Assembly (NCBI RefSeq): GCF_022410465.1
Contig: NZ_JAJSON010000018.1
Location: 62,001-126,000, forward strand
Origin: Christiangramia crocea
GTDB lineage: Bacteria; Bacteroidota; Bacteroidia; Flavobacteriales; Flavobacteriaceae
Direction: 5' to 3'
Length of the DNA stretch: 64,000 nucleotides
Each line of letters starts with the position of its first letter. The first letter of the stretch is position 1. Positions 1 to 64,000 of the stretch are shown in pieces. A model generated the notes under the pieces. That model was not told the DNA's origin. It saw only the letters and a program-made list of their open reading frames with translations, and did no database searches. Made by a program: the position numbers and the translations under genes.

Positions 1-164
1 TTTACCGGCTGTCTCCAATATCCCTAAACTCCTTTATTCATTAAGACTCCGCCAGGTCATCCAGATCTTTCCAGTTAGGGAACTCTATCTTCTTTAGCTA
101 CAATTCACGCACAAATATTGCAATGGTAATGAAAAATTATCAATGGCTTATTTAATAATAAAGA
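1..164. other. Left-edge non-coding stretch
   Basis: No gene can be supported here. On the minus strand a short open stretch reads LKKIEFPNWKDLDDLAES and then stops, but it has an in-frame stop just before it and no start codon. It could be a gene remnant or chance. The neighbouring gene in this direction would start beyond the window. Confidence 0.4.
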
Positions 165-563
165 TTAGTCAATTTTCTGTTTCAGGCTTTTTACTGTTGG
201 TGCCATGACCAGAAAAAATAAAACAGCAAGAATAACACCCGTAGAGTTGGCCAGGATATCCCACCAATCGGGAGTTCTGTAACTGGTAAGGGTTCCCTGC
301 AAAACCTCTATCAACATACCAAAGATAAAACAGGCGAATGCCACCCATAGCAGATTGGAAGTATAGCGCTTAAAACTGGAGTTTTTAAAAACAAAAAACA
401 GATTCCACAAAAAGGCCAAAAACAAATATGCTCCGGCATGGAGCATTTTGTCTGTGGGATCAAATCCCGCCATACTAATCTTAAAGTCCATCACTATCAA
501 GGAAAAATAGGTAATGGCACCGGTATAGATCAGTGCAGTAAATAAAAGTATTCTAGCTACCAA
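165..563 (-). CDS. VanZ-like membrane protein
   Basis: Small integral membrane protein of 132 residues with about four hydrophobic segments (roughly 4-24, 43-61, 71-91 and 105-121). The arrangement resembles the VanZ-like family: a [14 protein letters not shown] segment (residues 38-51), an acidic IEVLQG segment (85-90) and a [11 protein letters not shown] segment (98-108). VanZ itself affects teicoplanin resistance, but most flavobacterial members have no known role. The chosen start is TTG, overlapping the last 11 bases of gcvH. An ATG at residue 25 would delete the first membrane segment, so TTG is preferred. It is probably translated with gcvH. Family assignment is fairly sure; function is unknown. 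Confidence 0.75.
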
Positions 564-933
564 TTATTTCTTTATATTCTTCAGCAGACAAAAGATCTTC
601 TATTTCAGAGGCATCTGAAAGCTTCACTTTTATCATCCAGCCTTCACCGTAGGGATCAGCATTTACTTTCTCAGGCTCATCCTCAAGACTGTCATTAAAT
701 TCAATGATCTCACCTGAAACGGGCATGAAAAGATCAGAAACGGTCTTCACCGCTTCCACAGTTCCAAAAACTTCTTCTCTTTCCAGAGTCTCGTCCAGGG
801 TCTCTACCTCAACATATACGATATCCCCAAGCTCTCCCTGGGCAAAATCTGTAACTCCTATGGTTGCGGTATCACCTTCTATCTTAACCCACTCGTGGTC
901 TTTTGTGTACTTTAATTCTTGTGGAATGTTCAT
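553..933 (-). CDS. gcvH: Glycine cleavage system H protein
   Basis: Lipoyl carrier protein of 126 residues that shuttles the aminomethyl group between the P, T and L proteins of the glycine cleavage system in the cytoplasm. The lipoyl-lysine is K63 in VEAVKTVSD. The N-terminal KYTKDHEWV and the C-terminal [13 protein letters not shown] match the family closely, and the length is normal. The gene lies 61 bases after sprA on the same strand but has its own consensus promoter in that gap, so it need not depend on sprA transcription. Its end overlaps the VanZ-like gene. The genes for P, T and L proteins are not in this window. Confidence 0.97.
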
Positions 934-953
934 AGTTTAGTATTATAAGACCG

Positions 954-984
954 CAAAGTTAGTTTTTTAGCGGAATTGTTCAAA
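954..984 (-). promoter_or_regulatory. gcvH promoter (TTTG-N19-TAACTTTG)
   Basis: On the minus strand TTTG (981-984) is followed after exactly 19 bases by TAACTTTG (954-961), a full match to the Bacteroidota -33/-7 consensus. It sits 21 bases upstream of the gcvH ATG, giving a short leader. Confidence 0.75.
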
Positions 985-994
985 TAAGCCTTCG

Positions 995-3900
995 TTAATT
1001 TCCGAAATTATATATCAAAGTGATTCCAGATCTTATAGTAGTTTGAGGAAATGCCGTTGAAACCGCATATTCTGAAAAGCTATGATCGTAATAGAACCTT
1101 GCAGTAAGATTCCTGGTAAGACCATAATCAGCCGTGAAGTTAATTGCCCAGATATCCTGTCCTGAAATGGTTTGATTGTTTTCCAGGTCCAGGTAACGTA
1201 CTATCGTACGGTTCTTTCTATATGAGACATCTGCCTTAAAATTAAGATCACTGCTTAGAATTCGATTCCTGCCTCCAAGGCCTGTGGAGATCTTTAGGTC
1301 CTTAAGCCGGTACCCAAGACCTACAGTATATTCATTACCACTATATTCCGTTAGCAGGTTATTATCAAAACTAAAGGCTAAGGAACGGTCTTTTTCCATC
1401 TGTGCAAGTACCTGAATATTACCCTTCGTCTCAAAATCTATACGAGCAAGGGGGGTAAAAAGTTCAGTGAGTACTACATTAGAATAAAGAATGGGGTTTT
1501 TAAAGTCACCGGCCTGATTCAACTCCTCGGGATTCTCAGGATCGTAATCCAGATTCGTCTGGAACTGGTTCAGTGTATAATCTGATCTGTATCCATGATT
1601 TATCGAGAATCTGCGGAATTTATCCCTGAACCACTCAAATCTCATTAGACCTGTATATTTAAGAGTCCAGTTTGGCAAGGGTGTATCTCTAAAAGGCCCA
1701 AGTTTAACTTTACCCGCATCTTTCCCGGAATAAGCCGAAATAAATGCCGGAAGCAATACAGCCTGATTCGATCTTCCTATACCTCGAGGATAGCCGTCTT
1801 CATCAACATCGTTCGGGTCCAGTCCCAGTTCAGCAGCCAGCCTTCGGGCGATCTCCAGCCTGTTCTCCCTGAAGGTCTGGAAGGTTTCCGAACTGGTCTC
1901 GGTTGATTGACTGAATGCCGTTTTTATAAGAATAGTGGAAATATTGAAGTTCCCATAAGTATATGGTGTTAAAGGCTGATACTCCAGGGAAACGGGATCA
2001 ACCTTATAGTTTTCTGAATAGTTCTCTGAATAATTCTTTCTACCGCTAAGCTCAATAGTGAGATCTGGCAGAAAATCCAGAGTGGCCTGGGCATCCAGTT
2101 GCTCGTTTTCCACAGCACTGTATTGCTGGTTAAAATTCTGGTAAAGGGTTAGCCATCCTCTTTCGGCCGCCATATATCTGATCTCATCCTGGAACCCGAA
2201 AGTAAAGGCTGTCGTAGGCCTAAATGTCCCCATGAAACCAATACTTTCAGTATAGCCCGGCAGAAATATCCCCCGGCTATTGCGGTAATTTACCTGTAAA
2301 CTTTTAATCCCTGTAACTATATTCACAAAGGTGTTATAGCCTTTATTCGTTTTTTGGCGGGGTTCATTTTCCTGCTGCTGTTCATTCTCTTCATCCGGAG
2401 GACCAAGAGTCGGCACACCACGGCTTCTTTCCCGGATACTCTTTGCCGCACTCTGCGGTTTCTTTTCCACCAGTCCAACATAATTATACAGATCCTGCAT
2501 ATTAAGATTTGCATTTATCTGATGGGTGTTTGAGTTCTGGACACTATTCCCGAGATCAGGAATACCTTCCAGCTGATCGAAAATCTGTGAACCTCTTTGC
2601 CACTGGAAATCACCGGTGTAGGAATAAGTTGCCCTGATGAATCGTAATACGGGAACCTTATCAAAAGGCACCTGATAATTCACCTGCAGGGTCTGGTAAT
2701 GCAGATTAGGCTCACCTATGTTCAAGAAATCATCCCACAGACCTATGCTGTTATCTGCAAAACCTTCTTCATCAATATAGTTACGAATTATCCGGTTATT
2801 ACTGGCATTAAATGCAAAGCTCAAAGATTTTGTCAGGTTATAATTAACACCATACTGCCAGTCAAACAAATAATTCCTCTGGTATAAAGTAGGTATTCCA
2901 ATATCATTTTCACTCAGCTCAAGCGATCTGAACTTTTGCTGATTGTACTGTCTGAATATATTTGAGCTCGCATTGATATTGGATGGCAGATAATTAAAAT
3001 TGAAATCCCTCAATAATGCAAAATAATCACTGCTATCCAGAACGGTGATCTTTTTAAGTGGCTCAACAGATTTTTCCGGAAAATTGAACTCATAGGTCCC
3101 GCCTACCCGAATGCTCTGATCCAGACTCTGCTCCACTTCGAAATCACGATGGTTTATCTGGTTATATGAAGTTGAAAAAGTAAAATTTTCCACATCATAA
3201 GGCATCGGCTTTTTCTCTCCAACCCGTTCCTTACGTAAACCTATCACATTTATGCTTTCCCTTTTGGTATAGGATTGAGATTGTTTCTTCACAGCCTCTC
3301 TCTCATCAGCATCCACAATATTCTCCAGCCTGGTATCCAGTTCCACATCCAGAAACTCCTGGTCATATTTTGGAGTAATAAGCTCTTCACCCCTGCTATA
3401 GTTCACCGGGATTTTGACTCCCCATTTCCTTGGAAGCAGTTGCCCCATATTCACATTGGTGACCATATCATATTGCTGCAGGTCTTCCCTGCTTCGCTGG
3501 TTTGGCCCCTGCTCTATGCTTCCGAAGCCTACGGTACTTCTCCTACCGGTTGCCGAAATATTGGCAAAATCGGCAAGGTTACTATCCATACTTACAACTC
3601 CTGCCCAGCCACCTTCATTCTTAAGATCGGAAAGCCTTAATTCATTAAACCAGACTTCCCCGCAAAGATCGGTAACACCATCCACCCTGGTTCCATTTTT
3701 CACACCAAGCATTAGAAGTCTTATATTCCCAAAACTCGGATTTCCTTTTACCCCAAGTCTTAATCTCCCCATATCATAAGGCGCTTCGGCATCTATCTGC
3801 TGAAGTTCCTCAGTAAAGAAATTGAGTTCTGTAGAATTTAAAGAAGGATCTCCCAGTACCGCTGTTTTGATCTGTTGAAGAAGATCCAGCTGCAGGTTCA

Positions 3901-6900
3901 ATCGGTTCACCTCAGGCCATATCTCTTCAGGAGTGGAAGCTCCGAATAAGGTTGGGGATAACGGGATTTCTATCTGATAAAAGTTATCGCTGAAATCGGT
4001 TCCCATTCTAATGAAGGCTACCAGCTGCCCGTCCTTTAGAGGCTGCCTGTTCACCAGGGATTCCGCATGAAGGAACATCTCCAGATTCACATACTGTCGC
4101 ATGTCTACCTGAAAATTCTTGTAAACAGCACGTGCATCCTGAGGCTCCAGCCCACAGGTCCTTAAAGAAAGCGACTGTTCGTTCTGCCTTATATTGGTAT
4201 TGTTCTCATAAAGCTCTTCTCTTACCACTCCCGGAGGAAGCACATAAGGAACAGGCTGACGGTTCTCATTTTCCTCAATATTAACGGCATTCACCTCAAA
4301 AAGCGTGTTGGGGTTACTGGGACGCCCCTCGTCTTCAAAAAGGCTTTGAGTATATCTTCTATAATCTCCTCTAACCAGATCCATGGTTCCAAATCTCAAC
4401 AGCGTAGGATCCTGAAAATCGGAAAGGTACATCCTGATAAAACGAATGGACCTGAAATCGGCAATTCCCCCTATCGCCTCTGTAGGTTCAAAGATTGGCA
4501 CCTTGAACTGAAGCCATCTCACAGGTAGCTCCTGGCCATTTCTTAAAGTGGTGGTAATCTCTTTTACATCAGTTATGTACTGATTGTTGTCAATGTTCAT
4601 TCCGGGGAAGAAAGGCACCTCATATTCAAAATAACTATTGATGGTATTCATCGTATTATCCCGGTTGATATCTTCAGTAGTCGGAAGGGTGGTATTCCCG
4701 CGGTTGGTATCGGTCACCTGGGTAGGTGAGTTCCCCTGGGTACCATTATAATTCCTATAACGCTCAAGTATATTTCCCTCAGTATTCAGGAAATACTCAT
4801 AGTTATCTGCAGACGGGTCGGGAAGATTAGCAAAATCGGAAAAACGTATAGCCTCCTCAGCATCAAGAATTCCATCATAACCCGCATCCTGCTGAGTTCT
4901 CGCGTCCCCTTCGGTATCAAAAGCATAGACTAAAGACTGGTCAGCAGGAACATTTCCAAACGAAGTATTAATGATATTAGCTTCTCCCTCCCCTTCAGGC
5001 AATCCATTCTCATATTGTTTTCGTCCATCTTTCAGGACATCTTCGGAAATATTACCAAGGTTAAAATGAATATTTCCTCCCTGGCTTCCGGAGTTTTCGG
5101 AATAGATATAAGGATCCATCACCCAGAACTGTATGTATTCAACATTCGACTGTTCAAAGTTGGTGGTATTGATGGATCGCATGATCCCTCCAAAATTATT
5201 TGCGGGATTTGGAAGACTATTGCTTCCCGCAGCTGCCGGGTTATAATTGAAAGGACCTCGCTCTTCCGGATTATAGGCCACATCCATGGTATAAACTACC
5301 TGCGGCTGCCCCTGCACCACATCCGTATTCGGGAAGATCTCGTTGAGTGCCACCCGCCTCGCGGCATAGCTTGAAATATCAGAATCACTGATCCCAGAAG
5401 GCCTCCTGTTACTATAGAAAATAGGATCAATAGTGTACCATGACATTTTTGCCCTTTTATATCCAACATTCAGATCTCCGTTTGGAAGCTCTCCTCCAAA
5501 ACCAATAGGCACACTGGAAAGTTCCCAGCTTAAAGGATTGTTTATATCTATCGAGGTCTGGGAAGCCTCAAAATCGTCTATATAAGTCGTTGCCTTGCCA
5601 TCAAAATCGTTGGTAGCAGGCGCACCAGGCACCAAATAGGCAAATTCCCCACGAACCGAAACATTCGATTTTACATCAGTATCAATATTTGGCAATTTAT
5701 TTACCATCCTGGTAAGGAAAGGAACCTCGGTACTGTAATTCAAATTAAGCCCAAGAATTGTATTATTTATTGGCTCATAACTATAATTAGCCTTTTGCGT
5801 TAGAGGGCGTTCTTTCAGATTGACAAAAGTACCTCCAATCAAGAAGTTCTCATTGAACTTATGTTCCACATTTATCCCTGTAAAGCGCTTTGTCTGCTGT
5901 CCGAACAAAGCATTGTTCTCGGTATTCACCTGGATGGGAATATCTGAAGCCAGCAAAGCTTCATCCAGGATCTGCACCCTTCCCAGTTCATAATTCACCA
6001 CATAATCCACTCCTTCCTGCAGGATCCTTCCACCGGCTGTCACGGTAACTGAACCCGGGGGTAAATTGAAACCAATGGGAATGCCTTCCACCTCAGCCGA
6101 CTTATAGCGTCCTTTTAGCTGGAACTTATTCTTATCTGCTTCTTCCTGCTCTGCCTGGGTTTTCGTAGTACGGTACATTGCCCTGAATACATATTTCTGC
6201 TGATTCTCATTCCAGGTTTCTGGGATGGTGTAATCTTCAGTGCCTGTATTAGGTGTTTCATCAAGTTTATCGAAGAGATGCCTTCCGAAAGGTTCGACTG
6301 TGGTAAAAATGATATTTCCATTCTGCGGATCAATCGTGATCTGAGGCACATAATCAAAGAAACCATCTCCACCGTTTATGGGGTCATTATTAGTATTTAA
6401 TTGATCCAGCCTGAAAACCCGAAGCAAGGGTGTCTCAGCCACATCTGGCGGCAAAGTGGTTCCTTCAGCAGGTTTTATATAATTAAGTGGCTGCGGATCA
6501 GTATAAAGTATATTCATCCTGAAATCTTCCCGCTCCAGCTGATAGGCACCAAGACTATAGATATTCTTCATCATCAGGTCCCAAATAGGCTCATTTACAT
6601 TAGTGATGGTACTCTTCAGTAATTTCACCACCAGATTCTGATTTGCTCGAGGATTGGAACCCGTGTCCGGTGTCTGGTCGGGATCATTGACAGTTGAATT
6701 CACCCCATCGTTCGCAAATTCACCCACCTGATAAACTTCCCCGTTGATAGTATACTGAAAGGCGACCGCAAGGACCTCATCATTGCTTAACCTCTGGTTA
6801 AGCGAAATATAACCTAACTGGGTGTTTACTGTATATTCATTTGGCTTAAGCTGCCTCGCGTTCTCAAGTTTAGCATAATCTGTGCCTTCGGAAACCGTCA

Positions 6901-8152
6901 CTCCGCCAAAACCACTTTCAACCGTTGCAATATCACGAATGGCGGGAGTAAGTATAGATTCCTGGGGACCGGTAATACCGAAAGGATTAAAATCGTTATT
7001 CCGGTTATCGGGAAAAGCTCCTGCCGGCTGGTTAAAGAATCCTCCCGGTGGATTGTCCAGACCAATATTCCCAGGAACATTCGTTTCACCAAGATCCTGG
7101 ACGGCCACAATATTCCTGGTGTCGGCAAGGTTCTGAATATTATTGGTCCTGTTGGTGATCCAGACCTGGATCCTTTTTATCTGAATATTGGAGTTAATAA
7201 AAGGGTAATTCCTTAATGCATCATCATAACTATCACGGAAATAATGAGCGAGAAAGAAGTGCCTGTCCTGATCGTAATCCAGCGCAAATTTCTCAAATTC
7301 CTCCACTGTTGCCCCTCCTTCAACATTCACGGTTCTTCTCTCTGACTTCTGTTCTGAAAAGACCCCTGTGATTCGCGTTTTCCCGAATTGAAGTTCTGTC
7401 TTGAACCCAAAAAGGCTTTGAGCGCCCTGGATCAACGCATTATTAAGAGGCATGTTCACATTACCAACCTCAATCTTCTGGACGATATCATCTTCATTGG
7501 GAGTGTATTCCAGTTTCAACTGATTCTGAAAATCAAAGGTCGACTCGGTATCGTAATTGGCAGTGATCTGTAGTCGCTCACCTATCTGACCAAGCAAACT
7601 CAGACTTATACGCTGATCAAAATCAAAGGAAAGATTCCGCCGATTTCTTGGTGAAAATGCCGGATTATCCTGTTTAGTGAACAGCAAACCAAGGTCCATT
7701 TCTACTGAACCCTGAGGGACAATATTAATTTCGCTACCGCCAAAAATGGTCTCAAAGAAATTATTGTTCACATAGAAATCCGGTAAAAGATCTCTTTGAA
7801 TATCTTCTGAGCCTTCCTTTCTACCTGTAAGAGCGTCATTCTTCAGCTTAAAATAATCACGCATTTCCTCGGCAAGCACCAGATCTTCAAATTCTTCAGG
7901 AGTAAGTACCAGGGGAAGACCAAGGTTGATATCTCCCAGGCTTTCCTTATAGAAATAACGGTCAAGAATGGGGTCGTATTCGTATTTAGAGATGATACTT
8001 TCAGGATCGGGAAGGCTTATATCCCCCAGCACATAACCAGTTGCGGTGGTATCCTGCGGCGTTTCCTGAGCCACAGAATCCATCGAAAATACCAGTATTA
8101 TCAGAAAAGTAAGGCGTACCGGTACAGATAATTTAAGGTAGTTGTTCCTCAA
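995..8152 (-). CDS. sprA: SprA, Type IX secretion translocon
   Basis: Very large outer-membrane protein of 2385 residues. It begins with a signal peptide ending near VAQE (about residue 30) and ends in an aromatic-rich beta-barrel strand (TLIYNFGN). Length and sequence match SprA (Sov in Porphyromonas), the 36-strand barrel through which the Type IX secretion system exports proteins and gliding adhesins in Bacteroidota. It starts 5 bases after ruvA ends, so the two are probably co-transcribed. The order ruvA-sprA-gcvH is, from memory, also that of Flavobacterium johnsoniae. The reading frame is intact. No other T9SS core genes (gldK-N, sprE, sprT) are in this window. Confidence 0.95.
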   Translation of the reverse strand: MRNNYLKLSVPVRLTFLIILVFSMDSVAQETPQDTTATGYVLGDISLPDPESIISKYEYDPILDRYFYKESLGDINLGLPLVLTPEEFEDLVLAEEMRDYFKLKNDALTGRKEGSEDIQRDLLPDFYVNNNFFETIFGGSEINIVPQGSVEMDLGLLFTKQDNPAFSPRNRRNLSFDFDQRISLSLLGQIGERLQITANYDTESTFDFQNQLKLEYTPNEDDIVQKIEVGNVNMPLNNALIQGAQSLFGFKTELQFGKTRITGVFSEQKSERRTVNVEGGATVEEFEKFALDYDQDRHFFLAHYFRDSYDDALRNYPFINSNIQIKRIQVWITNRTNNIQNLADTRNIVAVQDLGETNVPGNIGLDNPPGGFFNQPAGAFPDNRNNDFNPFGITGPQESILTPAIRDIATVESGFGGVTVSEGTDYAKLENARQLKPNEYTVNTQLGYISLNQRLSNDEVLAVAFQYTINGEVYQVGEFANDGVNSTVNDPDQTPDTGSNPRANQNLVVKLLKSTITNVNEPIWDLMMKNIYSLGAYQLEREDFRMNILYTDPQPLNYIKPAEGTTLPPDVAETPLLRVFRLDQLNTNNDPINGGDGFFDYVPQITIDPQNGNIIFTTVEPFGRHLFDKLDETPNTGTEDYTIPETWNENQQKYVFRAMYRTTKTQAEQEEADKNKFQLKGRYKSAEVEGIPIGFNLPPGSVTVTAGGRILQEGVDYVVNYELGRVQILDEALLASDIPIQVNTENNALFGQQTKRFTGINVEHKFNENFLIGGTFVNLKERPLTQKANYSYEPINNTILGLNLNYSTEVPFLTRMVNKLPNIDTDVKSNVSVRGEFAYLVPGAPATNDFDGKATTYIDDFEASQTSIDINNPLSWELSSVPIGFGGELPNGDLNVGYKRAKMSWYTIDPIFYSNRRPSGISDSDISSYAARRVALNEIFPNTDVVQGQPQVVYTMDVAYNPEERGPFNYNPAAAGSNSLPNPANNFGGIMRSINTTNFEQSNVEYIQFWVMDPYIYSENSGSQGGNIHFNLGNISEDVLKDGRKQYENGLPEGEGEANIINTSFGNVPADQSLVYAFDTEGDARTQQDAGYDGILDAEEAIRFSDFANLPDPSADNYEYFLNTEGNILERYRNYNGTQGNSPTQVTDTNRGNTTLPTTEDINRDNTMNTINSYFEYEVPFFPGMNIDNNQYITDVKEITTTLRNGQELPVRWLQFKVPIFEPTEAIGGIADFRSIRFIRMYLSDFQDPTLLRFGTMDLVRGDYRRYTQSLFEDEGRPSNPNTLFEVNAVNIEENENRQPVPYVLPPGVVREELYENNTNIRQNEQSLSLRTCGLEPQDARAVYKNFQVDMRQYVNLEMFLHAESLVNRQPLKDGQLVAFIRMGTDFSDNFYQIEIPLSPTLFGASTPEEIWPEVNRLNLQLDLLQQIKTAVLGDPSLNSTELNFFTEELQQIDAEAPYDMGRLRLGVKGNPSFGNIRLLMLGVKNGTRVDGVTDLCGEVWFNELRLSDLKNEGGWAGVVSMDSNLADFANISATGRRSTVGFGSIEQGPNQRSREDLQQYDMVTNVNMGQLLPRKWGVKIPVNYSRGEELITPKYDQEFLDVELDTRLENIVDADEREAVKKQSQSYTKRESINVIGLRKERVGEKKPMPYDVENFTFSTSYNQINHRDFEVEQSLDQSIRVGGTYEFNFPEKSVEPLKKITVLDSSDYFALLRDFNFNYLPSNINASSNIFRQYNQQKFRSLELSENDIGIPTLYQRNYLFDWQYGVNYNLTKSLSFAFNASNNRIIRNYIDEEGFADNSIGLWDDFLNIGEPNLHYQTLQVNYQVPFDKVPVLRFIRATYSYTGDFQWQRGSQIFDQLEGIPDLGNSVQNSNTHQINANLNMQDLYNYVGLVEKKPQSAAKSIRERSRGVPTLGPPDEENEQQQENEPRQKTNKGYNTFVNIVTGIKSLQVNYRNSRGIFLPGYTESIGFMGTFRPTTAFTFGFQDEIRYMAAERGWLTLYQNFNQQYSAVENEQLDAQATLDFLPDLTIELSGRKNYSENYSENYKVDPVSLEYQPLTPYTYGNFNISTILIKTAFSQSTETSSETFQTFRENRLEIARRLAAELGLDPNDVDEDGYPRGIGRSNQAVLLPAFISAYSGKDAGKVKLGPFRDTPLPNWTLKYTGLMRFEWFRDKFRRFSINHGYRSDYTLNQFQTNLDYDPENPEELNQAGDFKNPILYSNVVLTELFTPLARIDFETKGNIQVLAQMEKDRSLAFSFDNNLLTEYSGNEYTVGLGYRLKDLKISTGLGGRNRILSSDLNFKADVSYRKNRTIVRYLDLENNQTISGQDIWAINFTADYGLTRNLTARFYYDHSFSEYAVSTAFPQTTIRSGITLIYNFGN

Positions 8153-8157
8153 TTTAC

Positions 8158-8739
8158 TTACAGCTTTTTTAGAGCCAGTTTTATAATAGATTCTACGGTA
8201 GATTCGGGATTCTCTTTCAAAATCTTGTCTACAACCTTGCCGGCCTGACGCCTGTTATAGCCTAAGATCTCTAAAGCAGATAACGCTTCTTCCTTGTTAG
8301 TATTGTTTTGAGACACGAAAACTTCACCATCTCCAAGCACCTTCAGCACTTTATCCTTAAGGTCAAGAATCACCCTTTGTGCGGTTTTCGCACCGATTCC
8401 TTTTACACTTTGAATGGTTGGCACATCACCAGTAGCAATCGCTTCGGACACTTCCTTGGGATGAAGCGAAGAAAGCATGGTTCGGGCCGTACTGGTCCCA
8501 ACTCCTGAAACGGAAATAAGCAACTTGAATATCTCCCTTTCAGACTTTTCAGCAAAACCATACAAAGTATGCGCGTCTTCTTTTACCTGCAGGTAAGTAT
8601 ATAAATTAATCGATTCAGAATCGGAGATTAGTGAATAGGTATGGAGTGAAATATTTACCGTATATCCAACTCCGTTGCAATCTATTACAACATAAGTTGG
8701 ATTTTTTTCAATTAATTGCCCCTTTAGATGATGAATCAT
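8158..8739 (-). CDS. ruvA: Holliday junction DNA helicase subunit RuvA
   Basis: RuvA of 193 residues, the tetramer that binds four-way DNA junctions and loads the RuvB motor. Visible are the N-terminal OB-fold (about 1-63, MIHHLKGQLIEKNPTYVVID), two helix-hairpin-helix motifs (SVSGVGTSTARTML near 77-90 and SVKGIGAKTAQRVI near 112-125), and the flexible linker leading to the C-terminal three-helix domain (about 147-193) that contacts RuvB. The gene is first in a likely operon with sprA. ruvB is about 6 kb away (14909-15937) on the same strand but not adjacent. Confidence 0.96.
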   Translation of the reverse strand: MIHHLKGQLIEKNPTYVVIDCNGVGYTVNISLHTYSLISDSESINLYTYLQVKEDAHTLYGFAEKSEREIFKLLISVSGVGTSTARTMLSSLHPKEVSEAIATGDVPTIQSVKGIGAKTAQRVILDLKDKVLKVLGDGEVFVSQNNTNKEEALSALEILGYNRRQAGKVVDKILKENPESTVESIIKLALKKL

Positions 8740-8760
8740 GAAAAAAACTTGTATTCAACT

Positions 8761-8791
8761 CAAATGTAGTAAAATAAACCAAAGGCCGAAA
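8761..8791 (-). promoter_or_regulatory. ruvA-sprA promoter
   Basis: On the minus strand TTTC (8788-8791), 19 bases, then TACATTTG (8761-8768). The -7 box is perfect and the -33 box differs at one base. It lies about 22 bases before the ruvA ATG. The element overlaps the 3' hairpin of maeB. Confidence 0.6.
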
Positions 8792-8806
8792 TCAGGTTCA
8801 GCCTTT
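8781..8806 (-). terminator. maeB-ruvA intergenic hairpin
   Basis: AAAGGCCGAA (8781-8790) pairs with TTCAGCCTTT (8797-8806) with one mismatch around a six-base loop. It lies 3' of ruvA's upstream gene maeB only if maeB were read from ruvA's side. Because both genes are on the minus strand and maeB (8824-11112) lies upstream, the hairpin follows the maeB stop codon by 17 bases and is its likely terminator. The T-rich stretch after it is interrupted (TTTGGTTTATTTT), so it may be leaky. Confidence 0.5.
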
Positions 8807-8823
8807 AGTCCGGTATATTAACC

Positions 8824-11112
8824 CTATTTCTTGGTTTTTTTTTCTTTTTCCTGAGCATCCACAACAGCCACAGCAGCCATGTTCACCATTTCCTCCACAC
8901 TTGCCCCAAGCTGTAAAATGTGCACCGGCTTCTTCATTCCCATCATGATAGGCCCTATGGAATCTACATTATTAAGCTCCTTGATAAGCTTATAGGTGCT
9001 GTTAGCTGAATCCAGATCGGGATAAATAAGTGTATTCACTTTTTTTCCGGCTAGTTTTGAAAAAGGGAATTTGCTCTGAAGCATCTCACGGTTCAAGGCA
9101 AAATCTGCCTGCAATTCTCCATCTACCATCAGTTCAGGATGAAATCTATGTAAATAAGACACTGCCTCTTTCACCTTTTTAGCCCTGGGATCTTTAGATG
9201 AACCAAAATTAGCATAGGAAATCATCGCGATCACCGGTTCCATCCCGAATAGCTGAACGGTGCGGGCCGTCATCTGCGCAATTTTGGCAAGATCCTTTGC
9301 CGGCGGATCTATATTTATGGAGGTATCACTGATAAACAAAGGTCCCCTGGAGGTATTCATCACATTGGTTGCCGCGACCCTTGAAACACCCTTGGCCATC
9401 CCGATAAGTTCCAGCATTGGTTTTACCACAGTGGGATAAGCCCTGGAATAACCAGAAAGCAGCGCGTCAGCATCACCCTCGTTCACCATCATAGCCGCAA
9501 AATAGTTGCGTTCACGCATTAATTTTTCAGCATCATATTTGGTAACGCCATTTCTGTGGCGGGTTTCCCAGTATTTCTGAGCGTAAGTCTTACGGTGTTC
9601 CTCTTCTTCATCAGATTTCGAATCGATGATCAAGACATCTTCTTCTTCAAAATCGATCTCTGCCATCAGTTCTTTTATTACTTCTCTTCTTCCCAACAAA
9701 ATCGGGATACCAATTCCCTCATCCCTCGTGATTTGAGCAGCCTTTAGAACATCAAGATGATCGGCTTCAGCAAATACAATACGCTTAGGATTGGTCTTAG
9801 CACGGTTGATTAGCAAACGAGTGATCTTATTCTCGTTACCCATTCTCTCAAGAAGCTCTTCTTCATATTTTTGCCAGTCCTGAATACCCTGCCTTGCCAC
9901 CCCGCTATCCATGGCAGCCTTAGCAACTGCCGGTGGTACCTTGGCTATAAGTCTGGGGTCAAAAGGTTTTGGGATTATATAATCCGGACCAAAATTAAGT
10001 CGGGTTTCACCATAGGCGATGTTCACCTGTTCCGGCACGGCTTCTTTGGCAAGTTCAGCCAGGGCTTTGACCGCGGCCTTTTTCATTTCTTCGTTGATCT
10101 TCGAGGCACGAACATCCAGAGCTCCGCGGAAGATAAATGGAAATCCAAGCACATTATTCACCTGGTTAGGGTGGTCGCTACGCCCCGTAGCCATTATGAT
10201 ATCTTTTCTGGTTTTCATGGCCAGCTCATAATCTATTTCCGGATTCGGATTCGCCATTGCAAAAACGATAGGCCTCTTTGCCATGCTCTTAAGCATTTCA
10301 GGAGAAACGATATCGGCGATAGAAAGCCCTACAAACACATCGGCATTCTTCATGGCTTCTTCCAGGGTGTCGATCTTTCGGTCCGTTGCAAATTCAGTTT
10401 TTTCTTCGGAAAGATTATCCCTGTCCTTTCGGATCACCCCTTTACTATCTAGCATCACGATATTCTCAGCCTTAGCTCCGAATGACTTATACAGTTTTGT
10501 ACAGGAAACCGCAGCTGCACCAGCACCACTCACCACGATCTTCACTTTTTCGATCTTCTTTTTTGCCAGTTCCAGGGCATTTAAAAGTGCTGCCGCTGAA
10601 ATGATTGCAGTCCCGTGCTGGTCATCATGCATTACCGGGATATCCAGCTCAGCCTTTAATCGCTGTTCGATCTCAAAAGCTTCTGGAGCCTTAATATCTT
10701 CAAGGTTGATACCTCCAAAAGTTGGAGCGATATTCTTAACTGTTTCAATGAATTTATCCACATCTTTGGTATCGACTTCGATATCAAAAACATCAATATC
10801 CGCAAATATCTTGAAGAGTAAACCTTTCCCCTCCATCACAGGTTTGGATGCTTCTGGACCTATGTCGCCCAGTCCAAGAACCGCTGTTCCGTTGGAAATA
10901 ACGGCTACCAGATTTCCTTTAGTAGTATACTTATAAGCGTTTTCCTTATCCTTTTCTATCTCCAGACAGGGCTCGGCTACACCGGGTGAATACGCCAGAG
11001 AAAGATCTCTTTGCGTAGCATATTTTTTAGTTGGTACAACTTCTATTTTTCCCGGCTTCGGTTTAGCGTGATAAACCAGTGCCTCTCTTCTCTTTCTGGA
11101 AGTATTACTCAT
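8824..11112 (-). CDS. maeB: NADP-dependent malic enzyme, MaeB type
   Basis: Oxidative decarboxylation of malate to pyruvate with NADP reduction. The 762-residue protein has the two-part MaeB layout: malic enzyme N-terminal and NAD-binding domains (about 1-410) and a phosphotransacetylase-like C-terminal domain (about 430-755) that is regulatory rather than catalytic in known members. Supporting motifs are YSPGVAEPC, the VMHDDQHGTAI segment, the nucleotide-binding VVSGAGAAAVSC and ATGRSDHPNQVNNVLGFP. The ATG start gives the expected N-terminus. It is flanked by single genes with its own promoter and terminator, so it is probably monocistronic. It would supply NADPH and pyruvate from the TCA cycle. 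Confidence 0.95.
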   Translation of the reverse strand: MSNTSRKRREALVYHAKPKPGKIEVVPTKKYATQRDLSLAYSPGVAEPCLEIEKDKENAYKYTTKGNLVAVISNGTAVLGLGDIGPEASKPVMEGKGLLFKIFADIDVFDIEVDTKDVDKFIETVKNIAPTFGGINLEDIKAPEAFEIEQRLKAELDIPVMHDDQHGTAIISAAALLNALELAKKKIEKVKIVVSGAGAAAVSCTKLYKSFGAKAENIVMLDSKGVIRKDRDNLSEEKTEFATDRKIDTLEEAMKNADVFVGLSIADIVSPEMLKSMAKRPIVFAMANPNPEIDYELAMKTRKDIIMATGRSDHPNQVNNVLGFPFIFRGALDVRASKINEEMKKAAVKALAELAKEAVPEQVNIAYGETRLNFGPDYIIPKPFDPRLIAKVPPAVAKAAMDSGVARQGIQDWQKYEEELLERMGNENKITRLLINRAKTNPKRIVFAEADHLDVLKAAQITRDEGIGIPILLGRREVIKELMAEIDFEEEDVLIIDSKSDEEEEHRKTYAQKYWETRHRNGVTKYDAEKLMRERNYFAAMMVNEGDADALLSGYSRAYPTVVKPMLELIGMAKGVSRVAATNVMNTSRGPLFISDTSINIDPPAKDLAKIAQMTARTVQLFGMEPVIAMISYANFGSSKDPRAKKVKEAVSYLHRFHPELMVDGELQADFALNREMLQSKFPFSKLAGKKVNTLIYPDLDSANSTYKLIKELNNVDSIGPIMMGMKKPVHILQLGASVEEMVNMAAVAVVDAQEKEKKTKK

Positions 11113-11135
11113 AATTCAATTATTTGGCTGATTAA

Positions 11136-11166
11136 CAAAGGTAGTAAGGCTGAAGCTAAATAGAAA
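11136..11166 (-). promoter_or_regulatory. maeB promoter
   Basis: On the minus strand TTTC (11163-11166), 19 bases, then TACCTTTG (11136-11143), matching the Bacteroidota -33/-7 pattern with one -33 mismatch. It is 23 bases upstream of the maeB ATG. Confidence 0.6.
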
Positions 11167-11167
11167 T

Positions 11168-12091
11168 CTATTCTTTCAAAAAGCTGATATTTCTTTTTAA
11201 ACCTTCAAATTTGGTACGTTTCACGGCAGATTTCCGGAATATCTCATTAAATGTTTCCCGGGTGATCTCCTCCCAATCCTTCTTATCATTTTCAAGAAGA
11301 GCGGGATGTGGATTGAACAAAGGCTCATTATGAGGCTTTGAAAAACGATTCCAGGGACACACATCCTGACAAACATCACAACCAAACATCCAGTCATCGA
11401 ATTTATACTTATAAGAATCTGGCAATTCGTCCTTTAGTTCTATGGTGAAATAGGAAATACATTTACTCCCGTCAACTTTGTATGGTTCCACGATGGCGTT
11501 TGTTGGACAGGCATCTATACATGCAGTGCAGCTTCCACAATGATCGGTCACAGGAGTATCATATTCCAGATCAAGGTCTACAATAAGTTCAGCAATAAAA
11601 TAAAATGACCCGGTTTGTTTTGAAAGCAGATTAGAGTGTTTCCCAATCCAGCCCAATCCGCTTTTAGCAGCCCAGGCTTTATCCAGAACCGGAGCGGAAT
11701 CTACAAATGCCCTGCCATGGAAATCACCAATTTCATCCTGAAGGCTGGATAGTAATTCTTTCAATCTATCCTTGATCACAAAATGATAATCCCTGCCGTA
11801 AGCATATTTACTAATCTTATAGGAATCTTCATTCTGAAGTTCATGCGGATAATAATTCAATAACAAGGAGATCACACTTTTGGAACCGGGGACCAGTTTG
11901 GTTGGATCGAGACGCTTATCGAAATAGTTTTCCATATAGCGCATTTCCCCATGCATATTATTGTTCAGCCAGTTTTCAAGCCGGGGCGCTTCTTCCTCAA
12001 GAAATTCAGCTTTGGAAATTCCGCAGGAAAGAAAGCCGAGGCGTTTAGCTTCAGATTTAATTAATTCAGAATGGCTTCTTTTTAAATTCAT
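11168..12091 (-). CDS. queG: Epoxyqueuosine reductase QueG
   Basis: Cobalamin-dependent iron-sulfur enzyme that reduces epoxyqueuosine to queuosine in the wobble position of GUN tRNAs. The 307-residue protein shows the two ferredoxin-type clusters, [12 protein letters not shown] (near 186-197) and [11 protein letters not shown] (near 239-249), and the conserved [13 protein letters not shown] segment. It is shorter than the E. coli enzyme, which has a C-terminal HEAT-like extension; the short form is usual in Bacteroidota. It starts with ATG after a 409-base gap from the AraC gene. Other queuosine genes are not in the window. Confidence 0.94.
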
Positions 12092-12500
12092 TTAAACTAA
12101 CCTTGTTGGATACTCATTGTACCTCAAAAAAGTTAGTAAAAATATGAAAGCTTATCTAGTAAAACCGGGTAAGGCCTCCGGTATTTTAAAAAAAGTTATA
12201 CATAATGCATTAAATAAACGATCATAATCTTCTAAGAATAAGTGTAGTCCGGTTTTTAAACAATAATAATAACCTTAACAATCTACTATGCGCCCCCCAA
12301 AGCGGATAATCAAAGATTATTAAGGTTATTGTCTTAAAATAAAAGTGCTTCTAGGATCACGGTCTTACAAATTAACACCCCTACTAATGATTAATTACTG
12401 AACGTCTTTTGATAAGCAATTTTTAAATTTTGGCCGTGATCAAAAATGGAAAGTTCAATTTATGATTCTTTAATAAATAAATTACTGTACAAACACGCCA
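12092..12500. other. 409-base gap between queG and the AraC gene
   Basis: No supported gene. The gap holds a long inverted repeat (12269-12331, listed separately). It also holds a 27-codon open frame on the plus strand (12144-12227) starting MKAYLVKPGK, and a 25-codon frame (12446-12523) running into the AraC 3' end. Neither short frame has convincing evidence. The sequence is AT-rich apart from a run of C at 12293-12299. Confidence 0.6.
12269..12331. repeat. Long inverted repeat downstream of AraC gene
   Basis: AATAACCTTAACAATCT (12269-12285) faces AGATTATTAAGGTTATT (12315-12331): 17 base pairs with one mismatch, which becomes a G-U pair if the minus strand is transcribed. The 29-base loop carries the C-run. 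Lacking a clean T-tract, it is not a textbook terminator. It may be an mRNA 3' end structure for the AraC gene or a protein-binding site. Confidence 0.6.
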
Positions 12501-13379
12501 TTAATGATTTTTACTTTGTGTAGTAAGATAGGTTTCTATCAGTGGATTATCATTTCGGCGGAATGAAGTAGGTAATATTCCGGCCTTTTCTTTAAAATCA
12601 TGCGCCAGATGCGCAACATCATAATACCCCGCACGAAAGGCTATTTCAGATAAACTGGATTTTGGATTTTCCATTATCAGTCTCATAGCATTTTCCATCT
12701 GCCAGATCTTAGCATAAGCGCTGGCTGAAATTCCCACCTTCAGGAGGAAATTTCTGCTAAAATTCCGATGGCTCATACAGTATTCCTGAGCAAGTTCATT
12801 TATCTTAACACAACCCTTATACTGAATGATTTTATTTACAGCATGATATATAGGATCATTAATGTAGCTTTCCTTTTTGGGAAGATAGGTGCTTAAGAAC
12901 TCCTGAAGAATTTTATGGTCTATAGAATCGATCCTTTCATTTTTTTGCGCATTGCGAAGCTCCATACTTTTTTTGCTATTTAAAATAATACTGGTAATCT
13001 CTACCTGTCTGTTAGTGATCTCCCACATTGGCACCTTAAGAAAATAGTAACCTATTACAGGATGCATTCTAATAGCATAGCCTTTACAATCACCTTCCTG
13101 CTCCAAATGAAGCGCACCATCAGTAAATAGACCGGCAATGTATAACCTATTTGAAACAGCTTGAGACCCGGAATAATTTAGAAATTTGTTTTTATAACTA
13201 CCGCCGCAATAGAAATTTAATACCAGATGTCCTATTCTTGGGAAGGGAGTGATGACCTTGTCTGGTATTTTCAGATTTAAGAGACAATACGGGATGGTAT
13301 GATCATTGACTTCATGAATACCGAAATCATAATCCACTTCAAACTTTTCTAATCTTACCGGGATGTTATAATCTTTCAT
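12501..13379 (-). CDS. AraC family transcriptional regulator
   Basis: Regulator of 292 residues. The C-terminal third (about 190-285) is the AraC double helix-turn-helix. It includes INELAQEYCMSHRNFSRNF (first motif), the connecting helix with YAKIWQMENAMRLI, and LSEIAFRAGYYDVAHLAHDF (second motif). The end segment KEAGILPTSFR resembles the usual GxSPxxFR close, here with G-I-L-P-T-S-F-R. The N-terminal part (1-180) is a beta-rich sensor region like the DUF6597-type domain often found in Bacteroidota AraC proteins; its ligand is unknown. It lies 130 bases downstream of the cytochrome P450 gene on the same strand, so it may regulate that gene or be read with it. Confidence 0.88.
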   Translation of the reverse strand: MKDYNIPVRLEKFEVDYDFGIHEVNDHTIPYCLLNLKIPDKVITPFPRIGHLVLNFYCGGSYKNKFLNYSGSQAVSNRLYIAGLFTDGALHLEQEGDCKGYAIRMHPVIGYYFLKVPMWEITNRQVEITSIILNSKKSMELRNAQKNERIDSIDHKILQEFLSTYLPKKESYINDPIYHAVNKIIQYKGCVKINELAQEYCMSHRNFSRNFLLKVGISASAYAKIWQMENAMRLIMENPKSSLSEIAFRAGYYDVAHLAHDFKEKAGILPTSFRRNDNPLIETYLTTQSKNH

Positions 13380-13509
13380 ATTAATTGCTTCTTGTCCCTG
13401 TATTGAAGAAACAATTTATATAAAAATTTGGGCTATAACTATTTACAATATATCATTAACACTTGTTTAAGCACATCTGGTTTATAGCAGTTATGGATCA
13501 TAAGAAAAT

Positions 13510-14838
13510 CTATTCTCTTCTTATAAATTTTAAATAAGCATTCTTTGGCTTTAAGGTAATTAGAGGCGTGATCTCTATCCTGTTAGTAACAGGTAAGATT
13601 TGGTAGCGGGAGATAAGCTCGGCTATGGCAATGATCATCTCGAACATCGCAAAATTATTGCCTATACATTTCCTGGGACCGGCACCAAAAGGAAAATATT
13701 TAGAGGAGTATTTCTTTCCAGCTTCTTCAAACCTCTGTGGCATGAATTCATCAGGTTCTTTCCAAAGAGAAGGATGCCTGTGGATCTCATACAACGAGAA
13801 CAGCAGGTTGGAGCCGGCTTTAAATTTCATTCCTTTAAATTGATCGTCTTCAAGATTCACCCGGTCTATAAAATAAGCCGGTGGATATAAGCGCATTCCT
13901 TCTTCTATCACCTGCTGGGTTAATGGGGACCGTGTAACCAGGTGCATGAGATCACTTCCCATATTTTCTTGAGATTCCTCATATAATCTTTGCTGCCATT
14001 CGGGATGAAGGGCCAGCAGCTGGGCAATAAAACTAAGCGCATTTGATGTGGTTTCATGGCCGGCTACAAAAAGGATCAGGATCTCATCGATAAGTTGCTC
14101 ATCATCCATGATACTGCCATCATCATATTTCGCTTCCAGTAACATATCCAGAAGGTCACCATATTGTTCCTGCGATTCGCGCCTCTCATTAACAATTCGC
14201 TTCAGGATTTCCCTGGATTCTGCAGTTAAGCGAAGATATTTATCAAGTTTACCGCTAGCTTTGAACCACCAGCGTAAATAAGGCTGTCGTAATTCCCTTA
14301 CCAGCATTTTCTGTGCAGACTCCGTAATGAACTGAAGCCGGTTGATCTCTTCCTGATTTACAGCACTGCTAAAAAGCGATTTTACAACCGTTTGAAAAGC
14401 CAGATCATTGAATACCGGAAATACATCAATCTTACTATTTGTTTTGATCTTATTAAATTCCGTAAGAATCGCTTCCCTTATTGATTCGAGGAGATTTGCA
14501 AGCTGCTTTTTATGAAATGCAGGCTGAATAAGCTTCCGTTGTTTTCTCCAGTGGTCCCCGTCTGAAGTAAGCAAACCTTTGCCCACATATTTCGCAAGAT
14601 CTTTCGTCTGTATCTCAGACTTTATATAATTCTTCTGATTTTTCTGCAGAACATATTCCAGTAAACCCGCGTCCCTTGAAAAGATAACTGATCTGGCCAG
14701 ACCTATATTCAGCCGGAAAGTATCTCCCTTTTCCTCAAAATTCTTATGATGGAACGGAAGTGGATTCTTTACAATATTGGTAGAATGTCTCAGAAAACGA
14801 AACAATGAGACTTCGGGAATATTGCTTTCTTTTTTCAT
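13510..14838 (-). CDS. Cytochrome P450
   Basis: Soluble haem-thiolate monooxygenase of 442 residues with all family signatures. These are the C-helix WRKQR (97-101), the I-helix oxygen-activating AGHETTS (259-265), the K-helix ExxR pair (E313, R316 in EEGMRLYPP), and the haem loop FPFGAGPRKCIG with cysteine ligand C391. There is no N-terminal membrane anchor. The general look is of the fatty-acid or CYP102/CYP4-like class rather than a typical short bacterial class, but the substrate cannot be told. No ferredoxin or reductase gene is adjacent, so electron partners must lie elsewhere. An AraC regulator follows it on the same strand. Confidence 0.95.
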   Translation of the reverse strand: MKKESNIPEVSLFRFLRHSTNIVKNPLPFHHKNFEEKGDTFRLNIGLARSVIFSRDAGLLEYVLQKNQKNYIKSEIQTKDLAKYVGKGLLTSDGDHWRKQRKLIQPAFHKKQLANLLESIREAILTEFNKIKTNSKIDVFPVFNDLAFQTVVKSLFSSAVNQEEINRLQFITESAQKMLVRELRQPYLRWWFKASGKLDKYLRLTAESREILKRIVNERRESQEQYGDLLDMLLEAKYDDGSIMDDEQLIDEILILFVAGHETTSNALSFIAQLLALHPEWQQRLYEESQENMGSDLMHLVTRSPLTQQVIEEGMRLYPPAYFIDRVNLEDDQFKGMKFKAGSNLLFSLYEIHRHPSLWKEPDEFMPQRFEEAGKKYSSKYFPFGAGPRKCIGNNFAMFEMIIAIAELISRYQILPVTNRIEITPLITLKPKNAYLKFIRRE

Positions 14839-14870
14839 TTATTATGTTTCTGCGGCAACAATAGACCTTT

Positions 14871-14896
14871 CAGATTTTATAAAAATTTAAAATCTG
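14871..14896. promoter_or_regulatory. Inverted repeat between ruvB and P450 genes
   Basis: CAGATTTT (14871-14878) and AAAATCTG (14889-14896) are perfectly inverted with a ten-base spacer, 33 bases upstream of the P450 start. Next to it CTGATCAA occurs twice in direct orientation (14893-14900 and 14912-14919). Either could be an operator for the AraC regulator or a weak ruvB terminator; no U-tract follows. Confidence 0.35.
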
Positions 14897-14908
14897 ATCA
14901 ATACAAAT

Positions 14909-15937
14909 TTACTGATCAAACAGGCCTCCCTGAGAACTGCCTTTAATTCGCCCAAGATGTTTATAGGCATGCTCGGTAACCTCTCTGCCCCGGGGAGTTC
15001 TATAAATGAATCCCTGCTGAATCAGAAAAGGCTCATAAACTTCTTCAATGGTTTCGGCGCTCTCGCTTACCGCGGTGGCCAAAGTAGTTATTCCAACCGG
15101 GCCTCCTTTGAATTTATCGATGATAGTGGCCAGGATCTTATTATCCATCTCATCCAGTCCATGGGTATCCACATTCAGGGCTTTAAGCCCAAATCTGGCA
15201 ATTTCGATATCTATCCTGCCATTCCCTTTGATCTGCGCAAAATCCCTTACCCTTCTTAATAGAGCATTGGCGATCCTGGGTGTGCCCCGGCTTCTTCCTG
15301 CAATTTCGATCGCAGCTTCCTGGCTGATAGGAACTTTTAGAATATCAGCGCTTCTTTCTACGATTCCCGAAAGCAATTCGGTAGTATAATACTGTAAGCG
15401 GCTGGAGATCCCAAACCTGGCTCTCATGGGAGAGGTTAGCAATCCAGACCTTGTGGTCGCTCCTATAAGTGTAAAAGGATTCAGATTGATCTGAACGGTT
15501 CTTGCATTCGGACCCGTTTCGATCATAATATCAATCCTGTAATCCTCCATTGCAGAATAGAGATATTCTTCTACAATAGGACTTAAACGATGGATCTCAT
15601 CTATAAAAAGAATATCCCTTTCTTCCAGATTGGTAAGTAAACCGGCCAGATCTCCCGGCTTGTCCAAAACAGGACCTGAAGTGACCTTTATCCCAACATT
15701 CAATTCATTCGCAAGAATATGTGCAAGCGTGGTTTTTCCCAATCCCGGGGGGCCGTGAAAAAGTGTATGGTCCAGGGCTTCACCTCTCAGGTTTGCCGCC
15801 TGAACAAATACCTGAAGATTTTCAAGCACCTGCTCCTGTCCTGCAAAATCGTCAAAACTTAGCGGACGTAAGGCTCTCTCAATATCAAATTCTTCCGCTG
15901 AAAAATTCTCTCCTGTTGGATCAAGGTTCTCATTCAT
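14909..15937 (-). CDS. ruvB: Holliday junction DNA helicase RuvB
   Basis: AAA+ ATPase motor for branch migration, working with RuvA. The 342-residue form starts at [13 protein letters not shown]. The frame stays open for 18 more codons (to 15991), but a TATATTTG -7 box lies just before this ATG and homologues start here, so the shorter form is chosen. Visible are Walker [12 protein letters not shown], Walker [12 protein letters not shown], sensor 1 LIGATTRSG, the arginine finger MRARFGI and the C-terminal winged helix (about 260-335) with [16 protein letters not shown]. Length is normal. Confidence 0.96.
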
Positions 15938-15941
15938 AAAA

Positions 15942-15949
15942 CAAATATA
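15942..15949 (-). promoter_or_regulatory. ruvB -7 promoter box
   Basis: TATATTTG on the minus strand, four bases from the ATG at 15937, matches TAnnTTTG. No good -33 box is seen. If active, transcription would begin almost at the start codon, giving a leaderless or nearly leaderless mRNA, and would exclude the longer start at 15991. Confidence 0.45.
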
Positions 15950-16035
15950 CAAATTGGACGATAAGCGCTGACGAAAACTATAATTAGACATTAAGGATTT
16001 GAATTAGTATTTTCGTATTCCCGATAATCACAATA

Positions 16036-18228
16036 ATGAAACAACTACTTAGTCTCTGTCTAATACTCCTTCTTCCTACCTGTCTTATTTCGCAAACTAA
16101 AGAGTTTCACGTAAAGTATGTGAACACGCCGATTTCTATTGATGGTATTCTTGATGAACCCGTCTGGGAGCAGGCTGAACCTGCCAGCGATTTCTGGCAG
16201 TATTTCCCATCAGATAGTATTCAGGCCAAAAATCAGTCGGAAATCAGAATGCTTTATAATGAAAATATGCTATATGTAGGAATCAAAGTATATGTTCAGG
16301 GACAGGACTTCGTTATTCCTTCCCTTAGAAGGGATTTTAGAGCAGGGGGAAGTGACAATATCACATTAATGTTCGATACTTTTAATGACGGAGCCAACGC
16401 ATTCCTTTTTGGTGTAAATCCTGCCGGGGTACGACGAGAAGCCCTTGTTTCAGGTGGAGGAACCAGTTTAAGAGGCTTTACAACCAGCTGGGATGTGAAG
16501 TGGACTGCTCAGACGAAAATATATAAGGAATTCTATATAAGCGAATGGGCGATCCCAATGAGTTCTTTTAAATTCACTGAAGGCACTAAAAAATGGCGAT
16601 TCAATTCTTATCAGTTCGATACACAGGGCAATGAGCGTAATACCTGGATAAGGATCCCCCGTAACCAGTTTATTTTCAATCTCTCTTATATGGGAGACAT
16701 GATCTTTGAAAAACCTCTTACAAATTCAAAAACTCCTATCTCACTGATTCCTTATGTGACAGGGATCCATAGTAAGGATTTTGAAAATGACAAGGATCTT
16801 AATGATTTCAAAGCCGGTGGTGATGCCAAGCTAAGTATAGGAAACAGTCTAAACCTTGATCTGACTTTTAATCCTGACTTCTCCCAGGTTGAAGCCGATA
16901 ATCTGGTAACCAACCTTACACGATTTGAAGTAAATTTACCCGAAAGAAGACAGTTCTTTATTGAGAACAGTGACCTTTTTGGAAATTTCGGAAATCCTGG
17001 AGAAGCGAACCCTTTCTTTTCGAGACGAATAGGCATTGCTCGCGACTCCCTGGGAGTCAATCGTCAGATCGATATTCTTGCGGGAGCCAGGCTTAGCGGG
17101 AAACTTACGAACGATTTTAGAATAGGCCTGCTCAATGTACAGACAAATGAAGAAAAGCAGTTCGATATTGGGGCTAACAATCACACCGTAGTCGCCCTTC
17201 AGCATCGGGTATTTGAACGTTCCAATATTAGTGCGATCTTCCTAAACAGACAGAATACTTCTAATGAAGATTATATAAATCCGGAAGATGAGTATAACCG
17301 GTTAGTCGGCCTCGATTACAACCTTGGAACCCTTGATAACACCTGGGCAGGAAATGCATATATCCATAAATCCTTTACTCCAGGGCTTCATAAGAATGAT
17401 TTTTCTACAGGATTAAGACTCAATTATAATAGTTTTCGATGGAGGATACGTGGCAGCGGGTTTTATGTAGGAGAAAATTTTAATTCGGATCTCGGATTTA
17501 TACCCAGGAAAGGAATTCTTAGAATTGATCCCGAAATTGAACATTTAATTTTCCCTGCTCACGAAAAGGTCGTTCAACATAATATAAGCTTTATACCATT
17601 AGTGATCTGGAAACCTGATTTAAATTATAAGCTAACCGATTATAACATGATTGGTTTATGGAACGTTGAATTTACAAATACTAGCCAGTTTTCTGCAAAG
17701 CTATTCAACCGATATACTTTTCTATTTTCTGAATTTGACCCTTCTGGCACCGGAAATAAAGCTTTACCTGCCTTCACTGACTACCATTATACGAGTGGGG
17801 AGATTGAATACAGAAGTAATAGCAGAAAGATCTTTTTCTATGAACTCGAAAGCAATTATGGAAAGTTCTATAATGGAGAAAAATTTACTCAGGAGGCCAA
17901 GGTGAACCTGCGAATTCAGCCAAATTATCTCATGTCCCTGGAGGCAAGATATGATAAGATTGACATGCCCGAACCATATTCTGATAATGATATCTGGCTA
18001 ATAGGAAGCAAATTTGATATTACCTTTAGTAAGTCCCTATTTTGGGCAACTCTAATCCAGTATAGCAATCTGGAAAATAATTTCGGGATAAATTCGAGGC
18101 TGCAGTGGCGCTTTGCTCCACTATCGGATATTTTTCTTGTTTATAACGATAATTACCTTTCAAATAACTCCTTTGAACCAAGGTACAGGAGTATCAACCT
18201 GAAGCTGAATTACTGGTTATATTTATAA
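16036..18228 (+). CDS. DUF5916 outer-membrane protein, first copy
   Basis: Exported protein of 730 residues with a signal peptide (1-20, cleaved after a CLISQ-like end). Residues about 28-215 form a CBM9-like beta-sandwich (DGILDEPVWEQAEPASDFWQ is the typical opening). The rest (about 230-730) is rich in alternating aromatic strands and ends in LNYWLYL, as expected for an outer-membrane beta-barrel. DUF5916 proteins are common in Bacteroidota and their substrate is unknown. It is divergent from ruvB with only 98 bases between them. A longer homologue lies at 57695-60343; both share the EVDLPERRQFFIENSDLF-type segment before the barrel (here NLPERRQFFIENS). Confidence 0.85.
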   Translation: MKQLLSLCLILLLPTCLISQTKEFHVKYVNTPISIDGILDEPVWEQAEPASDFWQYFPSDSIQAKNQSEIRMLYNENMLYVGIKVYVQGQDFVIPSLRRDFRAGGSDNITLMFDTFNDGANAFLFGVNPAGVRREALVSGGGTSLRGFTTSWDVKWTAQTKIYKEFYISEWAIPMSSFKFTEGTKKWRFNSYQFDTQGNERNTWIRIPRNQFIFNLSYMGDMIFEKPLTNSKTPISLIPYVTGIHSKDFENDKDLNDFKAGGDAKLSIGNSLNLDLTFNPDFSQVEADNLVTNLTRFEVNLPERRQFFIENSDLFGNFGNPGEANPFFSRRIGIARDSLGVNRQIDILAGARLSGKLTNDFRIGLLNVQTNEEKQFDIGANNHTVVALQHRVFERSNISAIFLNRQNTSNEDYINPEDEYNRLVGLDYNLGTLDNTWAGNAYIHKSFTPGLHKNDFSTGLRLNYNSFRWRIRGSGFYVGENFNSDLGFIPRKGILRIDPEIEHLIFPAHEKVVQHNISFIPLVIWKPDLNYKLTDYNMIGLWNVEFTNTSQFSAKLFNRYTFLFSEFDPSGTGNKALPAFTDYHYTSGEIEYRSNSRKIFFYELESNYGKFYNGEKFTQEAKVNLRIQPNYLMSLEARYDKIDMPEPYSDNDIWLIGSKFDITFSKSLFWATLIQYSNLENNFGINSRLQWRFAPLSDIFLVYNDNYLSNNSFEPRYRSINLKLNYWLYL

Positions 18229-18319
18229 TATGAATTTCTTCGGGGAAGGCCCCCAGAGCATTCAAAAGGGCGAGATTTTTAAACTTTACAGCATTTACTA
18301 ACAAGAAATCCACGGGGTA

Positions 18320-18368
18320 TTTATTCTCCTAGAATAAATAAAAAAGGGCTTTTCTATGAATAGCCCTT
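18320..18368 (-). terminator. coxA operon terminator
   Basis: AAGGGCT (18344-18350) pairs with AGCCCTT (18362-18368). On the minus strand the stem is followed by a run of T (A-run at 18341-18345), 22 bases after the coxA stop. A second perfect 8-base hairpin, TTTATTCT/AGAATAAA with a three-base loop (18320-18338), follows and may serve the convergent DUF5916 gene. Confidence 0.7.
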
Positions 18369-18390
18369 GATATATTAAATTAGGTCTTGC

Positions 18391-20211
18391 TTAATGATTA
18401 AGCTCCTCTTCTTTATCCTGTAAAGGAACCGTTTGTGGAACAAAGTCCTGTCCTTTTATCACATAATCTCCGTTCTCACCGGTCTTGGAGTAATCATAAG
18501 CCCAACGATAAACCGAAGGAATTGCTCCAGGCCAGTTTCCGTGGATATGCTCTACCGGAGTAGTCCATTCAAGTGTGTTAGATTTCCATGGATTCTGAAC
18601 GGCTTTCTTTCCGAAGAAAATCGAACCAAAGAAATTATAAAGGAACACCAGCTGAACTGCTGCAGTAATGATAGCCGCCACAGTGATGATAACATTTACA
18701 TCTGCATAATCATCAAAGTAAGGGAAATTGGTATTTGTATAATAACGTCTAGGAAGTCCGGCAATCCCTATAAAGTGCATAGGGAAGAAAACTCCGTAAG
18801 CCCCTACTGCTGTTACCCAGAAATGAATATACCCAAGGTTCTTATTCATCATTCTACCGAACATTTTCGGATACCAGTGATAAACCCCGGCAAACAAACC
18901 GTACAGGGCAGAGATACCCATTACCAGGTGGAAGTGAGCTACCACGAAGTATGTATCATGAACATTAATATCCAGGGTAGAATCTCCAAGGATAATACCT
19001 GTTAGACCACCCGTGATAAAAGTAGAAACGAGTCCGATAGAGAACAACATTCCCGGGTTCATCTGGAGGTTACCCTTCCATAAGGTGGTTATATAGTTAA
19101 ATGCTTTTACTGCGGATGGAATTGCAATCAATAAAGTCGTAAAGGTAAATACCGATCCAAGGAACGGGTTCATACCGGAAACGAACATATGGTGACCCCA
19201 TACTATCGTTGAAAGGAATGCGATCGCAAGTATGGATGCAACCATCGCACGGTAACCAAAGATAGGTTTACGTGAGTTTGTTGCAATAATTTCTGAGGTT
19301 ATCCCCAGTGCCGGAAGAATTACAATATATACCTCCGGGTGACCAAGGAACCAGAAAAGGTGCTCAAACAATACCGGTGAACCTCCCTGGTGACTCAAAA
19401 CCTCTCCCTGAATAAAGATATCGCTAAGAAAGAATGAAGTCCCAAAACTACGGTCCATAATCAAAAGAAGCGCAGCTGAAAGCAAAACCGGAAATGAAAC
19501 CACCCCTATTATTGCAGTTACAAAGAACGCCCAGATCGTAAGTGGAAGTCTGGTCATAGACATTCCCTTGGTTCTAAGGTTTATTACAGTAACTATATAG
19601 TTTAGTGAACCTAAAAGCGATGATGCAATGAAGATAGCCATAGACACCAGCCAAAGCGTCATCCCGGTACCAGATCCACCAATTGCCTGTGGCAAAGCAC
19701 TAAGCGGCGGATAAATTGTCCAACCTGCCGATGCAGGACCAGCTTCAACAAATAATGAGCTAAGCATAATCACACTAGAAAGGAAGAACAACCAGTAAGA
19801 TACCATGTTAAGGAAACCAGATGCCATATCCCTTGCACCTATCTGCAATGGAATCAAAAGGTTACTAAAAGTACCACTTAGACCAGCTGTTAGAACAAAG
19901 AATACCATTATAGTACCGTGAATGGTTACGAGTGCAAGATAAATGCTTGGCGTCATAACCCCATCTGGAGCCCATTTTCCAAGAAGGGCTTCAAAGACCC
20001 AGAACGATTGTTCCGGCCAGGCCAGCTGAATACGGAACAATATCGACATTGCGATACCTATGACCCCCATTATAAGTCCGGTTATAAGATATTGCTTGGC
20101 AATCATCTTATGATCCTGACTAAAAATATACTTTGTTATAAAAGTCTCTTTATGATGATGTCCGTGATCGTCGTGATGATCGTGTGCCGGTGCGTTTGCA
20201 ATTGCTGACAT
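18391..20211 (-). CDS. coxA: Cytochrome c oxidase subunit I
   Basis: Catalytic haem-copper subunit of 606 residues with 12 membrane segments. It reduces O2 to water and pumps protons. Haem and CuB ligand motifs are present: TIHGTIMVFF, the CuB/tyrosine loop LGHPEVYIVILP with the proton-channel glutamate of A1-type oxidases, WGHHMFVSG, and VVAHFHLVMG. The N-terminus has a histidine-rich patch (H-D-H-H-D-D-H-G-H-H-H, residues 10-20). It is the last gene of the act-cox operon, 23 bases after coxB. A subunit III gene does not follow it. In Flavobacterium johnsoniae this type of oxidase forms a supercomplex with alternative complex III. Confidence 0.96.
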   Translation of the reverse strand: MSAIANAPAHDHHDDHGHHHKETFITKYIFSQDHKMIAKQYLITGLIMGVIGIAMSILFRIQLAWPEQSFWVFEALLGKWAPDGVMTPSIYLALVTIHGTIMVFFVLTAGLSGTFSNLLIPLQIGARDMASGFLNMVSYWLFFLSSVIMLSSLFVEAGPASAGWTIYPPLSALPQAIGGSGTGMTLWLVSMAIFIASSLLGSLNYIVTVINLRTKGMSMTRLPLTIWAFFVTAIIGVVSFPVLLSAALLLIMDRSFGTSFFLSDIFIQGEVLSHQGGSPVLFEHLFWFLGHPEVYIVILPALGITSEIIATNSRKPIFGYRAMVASILAIAFLSTIVWGHHMFVSGMNPFLGSVFTFTTLLIAIPSAVKAFNYITTLWKGNLQMNPGMLFSIGLVSTFITGGLTGIILGDSTLDINVHDTYFVVAHFHLVMGISALYGLFAGVYHWYPKMFGRMMNKNLGYIHFWVTAVGAYGVFFPMHFIGIAGLPRRYYTNTNFPYFDDYADVNVIITVAAIITAAVQLVFLYNFFGSIFFGKKAVQNPWKSNTLEWTTPVEHIHGNWPGAIPSVYRWAYDYSKTGENGDYVIKGQDFVPQTVPLQDKEEELNH

Positions 20212-20234
20212 ATCTCTAATTCTTTATCTTAATC

Positions 20235-21440
20235 TTAGTTATTTTTTTCCACTACGGCCACCGCTTCGCTCTCCTGTGACTGCTCGTTAGTATTATCTTC
20301 ACCTTCTGCATCTTCTTCTCCTTCTGATGCCGGAGACTCGCTTCCACTGGTATCTTCAGGACGATCGACATCCTTGCTCTGATCGGCCATCACACTACCA
20401 AAGGTAGGCTGTTCTTCCAGCCATGCATTAAAATCCTTTTCAGACTCAACAACTATCTTCATCTGCATATTATAATGTGCCTGACCGCAGATCTTGTTAC
20501 ATAGAAGGAAGTATTCGAATTCATATGGATCCAGTGTTGGTTCTCCATTAGCGATTAATTCTTCATTTCTCTCCTGTCTCTCTTCGTTCACACTCTGTAC
20601 TTTCTCAACCATATATTCACTCTGGCGCATCTCTTCAGAAGTAATGGTTGGAGTAAACCCGAATTGAGTGATCATTCCGGGAACAACATTCATCTGTGCC
20701 CTGAAAAATGGGAAATAAGCGGAGTGAAGTACATCCTGAGAACGGAACTTGAACAAGACCGGTTTATCTACCGGTAAATGAAGTTCGGTAACGATCTTAT
20801 CATCCTTTCCGTAAGAATCTGACTCATCCACACCTAACTGGTTAACGCCTTCTATAAATCTTACATTAGCTTTCCCTAAAGTATTATCTTCACCTGCATA
20901 TCTTGCTCTCCACGCGAACTGGTATGCATATACCTCCACAATCATAGGATCTTCTTCGGTATTCACATTCATAATATCACTCCAGGTGAAAAGACCGTAA
21001 ATAATAAGTCCAGCAAGGACGATCACCGGAATGATGGTCCAGACGAATTCAAGCTTATCATTATCAGCAAAGAAAAGGGCTTTCTTAGTTTTTTCGCCTT
21101 TATATTTAAATGCAAAGAAATGTAAAAGTCCCTGGGTGATCACCTGCACTACCATGATAAGTGCAATGGAAACGAACATCAGCGTATCATATTCAGACCC
21201 GTGTTCAGAAGCTGCTTCAGGAAGGTAGAACCTACCATATTCCCAGAAACAGTAAATGGTAATCACATAAAGAAAAATAACAAAGGCAAGCATCAGGATA
21301 CCATTCAGCTTGTTATCCTTATCGTTTGCTATCTGCGAGGTATCAGCATCTGGCCTCTTAGACATTTCAAAGATCTTGGAGATCTGCCAACCTGTTACGG
21401 CCAGAAGTGCTAGTACGATTATTACTAAAAATACGGTCAT
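20235..21440 (-). CDS. coxB: Cytochrome c oxidase subunit II
   Basis: Subunit II of 401 residues carries the binuclear CuA centre that takes electrons from cytochrome c. Membrane segments lie near 1-20, 50-70, 90-112 and 133-152, one or two more than in the simplest form. The cupredoxin domain (about 165-345) has its CuA ligands in LLCNKICGQAHYNM (C-x3-C-x3-H-x2-M). The C-terminal 55 residues are acidic and low in complexity (repeats of E, D, S), probably disordered in the periplasm. No cytochrome c domain is fused. It lies 32 bases after actF. Confidence 0.95.
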   Translation of the reverse strand: MTVFLVIIVLALLAVTGWQISKIFEMSKRPDADTSQIANDKDNKLNGILMLAFVIFLYVITIYCFWEYGRFYLPEAASEHGSEYDTLMFVSIALIMVVQVITQGLLHFFAFKYKGEKTKKALFFADNDKLEFVWTIIPVIVLAGLIIYGLFTWSDIMNVNTEEDPMIVEVYAYQFAWRARYAGEDNTLGKANVRFIEGVNQLGVDESDSYGKDDKIVTELHLPVDKPVLFKFRSQDVLHSAYFPFFRAQMNVVPGMITQFGFTPTITSEEMRQSEYMVEKVQSVNEERQERNEELIANGEPTLDPYEFEYFLLCNKICGQAHYNMQMKIVVESEKDFNAWLEEQPTFGSVMADQSKDVDRPEDTSGSESPASEGEEDAEGEDNTNEQSQESEAVAVVEKNN

Positions 21441-21472
21441 TTTATAAAATCTTCTTTAAACAATCAATCTTT

Positions 21473-22852
21473 TTAATAATGGTAATGCTTGCTTTCCTTG
21501 ATGAAAGGATTTCCTTTTACAAGCAAAGGCGCCTTTGTAAGTGCGTTGAAAACTACGAATAAGAAAAATCCTCCAAACAACAATACGGCACTTATTTCAG
21601 AAACACCTATAAACCAGGATTCTCCAACAGTTGCAGGCATTACCAGTACAAAAACGTTCAGGTAATGACCGGCCAGTATTATAATTCCTGTCATGATCAC
21701 AAACCAGTTCACTCTCTTGTAGTCACTGTTCATAAGTAAAAGAACAGGGAAAATAAAGTTAGTTACAAGCATTCCCCAGAAAAGTACTGGATAATCTTCC
21801 ATTCTTGTGATAAAATAAACAACCTCTTCCGGTATATTGGAGTACCAGATAAGCATAAATTGAGAAAACCATAGATAGGTCCAGAAAATACTTATTCCGA
21901 ACATGAATTTAGCCAGATCGTGAATATGACTGTCATTCACAAATTCAAGATATCCCCTTGACTTAAGATATATACTTATAATAGCGATGGTAGTAATCCC
22001 AGACACAAATAAACTGGCAAATACGAACCATCCGAATAAGGTACTAAACCAGTGCGGATCTAAACTCATGATCCAGTCCCATGACATCATAGATTCTGTT
22101 ACTATAAAGAATACAAGGAATCCTGCTGCCAGTTTAAAGTTCTTTTTAAAGTATGTGTTATCTGTAGCATCATCCATCTTAAGCGAGTTCTTTCTAAGCA
22201 GATGTCTGAACAAGATCCATCCACCAAGATAGATCGCAGCTCTTATCAAAAAGAAAGGAACATTCAAATAAGCAGTCTTTGCCTGGATTATTTCATCATG
22301 AGCCACTACTTCAGGATCCATCCAGATAAACAAATGGTTAACGTGGAAGCCAGAAAGCATTAAAAGCACAAATACTATAATTCCTCCAGGTAACAGATAA
22401 GCAGTGATCGCTTCCATTACCCTGAATAATACAGGAGACCACCCTGCCTGGGCTGCATACTGTATTGCATAGAATGCAAGTACCCCAAGTGAGATCATAA
22501 AGAAAAAGAAAGCTGCCACATATAGTGCTGACCATGGCTTGTTCTGTAACTGATGAAGCACATGCTCATAGTGTTCATTATCATGAGCGGCTTCTTCGCC
22601 GTGTCCGCCTTCAGCTGCGGCATGGGTTTCTTCGGCATGTTCCTCAGAAATACCTTCACCCGGTAATTGTTCTACATTAATTTCAGAAGATTCTACCCCT
22701 GCATGTTCTTCACCATGATGTTCAGAAGCCATCATTTCCTTGACATCCTCTACTGTTTCCGGTGCAGCGATAAATCCGTAAATGAGACCTATTGCGCCAA
22801 CAATCATAAAAATGATCGCTGTTAATTTTAATTTACTGGATAACGTATACAT
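21473..22852 (-). CDS. actF: Alternative complex III subunit ActF
   Basis: Integral membrane quinol:cytochrome c oxidoreductase subunit of 459 residues, related to ActC and the NrfD/PsrC family. After a first membrane helix (8-28) comes a loop of about 70 residues rich in His and Glu (HHGEEHAG, EEHAEETHAAAEGGHGEEA) and then about nine more helices. It ends in KESKHYHY. Position between actE and coxB fits the known gene order. The His-rich loop is not part of the conserved fold and may bind metal; this is inference. Confidence 0.92.
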   Translation of the reverse strand: MYTLSSKLKLTAIIFMIVGAIGLIYGFIAAPETVEDVKEMMASEHHGEEHAGVESSEINVEQLPGEGISEEHAEETHAAAEGGHGEEAAHDNEHYEHVLHQLQNKPWSALYVAAFFFFMISLGVLAFYAIQYAAQAGWSPVLFRVMEAITAYLLPGGIIVFVLLMLSGFHVNHLFIWMDPEVVAHDEIIQAKTAYLNVPFFLIRAAIYLGGWILFRHLLRKNSLKMDDATDNTYFKKNFKLAAGFLVFFIVTESMMSWDWIMSLDPHWFSTLFGWFVFASLFVSGITTIAIISIYLKSRGYLEFVNDSHIHDLAKFMFGISIFWTYLWFSQFMLIWYSNIPEEVVYFITRMEDYPVLFWGMLVTNFIFPVLLLMNSDYKRVNWFVIMTGIIILAGHYLNVFVLVMPATVGESWFIGVSEISAVLLFGGFFLFVVFNALTKAPLLVKGNPFIKESKHYHY

Positions 22853-22870
22853 ATCGATAGATCTAAATCT

Positions 22871-23596
22871 TTATTCTTGAGTTTCGGTTTGGTTGTTTGC
22901 AGTTTCCTGCCCGTTTTCGTTTTCCATAGTTGAGTCTTCTTCACCTGCATCCTGATATAAATCGGCATCAGCTTTTGACGGATAAAGATTAGTTTTGGCA
23001 GAAGTTTCCTCTTCAAATTCCCTTTCCGGATTACCTTCCAGTTGATCTTTAAGACTCATCACATAATGAGTGATCTGCCAGCGCTCCTCAATAGAGGTTT
23101 GAGAGGCATATGAACCCATATTGTTAAGACCGTAATACATTACATGATACACACTACCTTCAGTAATTGCACGTCCTGCATCGTCATACGAAGGAACACC
23201 AAGGATCTTTTCACGTTCAACCAGTATTCCTTTTCCGGCACCTTTATCACCGTGGCAAACGGCACAATAAATAGTGTAAAGCTGCTTACCTTCGTTCAGA
23301 TTGTCTTCAGTATAAGGCAAAGGATTGGTAAGATTAGCTTTAGCTTCAGCAGCATCCTGAACATTGTTCTGATACTCGTAAGGCATCCAGCCTCTGGCCA
23401 CTGTTCCTTCTACCGGAAGTTTAGCTTCCTGCCCATTCTCAAAAACCTTGTACTCACCATAAGTCTCATAACTTACAGGCTCATACATATCTGGCATATA
23501 CTGATAGTTAGGATCATCTTTATCCTGGCAGGACACAACTGTAAAGCCAAGAAGAAACAATGCTATAGTTTTATGGAACAAACTTCTCATTATCAC
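22871..23596 (-). CDS. actE: Alternative complex III monohaem lipoprotein ActE
   Basis: Monohaem cytochrome c of 241 residues with a lipoprotein signal peptide (FLLGFTVVSC, lipidated cysteine about residue 23). The single haem site is YCAVCHGDKGAGKG, and the axial methionine probably lies in the VMYYGLNNMGSY segment. It is the periplasmic electron-exit subunit of the complex. An alternative start is the ATG two codons in (MRSLFHK). The C-terminal 50 residues are acidic and glutamine-rich, like the tail of CoxB. It is six bases after actD. Confidence 0.93.
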   Translation of the reverse strand: MIMRSLFHKTIALFLLGFTVVSCQDKDDPNYQYMPDMYEPVSYETYGEYKVFENGQEAKLPVEGTVARGWMPYEYQNNVQDAAEAKANLTNPLPYTEDNLNEGKQLYTIYCAVCHGDKGAGKGILVEREKILGVPSYDDAGRAITEGSVYHVMYYGLNNMGSYASQTSIEERWQITHYVMSLKDQLEGNPEREFEEETSAKTNLYPSKADADLYQDAGEEDSTMENENGQETANNQTETQE

Positions 23597-23602
23597 TATT
23601 TA

Positions 23603-24124
23603 TTATTCTATTAATTTAATTTCAGAAGCTCCAGTCTTATATAAAAAGTCTGTAAGGTCTTCCACATTATGATTGGCAGCATCCACCTCCATAAGGAACA
23701 CATCGTCTGTAGTTCTTACATCAGGGTTCTCAGCTTTCTTAAAAGGCCATAGTTTACTTCTCATGTAGAAAGTGATCACCATAAGGTGAGCAGCAAAGAA
23801 TACAGTTAATTCAAACATAATTGGCACAAAAGCCGGCATGTTCTGAAAGAAACTGAAACTTGGTTTACCTCCGATATCCTGAGGCCAGTCTTCTATCATG
23901 ATAAAATTCATCATTGCGATTGCAACGGCTAATCCAACCAGTCCATACAGAAAAGATGTGATGGCTAATCTTGTTGGGGCAAGTCCCATGGCCTTATCCA
24001 GTCCGTGAACAGGGAATGGGCAGTAGATCTCACCAATATGATAGCGTGCTTCACGAATCTGCTTCACAGCCTGTAAAAGCAGATCGTCATCTCTGTAAAT
24101 AGCGTGTAAAACTTTAGATGCCAT
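23603..24124 (-). CDS. actD: Alternative complex III subunit ActD (DUF3341)
   Basis: Protein of 173 residues with the DUF3341 pattern. A cytoplasmic N-terminal domain includes PFPVHGLDKAMG (about 37-48), followed by two membrane helices (about 54-78 and 97-118) and a short C-terminal tail. It stabilises the membrane part of the complex and carries no cofactor. Five bases separate it from actC, so they are probably translationally coupled. Confidence 0.93.
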   Translation of the reverse strand: MASKVLHAIYRDDDLLLQAVKQIREARYHIGEIYCPFPVHGLDKAMGLAPTRLAITSFLYGLVGLAVAIAMMNFIMIEDWPQDIGGKPSFSFFQNMPAFVPIMFELTVFFAAHLMVITFYMRSKLWPFKKAENPDVRTTDDVFLMEVDAANHNVEDLTDFLYKTGASEIKLIE

Positions 24125-24129
24125 CCTGA

Positions 24130-25944
24130 TTATTTATTTTTTAGTTTGTTTGCCTGAGCTACCCATCCTTCTCTATTTTCTTGTATAGGGAAGTTTTCGA
24201 TCACTTCATCAAGCAATTCAAAATCCTCTTCTTTTAGTTTGCTAACCTGATCGAATAGATAGATACCAACCTGGTGCAGGTGCTGCTGAAGCAAGGGTCC
24301 TACATTTTTAAGCCTGGTTAGATCGTCTGCTGTTTGAGTTTCAGGGTCAAATGTTCCTATTCTCGCAAGCATTTCATCAATACGATCTTTCATCACTTCA
24401 GATATAACAATTCCGTCTACATTAACGGTCTCTTCATGAGCCTGACTGGTATTATCGGAATTGTCATCATCACTATCATCGATCTTGTTATGAATTCCTT
24501 CTTCAACATTTCGGGCAGGATTCTTACCGTAAGTTTCATGCTCATGGTATACCACATTATCACCATGCTCAGCTCTAAGTTTTTTATACTTTTCTCCGGA
24601 AGCCTTAAGAATGGTCTTCACTTCAGCCTGGGCGATCACAGGGAACGAACGGGCATATAAAAGGAACAATACGAAGAAGAATCCAATAGTACCTATGAAA
24701 ATCCCAATATCCACAAATGTTGGAGAGAACATGGTCCACGAAGACGGAAGGTAATCACGGTGAAGCGAAGTCACGATAATTACAAAACGCTCGAACCACA
24801 TCCCGATATTCACGACGATCGAGATAAAGAATGAGAACATGATACTTGTACGCAGTTTCTTGAACCACATGAACTGCGGAGAGAACACGTTACAGGTCAT
24901 CATACTCCAGTATGCCCACCAGTAAGGTCCGGTAGCCCTGTTAAGAAATGCGTACTGTTCGTATTCTACACCCGAATACCATGCGATAACAAGCTCTGTA
25001 ATATAAGCAGTACCCACGATAGAACCTGTGATCATGATCACAATATTCATCAATTCGATATGCTGAATAGTAATATAGTCTTCAAGATTAGATACCTTCC
25101 TCATGATAATAAGCAGGGTGTTCACCATTGCAAACCCTGAAAATATCGCACCTGCAACAAAGTAAGGAGGGAAAATGGTGGTGTGCCATCCCGGGATTAC
25201 CGATGTTGCAAAGTCAAAAGATACAATAGTATGTACAGAAAGTACCAGTGGCGTTGCAAGTCCTGCAAGTACCAGAGACACTTCTTCAAAACGCTGCCAG
25301 TCTTTGGCGCGTCCACTCCATCCGAAAGAAAGTATACTGTACACCCTTTTTGTAAAGGGAGTGATCGCTCTGTCACGGATCATTGCGAAATCAGGCAGCA
25401 ATCCTGTCCACCAGAATACCAGTGATACAGAAAGATATGTAGAGATCGCAAATACATCCCAAAGCAGGGGCGAATTAAAGTTCACCCAAAGGGATCCAAA
25501 CTGGTTAGGAATTGGAAGTACCCAATAAGCTAACCATGGACGTCCCATGTGAATTAAAGGGAAAAGTCCCGCCTGCATTACCGAGAAGATCGTCATCGCC
25601 TCTGCAGATCTGTTAATGGCCATTCTCCATTTTTGACGGAACAGCAATAATACCGCCGAGATAAGTGTACCGGCGTGACCAATACCTACCCACCAAACAA
25701 AGTTGGTGATATCCCAGGCCCAGCCTACTGTTTTATTTAGTCCCCAGGTACCAATACCTGTGGAAATGGTATAAACTATACATCCTACACCCCAGAGAAA
25801 GGCCACAAGGGAGATAGAAAAAACTATCCACCAGGATTTGTTAGCCCTTCCTTCAACCGGCGCAGCCACATCAACAGTCACATCGTGATAGCTTTTGTTA
25901 CCGGTAACTAGAGGCTTTCGTATAGGTGCTTCGTAATGAGACAT
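24130..25944 (-). CDS. actC: Alternative complex III subunit ActC with HhH tail
   Basis: NrfD/PsrC-family membrane subunit of 604 residues; the first 450 or so hold about ten helices and the quinol site of the complex. The remaining part is an unusual cytoplasmic extension. It has an acidic linker (about 480-510, D- and N-rich) and then a domain from about 540 to the end with LKNVGPLLQQHLHQVGIYLF and a final ENREGWVAQANKL. That pattern is the helix-hairpin-helix domain also seen at the C-terminus of some NuoE proteins. Its role here is unknown. The frame is clean, so this is not an assembly join. Confidence 0.93.
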   Translation of the reverse strand: MSHYEAPIRKPLVTGNKSYHDVTVDVAAPVEGRANKSWWIVFSISLVAFLWGVGCIVYTISTGIGTWGLNKTVGWAWDITNFVWWVGIGHAGTLISAVLLLFRQKWRMAINRSAEAMTIFSVMQAGLFPLIHMGRPWLAYWVLPIPNQFGSLWVNFNSPLLWDVFAISTYLSVSLVFWWTGLLPDFAMIRDRAITPFTKRVYSILSFGWSGRAKDWQRFEEVSLVLAGLATPLVLSVHTIVSFDFATSVIPGWHTTIFPPYFVAGAIFSGFAMVNTLLIIMRKVSNLEDYITIQHIELMNIVIMITGSIVGTAYITELVIAWYSGVEYEQYAFLNRATGPYWWAYWSMMTCNVFSPQFMWFKKLRTSIMFSFFISIVVNIGMWFERFVIIVTSLHRDYLPSSWTMFSPTFVDIGIFIGTIGFFFVLFLLYARSFPVIAQAEVKTILKASGEKYKKLRAEHGDNVVYHEHETYGKNPARNVEEGIHNKIDDSDDDNSDNTSQAHEETVNVDGIVISEVMKDRIDEMLARIGTFDPETQTADDLTRLKNVGPLLQQHLHQVGIYLFDQVSKLKEEDFELLDEVIENFPIQENREGWVAQANKLKNK

Positions 25945-25979
25945 ATCCTTATCTGATTGATTCTTAGTTATTCGTTTAT

Positions 25980-28900
25980 TTAAGCTTCGGTTGTATTTCT
26001 AACTTTTGTCTGGTACATCACATTTGGTTTGGTACCTACATACTCAAGCAGATGATACATCCTGTCATCATTTTTCTTTTCAAGAATTTTTGAGTCCTCG
26101 TTATTTACATCCCCAAAGACCATTGCCCCTTTATCACAAGCTGCAGAACAGGCCGTATGGAATTCTCCATCTTTAATCGTTCTACCTTCACGCTTGGCAT
26201 CAAGGATAGTCTTCTGGGTTTTCTGGATACACATAGAACATTTTTCCATAACCCCTCTGGAACGTACAGTAACATCCGGGTTAAGCACCATTCTCCCAAG
26301 GTCATTGTTCATATGGTAATCAAATTCATCATTTTTAACATAATTGAACCAGTTAAAACGACGTACTTTATAAGGACAGTTGTTGGCACAGTATCTCGTA
26401 CCCACACAACGGTTATAGATCATCTGGTTTTGACCCTGTCTACCATGAGAGGTTGCCGCAACAGGACAAACAGTCTCACATGGAGCATGGTTACAATGCT
26501 GACACATTACAGGCTGGAATACAACCTGAGGATTATCTGCCGCCTGCTCCAACTCTCCGAATTCTGAAAGCGAGCTTCCAAGGCCACCAATATTTTCCTT
26601 TTTCTCGAGATCGCCGGTAAATGTATCTTCAGAAGAGAAATATCGGTCAATACGCAGCCAGTGCATATCTCTTGATTTTCTTACTTCTTCCTTACCAACT
26701 ACCGGAACATTATTTTCAGAATGACATGCGATAACACAGGCACCACAACCAGTACAGGCATTAAGATCTATACTAAGGTTAAAGTGAGGTCCCGTAGTCC
26801 TGTCAAAACTTTCCCAGATATCAACCTCTGGCGCGGTAACAGGAGTCTCAATATGATTAAGAGATACCTCAGGTGTTTCATTCCACACATGAGCATCTTT
26901 AGTATTGAAAATTTCAAGAGTAGTTTCCTTGATGATATCACCTCTACCCATCAGGGTATTATGCAGCTGAACACATGCAAATTCATGCATTCCCGCAGCT
27001 TTCTCAATTTTCACCTTTTGAACGGAGCTGAAGTTCTGATACAGAGGATAAGCATTCACCCCTGTTTGCATTTCTTCCTGAATCCCTGCTTTTCTACCAT
27101 AACCAAGCGCAAGACCAACAGAGCCTTTTGCCTGTCCCGGCATAATATAAACAGGAACATTCTGAACTACAGAATCACCTACGCTAACATTCACATAACT
27201 TCCGTTAAGACCACCGTCAGCAACATGCTCATTTACCAGCCCGAGTTCTTCAGCATCAGCTTTTGAAACAGTAAGGTAGTTATCCCAGCTCGCTCTTGTA
27301 AGCGGATCTGGCATTTCCTGCAACCACGGGTTGTTAGCCTGCTGGCCATCACCAATAGCAGTATTTGTATACAAAGAAAGCTCAAAACCATCTCCTTCAA
27401 GCTCATCCATATTGAATGAAACGGAAGAATTACCGGAACCTTCAGAGGCAGCAACCTCTACAGGAGAAGTCGCTTCAAAAATACCGTCATGAAGTACTTC
27501 ACTCCAGTTACGATCACCCAGTCCGCCAGACCAGGTCTCTTTAATATATTCGTAATAAGACTTATTATTATCAGACCATTTAAGGAGTGTATCCTGGAAT
27601 TGCCTTGTATCGAACAAAGGCCTAATGGTTGGCTGCATCAAGCTGAAAGACCTTTCACTAAACTGAATGTCCCCCCAACTCTCCAGATAATGAGGAGTAG
27701 CAGCCACATATTTACTTAATTTAGAAGTCTCATCGGTTCTGGTAGTGAAATCAACTACCGTTTCAACCTGCTTAAGACCTTCTACAAAATCATTTGAATT
27801 TGGTAAAGTATGAACAGGGTTAAGTCCGGCGATCAAAAGAGCGCCAACACTTCCATTATTCATATCTTCCACCAGCTGAGCCACCTCACCAGAATTACCC
27901 TGACGGATAACTCTTGCATTTGAAGTATCCATCACCTGGCTACCAAGTGCTTCATTGATCTCAAGGGCCCAGGTTTGAGCTTCGTCATCAGGAATACCAC
28001 AGGCAACAACAGCACCACTACCAGCCTGCCTTAGCTGTCTTGCAGCTTTCACTACAGCATCATCAATATTCGCAGGCAGATCACTTGTAGACGAACCTCC
28101 GGCAACATAACCTCTTAATGCAGAAAGAACTGCTTTTTGCTGGGACGGCTTTAAAGGTACACGCTTATCTGCGTTCGCACCAGTAAGAGTCATATTAGAT
28201 TCAAACTGAATATGACGGGACATTTCTCCATTTTCAGGAATCCTGGTCTTCGCATATGCAGCATCATAGCCACCACCCTGCCAGTCAGCAAGGAAATCTG
28301 CACCTACACCAACAATGGTTTTAGCCTTTGAAAAGTCGTAATTAGGCAATGCACGTCTTCCATATTTTGCCTGAAATGCGTTTAGAGCAGCATCCTCAGA
28401 TACAGCATCATAAACTACGTGACGAACATTCCCATATTTAGAAGAAAACTCCTTAATGAGTTTAGAAGTCGAAGGACTAGCAAATGTTTGAGTCAAAAGA
28501 ACGATCTCACCACTGGTATTCTCCAGAGCAGATCTTACTTCACGATCAAATTCTTCCCAGGAAACATTTCTCCCTTCGATCATTGGGCGTTTCACCCTTT
28601 TTGTATCGTATAAAGAAAGTACCGAAGCATGAACACGGGCATTCACCCCGCCTTTAAACTTCGACAGATCATTATTTTCAATTTTTATTGGTCGACCCTC
28701 CCGAGTTTTTACCAAAACGCTCGCAAAGTCAAATCCATCAGCAATGGTAGATGCGTAAAAATTTGCAACTCCAGGCACAATCCTCTCCGGTTGCACCACG
28801 TAAGGAATAGACTTCGTCACAGGGCCTTCGCAGGCAGCCAGTGATGCCGCTGCTGTACTGAATCCAACATACTTAAGAAAATCCCTTCTTGAGGTTTTTG

Positions 28901-29042
28901 AAGTCTCGAGAGAAGATTTATCCCCAAGAAACTCATCCACCGGGATCTCCTCGGTAAACTCTTTTTGTTGGAGCGTCTCAACAACAGAGCTGTTTTCATT
29001 TAGCTCTTCAACACTTTTCCAGTATTTCTTGTTTGATGACAT
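25980..29042 (-). CDS. actB: Alternative complex III iron-sulfur subunit ActB
   Basis: Subunit of 1020 residues fusing a molybdopterin-oxidoreductase-like domain (about 75-720), which lacks the cofactor in known ActB, to a ferredoxin-like domain (about 750-1000). Cluster motifs are CTGCGACVIACH, CQHCNHAPCETVCP, CVGTRYCANNCPYK and CSMCIQKTQ, fitting three 4Fe-4S and one 3Fe-4S centre. The N-terminus has a leader of about 50 residues before the twin-arginine motif SRRDFLKYVG and a lipobox-like LAAC, which is the extended Tat form known for this protein. It passes electrons between quinol and the haem subunits. 47 bases follow actA. Confidence 0.95.
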   Translation of the reverse strand: MSSNKKYWKSVEELNENSSVVETLQQKEFTEEIPVDEFLGDKSSLETSKTSRRDFLKYVGFSTAAASLAACEGPVTKSIPYVVQPERIVPGVANFYASTIADGFDFASVLVKTREGRPIKIENNDLSKFKGGVNARVHASVLSLYDTKRVKRPMIEGRNVSWEEFDREVRSALENTSGEIVLLTQTFASPSTSKLIKEFSSKYGNVRHVVYDAVSEDAALNAFQAKYGRRALPNYDFSKAKTIVGVGADFLADWQGGGYDAAYAKTRIPENGEMSRHIQFESNMTLTGANADKRVPLKPSQQKAVLSALRGYVAGGSSTSDLPANIDDAVVKAARQLRQAGSGAVVACGIPDDEAQTWALEINEALGSQVMDTSNARVIRQGNSGEVAQLVEDMNNGSVGALLIAGLNPVHTLPNSNDFVEGLKQVETVVDFTTRTDETSKLSKYVAATPHYLESWGDIQFSERSFSLMQPTIRPLFDTRQFQDTLLKWSDNNKSYYEYIKETWSGGLGDRNWSEVLHDGIFEATSPVEVAASEGSGNSSVSFNMDELEGDGFELSLYTNTAIGDGQQANNPWLQEMPDPLTRASWDNYLTVSKADAEELGLVNEHVADGGLNGSYVNVSVGDSVVQNVPVYIMPGQAKGSVGLALGYGRKAGIQEEMQTGVNAYPLYQNFSSVQKVKIEKAAGMHEFACVQLHNTLMGRGDIIKETTLEIFNTKDAHVWNETPEVSLNHIETPVTAPEVDIWESFDRTTGPHFNLSIDLNACTGCGACVIACHSENNVPVVGKEEVRKSRDMHWLRIDRYFSSEDTFTGDLEKKENIGGLGSSLSEFGELEQAADNPQVVFQPVMCQHCNHAPCETVCPVAATSHGRQGQNQMIYNRCVGTRYCANNCPYKVRRFNWFNYVKNDEFDYHMNNDLGRMVLNPDVTVRSRGVMEKCSMCIQKTQKTILDAKREGRTIKDGEFHTACSAACDKGAMVFGDVNNEDSKILEKKNDDRMYHLLEYVGTKPNVMYQTKVRNTTEA

Positions 29043-29089
29043 ATTATATCTAGATATTAGCTTCTTAAATAAACCTGAATCTCAGGATT

Positions 29090-30451
29090 TTAATAGTGAC
29101 ACTTACCACATTCAATTCCACCCATCTGGGCAACAGTAAGCTCTTCCACACCGTATTTCTTTGATAATTCCTCATGGATCTTTTCGTAATACTCATTACC
29201 CTCGATCCTGATATTGGTTTCACGGTGACAGTTAATACACCAACCCATCGTTAACGGAGCATTTTGATATACTACCTCCATTTCCTCGATTGGACCGTGA
29301 CATTGCTGACACTGAATATTACCAACACTTACGTGCTGAGAGTGGTTGAAATATGCGAGGTCTGGAAGATTATGAATACGAACCCACTTAACAGGCTTTT
29401 CTTCGCCCGAATAAGTCCTAGTAGCAGGATCCCATCCGGTTGCCTCATAGAGCTTGGCGATTTCATTATCGTAGAATTCTTTAGAGTATTCCTCGGTAGC
29501 CGTTTCAGGAGCCACTTCAGAAATAGCTTTATGACAGTTCATACAAACGTTAAGCGAAGGAATGCCCGAATGTTTTGAAGTTCTGGCAGAAGAGTGACAG
29601 TATTTACAATCTATCTGGTTATCTCCAGCGTGTATCCTGTGAGAATAATGTATTGGCTGAATTGGCTGGTAACCTTGATCCACACCAACCTGCATCATCC
29701 ATCCGTAAGCGAAGTATCCAACAGCGAGCAATACAATAATCGAACTCACCAATAAAAGGAACTGATTCTCTACGAATGCTTTCCATACAGGTTTTCTTTT
29801 TGGCTTCTCCGGAATAACAATACCCGAAGCATCAGCGAAATTTCTAAGGGTTTTATTCACAAGGAACAGCACCACTAAAAGAACCACGAGCACGAAGACC
29901 AGAATTCCCAGAATAACATTCACAGAAACACCTCCGCCTCCAGTCTGGGAAGCAGCATCACCACCGGCTCCACTGGCAGCAGCCTTAGGCTCAGGCTTAG
30001 GTTGCTCTACATAAGCAAGTATATTTCCTATATCTTCATTGCTAAGCTGCGGAAATGCAGGCATAGCAGTTTGATTATATTCTTCATAGATCTGAACAGC
30101 TTCCTGATCACCAGAAGCGATCATTGCCGCAGAATTTGAAATCCACGACTGAATCCACGCCATATCACGCCTATCAGTAATCCCATTCAAAGCGGGCCCA
30201 ATAGATTCTGAGTAAGGTTTATGGCAGGCAGCACACAAAGAATTAAACAACTCTTTACCAGCAGCAGGATCTCCTAAATCGGAGCCACCTGAATCCTGCC
30301 CGGCAGCAGCCTCCGCCTCTGACTGAGCAGCAGGAGTGGTATCCTGAGCAGCGTCATTCTGAGCAAAGCCAAAGAATGTAAATGAAAACAAAAATGCTAC
30401 GCTAAAGAGTAGTTGTCGCGAAGTTGAATGGCGGTAAATCACCTTTTTCAT
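29090..30451 (-). CDS. actA: Alternative complex III multihaem subunit ActA
   Basis: Membrane-anchored cytochrome c of 453 residues with six CxxCH sites. The first (CAACH, residues 73-77) is in an N-terminal class I cytochrome domain that follows a signal peptide (cleavage near FGFAQ). The other five (CKYCH, CMNCH, CQQCH, CINCH, CGKCH) are in the C-terminal part after two membrane segments (about 180-205 and 227-252). ActA of Rhodothermus marinus is pentahaem, so this form has an extra haem domain. It is the first gene of the act-cox operon and a -7 box (30546-30553) precedes it. Confidence 0.94.
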   Translation of the reverse strand: MKKVIYRHSTSRQLLFSVAFLFSFTFFGFAQNDAAQDTTPAAQSEAEAAAGQDSGGSDLGDPAAGKELFNSLCAACHKPYSESIGPALNGITDRRDMAWIQSWISNSAAMIASGDQEAVQIYEEYNQTAMPAFPQLSNEDIGNILAYVEQPKPEPKAAASGAGGDAASQTGGGGVSVNVILGILVFVLVVLLVVLFLVNKTLRNFADASGIVIPEKPKRKPVWKAFVENQFLLLVSSIIVLLAVGYFAYGWMMQVGVDQGYQPIQPIHYSHRIHAGDNQIDCKYCHSSARTSKHSGIPSLNVCMNCHKAISEVAPETATEEYSKEFYDNEIAKLYEATGWDPATRTYSGEEKPVKWVRIHNLPDLAYFNHSQHVSVGNIQCQQCHGPIEEMEVVYQNAPLTMGWCINCHRETNIRIEGNEYYEKIHEELSKKYGVEELTVAQMGGIECGKCHY

Positions 30452-30545
30452 ATTGTAAGTTCGGTTAACGTCTAAACTTTGGTACGGTTTTTACACTCAG
30501 TATTTTAGGTCTAAAAACCCAAAAAGGTACCTTTAAATTCGTGGA

Positions 30546-30553
30546 CAAAAGTA
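30546..30553 (-). promoter_or_regulatory. act-cox operon -7 box candidate
   Basis: TACTTTTG on the minus strand fits TAnnTTTG, 94 bases before the actA ATG. No matching -33 box at 19 bases is seen, so this is a weak call; a long 5' leader would result. Confidence 0.35.
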
Positions 30554-30650
30554 ATACTTCTAGTGGATTTTAGGAATGTTACATAAGTGTTAATCCTTAA
30601 TTTATATTAGTTCTAAATAATAAATCGCAAGCGTTTAAGTTATTTAATTT

Positions 30651-30658
30651 TACATTTG
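30651..30658 (+). promoter_or_regulatory. SPOR gene -7 box
   Basis: TACATTTG fits TAnnTTTG and ends 17 bases before the ATG of the SPOR-domain gene. The -33 region is poor. Confidence 0.45.
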
Positions 30659-30675
30659 TCAAAAAGCTTAAAAAT

Positions 30676-31065
30676 ATGAAAAATATAAGATTCTCACATC
30701 TAATATTACTTAGTGCAATCGGCTTCTTTTTTACGACCGAATCAAAAGGCCAGCAGGCATCGGTGAATATTCAGCAAAGCGAAAAAATAGAAAAACTAAT
30801 GGAGGTTAAAAAAGAGCTGAATAGAAATAACCGCATAAGAGATCGTTATGTTATTCAGTTATTTTATGGTGATAACGGAGAAGCGAACGAGGTGATACAG
30901 AAATATCGTGGCCTTTACACCTATCCCTCTCAAATAACCTATGAAGCTCCAAATTACAAGGTCTGGGTGGGAAATTTCCGGAACCGTCTTGAAGCCGACA
31001 GAGCCTTACTGGAGATAAAAGATAATTTTCCAGCTGCCTTTATCCCAAAACCCAAACGTAAATAG
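30676..31065 (+). CDS. SPOR domain protein
   Basis: Small secreted protein of 129 residues. A signal peptide (about 1-25, ending ESKGQQ) is followed by a short helical linker and a SPOR domain (about 56-125; RYVIQLFYGD opening, KVWVGNFRNRLEADRALLEI close). SPOR domains bind denuded glycan strands of septal peptidoglycan, so a periplasmic cell-wall location is expected. The gene is convergent with infB and shares its terminator. Confidence 0.85.
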   Translation: MKNIRFSHLILLSAIGFFFTTESKGQQASVNIQQSEKIEKLMEVKKELNRNNRIRDRYVIQLFYGDNGEANEVIQKYRGLYTYPSQITYEAPNYKVWVGNFRNRLEADRALLEIKDNFPAAFIPKPKRK

Positions 31066-31081
31066 AACAAATAAATCAAAT

Positions 31082-31113
31082 AAAAAAAGCGGCTGAAATC
31101 AGCCGCTTTTTTT
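31082..31113. terminator. Bidirectional terminator, SPOR gene and infB
   Basis: A perfect 14-base stem: seven A plus GCGGCTG (31082-31095), loop AAAT, then CAGCCGC plus seven T (31100-31113). The A/T runs make it work in both directions for the two convergent genes. Confidence 0.92.
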
Positions 31114-31137
31114 ATTTGATTTATTTAAAGGTCTTCG

Positions 31138-33873
31138 TTACTTAAGAGTCTTCTTAACTTCAACTTCCCTGAAGGCCTCGATAACATCACCTTCCTTGAT
31201 ATCATTGTAGTTCTTAACCTGAATACCACAATCATATCCTTTGGAAACCTCTTTCACATCATCCTTGAATCGCTTCAGCGATGCCAGCTCTCCGGTATAG
31301 ATTACCACGCCATCACGTATCAAGCGAATTCCGGCACTTCTATATATCTTACCAGAAGTAACCATACATCCGGCAATGGTTCCAATCTTGGAGATCTTAA
31401 AGGTCTCCCTGATCTCTGCAGTACCTGTGATCTCTTCCTTAAGTTCCGGCGAAAGCATTCCTTCCATCGCATCTTTCAGATCATTGATCGCATCGTAGAT
31501 GATCGAGTAAGTTCTGATATCTATCTCTTCCTTATCGGCTACCTGTCTAGCATTACCTGCCGGACGAACGTTAAATCCGATAATAATAGCGTCTGATGCA
31601 GAAGCGAGCAACACATCACTTTCAGTAATTGCTCCAACTCCTTTATGTATTATATTAACCTGGATCTCTTCGGTTGAAAGTTTCTGGAAACTATCGGTAA
31701 GCGCTTCAACAGAACCATCCACATCACCTTTCAGGATAATATTCAATTCCTTAAAGTCACCAAGAGCGATTCGTCTACCAATTTCATCAAGTGTGATATG
31801 ACGTTGAGTCCTTACATTCTGCTCACGTTGCAATTGTGTACGTCTTGCAGCAATTTCCTTGGCCTCACGTTCATCTTCCATCACCTTGAAGGTATCACCA
31901 GCCTGTGGCGCACCATCAAGACCAAGTATGGAAACTGGAGTAGACGGGCCGGCTTCCTTCACCTCTTTTCCACGTTCATCATGCATAGCCTTTACTTTAC
32001 CACTATGACGACCGGCGAGCACATAATCACCCACTTTTAGAGTTCCGGACTGTACAAGAATCGTAGCCACATAACCACGACCTTTATCAAGGAAAGCCTC
32101 CACTACGGTACCCTTAGAAAGTTTATCAGGATTAGCCTTTAGCTCAAGAATCTCTGCTTCAAGCAGTACTTTTTCAAGCAACTCCTTAACACCAGTTCCT
32201 GTTTTTGCCGAAATATCATGCGACTGGATCTTACCTCCCCAATCTTCTACCAGTAAATTCATACCGGCGAGCTTTTCCTTGATCTTTTCAGGGTTTGCTG
32301 TTGGAAGATCAGATTTGTTGATCGCAAATACAATAGGAACACCTGCAGCCTGCGCGTGCGAGATAGCCTCTTTTGTTTGCGGCATCACATCATCATCGGC
32401 AGCGATCACGATAATCGCAATATCTGTAACCTGCGCACCACGAGCACGCATCGCCGTAAAGGCCTCGTGACCCGGGGTATCCAGGAATGTTATTTTTTGT
32501 CCGTTATCTAGTTCAACTCCGTAGGCACCAATATGCTGAGTAATTCCACCACTTTCACCTGCGATCACATTTTCCTGACGGATGTAATCCAGCAAGGATG
32601 TTTTTCCATGGTCAACGTGTCCCATTACGGTTACTATAGGAGCTCTATCAACAAGGTCTTCCGGATTTTCTTCAACTTCCTCAACGGTTTCTTCAACATC
32701 AGCCGTCGTAAATTCAACTTCATAACCGAATTCCTCTGCTACAATACTTAAGGTTTCAGCATCCAGCCTCTGGTTCATGGTAACCATCATACCAAGAGAC
32801 ATACATGCAGAGATCACCTTGGTAACTGAAACATCCATCATGGTTGCCACCTCACTTACAGTAACGAATTCAGTAACTTTTAATACTTTTTCGTCTGACT
32901 CCTGTTGTGCAAGATCCTGCTCAGATCTCTGACGGTGCTGATCTCTTTTCTCTCTACGGTATTTAGCGCCTTTACCTTTACTGGATTTCCCCTGAAGTTT
33001 TTCAAGGGTTTCGCGAACCTGCTTTTGTACTTCTTCTTCGGTAGGCTCCTCTTTAGCAATTGGCTTGCCTCTTTTGCGCGCACCTCTTTTACCAGGCCCC
33101 TGATTAGGACCTCCTTTCACATCCTTACTGATGCGGCGGCGGCGCTTTTTACGCTTATCTTTCTTATCATCATCTGCAGAAGCCTTCTTTTCCTCCTTCT
33201 TCTTGACCGGCTTTTTAAATTGTGAAAGATCGATCTTCTTACCAGTGAAATTAGGACCACTAAGCTTAGTGTACTTGGTTTCAATAGTACTTGATTCTTT
33301 AGCCTCTTCCTTCTCTTCTTTTTCCGGCTCAGGCTTCTTCTCTTCCTTCGGTTCTTCTTTCTCTGCTTTTTCTGTTTTTTCTTCTTTCGCAGCTGGTTTT
33401 TCGGGCTCTTTACTGGCTTCAGCTTCTTTGACAGGTTCTTCGGCTGGAGCTTTCGATTCCTCTTTAGGGGCTTCTTCTTCCTTAGGGGCTTGTTCCTCTT
33501 TCTGAGGTTTTTCACCTGGTTTATCCAGATCTATTTTCCCAACAGTTTTGGGACCCTCAAGTTTAGCTCTTGATGAAATAGCTTCTTCCTTCTCCTTTTT
33601 CTCCTCCTCAGCCTTCCGCTTTTCTTCAATTTCCTTACGCAGCTCTTCTTTCTCTTTCTTCCTCTCCTCACCAACTTCTTTAGAAGCAACTTTTTTACTC
33701 TTGTCGGTTTGGAATTCATCAGAAAGCACCTCATAGATTTCTCCAGAGATTTTTGTAGTTGGACGTGCATCTATCTCGTAGCCCTTGGAATTAAGATATT
33801 CCACAGCCCTGTCTAACGAGATATTGAACTCACGTAGAACCTTATTTAATCGCGTTGTTTTCGCTTCTGCCAT
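31138..33873 (-). CDS. infB: Translation initiation factor IF-2
   Basis: GTPase of 911 residues that brings initiator tRNA to the 30S subunit. The N-terminal 310 residues are mostly Lys/Glu/Ala repeats, a long charged and probably disordered segment typical of Bacteroidota IF-2. After the second N-terminal domain, the G domain has [19 protein letters not shown] and NKSD. Domains II, III and the fMet-tRNA-binding IV follow. It is the last gene of rimP-nusA-infB, 53 bases after nusA. The frame is intact. Confidence 0.97.
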
Positions 33874-33926
33874 AAATTGCCCTCTAAATTAACCTCTTTT
33901 AATGTATTCTTTAATATAAAAAAATA

Positions 33927-35159
33927 TTATTCTTCAAATTCTGAGCGAAGAACTGCCATCACATCCCTGATGGTTTCTTCCTCAAGGTCTGTACGGCGAA
34001 CAAGATCGTCAACATCCTGTTCCAGTACAGCCTTTGCCGTATCCAGACCGATTTTTGAAAATTCTGCAATCACCCAATCTTCAATTTCGTCTGTAAATTC
34101 TTTCAACTCAACATCTTCTTCAACTCCTTCACGATACACATCAATCTCATAACCCGTCAACTGACCCGCCAATCGAATATTGTGCCCTCCACGACCTATC
34201 GCTTTAGAAACCTCTTCAGGCTTTAGCATAACTTCTGCCGTTTTCGCTTCTTCATTCATTTTAATGGAAGTTATCTTAGCAGGACTCAGTGCCCTAGTAA
34301 TAAATAACTGTTCATTATTAGTGAAATTAATCACATCAATATTTTCATTCCCCAACTCACGTACTATACTGTGAATCCTGGAACCTTTCATTCCCACACA
34401 TGCTCCAACCGGATCTATCCTGTCGTCATAAGAATCAACAGCTACTTTCGCTTTCTCACCGGGAACACGTACTACTTTCTTAATTGTAATCAAACCATCA
34501 AACACTTCCGGGATTTCCTGTTCGAATAACTTCTCAAGGAAACCGGGAGCGGTTCTGGACATTATAATCGTAGGCTTGTTACCTTTTAGTTCCACGCTCT
34601 CAATGATCCCTCGTACATTCTCTCCCTTACGGAAGAAATCTGACGGGATCTGGCGGTCTTTTGGAAGCACTATCTCATTTCCTTCATCATCAAGAAGAAT
34701 AATGGCTCTGTGCCTTATATGATGAACTTCTGCAGTGTAGATCTCTCCTTCAAGATCTTTGAACTGCTTGTAAATATTCGTGTTATCATGCTCATGAATC
34801 TTAGAGATAAGATTTTGACGCAATGCAAGAATTGCTCTTCGTCCAAGATCAGCAAGCTTCACTTCTTCGGAAACATCTTCACCCACTTCAAAGTCGGGCT
34901 CGATCTTTCTCGCCTGAGTAAGCGAGATCTCCCTGTTAGAATCTTCTACTTCACCATCGGCTACCACCACTCTGTTTCTCCAAATTTCGAGATCCCCTTT
35001 ATCAGGGTTTACAATAATATCAAAATTATCGTCTTCTCCATACTTTTTCTTTAAAGCATTTCTAAAAACATCCTCTAAAATCGCCATTAAGGTTACACGA
35101 TCTATGAGCTTATCGTCTTTAAACTCTGAGAATGACTCAATCAACGCGATATTTTCCAT
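33927..35159 (-). CDS. nusA: Transcription termination/antitermination protein NusA
   Basis: RNA polymerase-binding factor of 410 residues controlling pausing, termination and antitermination. Domains in order are N-terminal polymerase-binding (about 1-125), S1 (about 130-200), KH1 with VGACVGMKGSRIHSI (near 250-264) and KH2 with AIGRGGHNIRLAGQLTG (near 315-331). The C-terminal acidic repeats of the E. coli protein are missing, as in most Bacteroidota. In E. coli NusA feeds back on its own operon leader; a terminator-like hairpin before rimP makes that worth testing here. Confidence 0.96.
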   Translation of the reverse strand: MENIALIESFSEFKDDKLIDRVTLMAILEDVFRNALKKKYGEDDNFDIIVNPDKGDLEIWRNRVVVADGEVEDSNREISLTQARKIEPDFEVGEDVSEEVKLADLGRRAILALRQNLISKIHEHDNTNIYKQFKDLEGEIYTAEVHHIRHRAIILLDDEGNEIVLPKDRQIPSDFFRKGENVRGIIESVELKGNKPTIIMSRTAPGFLEKLFEQEIPEVFDGLITIKKVVRVPGEKAKVAVDSYDDRIDPVGACVGMKGSRIHSIVRELGNENIDVINFTNNEQLFITRALSPAKITSIKMNEEAKTAEVMLKPEEVSKAIGRGGHNIRLAGQLTGYEIDVYREGVEEDVELKEFTDEIEDWVIAEFSKIGLDTAKAVLEQDVDDLVRRTDLEEETIRDVMAVLRSEFEE

Positions 35160-35171
35160 ATCAATTTGTGA

Positions 35172-35633
35172 TTAAAATGTTATTTTAACTTTTGCTTCCA
35201 CAATATCAGAATAAGGCAATACGACCTCTTTCTGTACTGTAACTTTTCCTTTTCCTACCGGTTTTGGTTCTCTCGCCTTCCAGGAAAGTTTTATTTCATT
35301 TTCATCTGCAGCCACAAGCTCTCCTTCGAATTTATCATCCGCGGTTTTCACCTTTAACTTACGACCTAAGTTTTTTTTGTATTGTCTTGGCATCGAAAGA
35401 GGTTCTGAGACTCCCGCTGAAGTCACCTCCAGGGAAAAATCTTCTTCGTCCCTGTCCAGGTTATGCTCTATGGCACGGCTTACCATTATACAGTCATTTA
35501 CTGAAACTCCTTCATCGCCGTCTATAACGACCTTAATGTTGTTCGCAGAGTTCACATCAAGGCTGATTAAAAATAAGAAATTATTCTCTTCAAAAACCTT
35601 CGCTGCTAATTTTTCTACCTTCTCCTTCAGCAT
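35172..35633 (-). CDS. rimP: Ribosome maturation factor RimP
   Basis: 30S subunit assembly factor of 153 residues. The start is the ATG at MLKEKVEKLAAKVFEE, because the frame's upstream extension (to 35774) runs through the promoter and the leader hairpin and encodes unrelated hydrophobic sequence. Family segments are VNDCIMVSRAIEHNLD and SLEVTSAGVSEPL (near 84-96), then the C-terminal SH3-like domain with RKLKVKTADDKFEGELVAAD. It is first in the operon with nusA (12 bases apart) and infB. Confidence 0.93.
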   Translation of the reverse strand: MLKEKVEKLAAKVFEENNFLFLISLDVNSANNIKVVIDGDEGVSVNDCIMVSRAIEHNLDRDEEDFSLEVTSAGVSEPLSMPRQYKKNLGRKLKVKTADDKFEGELVAADENEIKLSWKAREPKPVGKGKVTVQKEVVLPYSDIVEAKVKITF

Positions 35634-35641
35634 ATGTTTAT

Positions 35642-35666
35642 AAAAAGAGGGGACTCCTGTCCCCTC
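35642..35666 (-). promoter_or_regulatory. Terminator-like hairpin in rimP leader
   Basis: On the minus strand the stem GAGGGGAC/GTCCCCTC (35647-35654 with 35659-35666, four-base loop) is followed directly by TTTTT (35642-35646), eight bases before the rimP ATG. This is the form of an intrinsic terminator placed inside a 5' leader. Confidence 0.7.
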
Positions 35667-35692
35667 GCTGTACTTTTTTAGTTTCAACGCTG

Positions 35693-35723
35693 CAAATATA
35701 GCAATAATTTCCAAGTATAAAAA
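35693..35723 (-). promoter_or_regulatory. rimP-nusA-infB promoter
   Basis: On the minus strand TTTT (35720-35723), exactly 19 bases, then TATATTTG (35693-35700): one mismatch from the Bacteroidota consensus. It predicts a leader of about 55 bases that contains the hairpin at 35642-35666, and it excludes the longer rimP start. Confidence 0.7.
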
Positions 35724-35792
35724 CGTGATAATAAATGAAATATTCTTTGTAGTTTTAAACATACATTCATTCATAAGCTATTACTCACACTC

Positions 35793-36620
35793 ATGAAAAA
35801 CATCCTTGTTCCTACAGACTTTAGCGACCAGGCAGAAAAAGCACTAAAAGTAGCCGCTCAACTAGCCAGAAAGTTCGACGGAGAGATCTTTTTACTGCAC
35901 ATGCTGGAACTCCCGCTACAACTAATAGACCCGGTTCAGGGAAGCAGCCATAATTTACCGGAAGCTATATTCTTCATGAAACTTGCCCATCAGCGTTTCT
36001 CCAATCTAATGAAACAACCGTATCTTAAAGGCCTCAAGGTACACGAAACCGTAGAGTTTCACCGTGCTTTTGATGGCATTATGGAAATTGGACGTGAGAA
36101 AAAATGCGACCTTATTGTGATGGGATCTCATGGAGTAAGCGGCTTTCAGGAAATGTTCATAGGTTCCAATACTGAAAAAGTGGTAAGACATTCGGAGATT
36201 CCTGTACTGGTGATCAAAAATGAAATCCCCGATTTTGAGATAGACAACTTCATTTTTGCCACAGATGCCAATCCTGAACATAAGCACACCTTAAAAAAAG
36301 CAATAAAATTTGCTAATACCATTGGCGCCAAACTCCACCTTCTGTTCGTAAATACTCCGAACAATTTCATGACCAGTGAAGAAGCCAGCGAGAGAATGGC
36401 AAAATTCATTGATGAATCAGATCCCGGTAATTACGAGGTTCATATATATAATGACATAAGTGTGGAAAAAGGGATTTTGCACTTTGCTGAAAAGATGCAT
36501 GCAGGATTAATAGGAATCAGTACTCATGGCCGCAAAGGGCTGGCACATTTCTTTAACGGAAGCATCAGCGAGGATCTTGTAAATCATTCAAACCGGCCGG
36601 TGGTAACCTTCAAGATCTAA
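35793..36620 (+). CDS. Universal stress protein, tandem UspA domains
   Basis: Cytoplasmic protein of 275 residues with two UspA folds (about 1-145 and 150-275). The first has the nucleotide-binding pattern GSHGVSGFQEMFIGS (G-x2-G-x9-GS). In the second the equivalent is STHGRKGLAHFFNGS, with the first Gly changed to Ser, so ATP binding there may be weaker. Tandem forms are common in Bacteroidota, and a general stress role is inferred. Its stop codon overlaps that of the convergent gene at 36617 by three bases within a four-base shared stretch. Confidence 0.92.
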   Translation: MKNILVPTDFSDQAEKALKVAAQLARKFDGEIFLLHMLELPLQLIDPVQGSSHNLPEAIFFMKLAHQRFSNLMKQPYLKGLKVHETVEFHRAFDGIMEIGREKKCDLIVMGSHGVSGFQEMFIGSNTEKVVRHSEIPVLVIKNEIPDFEIDNFIFATDANPEHKHTLKKAIKFANTIGAKLHLLFVNTPNNFMTSEEASERMAKFIDESDPGNYEVHIYNDISVEKGILHFAEKMHAGLIGISTHGRKGLAHFFNGSISEDLVNHSNRPVVTFKI

Positions 36621-38137
36621 AGAAAAGCCTTCATAGCACCTTTCCTGATCAGATTCCAGAAATAATTCCAGAAAGATTTGGTTTCATCCCGCGTGAAAGA
36701 AACATCTTTATAGTTGGCTTCTTCATTCAATGCTTTATTTCCGACTATTAGATTAGCAAAAAAGGAAACAACAGAATTTTTCTCTTTTCCGTTTTTCTGC
36801 AATACCTCTACTTTAAAATCCCTGTATTCCACCCTCATATCTCCTGAAGCACTGTTGTTATTCCCATTGAAATTGAAATACATATTAAGAATTTCACCAT
36901 TGGCCTTTATGTTCCTGGCAGGAGTAAGAAATTTGTTGATCTGCTCTGCCTGAAGGTGACCCATTTCACCTGAAATATTAAAATGATCATTGTTATTACT
37001 AATATCGAATTCCCAGTCTACCCGGAGGTATGCTGTGGTCATAAAATCTGCATTTACATCTATACGGGTTTTTGGAAAATCTTTCTGATTCATCCCAATA
37101 TTTGTAATATTAGAGATACCGGCATTCAGGTTGGAAAATTCAACTACACCTGTTTCCCTGTCCGGATGAATATTTTCCTCATACTTAATATAAGTATTAC
37201 GGAGGCTAACAGAATCCAGACCAAGTTTTACAGGAAGCTGCCTGATCATTTTGCTATACAGGGGTTTAACAGCAGTGTCATCAGGTTTGAGTTTATCCCG
37301 GTAAATCATGAAATTCACATTATCAATTTCAGTGAGGTCACTTTGTATTTTTAAAGAATCGTTTACTATAGACCAATTGAAGTTTTTCAAGCTGATAGAA
37401 TCAATACTAAGATCATACCTGTCCTTTTCTACCTTAATAGTTTCCTGATGCCCGCTTTTTGAGTATTTCGGAATGATTTTGAAATTCATGACGTTCAGGT
37501 TATTATCGGTAAGAGCTAAATTTTCTGCAGCCATCTCATGCTGTTCATTGAGATCGAAAAAAATACTGTCTAACTCCATAATATCTATTCGATAACCAAA
37601 AGGAATTTCCTCTTGTAACGTTTCAGATGTAATTTTCACCCTTTGGAGCAGGACTTTATTAATCGAAGTAAATAATTTATGCTGTGAGCTATCCTTACCA
37701 AAAATTTGTAAACTTCCACCTTTAATATTTACATCCTTAATAAGAAGTTTGTTTTTGAATTTCTTTTTGTTCGCTTTACCGGTGGAATCTTTAGGTTTTG
37801 ACCTTTTATAAATCTTTACAACCGGTTGGGAAATATCGAGGTTACCAATAATTATATTCTTTTTCGTGATATAATCCCATAAATGAATATCATTAATCTT
37901 TATGGTATCCACCTTAAGTGTTTTAGAGCCTGTATTAAAATAGGGATTGATAACTTCAGCTTTCCTGCTAAGAATACTTACATCTACTTTATCATAAGTG
38001 GCACTAACTTTTTTCAGGTTTTCCTCCAGGCTTTTTTTTATACGGCTTTCAGCATAATTGTTCAGTCCGATTAATAGAATTGCAAGACCTGCTATAACAG
38101 TCAGGACTATATAAGTGATTTTAGCAGATCTTTTCAA
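36617..38137 (-). CDS. Membrane-anchored protein of unknown function
   Basis: Protein of 506 residues not recognised with certainty. One membrane helix (about 8-27) follows a basic start (MKRSAKITY), and the rest should face the periplasm. The body is a series of beta-strand repeats of the kind VDTIKINDIHLWDY and VSLRNTYIKYEE, which recalls AsmA/DUF748-like proteins that act in lipid transport or envelope assembly. That resemblance is structural impression only. It is convergent with the stress protein gene and has a palindrome just upstream of its start (38151-38167). Confidence 0.8.
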   Translation of the reverse strand: MKRSAKITYIVLTVIAGLAILLIGLNNYAESRIKKSLEENLKKVSATYDKVDVSILSRKAEVINPYFNTGSKTLKVDTIKINDIHLWDYITKKNIIIGNLDISQPVVKIYKRSKPKDSTGKANKKKFKNKLLIKDVNIKGGSLQIFGKDSSQHKLFTSINKVLLQRVKITSETLQEEIPFGYRIDIMELDSIFFDLNEQHEMAAENLALTDNNLNVMNFKIIPKYSKSGHQETIKVEKDRYDLSIDSISLKNFNWSIVNDSLKIQSDLTEIDNVNFMIYRDKLKPDDTAVKPLYSKMIRQLPVKLGLDSVSLRNTYIKYEENIHPDRETGVVEFSNLNAGISNITNIGMNQKDFPKTRIDVNADFMTTAYLRVDWEFDISNNNDHFNISGEMGHLQAEQINKFLTPARNIKANGEILNMYFNFNGNNNSASGDMRVEYRDFKVEVLQKNGKEKNSVVSFFANLIVGNKALNEEANYKDVSFTRDETKSFWNYFWNLIRKGAMKAFL

Positions 38138-38150
38138 AAGGCGTGATCGT

Positions 38151-38167
38151 ATTGGTTTAAAACCAAT
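38151..38167. promoter_or_regulatory. Palindrome upstream of the 506-residue protein gene
   Basis: ATTGGTTTAAAACCAAT is a perfect 8-base inverted repeat around one central base, 14 bases before the start codon of the minus-strand gene. It looks like an operator for a dimeric regulator. No regulator is encoded next to it. Confidence 0.4.
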
Positions 38168-38273
38168 TTACAATTCCAGGCAACTTATAAGGCAGTGTTT
38201 AAGAGTTTTTAACTTAAAAGATTGTAAGACAGCAGCTCCCTTAGTTAAATATTCGTCAAACTTAATTCTTTAC

Positions 38274-38305
38274 TTTTCCGGTACGATAATTGGGTGGTAT
38301 ATTTG
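38274..38305 (+). promoter_or_regulatory. Promoter of small membrane protein gene
   Basis: TTTT (38274-38277), 20 bases, then TATATTTG (38298-38305). The -7 box is perfect. It ends 20 bases before the ATG at 38326 and lies inside the frame that would start at 38290, so the shorter protein is favoured. Confidence 0.55.
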
Positions 38306-38325
38306 ACCAGATTCAAAAAGAAAAA

Positions 38326-38547
38326 ATGTTTTTCAAATTCGGCATTAAAATATTGTTTGTAGTTATCGAGATCTTCCTTGGATTCTACAGTCTTCTTATC
38401 AGCGACAGTTTGTTATTGAAATTTATATTTTTTGCCGTTACCGCTGCCATCATCGCTTTTGGAATGCTAAAATCGCTAAACAGGGTTCTTCCCAGCGATA
38501 ATGATTATATAAAGTTGAATCCGGAAGAGGAAGAAGAGGCAGAATAA
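38326..38547 (+). CDS. Small membrane protein of unknown function
   Basis: Protein of 73 residues starting MFFKFGIKILFVV. It has two hydrophobic helices (about 5-23 and 29-48) and an acidic tail ending EEEEEAE. The start is set by the promoter at 38274-38305; an upstream GTG/ATG-type start at 38290 would add 12 residues but overlap the promoter. No family is recognised. The function cannot be told from context. Confidence 0.65.
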   Translation: MFFKFGIKILFVVIEIFLGFYSLLISDSLLLKFIFFAVTAAIIAFGMLKSLNRVLPSDNDYIKLNPEEEEEAE

Positions 38548-38637
38548 TTTTTTATAAAAACTTCAGAAGATACGATCTGTTGCTGTAGCCAACGGATTTT
38601 TTTATTTACATTGGCATTTCAATTTAATCAGGATTCC

Positions 38638-39255
38638 ATGAGGCTCATTTGCCTGGCCGACACTCATAACCAACATCACGATATACCTATTCCGGAAGGA
38701 GACATCCTTATTCATGCAGGTGACTGTACCGATGGCGGAACGAGGAATGAGACCTCAGATTTTCTTCAATGGCTCTCCGGCCAACCCCATAAATATAAGA
38801 TACTTGTACCCGGAAATCATGATTTTTATTTTCAAAAACCTGAAAACCTAAAACACATCCCTGAAGACATACACCTTTTAATAGATAAAGGTGTCGAAAT
38901 TGAAGGTCTGCAGTTTTGGGGATCCCCTTTCACCCCCGGAATTGGAAACTGGGCTTTTAGCCGCGAAAGAGGATCGGATATAAAAAAGCACTGGGACCTT
39001 ATCCCGAAAACTACAGATATCTTAATTACCCACACACCACCATATGGAATTCTGGACCAGATTGGCAGTGGAGTGAATCTGGGATGTGAAGAACTAGGCA
39101 AAGCCTTACAAATTGTCCAGCCGACATATCATTTGTTTGGACATATTCATCATTCCTCTGGCAAATTAATGCGCTCCAGTAGCCAGTATTTCAACTTATC
39201 CATACTTGATGAACGCTTTAGGATCATGAGTTCCCCGGTGGTCCTGGATTTATAA
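38638..39255 (+). CDS. Calcineurin-like metallophosphoesterase
   Basis: Cytoplasmic phosphoesterase of 205 residues with the full two-metal motif set: LADTHNQHH, HAGDCTD, VPGNHDFYF, THTPPYG and FGHIHHSSG. It is close to the MPPED1/UPF0046-like group, whose members hydrolyse cyclic nucleotides or phosphodiesters; the substrate here is unknown. The ATG at MRLICLAD is preferred to the TTG at 38611, which adds nine residues outside the fold. Confidence 0.9.
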   Translation: MRLICLADTHNQHHDIPIPEGDILIHAGDCTDGGTRNETSDFLQWLSGQPHKYKILVPGNHDFYFQKPENLKHIPEDIHLLIDKGVEIEGLQFWGSPFTPGIGNWAFSRERGSDIKKHWDLIPKTTDILITHTPPYGILDQIGSGVNLGCEELGKALQIVQPTYHLFGHIHHSSGKLMRSSSQYFNLSILDERFRIMSSPVVLDL

Positions 39256-39364
39256 AGTAAACATCTTCTTAATTCCGGCCTCTTGAAGTTAAATATTTAT
39301 TAACGAGGGAAGTATTACATTTTTTTTAACAGCTTTTATACGCTCTAGTAGTATTTTAGCCGTG

Positions 39365-39718
39365 ATGAAAATGATGAAAACGATACCTATGAAAACAAGC
39401 ACTACTCCCGAAATAATAGATGAAATTAAGAATCTAATTTCTTACAGTATTACAAATAGGACCATGGAGAATTCTAATTTCCAGACTATGCATCGCGCCA
39501 TCATCAAGAAATACTTCGAGGCGAAACATGTAAATATAAATTACAAAGAGCAAACTATCGATATGCAGCTTCCGGTTGGCAATAAAAGATATACCAGCAT
39601 CACATTTGAATGTCAGAACCTGGAGAGATTCTTGAGGTCCTGCCTTAAAAAGGATGAAAAGAGCCTTTTCTTCTATCAAAGTCTGCTAACTCACTATAAT
39701 GTGATTTCCGCTGCATAA
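39365..39718 (+). CDS. Hypothetical protein, 117 residues
   Basis: No family recognised. The protein has no signal peptide or membrane segment, is mixed alpha/beta, and has an N-terminus with several methionines (possible starts at 39365, 39371, 39374 and 39389; a GTG at 39362 adds one residue). A strong terminator follows it (39748-39777), which together with a compact size supports a real single gene. It lies tail to tail with the response regulator gene. Confidence 0.6.
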   Translation: MKMMKTIPMKTSTTPEIIDEIKNLISYSITNRTMENSNFQTMHRAIIKKYFEAKHVNINYKEQTIDMQLPVGNKRYTSITFECQNLERFLRSCLKKDEKSLFFYQSLLTHYNVISAA

Positions 39719-39747
39719 TTTAAAGAATTATCCCCAATAATTGGTAT

Positions 39748-39777
39748 AAGCCTCGGTCCCTACGCCGGGCTTTTTTT
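39748..39777 (+). terminator. Terminator of the 117-residue protein gene
   Basis: AAGCCTCGG (39748-39756) pairs with CCGGGCTT (39765-39772) with one bulged T and an eight-base loop, followed by T7 (39771-39777). It is in the plus orientation, 30 bases after the stop. Confidence 0.8.
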
Positions 39778-40162
39778 ATTTTACAGCTTTCCCAATCTCA
39801 ATCAGTTGATCCACCTTAATTGGTTTGGACAAGAAGCCTGCAAGGCCGGAGAATTCTTTCAGTTTTTCCTTATCTGAATAGGCTATTGAGGAAGTGACAA
39901 TATAAATAGCACATTCATTAAAGAGGGAAGGATATGACTTCTGGAGTAGCTCAATGAACTGCCAGCCATCCATTCCAGGCATATTTATATCAAGTAAGAT
40001 CACATCCGGGAGGCTTGTTTCAGGATTTCTAAGGTCTTCAAGTGCATCACTGGCCCTCATATAAAAGACGGCCCTTTCAAAAACCTCTGCCCTGGCAATT
40101 AGCTTCCTGATGATCTTTTGATAGATCTCATCATCGTCTATAACACAAATGCCCTTTCTCAT
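39776..40162 (-). CDS. Stand-alone response regulator
   Basis: CheY-like receiver of 128 residues with no output domain. The acidic pocket D9-D10-D11, the phosphorylated D58 (VILLDINMPGMDG), T90/S91 and K113 are all present. It overlaps the histidine kinase gene by four bases (ATGA type), so the two are coupled in translation and are almost surely partners. With no output domain it must act on another protein or pass phosphate onward. The target is not in the window. Confidence 0.94.
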   Translation of the reverse strand: MRKGICVIDDDEIYQKIIRKLIARAEVFERAVFYMRASDALEDLRNPETSLPDVILLDINMPGMDGWQFIELLQKSYPSLFNECAIYIVTSSIAYSDKEKLKEFSGLAGFLSKPIKVDQLIEIGKAVK

Positions 40163-42507
40163 TTAAAATCAACTTTAAAGGTAGTACCTATATCAGGTTT
40201 GCTTTCCACCTCTACCGTTCCACCCATGGCATTGATCTGATTTTTAGTAATAAATAATCCTACTCCACGGCCATCCTGCCTTCCTGAAAAAGTTTTATAT
40301 AATCCAAAGACCTTATCTCCATGTTTGTTCAAATCTATACCAATACCATTATCTTTTATTTCCAAAGTCCAATTAGAATCCTCTTTATATCCTTTTATAC
40401 TTATCTCGGGCTGTCTATCTGGATGACTATATCTCAAAGCGTTAGTAATAAAGTTTAACAGTACGCTTTCCATATAGGCCGAGTTGAAAGACACGACCAT
40501 CTCCCCGGGTACTTCATTAATTATACGGGCATCTTTAGATTTTATTTGCAAGCCCAAAATTTCAATGGCCTTATCTAAATACGCTGAAACATTGATTGGT
40601 TCCACTCCAATATCAAGATTCGTATTAATGGAAACCACTTCATTAAGATCATGCAGCGACTGATTAAGATTATCGGAAACATTCTTAAGCAAAGCTATAT
40701 AATTCCTTTTTTCCTTTTCAGAATCTTCAAAATCATAAAGTTCTAAGATCGATTCAAGATTACTGGAATGAGAACGTAAATTATGAGACACGATATATGC
40801 GAAATTAAGGAGTCGCTTATTCTGTTCCATCACTAACTCATAAGATTTAACCAGGTTCAGTTCTGCTTCCTTTTTACCAGTAATATCTCTTAAATTTACG
40901 ATATACCCCTCAATATTCTTTTCTTCCAGAAAATTAGTAAGTGTCGCATTAACCCAGATCCAGCTGGAACTGCTGGTCTTTACCCGCATAATGATTTCAG
41001 AATATGGCTTTCCAGGATTAGTTCGTACTCTTTTGAGTTTCTCTATTAAGAGGCAACGTTCCTCCGGATGGATCAAAGAAAAAATATCGTTTCCGGAACA
41101 AAGAAGTTCATCATAGCCCGTAATACGCTTAAAAGAAGGAGAACAGTAAACGGCTTCCCCCCTATTGTTGATAATAAGAATAACTTCATTGGAGTTCTCT
41201 ACCAGAGACCTGAAACGCTTTTCATTTTCTACCAGTTCCTGTTTTGCCTTTACCCGAGCCGAGATATCCTCTACTATAGCAATGTGGGATGTCGCTTCCT
41301 GATCTTTTTTCCATAATGCGGATACATGGAGTCCAACCCAGATATAATCTCCTTTTTTTTGTTTAAGTCTTTTCTTTAAACTGTACTCTCTTATCTCATT
41401 ATTTTTCAATTTTTTCATAAGCTTCTGGTTCTCCTCAATATCATCTTCATGAGAGACATCCAAATAATGCATAAGCTTAAGTTCCTCTTCGGAATATCCA
41501 ATCAATTCCTGAAACCGTTTATTTGTTTCCTGGATCATTCCTGTCTTTGAATCAACCCTTACCATGCCAATAGCGGCCTGATTAAAAATAGTCCTGAAAC
41601 GCAATTCACTTTTTGCGAGCTCTCCAGCCTGTTCTTTAACGCGTGCCTCAAGAATTAAAGGCTGTTTCAGGGTATTATAAATGATCCATCCAAATGCTCC
41701 TGAAAGAATAAGCATCAGAAATGCAACCGGCACCACAGTATAGAAAGGCTGATAGGGATCTACCGGAATTATATAAATCTTCCATTCTCCATCGGGAAAG
41801 GTTAAATATTCGGAATAGGACTCGTTAATCCCGGAGACATCTTTAAGAAAGAATTCCTCTTTTGCCGTGGAAGGATTTATCTTGGAAAACTGAAATTTGT
41901 ACTTCTCGCCTGAAAGTTCCCGTATCCCGGATTGATCAATGAGATTATTAAAATCTATAATTACCGCAACAAAACCCCAGAACTCATTCTTTATAAACAC
42001 AGGAAGCCTCCCCACAATGGCCAGTCCGCCCTGCTTGAGTTCAAAAGGACCTCCAAAGAACATACGCCGTCTCTCTATAGCTTTAAAAGCTTCTTCGTTC
42101 CGAGTACTATCCTTTAAAATATTATAATTAATCGCTGCTTTATTCTCCTCGTAAGGATACACTTTTGTGATAATGCCATCAGGAACTATCTCAATTGCAT
42201 CTATATTGGAATTATTGTCAACCAGCTGAGGAGCTACCTCATCAAAATTTTCAATCCTACCCTCTGCATCAATCTGCAAAGCCAGGGAAAGGGCTGCAGA
42301 ATAACTATATTTAAGAGACTGGTCAATATTTTGCTCAACCACATCTATAATGCTTTCCATTTCACTTTGACGGGATTCTACCAGGATCTGGTAGCGTTGC
42401 CACAGCATAAATAATCCACCCAACAGAAGAAACAAAAATGCCAGAATACCTATAAGTAATGGTTTCCTTTGAGAAAGGATATCTGAGTTTTTAATTTTCT
42501 GTGCCAT
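40159..42507 (-). CDS. CHASE/PAS sensor histidine kinase
   Basis: Membrane kinase of 782 residues. Order: membrane helix (17-36), an extracytoplasmic CHASE-like domain (about 70-240, with the NIDAIEIVPDG and GLAIVGRLPVF segments), second helix (258-280), PAS 1 (about 300-420), PAS 2 (about 428-550), a dimerisation domain with phospho-accepting H575 in YIVSHNLRSH, and a HATPase (about 660-780) with the N box NFITNALRYSHP and the G boxes DNGIGIDL and GRGVGLFI. The H box is the VSHNLR form common in Bacteroidota. It is expressed with the receiver protein that follows. The CHASE ligand is unknown. Confidence 0.93.
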   Translation of the reverse strand: MAQKIKNSDILSQRKPLLIGILAFLFLLLGGLFMLWQRYQILVESRQSEMESIIDVVEQNIDQSLKYSYSAALSLALQIDAEGRIENFDEVAPQLVDNNSNIDAIEIVPDGIITKVYPYEENKAAINYNILKDSTRNEEAFKAIERRRMFFGGPFELKQGGLAIVGRLPVFIKNEFWGFVAVIIDFNNLIDQSGIRELSGEKYKFQFSKINPSTAKEEFFLKDVSGINESYSEYLTFPDGEWKIYIIPVDPYQPFYTVVPVAFLMLILSGAFGWIIYNTLKQPLILEARVKEQAGELAKSELRFRTIFNQAAIGMVRVDSKTGMIQETNKRFQELIGYSEEELKLMHYLDVSHEDDIEENQKLMKKLKNNEIREYSLKKRLKQKKGDYIWVGLHVSALWKKDQEATSHIAIVEDISARVKAKQELVENEKRFRSLVENSNEVILIINNRGEAVYCSPSFKRITGYDELLCSGNDIFSLIHPEERCLLIEKLKRVRTNPGKPYSEIIMRVKTSSSSWIWVNATLTNFLEEKNIEGYIVNLRDITGKKEAELNLVKSYELVMEQNKRLLNFAYIVSHNLRSHSSNLESILELYDFEDSEKEKRNYIALLKNVSDNLNQSLHDLNEVVSINTNLDIGVEPINVSAYLDKAIEILGLQIKSKDARIINEVPGEMVVSFNSAYMESVLLNFITNALRYSHPDRQPEISIKGYKEDSNWTLEIKDNGIGIDLNKHGDKVFGLYKTFSGRQDGRGVGLFITKNQINAMGGTVEVESKPDIGTTFKVDFK

Positions 42508-42953
42508 GGAAAAGCTTAAGATCTAGCTCAGGGCTTTAATTTTAAGGAGTCCAAATATAGCTAATTACTTGTAAATAGGAAGATTAATTCCGGGAAGGGA
42601 TATTTCAGGGAAATGAGTTCTGAGTTTTGAAGGTTAGAAGAAAAAATCAGATTTACAATTTTAAATTTGAAACTGAACCTTCCTATGGTTCTGGCGAGGC
42701 GAAGTTGAAACCGGTATTTTTAATTTTGAATGATGAATTTTTAATTAAAAATTCATTTAAAAGTAGATTTCTTAATACGCATGAAATGACTTTGTCTTAT
42801 AATTTCCAAAACTCAGCACTTCCCCCACTTACTTTAACTGACAATTATCAGCTTTTATGTTCTAAGCAGGAAAAAAAACCAAAACCTGATTCCCGTCATA
42901 TTTTACCATGCACTCCTGCTGCAACTTTGTACTGATTTAAAAACGCAATTATT
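42508..42953. other. 446-base gap upstream of the histidine kinase and first YceI genes
   Basis: Divergent gap. TATATTTG on the minus strand (42551-42558) is a -7 box for the kinase gene. A perfect 22-base palindrome, starting TGAATTTTTAA, lies at 42734-42755. The nearby text TTTTTAATTTTGAA also occurs around 47344. A 102-codon frame (42627-42935) crosses the gap but has no family look and runs through these AT-rich repeats, so it is not called. Confidence 0.55.
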
Positions 42954-43541
42954 ATGAAAAGTTACGGCACAATTAAAGTTTTGATTACAGCCATGATTGT
43001 GAGCATAGGAATGAACATGAATCTTAATGCCCAATCTTACACACTTAACAATAAGTCTTCCAGTCTTATAGTAGAAGGAACCTCTAACATCCATGACTGG
43101 ACAATGGAAGCTGAAAGCACCAGCGGAACAATTTCGGCTGAAATGGACGAAGGAAAGCTGGAAGAAATAGATGCACTGCGCTTTACTGCAGAAGCAGAAG
43201 GTTTAAAAAGCGGTAAGAGTGGAATGGATAAGAACGCCTATAAAGCTCTAAATACCAGTAAGTATAAAAAGATCACTTATGAGCTAAAGAATGTAAAGGA
43301 GATCACAGGTTCCAATGGAAACTATAAAGCAAAAACCACAGGAAGCCTTGAGATCGCAGGCGTTAAAAAGGATATTGCACTTAATTTTAACCTAACAATA
43401 AGCCCCGACAAGATCATATTAAAAGGAGAACACAACTTAAACATGACAGACTATGGCGTAGAACCACCAACTGCAATGTTCGGTACTATCACTACCGGCG
43501 AAACCGTAAAAATCAAATTTGAAACACACTTTAATAAATAA
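42954..43541 (+). CDS. YceI family periplasmic protein, first copy
   Basis: Secreted protein of 195 residues. A signal peptide (about 1-24, ending NLNAQS) precedes the YceI lipocalin-like barrel, with the typical SNIHDWTMEAES opening and MTDYGVEPPTAMFGTI close. YceI-fold proteins bind isoprenoid or other long apolar ligands in the periplasm. It is 24 bases upstream of a porin-like gene and probably in one operon with it and a second YceI gene. Confidence 0.92.
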   Translation: MKSYGTIKVLITAMIVSIGMNMNLNAQSYTLNNKSSSLIVEGTSNIHDWTMEAESTSGTISAEMDEGKLEEIDALRFTAEAEGLKSGKSGMDKNAYKALNTSKYKKITYELKNVKEITGSNGNYKAKTTGSLEIAGVKKDIALNFNLTISPDKIILKGEHNLNMTDYGVEPPTAMFGTITTGETVKIKFETHFNK

Positions 43542-43565
43542 ACTTCAATCTAAACATTTAACAAG

Positions 43566-44792
43566 ATGAAAACTACTATCCAATATTTAAGTTTAGTGCT
43601 TATAGCACTGTTAGCGATGCCAGCGATGGCTCAAACGCAAAGGGATCTGGATAACTTCCGTTACCGCGATCAAAGAGGTATTAACATGTTCGAAGCTCCA
43701 AAAGACACGGCTTCTACTTTTGACGGAGTACATGTAAGAGTAGGTGGAGCTTCCACTATCCAATTACAAGGACTAAGACAGGAAAATTCTTCAGGGGAGG
43801 ACGATCTTACAGAACTTGGAACTAATTTCAACCTTGCTACTGCCAACCTTGATCTTGATGTGGCATTAGCTCCAGGTATGAGAATGCACTTGAGAACATA
43901 TCTTTCTTCTCAACACCACACTGAAGCATACGTTAAAGGTGGATACATCCAGATCGATGGTCTTGAATGGATCAGCGAGGACCTTGCAGGGGTTATGGAC
44001 AACTGGAGAATTAAAATCGGGCATATGGAGAACAACTATGGTGACGCTCACTTTAGAAGGTCTGACAACGCGATGGCTCTTTACAACCCATTCGTAGGGA
44101 ACTACCTGATGGACGCCTTTACTACCGAAGTTGGTGCAGAAGTGTACTACATGAATGGACCATGGTTAGCAATGGTAGGTTTTACTAACAGTACAATTAA
44201 CCAAAGTTCCGTAAAAAGCGATAGAGATCCTTCTTACCTTGCCAAATTTGGTTATGACAAGCAAATAAGTGAAGATTTCAGATTTAGATTAACAGGATCT
44301 GTATTCCACTCTGGATTCAGACCAATTGGTTCAAGAGGAGCTACACAATACCTTTACAGTGGTGACCGTGCAGGATCAAGATATTACAATGTAATAGAGG
44401 GTGATTTCAGAGCTGGTAGAATTAACCCTGCCCAAGGAGAAGAACTTACTTCTTTCATGATCAACCCATTCGTAAAAGTTGGAGGACTTGAGTTCTTTGG
44501 AATCTATGAAAATGCATCAACTGAAAATGATGACTGGAATCAATTTGCAGGTGAGCTTATCTACCGCTTTGGTCAGGATGAAGACTTCTACTTAGGTACT
44601 CGCTACAATACTGCCAGCAATGATGATGTTTCTGTTAATCGTTTCAACCTAGGTGCTGGTTGGTTCTTGACCAAAAACGTTCTTGCGAAAATTGAGTACG
44701 TAAACCAGCAGTATAACGACTATCCTGCCGGAACAGTTTACGACGATGCACAATTCGACGGATTCAACATTGAAGCAGTGATTAGCTTCTAA
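43566..44792 (+). CDS. Porin-like outer-membrane protein
   Basis: Protein of 408 residues with a signal peptide (about 1-22, AMPAMAQ) and a body of alternating beta-strands ending in aromatic EAVISF, as for an outer-membrane barrel. The barrel includes KIGHMENNYGDAHFRR, a segment seen in Bacteroidota porin-like proteins. Substrate is unknown. Codon choice is strongly biased (CTT/TTC/AAC, few rare codons) compared with its neighbours, which suggests high expression. It lies between two YceI genes; a joint role with them is inferred from position only. Confidence 0.82.
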   Translation: MKTTIQYLSLVLIALLAMPAMAQTQRDLDNFRYRDQRGINMFEAPKDTASTFDGVHVRVGGASTIQLQGLRQENSSGEDDLTELGTNFNLATANLDLDVALAPGMRMHLRTYLSSQHHTEAYVKGGYIQIDGLEWISEDLAGVMDNWRIKIGHMENNYGDAHFRRSDNAMALYNPFVGNYLMDAFTTEVGAEVYYMNGPWLAMVGFTNSTINQSSVKSDRDPSYLAKFGYDKQISEDFRFRLTGSVFHSGFRPIGSRGATQYLYSGDRAGSRYYNVIEGDFRAGRINPAQGEELTSFMINPFVKVGGLEFFGIYENASTENDDWNQFAGELIYRFGQDEDFYLGTRYNTASNDDVSVNRFNLGAGWFLTKNVLAKIEYVNQQYNDYPAGTVYDDAQFDGFNIEAVISF

Positions 44793-44895
44793 TATTTAAA
44801 ACCTTAATTTCGGGCAGAGTTTTTGAATAAGATCCCCCAAGCTTATTGAAAACTTTGCCCGAATTAATTTAAAGTAAAACCTAAATTCTCCTATC

Positions 44896-45462
44896 ATGAA
44901 AAATCTTTTAACGTGCATATGTGGTTTGCTTTTCTGCGCCGGTCTTATGGCACAGAAAGATTTTGAAAAGGAAACCCTAAGAATTTTACCAGAAAGCGAG
45001 CTAATTATTGCAGGGAGCACAAACGTTAATAAATTTGACTGCCGCTTTGATATAGGCCTGATCACCAACACCAGGTCCATTAAATACTCCTTTGAAGAAA
45101 ATTACCTTTACTTCCCTGAGCTTAACCTCCATCTAAGCATAAATGGTTTTGACTGTGGCAACAGAAGAATGAATGAGGATTTTTGTGATCTTCTGAAATC
45201 TGAAACATATCCTGAAATAAAAATAAAAATTGATAAGATAGAGCTCATTTCAGCACAATATTCCAAAGCCTATATTACCGTAAAACTTGCCGGAGTAGAG
45301 AATATGTATAATCTGCCTGTTCAAATTGAAGAAGATCGTTTTAAGGGGCAGTTCAAAATGAATATTCGTGATTTTGGCCTGGAACCTCCAACCAAAGCCC
45401 TTGGCCTTATCGAGGTAAATGAAGAGATCGAGGTACGATTCAATCTTCTGGTCCAAAGGTAA
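44896..45462 (+). CDS. YceI family periplasmic protein, second copy
   Basis: Divergent YceI-like protein of 188 residues with a signal peptide (about 1-19, CAGLMAQ). It has STNVNKFDCRFD in place of the usual SNIHDW opening and IRDFGLEPPTKALGLI at the close. The body carries a cysteine pair (DCRFD, FDCGNRR) absent from the first copy, and an additional CDLLKSE. It starts 103 bases after the porin-like gene. Low identity to the first copy suggests a different ligand. Confidence 0.85.
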   Translation: MKNLLTCICGLLFCAGLMAQKDFEKETLRILPESELIIAGSTNVNKFDCRFDIGLITNTRSIKYSFEENYLYFPELNLHLSINGFDCGNRRMNEDFCDLLKSETYPEIKIKIDKIELISAQYSKAYITVKLAGVENMYNLPVQIEEDRFKGQFKMNIRDFGLEPPTKALGLIEVNEEIEVRFNLLVQR

Positions 45463-45498
45463 AAGCCTAAATATTCCCATTATTTTTTCTTAAATTTT

Positions 45499-45520
45499 CT
45501 TGAGGTATTAATACCTTGAG
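45499..45520. promoter_or_regulatory. Palindrome with flanking CTTGAG repeats
   Basis: AGGTATTAATACCT (45503-45516) is a perfect 14-base palindrome, and CTTGAG occurs at both edges (45499-45504 and 45515-45520). It lies 29 bases before the start of the CoA-transferase gene and could be an operator. Confidence 0.4.
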
Positions 45521-45548
45521 TGTCTAATTTTTTTTTGAAAAATTGTTT

Positions 45549-46826
45549 ATGGAAACTATGAAGATAGTATCGGCTCAGGAAGCTGTAAAAGAAATAAAAT
45601 CTAATCAAAGAGTATTTCTACAGGGAGCTGCAATGACTCCAAATGTACTTATAGACGCTCTTTGTGAGAGATATCAGGAACTTAAGAACGTAGAGTTCAT
45701 TCAGATCCATACTGAAGGAAATGCTCCTTATACCGAGGCGCCTTACAATGAATCTTTCAGAACAAACACCTGTTTTGTGGGATCAAACGTTAGAAAGGCT
45801 GTCAACTCAAATCATGGGGCTTATATCCCGATCTTTTTAAGTGAGATCCACCAGCTATTCAGGCAGAATATTCTGCCGCTGGATTTTGCCTTTATTCAGG
45901 TTTCCCCTCCCGACAAGCACGGTTATTGCTCGCTGGGCGTTTCTGTAGATATTGCATTACCAGCCATTCAGAATGCCAAAAAGGTGATCGCACAAATTAA
46001 TCCAAATGTACCAAGAACTCATGGTGACGGAATTATTCATATAGACCGGATCTATTCGGCTGTTGAAGTAGACCAGCCTATTCACTCCGCTCATCTCACC
46101 GAGCCCACAAAGGTTGAAACCATGATAGGAAAACATATCGCAGGTTTAATTGAAGATGGCGCTACCTTACAAATGGGAATTGGCGGGATTCCAAATGTGG
46201 TCCTTAATAATCTCACCAATCACAAAAGACTTGGAGTACACACCGAAATGTTTTCAGACGGTGTACTTCCACTAATTGAAAAAGGCGTGATCACCGGAGA
46301 GGAAAAATCTATTAAAACCGGTAAAATGGTTACCTGCTTTGCCATAGGTTCACCAAAACTATATGATTTTATAGATGACAACCCGCTGGTACATTTCAAG
46401 GAAGCAGCCTACACAAACGATACGGCGATAATCAGGCAGAATCCTAAGGTAACCGCAATAAATTCAGCAATAGAGATAGACCTCACCGGCCAAGTATGTG
46501 CCGATACTATTGGGAAATACCAGTATTCAGGTGTAGGCGGACAGATGGATTTTATAAGAGGGGCAGCCCTTTCAGAAGGTGGAAAAGCCATTATCGCCAT
46601 GCCCTCTGTCACCAACAAAGGAATTTCCAAGATCGTCCCATATCTTAAAGAAGGCGCCGGTGTTACCACTACACGTGCCCATGTTCATTATATAGCCACA
46701 GAATACGGAATTGTAGACCTGTTTGGGAAAAATTTGAAACAGAGAGCCGAGGCTCTAATTTCTATCGCACACCCTGATCACCAGGAGGAACTTTCTAAGC
46801 AGGCTTTTGAACGCCTTAATTCATAG
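45549..46826 (+). CDS. Acetyl-CoA hydrolase/CoA-transferase family protein
   Basis: Cytoplasmic enzyme of 425 residues in the family of acetyl-CoA hydrolase and 4-hydroxybutyrate/succinyl-CoA transferases. It moves CoA between small acids; the exact pair cannot be told from sequence. Family segments are VSPPDKHGYCSLGVSVD, the glycine-rich LQMGIGGIPN, GVHTEMFSDG and GVGGQMDFIRGA, with the catalytic glutamate in the GVHTEMFSD region. The ATG at METMKIVSA is chosen over the TTG two codons upstream. It may be regulated through the palindrome just before it. Confidence 0.9.
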   Translation: METMKIVSAQEAVKEIKSNQRVFLQGAAMTPNVLIDALCERYQELKNVEFIQIHTEGNAPYTEAPYNESFRTNTCFVGSNVRKAVNSNHGAYIPIFLSEIHQLFRQNILPLDFAFIQVSPPDKHGYCSLGVSVDIALPAIQNAKKVIAQINPNVPRTHGDGIIHIDRIYSAVEVDQPIHSAHLTEPTKVETMIGKHIAGLIEDGATLQMGIGGIPNVVLNNLTNHKRLGVHTEMFSDGVLPLIEKGVITGEEKSIKTGKMVTCFAIGSPKLYDFIDDNPLVHFKEAAYTNDTAIIRQNPKVTAINSAIEIDLTGQVCADTIGKYQYSGVGGQMDFIRGAALSEGGKAIIAMPSVTNKGISKIVPYLKEGAGVTTTRAHVHYIATEYGIVDLFGKNLKQRAEALISIAHPDHQEELSKQAFERLNS

Positions 46827-46920
46827 AGATTTTTTACAAAACCGGTGTAAAGCTGAGATTCATCATATTTTAGAAAGAGTTCCATCCATACTTTTACCGT
46901 GTAATTAAAAAACCGGAGGC

Positions 46921-47202
46921 ATGAAATTATACACAAAATTGTATGAGGATTTCGAGGAGATGTATCTTGGTTATGCTGCACTGGCCATCATCGCTTCAAG
47001 TTGTTTAGGATCTGTTGCTGCAATGCTCATTCTTATGAATGGTCACGGATTTTGGAATATGGTTGAACTATTCCTGGTAGTGTCTGTATGTATGGGTTTT
47101 AATGCAGGTGTGCTGGCCCAGTTAAAAACGAAAGTTGTATTTAATAGTTTGATAATTAGCCTGGCTGTAAGTATTATTTTAATTATAGCAAATTCAATTT
47201 AG
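46921..47202 (+). CDS. Small membrane protein of unknown function
   Basis: Protein of 93 residues with three hydrophobic helices (about 17-37, 45-65 and 73-91) and a short cytoplasmic N-terminus (MKLYTKLYEDFEEMY). A GGAGG sequence seven or so bases before the ATG is an unusually clear Shine-Dalgarno site for this phylum. It is followed by a strong terminator (47241-47295). No family is recognised. Confidence 0.7.
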   Translation: MKLYTKLYEDFEEMYLGYAALAIIASSCLGSVAAMLILMNGHGFWNMVELFLVVSVCMGFNAGVLAQLKTKVVFNSLIISLAVSIILIIANSI

Positions 47203-47240
47203 CTCCTAATATTTAAAATAAGATCAAAGCTAAATTCCAT

Positions 47241-47295
47241 GATCGCCTCTTCAAGATTCCTTACGGTGATTTTCTGAAGAGGTGATCCTTTTTTT
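47241..47295 (+). terminator. Terminator of the 93-residue membrane protein gene
   Basis: GATCGCCTCTTCA (47241-47253) pairs with TGAAGAGGTGATC (47275-47287) over 13 positions, one of them G-U, with a 21-base loop, followed by CTTTTTTT. Confidence 0.85.
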
Positions 47296-47460
47296 AAAAG
47301 TCATAAGTTTTAAGACTGTAAGCCCGGGTGGAGTCGGGGCTACTTTTTAATTTTGAACACTGAATACTTGCAAAGGTCTTTACGAGGACCAGCCATAGAA
47401 AACTCTAATTAAACAGCTGTAAGTTTTAAGCACAGGATAAACTTCTCACAATATCAGAAA
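47296..47460. repeat. Intergenic repeat debris
   Basis: No gene seen. TAAGTTTTAAG occurs twice (near 47304 and 47420). TTTTTAATTTTGAACACTGAA (47344 region) resembles text in the 42720 gap. It looks like decayed repeat sequence between a terminator and the tRNA gene. Confidence 0.4.
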
Positions 47461-47463
47461 CAA

Positions 47464-47493
47464 AAAAAGCCTGAACTCACGTTCAGGCTTTTT
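47464..47493 (-). terminator. tRNA-Gln terminator
   Basis: A perfect 13-base stem, AAAAAGCCTGAAC (47464-47476) with GTTCAGGCTTTTT (47481-47493), loop TCAC. On the minus strand it ends in a T-run, just after the tRNA. Confidence 0.88.
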
Positions 47494-47502
47494 ACACTTT
47501 GT

Positions 47503-47574
47503 TGGCCTACTAGGGCTCGAACCTAGACTCTTCTGGACCAAAACCAGACGTGTTGCCAGTTACACCATAGGCCA
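47503..47574 (-). tRNA. tRNA-Gln (TTG)
   Basis: A 72-base tRNA on the minus strand. The acceptor stem TGGCCTA pairs with TAGGCCA, the anticodon stem TCTGG/CCAGA encloses the seven-base loop TTTTGGT with anticodon TTG, and the T loop has GGTTCGAGC. The gene does not encode the final CCA beyond the GCCA of the acceptor stem. It reads CAA and CAG glutamine codons and is a single tRNA, not in a cluster. Confidence 0.96.
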
Positions 47575-47786
47575 ATGCTTAAATGCGGATGCAAATTTAA
47601 GACAAAGTTTATTTTACACAAACTTTTTCTAAGAATTTTACCCAAAAAATCTGCTTATTTACTCACTTATTTTATTGCTGCTTCATTTTCAGCTTTTTCC
47701 AAAATAAACGCTTTTATCCATCGTTTTGAAAGCATTCAGCATTTTATTATTAAATTCGCCACTTTAGTACAACTACACTACTATTT

Positions 47787-50700
47787 ATGACAAATTTTAA
47801 CTTTGGTAAGTGGAACAAAATTCTGGGCTGGCTGGTTTTTGTTATCGCTTTGACCACATATACGCTTACACTGGAACCAACGGCTAGTTTCTGGGATGCC
47901 GGTGAATACATTGCTACTTCCGCTAATCTTGAAGTGGGACATCCTCCCGGGGCCCCTTTTTACCAGATGATGGGTGCATTCTTTGCCACCTTTGCTCCGG
48001 ATAATGGTTCTGTAGCACTTATGATAAACTTCATGTCCGGATTTGCAAGCGCCATTGCGATCTTGTTCATGTTCTGGTCTATAACGATTTTAGTACTAAA
48101 AGTTGCCGGGCCTGTCGATAAACTAAGTACCTCAAAAAAAATAGCTATCCTGGGAAGTTCCCTTGTAGGCTCTCTTGCATTCACTTTTACCGATAGCTTC
48201 TGGTTCAATGCCGTTGAAGCTGAAGTATATGCTATGGCAGCCTGCTTTATGTCGGTTATGTTCTATCTCGGCCTTTTATGGGAAAGGGATATGTTCACAC
48301 CAAGAGGTAACCGATGGATCATCCTGATCTCGCTCGTAATAGGACTGTCCTTCGGAGTTCACTTTATGGGACTGCTAACACTTCCGGCTATTGGCTTCTT
48401 GTATTTCTTCAAGAATTATAAGAAAGTAACCGTAAAGAATTTCATTGTTGCGAACATAGTAGTGGTCGCGGTATTGATGTTCATTTTTAAACTTTTATTA
48501 CCATATACCCTAACCTTTTTCTCTGCTTCGGAACTGTTCTTTACCAACAGCCTTGGCCTTCCATTTAATACTGGAACCATAGTCGCATTGCTGGTAATAG
48601 TGGGAATTTTCTATTTCGGCATCAACTATACCCGGAAAAAGAATCTTTATAAATACAATACTCTTCTTCTTTGTATTCTGTTTGTTCTAATAGGATTCTC
48701 AAGCTGGGTGATGCTTCCAATTAGAAGCAACGCTCCCACGGTGATCAATGAGAACAGTCCGGATAATGCAAGAGAATTACTGGCCTACTATAACCGTGAG
48801 CAGTACGGTGAAACCCACCTGTTTTATGGACCGCAATGGTCTGAGATGTATTCCGGTCTGGATGCTGAAAATCCATATGAAGACGCGAAGCCAAAATATG
48901 AAAAGGATGAAGAACTTGGCAAATATGTGATCGTTAACGATTACAAGAATGCCAAACAGAATCTGGATGATGATCATAAGGCGATCCTTCCCCGCATGTG
49001 GAGCACAGAACATGCCGTAAACTATATGGAATTCACAGGGCCGCTGGATTTTAAGGTAAAACCCGAGTACCAGGGAGAAGAAAGACTGATTTCTGCTGTA
49101 AATGAATTCAGGAACCAGTATTCCCGTGGAGAAAGGGACATAGAAGATTATCATAAGTTCCTGAGTCAGTTTAGTGAATATCTGGATGTTGAAAAACCCA
49201 GTTTTGCTGAAAACATAGCCTATTTACTGGAATACCAGATTGGGTATATGTACTGGCGTTATTTCATGTGGAACTTTACAGGACGCCAGGATGATATCCA
49301 GGGAAAATATAACGACCTGCACGGAAACTGGTTGAGCGGAATAGATTTAATCGACGAAATGCATATTGGCTCTCAGGAAAACCTGCCTTCAGATGTTAAG
49401 AACAACAAGGCAAGGAATACCTATTATTTTCTTCCGCTCATCCTTGGGCTAATTGGTTTTGTATTTCAGCTTAAACGCGATAAGAAAAATTTCTGGGTGC
49501 TCATGGTATTCTTCCTTTTTACGGGGATCGCACTAAAGATCTATCTTAACGAAAGACCTTTTGAACCGCGGGAAAGAGATTATGCTCTGGTGGGCTCGTT
49601 CTATGTATTTGCTATTTGGATAGGATTCGGGGTGTATGCTTTGTTTGATAAACTCCGAAGATCCCTGAGTGCGAAAATAGTAGCACCGGCAGTAATAGCG
49701 GTGAGTTTACTTTGTGTTCCGGTTCTGCTGGCCTCAGAGAACTGGGATGATCATGACCGCTCTGGCAGGGATTCTGCCTTTATAATGGCTAAGATGTACC
49801 TGGACTCGGTTGATGAAAATGGAATATTATTTACCATAGGTGATAATGACACCTTTGCCCTCTGGTATGTACAGCAGGTAGAAAAATACAGGACCGATGT
49901 CAGGATTGTGAACACCAGCCTCCTTGCTACAGACTGGTACATTGACCAAATGAAAAGAAAGGCCTTTGAAAGTGAACCGGTTCCCTCACAGCTGGAAAAT
50001 GAATTCTACAATGGTAAGAACGATGCTATTTTCTTAAGGGAGGTCACCCAGGACACAATTCCTATCGATACCTGGATGAATTATATCGAAAATGAAGATC
50101 CAAGAACCAAGGCAGAACTTCAGAGCGGATCTATGATCAATACCTTTCCTTCCAGAAATGTGCGGATACCTGTAGACAAGCAAACTGTACTGGAAAACGG
50201 AATCGTTGACGAATCTGAAGCAGACCAGATCGTTGATCATATAGATATCACAATTGGAGACCAGATCCTGTATAAAAACCGTCTGCTCATGATGGATATA
50301 CTGGCCAACAACGACTGGGAAAGACCTATCTATTTTACCGGAGGCAGCTTTGGGGATGACGATTATCTCTGGATGAAAGACTATCTTCAGCTGGAAGGAG
50401 TGGCTTATAAACTCGTTCCAATTAGAACGCCGCTGGACCCAAGAAATCCTTTCGATATGGGCCGGGTGAATACCGAAAAGATGTATAATATTGTCAAGAA
50501 CTGGGACTGGGGCAATATGGGTTCTGCAGACATCTATCATGATCCTGAAACCAGAAAGAACAGCATTACATATCGAAGTAATCTGGCAAGGCTTACCGAA
50601 AACCTTCTGAATGAAGGCGATACCATTCATGCTGAAGAAGTCCTTGATCTCGGAATGAAACATATGCCGGTTGAATATTATGAATACTACACGTTACTAG

Positions 50701-51098
50701 AACCATTCATAAGTGGTTATTATGAAGTCAACCAACCTGAAAAAGCGAGGCAGATATGGGAGAAAGTAGCTGAAAAATACCAGGAAAACCTCACTTTTTA
50801 TAGTAACTGGGATGTGGACCGCCAGTACCTGTATGCCGATGAGATAATAACCGATATGGAACGTTATCGCGGATTGGTAGATCTTCTTTCGGTTTACGAA
50901 GACCGGGATACCGTAACCCGGAAAGCGGAAGAATTTAACAGTTACCTGCGTTTATTCAGGCATTTCTACAGACAGGAGGAAGAGTTTGACACCGAAGTAC
51001 AGTCACCTCAGCAAGAGGTGCTGGAAGAAGGAATTGATGGCGCCGCACCGGCTCCAAGCAATATTGATTCTATGGCTTTGGATTCAGTTCAAAATTAA
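47787..51098 (+). CDS. DUF2723/TMEM260-like membrane glycosyltransferase candidate
   Basis: Membrane protein of 1103 residues. About 11-13 helices in residues 10-325 and 535-650 surround two large soluble parts. The first extracytoplasmic loop has D37 and E40 in FWDAGEYIATS, the place of the catalytic acid in GT-C enzymes. Residues about 330-540 and 660-1103 are extracytoplasmic, the second with helical repeats near the end (LDLGMKHMPVEYYEYY). DUF2723 includes the human protein O-mannosyltransferase TMEM260, so protein O-glycosylation is a reasonable inference for the bacterial member. A polysaccharide deacetylase gene follows it. Confidence 0.86.
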   Translation: MTNFNFGKWNKILGWLVFVIALTTYTLTLEPTASFWDAGEYIATSANLEVGHPPGAPFYQMMGAFFATFAPDNGSVALMINFMSGFASAIAILFMFWSITILVLKVAGPVDKLSTSKKIAILGSSLVGSLAFTFTDSFWFNAVEAEVYAMAACFMSVMFYLGLLWERDMFTPRGNRWIILISLVIGLSFGVHFMGLLTLPAIGFLYFFKNYKKVTVKNFIVANIVVVAVLMFIFKLLLPYTLTFFSASELFFTNSLGLPFNTGTIVALLVIVGIFYFGINYTRKKNLYKYNTLLLCILFVLIGFSSWVMLPIRSNAPTVINENSPDNARELLAYYNREQYGETHLFYGPQWSEMYSGLDAENPYEDAKPKYEKDEELGKYVIVNDYKNAKQNLDDDHKAILPRMWSTEHAVNYMEFTGPLDFKVKPEYQGEERLISAVNEFRNQYSRGERDIEDYHKFLSQFSEYLDVEKPSFAENIAYLLEYQIGYMYWRYFMWNFTGRQDDIQGKYNDLHGNWLSGIDLIDEMHIGSQENLPSDVKNNKARNTYYFLPLILGLIGFVFQLKRDKKNFWVLMVFFLFTGIALKIYLNERPFEPRERDYALVGSFYVFAIWIGFGVYALFDKLRRSLSAKIVAPAVIAVSLLCVPVLLASENWDDHDRSGRDSAFIMAKMYLDSVDENGILFTIGDNDTFALWYVQQVEKYRTDVRIVNTSLLATDWYIDQMKRKAFESEPVPSQLENEFYNGKNDAIFLREVTQDTIPIDTWMNYIENEDPRTKAELQSGSMINTFPSRNVRIPVDKQTVLENGIVDESEADQIVDHIDITIGDQILYKNRLLMMDILANNDWERPIYFTGGSFGDDDYLWMKDYLQLEGVAYKLVPIRTPLDPRNPFDMGRVNTEKMYNIVKNWDWGNMGSADIYHDPETRKNSITYRSNLARLTENLLNEGDTIHAEEVLDLGMKHMPVEYYEYYTLLEPFISGYYEVNQPEKARQIWEKVAEKYQENLTFYSNWDVDRQYLYADEIITDMERYRGLVDLLSVYEDRDTVTRKAEEFNSYLRLFRHFYRQEEEFDTEVQSPQQEVLEEGIDGAAPAPSNIDSMALDSVQN

Positions 51099-51111
51099 GT
51101 AATGTGCTAAA

Positions 51112-51167
51112 GTCATTATGAGTCGAAGGCGAAGCAATCTTTAAAAACCACGAAAGATTGTTTCGTC
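51112..51167. repeat. Decayed GTCATTGCGAGG-type intergenic repeat
   Basis: GTCATTATGAG (51112-51122) leads into GGCGAAGCAATCTTT (51128-51142), which faces AAAGATTGTTTCGTC (51153-51167) as a 15-base stem with two G-U pairs and a ten-base loop. The text resembles the intergenic element GTCATTGCGAGGAACGAAGCAATCT found in many Bacteroidota. It lies right after the DUF2723 stop and may also end its transcript. Confidence 0.6.
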
Positions 51168-51203
51168 TTTGCTTTATACTGAAAAGTTCCAATATTAAGG
51201 ATT

Positions 51204-51881
51204 ATGAAATTCTTCCTGCCAAAATATCCCGCATTGCTGAAATGGCTTTACCCACAGAGGATTTCCCGGATAAATAAGGCCAATTCCATCTATCTGACAT
51301 TCGATGATGGGCCCGTGCCTGAAGTCACTCCCTGGGTACTGGATGAGCTTAAGAAATTCAATGCCAGAGCTACTTTTTTTTGTATTGGAGAAAACATTGC
51401 AAAGCATCCTGATATTTTTAAAAGAATTATACTGGAAGGTCATACCATTGGTAATCATACTCATAATCACCTGGATGGATGGAAAACTTCGGCACCCGGT
51501 TATATGGAAAATATAAAGCTCGCTGAGGAAAGAATATCTTCTCTGCAAAGCGGCAGTAAGCATCCAGAAAAAGAAAAGAGAATAGAGAGCAGTCCCTTTT
51601 TCAGACCCCCCTATGGAAAAATTAAAAACTCCCAGGCAAGAATGGTCAGAAATGCGGGTTATAAGATCGTAATGTGGGATGTGATCAGTGGTGATTACAA
51701 TCAGAATTTTTCCGCTGAAAAGTGTTATAAAAATGTAACCGAAAATGCCGTACCCGGTAGTACCATCGTTCTTCACGACTCCATAAAAGCCTTCGGGAAT
51801 CTTCGGGTATTCCTTCCCAGGATTTTAGATTATTATAAAGAAAAAGGAATTGAATTCCGTAGTCTTAAAGATATTCCTTAA
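51204..51881 (+). CDS. Polysaccharide deacetylase family protein
   Basis: NodB-fold carbohydrate esterase of 225 residues. All five motifs are visible: YLTFDDGPVPEVT, HTIGNHTHNHLD, FFRPPYGK, VMWDVISGDY and TIVLHDS, with the metal-binding Asp and two His in place. There is no clear signal peptide, though residues 1-20 are hydrophobic, so it may act in the envelope or cytoplasm. It would remove acetyl groups from an N-acetylated glycan, and peptidoglycan is one possible target. Its last 17 bases overlap the convergent thioredoxin gene. Confidence 0.92.
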   Translation: MKFFLPKYPALLKWLYPQRISRINKANSIYLTFDDGPVPEVTPWVLDELKKFNARATFFCIGENIAKHPDIFKRIILEGHTIGNHTHNHLDGWKTSAPGYMENIKLAEERISSLQSGSKHPEKEKRIESSPFFRPPYGKIKNSQARMVRNAGYKIVMWDVISGDYNQNFSAEKCYKNVTENAVPGSTIVLHDSIKAFGNLRVFLPRILDYYKEKGIEFRSLKDIP

Positions 51882-52161
51882 GTAAGCCTATAAGTGTATT
51901 GGCATCCTGCTCGCCACTATGCCGCCATTTCATTTCGCCGGACTTGTAGATCATTAATGTTGGCAACCCTTTGACTCGAAGAGCTTCAGCGAGTTGTGAA
52001 TTTTTATCCACGTCTATTTTTATCACTTTAGCCTTGTCGCCCATTGCCGCGGCAACATCTCTTAAAACCGGATGCATGGCTACGGAAGCCTCATTCCATT
52101 CGGTATAGAAATCCAACAAAACAGGGATCTTTAAATCTACTAATTCACCAAATTTTGACAT
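51865..52161 (-). CDS. Thioredoxin-fold protein lacking active-site cysteines
   Basis: Cytoplasmic protein of 98 residues with the thioredoxin fold: DFYTEW (17-22), the cis-proline GLPTLMIYKSGE near the middle, and a helical end. The active-site CGPC is replaced by NEAS (residues 23-26, after W22), and no other cysteines are present, so it cannot work as a disulfide reductase. From memory, related Flavobacteriaceae proteins share this change, so it is not a sequencing error. A chaperone-like or binding role is possible. The gene end overlaps the deacetylase gene by 17 bases, tail to tail. Confidence 0.9.
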   Translation of the reverse strand: MSKFGELVDLKIPVLLDFYTEWNEASVAMHPVLRDVAAAMGDKAKVIKIDVDKNSQLAEALRVKGLPTLMIYKSGEMKWRHSGEQDANTLIGLLKEYL

Positions 52162-52235
52162 AATTCAGGATTTAATTTCAGCCTACGGCAGCCATAATAA
52201 TGACAGCTTAAATCAAATATAGCAAAATCTTCTAA

Positions 52236-53462
52236 TTAAGCGGGTTTCGGACCCTTTTTCAACTCGATAACACTAATTTCCGGCCAGATACCAACCCGGC
52301 CCGGATAAGCCAGAAATCCGAAGCCACGATTCACGTTGATATAACGCCCCGCTTCCTCATAAATCCCAGCCCAGTGCTTATAGCGATACTGAACAGGACT
52401 CCACTTGAACCAGCCAGGAATCTCGATCCCAAATTGCATTCCATGAGTATGCCCGCTAAGTGTTAAATGATAATGTTTTTCATGTGCTTTCACCTCTTGT
52501 TCCCAATGAGAAGGATCATGACTTAACAGAATCTTGAAATCTTCTCTATCAACACCTGTTCCTGCCTTTTCCAGATCTCCGGCTTTTTTAAACCCGCCAG
52601 CGCCCCAGTTCTCCACTCCAACCACAGCGATTCTTTCTCCATTCTTTTCGATGAATCGGTTCTCATTCAGAATTAGGTCCCAGCCCATATCTGCATGCGT
52701 CTTCTTTAGTTTTTCTAGGTTCTTCGTTTTGGCTTCCTCACTCTCCCAGTTATGATAATCCCCATAATCATGATTTCCCAGAATCGAAAAAACCCCATCT
52801 CTTGCATTCACCCGGGAAAACATTGTCTTCCAGTCTTCCATTTCAGAAGCAAGGTTATTTACAAGATCACCTGTGAATACCACCAGGTCACTATCCTGTT
52901 CTTTTAACAGTTCAATTCCATATTCGATCTTATTCTTGTTATCAAAACTTCCGCTATGAATATCACTGATCTGGCTAATCCTGTAACCGTCAAAAGCATC
53001 AGGAAGATCCTCAAAGTATAAGGTATACCTCAAAACACGAAAATCATATTTCCCTTTATACATCCCGTATAACAAAGAAGCAAAAGGAATTGCTGCCAGA
53101 CCAATAGCCACAGTACTTAAAAATTTTCTCCTTGACGGAATTGAAAAAGCCTCAGACTCACCAAATATTCTCTGGATCCCAGCAATGGGAACTCTTACTA
53201 TATCCTCCCCCAGCATGATCACAGCAAGCACTATTTTTGAAACGAAGAATGCAAGAAAGATGCCTATGGCATATCCCCGGCCACCAGAAAATGTTCCTCC
53301 CTCATTAGGATGGTTGAACTGAAGTATAAGATTCCCTATTACTATTGCAGAGACGACAAAATAAATTATGGCAATCCAGGTATTCTTAGAAAAGCTTCGA
53401 ACTGCCTGGTATCCATAAATATCGACCAGAAAGTAAAAGGCAAGCAGGATGATCCAACGCAT
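52236..53462 (-). CDS. Membrane metallophosphoesterase, YkuE-like
   Basis: Protein of 408 residues with four N-terminal membrane helices (about 3-20, 28-48, 64-84, 116-134) and a calcineurin-like domain (about 155-405). Metal motifs are ISDIHSG (D167, H169), FTGDLVN (D199), GNHDYG (229-234), LLSHDPSHW and LSGHTHGMQ. The sequence SRRKFLS (110-116) before the fourth helix resembles a twin-arginine motif. Related proteins act on lipid or nucleotide phosphates; substrate unknown. Confidence 0.9.
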   Translation of the reverse strand: MRWIILLAFYFLVDIYGYQAVRSFSKNTWIAIIYFVVSAIVIGNLILQFNHPNEGGTFSGGRGYAIGIFLAFFVSKIVLAVIMLGEDIVRVPIAGIQRIFGESEAFSIPSRRKFLSTVAIGLAAIPFASLLYGMYKGKYDFRVLRYTLYFEDLPDAFDGYRISQISDIHSGSFDNKNKIEYGIELLKEQDSDLVVFTGDLVNNLASEMEDWKTMFSRVNARDGVFSILGNHDYGDYHNWESEEAKTKNLEKLKKTHADMGWDLILNENRFIEKNGERIAVVGVENWGAGGFKKAGDLEKAGTGVDREDFKILLSHDPSHWEQEVKAHEKHYHLTLSGHTHGMQFGIEIPGWFKWSPVQYRYKHWAGIYEEAGRYINVNRGFGFLAYPGRVGIWPEISVIELKKGPKPA

Positions 53463-53617
53463 TGATAGAAATTTTTTACGAATATAAGTTTAATGCAAAG
53501 CTTTTTGATTTACATAATGATAATTTAATCTGATGGTTTTCCAAATATTATCGATAGTACACTAAGGTTTAGTCTTTCATTTTTCAAAATCCTATCTTTA
53601 AGAAATTTTTTTCAAAA

Positions 53618-54595
53618 ATGAAACGTAGAAATTTCTTAAAAAATGCCGGAATGGCGGGAGTGGCTTTAAGTACTACACCCTCGCTCATTTCCCAATCTGC
53701 CTTAAATAATCTGAAAATGCTAAAACCATCCCCGGTAGCCGTGGCTACATGGAATTTTCAAAATGCGACCAAAATGGCCGGAACTATGCTTTACAGTGGT
53801 GCCAGTGCGCTGGATGCTGTAGAAAAAGGAGTAATGATAGAAGAATCTAATTTGAAAAACACCACAGTAGGGAATGGCGGAGCTCCAGATCGTGATGGAA
53901 ATGTGACCCTGGACGCCTGCATAATGTCGCCGGAAGGAAATGCAGGATCTGTGGTTTACCTGAAAGAAATTGAACATCCGGTGTCGGTGGCCCGTAAAGT
54001 CATGGAAGAAACCCCTCATGTTATGCTCGCAGGAGAAGGCGCCCTTCAATTTGCGATTCAGCAGGGATTCAAAAAAAAGAACCTGCTTACGGAAGAATCT
54101 GAAAAGGCCTGGAAAGAATGGTTGAAAGATAAAGAATACAAACCCATTATCAATATTGAAAATCACGATACCATTGGGATGCTGTGTATCGATGAGAATG
54201 GCGATATGGCGGGAGCCTGCACCACTTCAGGCTTAGGTTATAAAATGAATGGAAGAGTTGGCGATTCTCCCATAATAGGAGCTGGATTATACCTGGATAA
54301 TGAAGTTGGCGGTGCCGTTGCTACGGGAATGGGAGAAGCAATAATGAAAAGCCTGGGAAGCTTTTTGGTAGTAGAGTTAATGAGACAGGGAAAATCACCA
54401 CAGGAAGCCTGTGAAGAAGCAGTAATGAGAACAGTGAATAAAGATCCGAATTATAAGGATTTCCAGATTGCTTTTGTTGCAATGAACAAAGCCGGAGAAA
54501 TTGGTTCCTATTGCATTCATAAAGGATTTACTTATGCCAAATATTATGAGGGAGAGAGCACCAACAATCCAAGCTCTTCTTATTTAAATGAGTAA
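53618..54595 (+). CDS. N4-(beta-N-acetylglucosaminyl)-L-asparaginase
   Basis: Glycosylasparaginase-type Ntn hydrolase of 325 residues. It cuts the bond between asparagine and GlcNAc. The precursor self-cleaves before the catalytic T185 in NHDTIGML. A twin-arginine-type signal (MKRRNFLKNAGMAG, about 1-25) suggests export in folded form. Other family segments are GNGGAPDRDGNVTLDA and GDSPIIGAGLYLDNEVGG. Its neighbour genes are unrelated, so a role in scavenging glycan-linked asparagine is inferred from the family alone. Confidence 0.93.
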   Translation: MKRRNFLKNAGMAGVALSTTPSLISQSALNNLKMLKPSPVAVATWNFQNATKMAGTMLYSGASALDAVEKGVMIEESNLKNTTVGNGGAPDRDGNVTLDACIMSPEGNAGSVVYLKEIEHPVSVARKVMEETPHVMLAGEGALQFAIQQGFKKKNLLTEESEKAWKEWLKDKEYKPIINIENHDTIGMLCIDENGDMAGACTTSGLGYKMNGRVGDSPIIGAGLYLDNEVGGAVATGMGEAIMKSLGSFLVVELMRQGKSPQEACEEAVMRTVNKDPNYKDFQIAFVAMNKAGEIGSYCIHKGFTYAKYYEGESTNNPSSSYLNE

Positions 54596-54709
54596 CTATT
54601 CTGTCACGCTATTGAAATTTCAGATTTTTTTTGAAGAACTGAAAATTACTGCCTTCATTACTCCAGGGTTTCAGTCTTAATTAATTCGATTAACAAGGAA
54701 GAGTGATTT

Positions 54710-54717
54710 TATCTTTG
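54710..54717 (+). promoter_or_regulatory. polA -7 box candidate
   Basis: TATCTTTG fits TAnnTTTG and ends 41 bases before the polA ATG. No -33 box is evident at 19 bases. Confidence 0.4.
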
Positions 54718-54758
54718 TAGTTTTGAAATATTCTCAAATTCATTTTTAAACAATACAC

Positions 54759-57584
54759 ATGGCCGAGCAAAAACGCCTTTTTTTACTTGACGCATACGCC
54801 CTTATTTTTCGTGGATATTACGCTTTTATAAAAAATCCCAGGATCAATTCTAAAGGTTTCAACACCTCAGCGATCATGGGTTTCACAAATTCATTATTTG
54901 ATGTAATTCGAAGGGAAAAACCAGATCATCTGGCCGTATGCTTTGATAAGGACGGAAGTGAGGCCAGAACTGAAATGTTTGAAGATTACAAGGCCCACAG
55001 GGATGAAACCCCCGAACCTATCCGGGATGCTATTCCCATTATTCAGGACATTTTAAGAGCCATGCACATTCCCGTGGTGGAATCCTCTGGGATGGAGGCT
55101 GACGACATTATAGGAACCCTTGCCAAACAAGCTGAAAAGGAAGGCTACAAGGTTTATATGGTAACTCCAGACAAGGACTTTGCCCAACTGGTTTCCGAAA
55201 ACATCTTTATGTACAGGCCCGCAAGAATGGGCAATGGAATAGAGATATGGGGAATCCCTGAGGTTCAGAAGAAATTTGAAGTGGAACGCCCGGAGCAGGT
55301 TGTCGATTTTCTTGGAATGATGGGAGACTCCGCAGATAATATCCCGGGGCTGCCGGGAGTGGGAGAGAAAACTGCCAAGAAATTCATCAAGCAGTTTGGC
55401 AGCATGGAAGCCCTTCTGGAAAATACCGATCAGCTTAAAGGCAAGATGAAAGAAAAGGTGATGGAAAATGCGGAGCTTGGGCGGCTATCCAAAAAACTTG
55501 CCCGCATCTTCACAGATTGTGATGTGCAATTCCATGCTGAAGACTATGAGCTTTCGATGCCCGATGCTGAAAAGGTTCAGAAAATATTTGAAGAACTGGA
55601 ATTCAGAAGATTGAAGGATCAGTTTATCAAATTGTTCAGCGGTGAAGAAGACACAACTCAAACCCAGGTGACCAATTCACCTTCAGCAAAAAAGAATGCC
55701 CAGGTAGCCGGGGCTGGCCAGTTCTCTTTATTTGGTGAAGAAGGAGAAAGCATTGAAAGCACTTCATCCAGAAAAAACCTTAAAGATACCGCACATATGT
55801 ACCAGTCGGTGAAAACCGTTATGGCACGTAAGATCTTTATTGAGAAATTACTAAAACAAAAAAGCGTTTGTTTCGACACTGAAACCACCAGCCTGAATCC
55901 GCTGGAAGCTGAACTCGTGGGAATCGCTTTTTCATGGGAAGCCGGCAAGGGTTTTTACCTTCCGTTTCCCGCAGAAAGAGAAGAAGCACAGAGAATCATT
56001 GAGGAGTTGCGCGAATTCTTTGAAAATGACAAAATCGAAAAAATAGGCCAGAACCTTAAATATGATATTGAGGTGCTGGATAAATATAAACTTGAGATTA
56101 AAGGGCCGTTATTCGATACCATGATCGCTCATTACCTCATCAACCCGGATATGCGTCACAATATGGATGTGCTGGCCGAGACCTATCTTAATTACAGTCC
56201 GCAGCCTATTTCGGAATTAATAGGTAAAAAAGGAAAGAACCAGGGTAATATGCGGGATGTGCCATTAGAGCAACAAACCGAATATGCCGCCGAAGATGCT
56301 GATATCACCTTTCAGCTAAAGAACTTTTTTGAAAAGGAACTGGAAGATGCCCAGACCCGCAAATTATTTGATGAGATCGAGATTCCGCTGGTCGAGGTTC
56401 TGGCCGATATGGAGATTGAAGGTATAAAGCTGGACGAAAAGTATTTAAAATCCCTTTCCGAAGCCCTTTCGACAGACATCAAAGAGCTTGAAGCAAAGAT
56501 TTATGAAGCTGCAGGTGAAGAATTCCTGATAAGCTCTCCTAAACAGCTTGGAGTAATACTGTTCGAGAAGATGGCCATTGCGAAAAAGCCGAAGAAGACA
56601 AAAACCGGGCAGTATTCCACCAGTGAAGATGTACTTTCAGCTCATATTAAGGATAATCCTATTATCCAGCATGTACTTGACTACCGCGGACTCGTAAAAC
56701 TGCAAAACACTTATGTGGATGCGCTACCAGGCCAGGTTGAAAAGACTACCGGAAGAGTACATACAGATTATGTGCAAACCATTGCGGCAACTGGAAGGTT
56801 AAGCTCGAACAATCCAAACCTTCAGAACATTCCAATTAGAACCGAACGCGGAAGACAGGTTAGAAAAGCTTTTGTTCCAAGAGACGAGAATTATGTCTTG
56901 CTGGCAGCTGATTATTCTCAGATTGAATTAAGAATCATCGCCGCATTAAGCAAGGAAGAGAATATGATCAGGGCTTTTAAGGAAGGTGAAGATATTCATG
57001 CTTCAACAGCCGCGAAAGTATTCAATGTACCCATCGAAGAAGTCACAAGGGAGCAACGAAGCAATGCTAAAACAGTAAATTTCGGGATCATCTACGGGGT
57101 ATCTGCCTTTGGGTTAAGCAACCAGACAAGTCTTTCCCGAAGGGAAGCAAAAGAACTGATCGATACTTATTACAAAACCTATCCAAAGCTCAGTAATTTT
57201 ATTGGTGAGCAGGTGGAATTTGCCAGGGAACATGGTTATGTTTCAACCGTGCTAGGGCGAAGAAGGTATCTGAAAGATATCAATTCAAGAAATGCCGTGG
57301 TACGGGGAGCAGCAGAAAGGAACGCTGTAAATGCCCCGATCCAGGGAAGTGCAGCAGACATCATCAAACTGGCCATGATTAATATTCATAAGAAACTAAA
57401 AGAAGAAAACTACAAATCCAAGATGCTTCTTCAGGTACATGATGAACTGGTATTTGATGCGCATAAAGAGGAACTGGAGAAAGTAAAGACCATGATCAAA
57501 TCTGAAATGGAAAATGCCTATAAACTGGAAGTTCCCTTAGATGTAGATCTTGGCGTTGGTGAAAACTGGCTGGAAGCCCACTAG
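54759..57584 (+). CDS. polA: DNA polymerase I
   Basis: Repair and Okazaki-fragment-processing polymerase of 941 residues with three activities. The 5'-3' exonuclease domain (about 1-290) has MEADDIIGTLA and GLPGVGEKTAKKFI. The 3'-5' exonuclease domain (about 340-530) keeps its catalytic acids in CFDTETTSLN, so proofreading should be active. The polymerase domain (about 560-941) has motif A AADYSQIELRI, motif B RSNAKTVNFGIIYG and motif C LQVHDELVFD. A linker rich in Ser and Thr (about 295-330) joins the first two domains. The ATG start MAEQKRLFLLDAYALIFRG is normal. Confidence 0.97.
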   Translation: MAEQKRLFLLDAYALIFRGYYAFIKNPRINSKGFNTSAIMGFTNSLFDVIRREKPDHLAVCFDKDGSEARTEMFEDYKAHRDETPEPIRDAIPIIQDILRAMHIPVVESSGMEADDIIGTLAKQAEKEGYKVYMVTPDKDFAQLVSENIFMYRPARMGNGIEIWGIPEVQKKFEVERPEQVVDFLGMMGDSADNIPGLPGVGEKTAKKFIKQFGSMEALLENTDQLKGKMKEKVMENAELGRLSKKLARIFTDCDVQFHAEDYELSMPDAEKVQKIFEELEFRRLKDQFIKLFSGEEDTTQTQVTNSPSAKKNAQVAGAGQFSLFGEEGESIESTSSRKNLKDTAHMYQSVKTVMARKIFIEKLLKQKSVCFDTETTSLNPLEAELVGIAFSWEAGKGFYLPFPAEREEAQRIIEELREFFENDKIEKIGQNLKYDIEVLDKYKLEIKGPLFDTMIAHYLINPDMRHNMDVLAETYLNYSPQPISELIGKKGKNQGNMRDVPLEQQTEYAAEDADITFQLKNFFEKELEDAQTRKLFDEIEIPLVEVLADMEIEGIKLDEKYLKSLSEALSTDIKELEAKIYEAAGEEFLISSPKQLGVILFEKMAIAKKPKKTKTGQYSTSEDVLSAHIKDNPIIQHVLDYRGLVKLQNTYVDALPGQVEKTTGRVHTDYVQTIAATGRLSSNNPNLQNIPIRTERGRQVRKAFVPRDENYVLLAADYSQIELRIIAALSKEENMIRAFKEGEDIHASTAAKVFNVPIEEVTREQRSNAKTVNFGIIYGVSAFGLSNQTSLSRREAKELIDTYYKTYPKLSNFIGEQVEFAREHGYVSTVLGRRRYLKDINSRNAVVRGAAERNAVNAPIQGSAADIIKLAMINIHKKLKEENYKSKMLLQVHDELVFDAHKEELEKVKTMIKSEMENAYKLEVPLDVDLGVGENWLEAH

Positions 57585-57694
57585 TTGGTAGTTCCCAGTG
57601 GCAGCAGGCAGTAGGCAATAAAACTAAAATTTAGAAGTACGAAAAAAGAAATTAGAAATTCAATCTTGTAATTCGTACTTCTAAAATCTAACTT
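57585..57694. repeat. Intergenic repeat debris after polA
   Basis: Two parts. Near 57595-57620 are decayed tandem GGCAGTA-like units (CAGTGGCAGCAGGCAGTAGG). Then TTTAGAAGTACGAA (57630-57643) and TTCGTACTTCTAAA (57672-57685) form a perfect 14-base inverted repeat with a 28-base loop. The repeat lies between convergent genes and may act as a bidirectional end signal. Confidence 0.55.
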
Positions 57695-60343
57695 TTATAA
57701 GATAAACCTATAGGTTGCCTTAATAAGAAAAGTATTTTGTGGCCTCTGTCTTAAAAGCTGGTTATCTACGATCCCACTAAAGTCTCTATTCACATCTCCA
57801 TAACCATTGATCCCCTGCGACCATACAAAATAGATCTCGCTTCCGGGTATATACTCCCAGCGAGCCACAAGGTTCGACCTGAACTGTACAAAAGCGAAAT
57901 CTGGATTACTCACCCTATAGTCTACAACATCATCCCGGTTTTCATCAATTAGATAGCTCCCCTCTTCAAAGGACACCTGGTTTTCATCATACCAGTTTAC
58001 CTTGTCATTTATGTCTTCAGCCGTGGCATCCACAACATAATTAAGATTGGAGTAATCTGCCTTAAAGATAAAGGGCTGTCCGTAATACTGGATAGTAAGA
58101 TTAGGATTGATATTATAGTTTAATCTTAATGTTGCACTCAAAGTTTCCTGATCTATATTACCAAGAATGTAACGGGATTGATTATTGAAATTTCGTTCGG
58201 CCACATACTGGGTCCTGTTCGGGTTCGCTTCATATTCTAAATTAAGCGACAGGCTTAGAGAGTTCAAAGGCTGATACCTTGTCCTGAAAACATATCTCCT
58301 TAGACCAAAAGCATCCTGAGCAGCCTGTGAGTGTACATAACCCAAATCAAAACTCATTTTTTTCCGGCGATCGGTTCCTGAGAATACATAAAAATAATTT
58401 TCTTCATTGAAGCGCCATCTCGGGCCACCTCTTAGAAAAGAATTTATAAAGATCCTTGGTTTATGGGCTCCACCAAATTCGCTCCACCAGTTATTCTTAT
58501 AATTTATAAAACCCTTTGTTTCATACTGAACCCTATTATAGTTCCCTTCAAAATCGAAAGCCGTCATCTGTTCCAGACCAATAACGGCACGTCTAAACCA
58601 GCTCGTTGGTTTATTGAAGAGCCTGCGAACTTCTGCATATTGCCGTATATCATCAGCCTGTCTTAAAAATCCTATATCATTGGTTTCGAGTTCGGGGGAA
58701 AGCCACTTTCCTCCCAGACTATAACGCCAGTTACCGCCTCCGCCTTTCCCTATTTCAAGTCGCCCACCGGTTCCGGTAAGCGAAGTTCTCGTAGGGTCAA
58801 CCTCTATGTGACCGGCATCAACTCGTTGAAAAAGATGTACAATAGAATTTTGAGTGTTTTGAATTGCTTCTGCACTTCCGCGCACCTGACTCATTACCGC
58901 ATTACCCTCCAAATAATATTCTCTATCCTTCCAGTTATGTTTGAAATCAATTCCGCCAGAAAATGCCTGCGTATGAAGGAAGGAGAGTTCATCTTCTATA
59001 TTTCGGTGTGTGGCTGTAAACATTCCTCCTACATAGCTGTTCCGGTCATTAAGATCCTTCTGAATCCTTCCTACAAAATAATTAGTAAGTGGCTCAACCA
59101 GTTTCTCGGTTTCACTCCCGTTATCACCTATAACATCCGCAAACTCCCTTGCTGTAACCGATTCCAGGACTCCTATTGTCCAACCATTTTCTGTTTTTCC
59201 ACTGAATTTTGCAGCTCCTAAAATAGTAGTATTATTTGGCTGATCTACATAGGCAACATTAGGTCCCATAGCACTACCCTGCGGAGTCCTGCCAATCCTT
59301 CTTGAGAAGAAAAGATTGTCCTGACTGTTCGCAAAACGGTAATCGAAGACACTTTTGTTCTCAACGAAAAAAGGTCGTCTTTCTTCAAAGAATATTTCAA
59401 ATCCATCAAGTGAAACTGCTCCCGGATCAGCTTCTACCTGGCCAAAATCCGGATTTATAGTAAGATCTACGGTAAGGTCGTTGGTCACTCCTATTTTAGC
59501 ATCCAGTCCCACGGTCAAATCCCCATCCTTTCCATCTTTAAAAGGATTCCCAGATACTGCTTCATAGGAATTATATTTGCCCACTGAGTAAGGCTGTATT
59601 TCCAATTGTTTTTGAGGTTTCAGGTTTTTCAAACCTCGCAGCTCTCCAAAAGAACTAACCCATCCAGCCGGGTTTGCCGGAACAGGCTGCCAGGTAGACC
59701 TTTCTTCATTATTAAAATACCTTCTTGTTGACTGAATTCCCCATACCTGATCTTTATCAGCACTAAAACGCAACTGACTAAGAGGAATTCTTACCTCTGC
59801 AGTCCAGCCTTCATCATCTATATTTGTTTTAAGATACCAGATTGGATTCCAGCTTGGATCAAAATTCCCATTATTTGAAACAAATTCATCTCCTTTAACC
59901 CCACTTGCAGACATTGTGAAAGAAAAGGCAGTCCGGTCATCATTATAACTATCAATGTTTAGTTCCACCCAATCACCGGGAAAATCATCACGTCTACCCA
60001 TTCGCTGAACTATCATTTCAGGATTTGGCTCATAACACCGAAAAGCCGCATACAGATTCTTATCGTCATAAACGATCTTCATTTTTGTTTGATAAGTTGG
60101 CGGAGTATTGTTATCAGGCTCCCATTCCACATAATCTGAAGTCCATTCTACCGCATCCCAGGCCGCATCTTCAATAAGCCCATCAATTTTAATAGGTGTT
60201 TTCCCGGTTACAGAAGTAGTTGTGTAGGATCTTTTTGCAAAACTAAAGTTTGCTTCTGCTTTATTTGAATTACCCTGGGCATTGATTTTAAAAGAAGTAA
60301 AGGTTAGAACGAGAATAAGTAGGTTCAGCTTGATAAATTTCAT
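57695..60343 (-). CDS. DUF5916 outer-membrane protein, second copy
   Basis: Exported protein of 882 residues. A signal peptide (about 1-22, SFKINAQG) is followed by a CBM9-like domain (about 45-250; DGLIEDAAWDAVEWTSDYVEW) and a long barrel region ending KATYRFIL. The join has FEEERRPFFVENKSVF, the same landmark as in the copy at 16036-18228, but the barrel is longer and the overall identity low. Substrate unknown. Location in the outer membrane is inferred. Confidence 0.86.
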   Translation of the reverse strand: MKFIKLNLLILVLTFTSFKINAQGNSNKAEANFSFAKRSYTTTSVTGKTPIKIDGLIEDAAWDAVEWTSDYVEWEPDNNTPPTYQTKMKIVYDDKNLYAAFRCYEPNPEMIVQRMGRRDDFPGDWVELNIDSYNDDRTAFSFTMSASGVKGDEFVSNNGNFDPSWNPIWYLKTNIDDEGWTAEVRIPLSQLRFSADKDQVWGIQSTRRYFNNEERSTWQPVPANPAGWVSSFGELRGLKNLKPQKQLEIQPYSVGKYNSYEAVSGNPFKDGKDGDLTVGLDAKIGVTNDLTVDLTINPDFGQVEADPGAVSLDGFEIFFEERRPFFVENKSVFDYRFANSQDNLFFSRRIGRTPQGSAMGPNVAYVDQPNNTTILGAAKFSGKTENGWTIGVLESVTAREFADVIGDNGSETEKLVEPLTNYFVGRIQKDLNDRNSYVGGMFTATHRNIEDELSFLHTQAFSGGIDFKHNWKDREYYLEGNAVMSQVRGSAEAIQNTQNSIVHLFQRVDAGHIEVDPTRTSLTGTGGRLEIGKGGGGNWRYSLGGKWLSPELETNDIGFLRQADDIRQYAEVRRLFNKPTSWFRRAVIGLEQMTAFDFEGNYNRVQYETKGFINYKNNWWSEFGGAHKPRIFINSFLRGGPRWRFNEENYFYVFSGTDRRKKMSFDLGYVHSQAAQDAFGLRRYVFRTRYQPLNSLSLSLNLEYEANPNRTQYVAERNFNNQSRYILGNIDQETLSATLRLNYNINPNLTIQYYGQPFIFKADYSNLNYVVDATAEDINDKVNWYDENQVSFEEGSYLIDENRDDVVDYRVSNPDFAFVQFRSNLVARWEYIPGSEIYFVWSQGINGYGDVNRDFSGIVDNQLLRQRPQNTFLIKATYRFIL

Positions 60344-60460
60344 TATTCTTTTGATTGATGATTTATTTAAGAGACTATAGAATTTTGAAAATGTGACAAA
60401 ACCCGGGACCTTTTAATCTTTTTTTAACATTCAGGGGTGCAAATATAGCATATTCAATAA

Positions 60461-60492
60461 AAAACCTCACAGGTAAACACCTGTGAGGTTTT
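60461..60492 (-). terminator. Terminator of the lipoprotein gene
   Basis: AAAACCTCACAGGT (60461-60474) and ACCTGTGAGGTTTT (60479-60492) form a perfect 14-base stem with loop AAAC. On the minus strand a T-run follows, 34 bases after the stop. Confidence 0.9.
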
Positions 60493-60525
60493 CCAACTAA
60501 CACTAAAAACTACAATTAGGCTGGA

Positions 60526-61104
60526 TTACTCTGCCTTAGTATACTCCAGCTCTAAAATTCTTATTTCTGATGCCTGCGTATTTCCCGGATCATCCACATA
60601 TTGATCTGATTCAATTTTAGTAACATCAAAGGAAAAAGTATTGCTGGTCATGTCTATCGCTTTAGAATGAGTATATGTAAACCCATCGATATCCATAGTT
60701 AGCACCAGATTGTCATTCTCCACCTTCCAGTCGCCGGTGTCTATTCTATCGGCAATACAAGAGAACTGGTCCCCGTTGCTGCCTGACTCAAAAGTCATGG
60801 TCGCATTATTAGTTATAAACGTACCATCACTGTTAAATGTTATACTCATATTGTTAAAACATGAAGTTTCATCCATTAAATTGGTACTGTAGCTTCCATC
60901 CTGGTTTAAATTCACAGCGGTATCAGAAACCATTCTGGATAATTTCCAGTGACCAATAAGATCATTTGAGGTTATGGTAGCGTTACTCACTTTGATCATT
61001 TCATCTTCCATATAAGCTTCTTCCTTGCTACAACTCATCAGAAGCAAAGCTACGAGGGAAAAGAACGCTAACTTTTTAATTTCTAATACATTCATCATCG
61101 TCAT
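60526..61104 (-). CDS. Lipocalin-like lipoprotein
   Basis: Lipoprotein of 192 residues with a lipobox (LLLMSCSKEE, cysteine near 25). The mature part has the opening IGHWKLSRMVSD and a beta-rich pattern with FNSDGTFITNN and GDWKVENDNLVLT, as in lipocalin-like Bacteroidota domains. Start is uncertain: ATGs at 61104, 61098 and 61095 all precede the signal peptide. A TACTTTTG -7 box lies at 61124-61131. Ligand unknown. A terminator follows it, so it is probably a single gene. Confidence 0.75.
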   Translation of the reverse strand: MTMMNVLEIKKLAFFSLVALLLMSCSKEEAYMEDEMIKVSNATITSNDLIGHWKLSRMVSDTAVNLNQDGSYSTNLMDETSCFNNMSITFNSDGTFITNNATMTFESGSNGDQFSCIADRIDTGDWKVENDNLVLTMDIDGFTYTHSKAIDMTSNTFSFDVTKIESDQYVDDPGNTQASEIRILELEYTKAE

Positions 61105-61339
61105 TGGGATTAGATTTGGGATACAAAAGTAAAAAAGGGAAACAAATTTTATGACTTTTTTAACACTAAAAATGTATTTTATCGGACTTTAACGCTTTTT
61201 ATCGGTTATAGATAAAATATTCTTACTTTAAATATATTTATCATTCTTACATTGGAAACAGACAGGATTAAAAATCCGGGGCAAGTAGATTTAATTGAGA
61301 ATCAGCTCTTTTGAAGCATTTAAAATAATCATCACCCTA

Positions 61340-61370
61340 TTTGCTATATGAATTTATAATTGTACATTTG
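61340..61370 (+). promoter_or_regulatory. rplM promoter (TTTG-N19-TACATTTG)
   Basis: TTTG (61340-61343), exactly 19 bases, then TACATTTG (61363-61370): a full consensus match. Transcription should start near 61376, giving a leader of about 65 bases. Confidence 0.85.
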
Positions 61371-61375
61371 CACCC

Positions 61376-61442
61376 CTGTTTTCCCGATTGAGATTCGGGC
61401 AAACGGGATTGGAATGTTTAATAATTAGTAAAATCAATTGGT
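61376..61442 (+). promoter_or_regulatory. rplM 5' leader with alternative stems
   Basis: CCCGA (61383-61387) can pair with TCGGG (61395-61399), or TCCCG (61382-61386) with CGGGA (61104-type site at 61404-61408). The two are mutually exclusive and use the same left strand. L13 leaders that bind L13 are known in other bacteria; this one is a candidate only. Confidence 0.45.
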
Positions 61443-61898
61443 GTGGACACATTAAGTTACAAAACAGTATCGGCCAATAAGGCCACCAGAACCAAGGAAT
61501 GGGTTGTGGTAGATGCTGAAGGACAATCATTGGGTCGTCTTGCCTCCAGAGTAGCATACCTGCTTCGAGGAAAGCACAAGCCTAATTTCACCCCACATGT
61601 TGACTGCGGAGACAATGTAATTGTTCTTAACGCATTAGGAGTTAACCTGACAGGAAAAAAATGGGACGCGAAAGAATACATCCGTCACACAGGTTACCCG
61701 GGTGGACAGAGAAGTCTAACAGCTTCAGAATTATTCAATAAGAATCCGGAAAGACTTGTTGAAAAAGCCATTAAAGGCATGCTTCCAAAGAACAAACTTG
61801 GAGCAGATTTATTTAGAAATCTTAAGGTTTATGCAGGATCTGAGCACGATCACGAAGCGCAAAAACCTAAAACTATTAACTTAAACGACATTAAGTAA
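61443..61898 (+). CDS. rplM: 50S ribosomal protein L13
   Basis: Large-subunit protein of 151 residues that joins early in assembly. The start is GTG ([16 protein letters not shown]). Family segments are [36 protein letters not shown] and [20 protein letters not shown]. The stop TAA overlaps the ATG of rpsI by one base, so the pair is translationally coupled, in the same order as in most bacteria. Confidence 0.98.
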
Positions 61899-62284
61899 TG
61901 GAGGTAATTCACAAAATTGGCCGTAGAAAGACTGCTGTGGCCCGTGTATACGTTTCAGAAGGAAAAGGAAACGTTACAGTAAACAAGAAAGACCTTAAAG
62001 ATTACTTCACTACAGGAACCTTATTATATAAGGTGAATCAACCGATGATGCTTACCGAAAATGAAGGAAACTTTGATGTAAAAATCAATGTTTACGGTGG
62101 AGGTATCACTGGTCAGGCTGAAGCGATCCGTCTTGCACTTTCCAGAGCTATGGTAGCGCTTGACGAAGAAAACCACGGTGTTCTTAAACCGGAAGGTCTT
62201 CTAACAAGGGATCCACGTATGGTAGAACGTAAGAAATACGGTCAGAAAAAAGCCCGTAAGAAATTCCAGTTCTCTAAACGTTAA
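61898..62284 (+). CDS. rpsI: 30S ribosomal protein S9
   Basis: Small-subunit protein of 128 residues whose C-terminal tail reaches the P site. It opens HKIGRRKTAVARVYVSEG, has GGGITGQAEAIRLALSRA in the middle and ends with KARKKFQFSKR, the conserved basic tail. It follows rplM with a one-base overlap and shares its promoter. Confidence 0.98.
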   Translation: MEVIHKIGRRKTAVARVYVSEGKGNVTVNKKDLKDYFTTGTLLYKVNQPMMLTENEGNFDVKINVYGGGITGQAEAIRLALSRAMVALDEENHGVLKPEGLLTRDPRMVERKKYGQKKARKKFQFSKR

Positions 62285-62451
62285 TATTATTTGCCGGAAT
62301 CATAACCGGAAAGTTCTTAAAAAATTAATCAATTTGTTGTTACTCTGTTCATGCCGAGCAGGGGTTAGTTTAGCATCTAAACAGTCAGGGCCGTACTTAA
62401 TAGTAGCCACCTGAATGTTGCTATCTCAACAGAAAGTAAACTATTACAAAA
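62285..62451 (+). promoter_or_regulatory. rpsB 5' leader with several hairpins
   Basis: 167 bases between rpsI and rpsB. GTTTAG/CTAAAC with a three-base loop (62368-62382), TGTTG/CAACA (62416-62420 with 62427-62431), and a longer TAGTAGC/GTTGCTA stem with G-U pairs (62401-62407 with 62417-62423) are visible; the last two overlap, so they are alternatives. No consensus -33/-7 pair is found, so it may be a processed part of a longer transcript. Confidence 0.5.
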
Positions 62452-63357
62452 ATGGCAAACAAAGTAGAAGTAAAAGAATTACTTGATGCTGGTGTTCATT
62501 TTGGACACTTAACAAGAAGATGGAACCCAAATATGGCCCCGTATATCTATATGGAGCGCAACGGTATCCACATCATCAACTTATATAAGAGTGCTGCAAA
62601 AATGCAGGAAGCCGGTGAGGCCCTTGCAAAGATCGCAGCCAGTGGTAGAAAGATCCTTTTCGTAGCCACTAAAAAACAGGCTAAAGAAATCGTTGCTGAG
62701 CAGGCAGAAAAGGCAAACATGCCTTATATCACTGAGCGTTGGCCTGGTGGTATGCTTACCAACTTCGTGACTATCCGTAAAGCTGTTAAGAAAATGGCTT
62801 CTATTGATAGAATGAAGAAAGACGGAACCTTTAACTCTCTTTCCAAAAAAGAGCGTCTTCAGGTAGACCGCCTTAGAGCAAAGCTTGAAAAGAACTTAGG
62901 TTCTATTTCTGATATGTCCAGACTTCCTGGAGCATTGTTCGTAGTGGATATCACTCGTGAGCACATCGCCATCAAGGAAGCCCAAAAATTAAACATTCCA
63001 ATTTTCGCAATGGTAGATACAAACTCAGACCCACGTGAGGTTGAGTACGTAATACCATCTAACGACGATGCTTCTAAATCTATTAGCAAAGTTGTTTCTT
63101 ATGTTTCAGATTCTATCGTAGAAGGTCTTTCTGAAAGAAAGTCTAACAAAGACTCTAAGAAGAAAGAAGAAAAAGCGGATAAAGAGGAAGGTGCAGAAAA
63201 TGCTCCTAAGAAAGCTAAGAAAGAAAAAGCGGAAGCTCCTTCTAAAGATGCCGAAGACAAAAAGGCGATGAAAGAAGCTAAGAAGGATACAAAGCTTGAA
63301 TCTAAGCAGGAAACTCTTGAGAAAGCAAAAAAATCTTCTAACGACGAAGAAGAATAA
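62452..63357 (+). CDS. rpsB: 30S ribosomal protein S2
   Basis: Small-subunit protein of 301 residues. The core (about 1-230) has VKELLDAGVHFGHLTRRWNP, the KKQAKEIVAEQA region, WPGGMLTNFVTIRKAVKK and PGALFVVDITREHIAI. After about residue 230 there is a 70-residue tail of Lys, Glu and Ala (KKEEKADKEEGAENAPKKAK) that is not part of the E. coli protein; similar tails are usual in Flavobacteriaceae. The tail is probably disordered. Confidence 0.97.
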   Translation: MANKVEVKELLDAGVHFGHLTRRWNPNMAPYIYMERNGIHIINLYKSAAKMQEAGEALAKIAASGRKILFVATKKQAKEIVAEQAEKANMPYITERWPGGMLTNFVTIRKAVKKMASIDRMKKDGTFNSLSKKERLQVDRLRAKLEKNLGSISDMSRLPGALFVVDITREHIAIKEAQKLNIPIFAMVDTNSDPREVEYVIPSNDDASKSISKVVSYVSDSIVEGLSERKSNKDSKKKEEKADKEEGAENAPKKAKKEKAEAPSKDAEDKKAMKEAKKDTKLESKQETLEKAKKSSNDEEE

Positions 63358-63380
63358 AATAACATTTTGATAATTTCCAG

Positions 63381-63427
63381 AAGTCGTTTAGTTCCTTTCT
63401 TAACCGTTAGTTTCTAAACGACTTTTT
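63381..63427 (+). terminator. Hairpin with T-run between rpsB and tsf
   Basis: AAGTCGTTTAG (63381-63391) pairs perfectly with CTAAACGACTT (63414-63424), loop of 22 bases, then TTT. It lies 24 bases after rpsB and 18 before tsf. It may reduce read-through and set the S2 to EF-Ts ratio. Confidence 0.7.
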
Positions 63428-63444
63428 AAATAAAAAACAATATT

Positions 63445-64000
63445 ATGGCTAAGATAACCGCCGCTGAAGTAAATAAATTAAGAAAAGCAACCGGTGCTGG
63501 TATGATGGACTGTAAGAAGGCACTTGTTGAAGCTGATGGTGATTTTGATCAGGCAATCGAATTGCTACGTAAGAAGGGTCAGAAAGTTGCTGCTAAGAGA
63601 GCCGACAGAGATTCATCTGAAGGTGCAGCTATCGCACAGGTAAATGGAGATAACACTAAAGGTGTGATCATTTCTTTAAACTGTGAAACCGACTTTGTGG
63701 CAAAAAACGATGATTTCGTAAAACTTGCTAACGATTTCGCTGAAATGGCTCTTAACTACAATACTAAAGAAGAGTTATTAAAAGCAGATTACAATGGAAT
63801 CTCTGTAGAAGATAAACTTACAGAGCAAACCGGAGTTATTGGGGAGAAGATCGAGATCGGTGCATTCAAAACTTTAGAAGCTCCTTTCGTAGGTTCTTAC
63901 ATCCACGCTGGTAACAAAATTGCTGTTCTTACAGGTCTTTCTAAAAATGTTGACGGAGCTGAAGAAGCTGCAAAGAACGTTTCTATGCAGGCTGCTGCTA
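63445..64000 (+). CDS. tsf: Elongation factor Ts, cut by window end
   Basis: Guanine-nucleotide exchange factor for EF-Tu. The first 185 residues are present and the C-terminus lies outside the window. The N-terminal UBA-like domain opens AKITAAEVNKLRKATGAGMM and the core TDFV contact site is in NCETDFVAKND. The ATG start at 63445 gives the normal N-terminus. It follows rpsB in the common bacterial order, with a hairpin between them. Confidence 0.96.
   Translation, partial: MAKITAAEVNKLRKATGAGMMDCKKALVEADGDFDQAIELLRKKGQKVAAKRADRDSSEGAAIAQVNGDNTKGVIISLNCETDFVAKNDDFVKLANDFAEMALNYNTKEELLKADYNGISVEDKLTEQTGVIGEKIEIGAFKTLEAPFVGSYIHAGNKIAVLTGLSKNVDGAEEAAKNVSMQAAA

Follow-up and report, generated by a model that had tools for sequence, protein, structure and literature searches.

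What does a terminator-like hairpin do directly ahead of the operon that encodes NusA, and which product of that operon, if any, does it serve? We addressed this question for the window (the whole 64,000-nucleotide stretch of DNA analysed here), which comes from a flavobacterium whose RimP has its nearest named relatives in Gramella jeungdoensis (95% identity) and in Christiangramia species (84–88%). To our knowledge, termination factors have been little studied in Bacteroidota.

The leader hairpin and its operon

The identities of RimP, NusA and IF-2 were confirmed by NCBIfam profiles, and the 5' region of the rimP-nusA-infB operon contains a terminator-type hairpin with a G-rich 5' arm, a C-rich 3' arm and a T-stretch (Table 1). 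Six of the eight stem pairs are G-C. The stem lies 13 nt and the T5 tract 8 nt from the start of rimP, the eight bases between T5 and the ATG at 35633 being ATAAACAT. Re-reading of the sequence bore out the position of the hairpin, the stem length, the T5 tract and the spacing to rimP as originally predicted; the 55-base leader of the same prediction, in which the hairpin was correctly placed, owes its length to a start near 35688 that is deduced from the promoter box. The leader folds with an energy of -19.1 kcal/mol (z -3.97), and none of 200 shuffled sequences was as stable. No pairing that competes with the stem was found in the leader fold, and only about 22 nt separate the putative start from the stem. 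The hairpin was confirmed as a real element between a probable promoter and the first start codon.

Table 1. Features of the rimP-nusA-infB locus, in window coordinates
Feature	Position	Strand	Evidence
-7-like box TATATTTG	35700-35693	minus	matches Bacteroidota -7 box TAnnTTTG
Short leader stretch, putative start (~35688) to stem	35667..35688	minus	start placed from box position
Hairpin GAGGGGAC-AGGA-GTCCCCTC, 8 perfect pairs	35647..35666	minus	sequence, fold, conservation, paired changes
Hairpin 5' arm GAGGGGAC	35666-35659	minus	sequence
Hairpin loop AGGA	35658-35655	minus	sequence
Hairpin 3' arm GTCCCCTC	35654-35647	minus	sequence
T5 tract, then ATA; terminator-like	35642..35646	minus	sequence, terminator scan
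rimP, start ATG at 35633	35172..35633	minus	NF002531 match, residues 1-153, 215 bits; ORF list
nusA	33927..35159	minus	TIGR01953, 365 bits
infB (IF-2)	31138..33873	minus	TIGR00487, 840 bits
Divergent neighbour, universal stress protein	35793..36620	plus	Pfam PF00582

The rimP frame stays open for 47 codons upstream of the conserved start (35634–35774, minus strand), across the hairpin and the promoter box, so that its start is easily misannotated. The longer RimP of 200 aa that would begin at an ATG at 35774 was rejected: the ATG at 35633 is where the alignment to the family profile begins, the extension would contain the promoter box, and at locus L023 the frame is open for only 154 aa. Beyond infB, a palindrome with 20-bp arms (AAAAAAAGCGGCTG..CAGCCGCTTTTTTT, window 31074–31121) is located between the end of that gene and a convergent ORF (30676–31065) and scans as a terminator on both strands.

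GGGGAC..GTCCCC or GAGGGG..CCCCTC has a single occurrence, at this locus, in 464 kb of the window's own genome, and the longer pattern, T-tract included, is found just once genome-wide. A strict hairpin with a T-tract no more than 80 nt upstream was found for 10 of the 349 ORFs in these 464 kb (rimP was scored at its upstream in-frame ATG in this test and hence is not among the ten). Because all ten follow a codirectional gene, these hairpins are probably the 3' ends of the gene before. Compared with 37 3'-end hairpins of the same genome, the core of the leader stem is more stable (-14.9 kcal/mol versus a median of -11.9), and the U-tract UUUUUAUA has six T among its first nine positions versus a mean of 7.24, with 8 of the 37 as low. 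In the listed tails of the named relatives, the T-tract consists of T4-5 and then a non-T, mostly A.

A promoter-proximal layout

The box TAnnTTTG, given as the flavobacterial -7 consensus in passages of PMC9723704, ends 10–30 nt before the stem at all 110 Bacteroidia loci with the hairpin, as opposed to 6–8% in mononucleotide shuffles; a sigma-70 promoter scan was uninformative (29 sites versus 28.8 in shuffles) and was left unused. Transcription that starts about five bases after the box would leave only some 5–25 nt ahead of the stem. With the box so close to the stem, there is little room for an antiterminator, an aptamer or riboswitch, or a leader peptide, so that a factor acting on the elongation complex would be the simplest regulator. 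A leader this short suggests either a controlling factor that acts on RNA polymerase or the absence of any control.

Conservation across Bacteroidota

The stem was sought upstream of rimP in relatives, as had been suggested along with the original prediction, and proved strongly conserved. It is present at all 30 loci fetched from the genus and family (out of 50 genomes with RimP). A scan of 80 named Flavobacteriaceae loci found a strict hairpin with a T-tract in the last 150 nt at 78 of them, 77 of which also have the TAnnTTTG box upstream; at the remaining two (L297 and L300) the hairpin is further upstream, starting 150 and 201 nt from rimP. The sequence GGGGAC..GTCCYC itself occurs at 78 of the 80 loci; at L285 the scan had taken another, further upstream hairpin, the GGGGAC one being present there as well, and variant stems were seen at L280 and L291. 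The longest upstream ORF is divergent in 73 of these 80 relatives.

Across the order, the pattern GGGGAC(3-8)GTCCYCTYTTTT was detected in 90 of 296 genomes, and a reversed-pattern control had none among the matches listed. There were 96 pattern matches in all, for 19 of which the place of RimP was not listed; 74 of the other 77 sit 9–108 nt upstream of rimP, and of the last three, one is a rimP hairpin read from the opposite strand and the other two lie elsewhere.

In a sample of rimP upstream regions from across the phylum, a hairpin with a T-tract was present at 129 of 138 loci (82 of 2,760 shuffles), and at 112 of 138 under stricter limits, for which the shuffle rate was at most 0.2%. The sample was assembled from 30 of the 50 RimP genomes of the first search, 28 new loci and 80 hand-picked stretches, and it deliberately includes members of the order without the exact pattern. 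A reverse-complement control was not a clean negative (22/138 matches, presumably because the palindrome itself also scores when read from the opposite strand), and shuffles were used in its place. Over the 129 loci, the hairpin lies 11–117 nt from the start of the RimP match. Outside the class it is less regular (19 of 25 loci), and the TAnnTTTG box accompanies only 6 of those 19. Among the nine misses, six loci (L091, L094, L134, L135, L155 and L171) show a shorter or long-loop hairpin, L152 has a weak hairpin only, and L133 and L147 have none.

Several loci depart from the usual arrangement. At L086 and L090 (both of genus g39), as well as L297 and L300, some 100–200 nt of extra sequence separate the hairpin from the start of rimP, GC-rich in L086 and L090, and in five named relatives the scan placed the hairpin 104–113 nt from rimP. 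One genome (G252, loci L317 and L318), possibly a mixed one, carries two rimP-nusA copies, both with the hairpin; its duplicate was considered as a case of rimP without nusA and dropped, as nusA adjoins both copies and the hairpin precedes both. In another genome (G190), RimP and full NusA were each matched twice.

Turnover of the stem

In genus g33 the core GAGGGGAC/GTCCCCTC is replaced by GAGGCACG/CGTGCCTC at three loci (L080, L168 and L169) and by GAGGGAAG/CTTCCCTC at a fourth (L081), with the outer GAG/CTC and TTTTTATA retained in these variants. The Lacinutrix locus L291 has the stem GAGCGGAC/GTCCGCTC, and the stems of other families include GGGAACG/CGTTCCC, GGGGGC/GCCCCC and TCGCCC/GGGCGA, among others. 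We aligned nine rows that were hand-chosen for register and for differing stems, so the counts are illustrative and not those of a random sample: 100% of the cells pair, and five of the eight pairs change on both sides, a number reached in 16 of 500 shuffles. Sliding the partner lowers the pairing to 46–74%. The number of further pair types in this alignment was not above the control (5 versus a shuffled mean of 5.1, reached in 393 of 500). An alignment of 20 rows was dropped since MAFFT had shifted the 3' arms. Judged from these sequences, the conserved feature is a hairpin with a T-tract, that is, structure rather than sequence. The near-invariant stem of Flavobacteriaceae is nevertheless conserved in sequence beyond what a plain terminator would require, and another, sequence-specific reader might exist there. 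Family f5 (L084, L091–L094 and L171) differs clearly from Flavobacteriaceae: its stem is AAGGC(C)TT..AAGCCTT or AAGGCC..GCCTT around a larger loop, and its T-tract runs into CGTA.

Linkage to nusA in the absence of rimP

We examined 20 nusA loci from genomes in which no rimP was detected. A hairpin with a T-tract precedes nusA by no more than 180 nt at 18 of them, as opposed to 15 of 1,000 shuffles. The TAnnTTTG box precedes the hairpin in 16 of these 18, and at 17 of the 20 loci the ORF upstream runs in the opposite direction. Two of the stems, GGGGGACATTGTCCCC at L201 (from the same family) and GAGGGGACTAATGTCCCC at L221 (family f15), are still of the GGGGAC..GTCCCC type found ahead of rimP; a RimP-carrying member of f15 (L174) has its hairpin before rimP. 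The two misses are L204, where a weaker GGGC..GCCC with T6 is visible, and L207, from a 300-kb genome. At L202 and L205 (145 and 89 nt from nusA, respectively) the hairpin comes after a codirectional ORF and could be the 3' end of that ORF, and L227 offers just 487 nt of upstream sequence.

These 20 loci were taken from 22 NusA matches above the cut-off (matches below it were dropped), leaving out L203, with a match that starts where the contig does, and L231, a partial NusA match. With PF02576, none of 30 entries, which include 19 of the 20 genomes (all but G139), scored above the cut-off as RimP, and four sub-threshold matches fell in ORFs of 487–1083 aa. NF002531 gave no match in 15 of the 20 genomes; the genomes it did match do not include G124, G128, G132 or G139, in a search that leaves 68 unmatched genomes unlisted, and for G027 the absence of RimP is based on the window RimP query and PF02576. 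Given that a good number of the rimP-less genomes are incomplete, the safest meaning of the result is that rimP is absent from the place before nusA. The leader has stayed while the rimP frame is gone, and the element goes with nusA-infB and not with rimP.

Judged by eye, nusA and infB share a contig and are separated by a few kb in almost all of the 137 genomes with both listed, and infB-like frames follow nusA in the rimP-less loci. The exceptions noticed (G351, G416, G417, G435 and G446) have the two genes on different contigs. As infB is near nusA wherever both are on one contig, this comparison cannot separate NusA from IF2.

A putative attenuator and its likely regulator

The reading that we favour, at a little better than even chances, is that the hairpin is a promoter-proximal intrinsic terminator (attenuator) of the rimP-nusA-infB leader, with readthrough most likely set by NusA as negative feedback. 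The hairpin's sequence, position, conservation, paired stem changes and place before nusA where rimP is lacking are direct observations; a transcription start just behind the box, intracellular termination and regulation by NusA are what we infer. RNA polymerase would reach the hairpin about 45–50 nt after the start; some transcripts would end there, and the remainder would read into the operon. The fraction that reads through would most likely be set by NusA itself, such that plentiful NusA would give more termination and lower expression, and scarce NusA would let more polymerases pass. NusA feedback on its own operon was also what the original prediction had proposed. Of that proposal, the persistence of the element with nusA where rimP is gone and the precedents in Bacillus subtilis and Escherichia coli speak in its favour, and termination and NusA dependence are its presumptive part. 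The observation itself is confirmed, and feedback by NusA is a plausible, as yet unproven, interpretation of it.

Two properties of the hairpin bear weakly on NusA dependence. The interrupted T-tract, only mildly unusual in this genome, is weakly in favour because an interrupted distal U-tract is a trait of NusA-dependent terminators in B. subtilis, which are described in passages of PMC8060035 as having a suboptimal hairpin and/or such a tract. The strong stem is weakly against, as termination may be efficient without a factor. A broader proposal, to which we give somewhat less than even chances, is that of a minimal phylum-wide feedback valve: the terminator would be too near the promoter to need a sensor RNA, and readthrough would report how readily NusA joins a newly started RNA polymerase. 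Such a valve would be the ancestral control of nusA-infB in Bacteroidota, outliving both the loss of rimP and full replacement of the stem.

Among the alternatives, a fixed, unregulated partial terminator, that is, a constant valve that keeps the level of the operon transcript low without any feedback, is a possibility to be taken seriously, albeit a minor one. It would account for a strong stem and T-tract in a very short leader with no visible sensor, and for a structure that is kept while the stem sequence turns over. A weaker promoter would presumably do the same job, however, and a link to nusA that spans the phylum and persists without rimP fits better with regulation by a product of the operon. 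That product, or the regulator in general, need not be NusA: it is conceivable, if unlikely, that the attenuator responds to IF2, NusG or general transcription-translation coupling, given that infB accompanies nusA in the inspected loci and that NusG also stimulates intrinsic termination in B. subtilis (in part of PMC8060035). The autoregulation of its own operon that has been published, though, belongs to NusA. Control by RimP, the product of the first gene, was a possibility raised in 2010 (in passages of PMC2965389). Since the hairpin is retained before nusA in 18 of the 20 loci of genomes without detectable rimP, the element is tied to nusA-infB and RimP is disfavoured as its controller; we consider feedback by RimP on its own leader highly improbable.

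Other readings dispense with attenuation altogether. The hairpin might act in mRNA stability or in the control of translation beside the start codon, its T-tract being incidental. The stem, 13 nt from the start codon, would be near enough to touch an initiating ribosome, and flavobacterial mRNAs are described as lacking Shine-Dalgarno sequences in passages of PMC9723704. We nonetheless regard this role as rather improbable, slightly more so than control by another factor, as the T-tract is kept with the stem despite changes in the stem sequence and the hairpin stands anywhere from 11 to 117 nt from where the RimP match begins. The remaining alternative, an ordinary 3' terminator or insulator of the upstream gene, is what the ten upstream hairpins of this genome would lead one to expect, all of them following a codirectional gene. 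At rimP, however, the gene on the upstream side points the other way, and in 73 of 80 named relatives the longest upstream ORF does so too. The hairpin also comes after the -7 box and before the first start codon, on the operon side of the probable promoter; it is therefore not the 3' terminator of a preceding gene, and the chance left to this reading is negligible, lower even than that of RimP feedback.

Comparison with known leader elements

The hypothesis of NusA feedback is already in print for other phyla. The rimP-leader (Rfam RF01770) was predicted as an attenuator of rimP-nusA-infB by Naville and Gautheret in 2010 (PMC2965389), who, in the passages available, call it the most ubiquitous attenuator and NusA its best candidate regulator; the same passages state that E. 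coli NusA represses this operon. In parts of PMC6511841, terminators upstream of rimP are reported for E. coli, with operon transcripts that rise when NusA termination is reduced. The hairpin of the window resembles the rimP-leader, as portrayed in those passages, in its operon, in the single terminator hairpin with a G-rich 5' and a C-rich 3' arm and a T-stretch, and in having no visible antiterminator. The distance of 4–130 nt from terminator to gene in the passages on the rimP-leader accommodates the hairpin of the window (13 nt from the stem, 8 nt from T5) and the 129 loci (11–117 nt); two relatives exceed it (150 and 201 nt). The stem, in contrast, is GGGGAC..GTCCCC and departs from the motif GGGc(...)gCCC given there, although GGGC..GCCC stems exist at some other Bacteroidota loci (for example, L158, L159, L170 and L226), and the hairpin here lies directly downstream of a probable promoter. 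Bacteroidota are unmentioned in the available portions of the main text of PMC2965389. RF01770 gave no match at the locus with E values up to 10, its gathering cut-off of 47 bits not being reached, and its 63 weak matches in the window's own genome (among the 150 of 620 candidates scored) included none at the locus and none above the cut-off. A search of Rfam at gathering and relaxed thresholds yielded at the locus only weak matches to unrelated families, far below their cut-offs.

In Flavobacterium psychrophilum, a member of the same bacterial family, transcriptome data revealed a structured 5' element upstream of the same gene, rimP, which has conserved counterparts in other genera and gave no Rfam hits (PMC9723704, whose available passages give neither structure nor mechanism). 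It is likely the same element as the hairpin of the window. A literature search, with few subscription papers covered, found no other publication on a leader terminator of nusA in Bacteroidota or on its retention without rimP.

The closest functional parallel is the nusA leader of B. subtilis, where NusA is autoregulated via NusA-stimulated termination in its own leader (in part of the review PMC12288461). In both cases the nusA operon begins with a leader that contains a putative or known intrinsic terminator; the dependence on NusA was measured in B. subtilis, according to those parts, and is predicted here, as is the feedback by the product, and the B. subtilis leader is 180 nt long (a figure from passages of PMC2965389) versus about 55 nt in the window. 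As far as its passages go, the 2010 paper left control by RimP or by NusA open, favouring NusA, and the rimP-less Bacteroidota answer part of that question from sequence alone, as their hairpin remains ahead of nusA. Elements of this class are known; the details that appear to be new are the form found in Bacteroidota, its promoter-proximal layout and its retention before nusA without rimP. The very short leader described here would make a simple system for measuring NusA-stimulated termination with few other parts.
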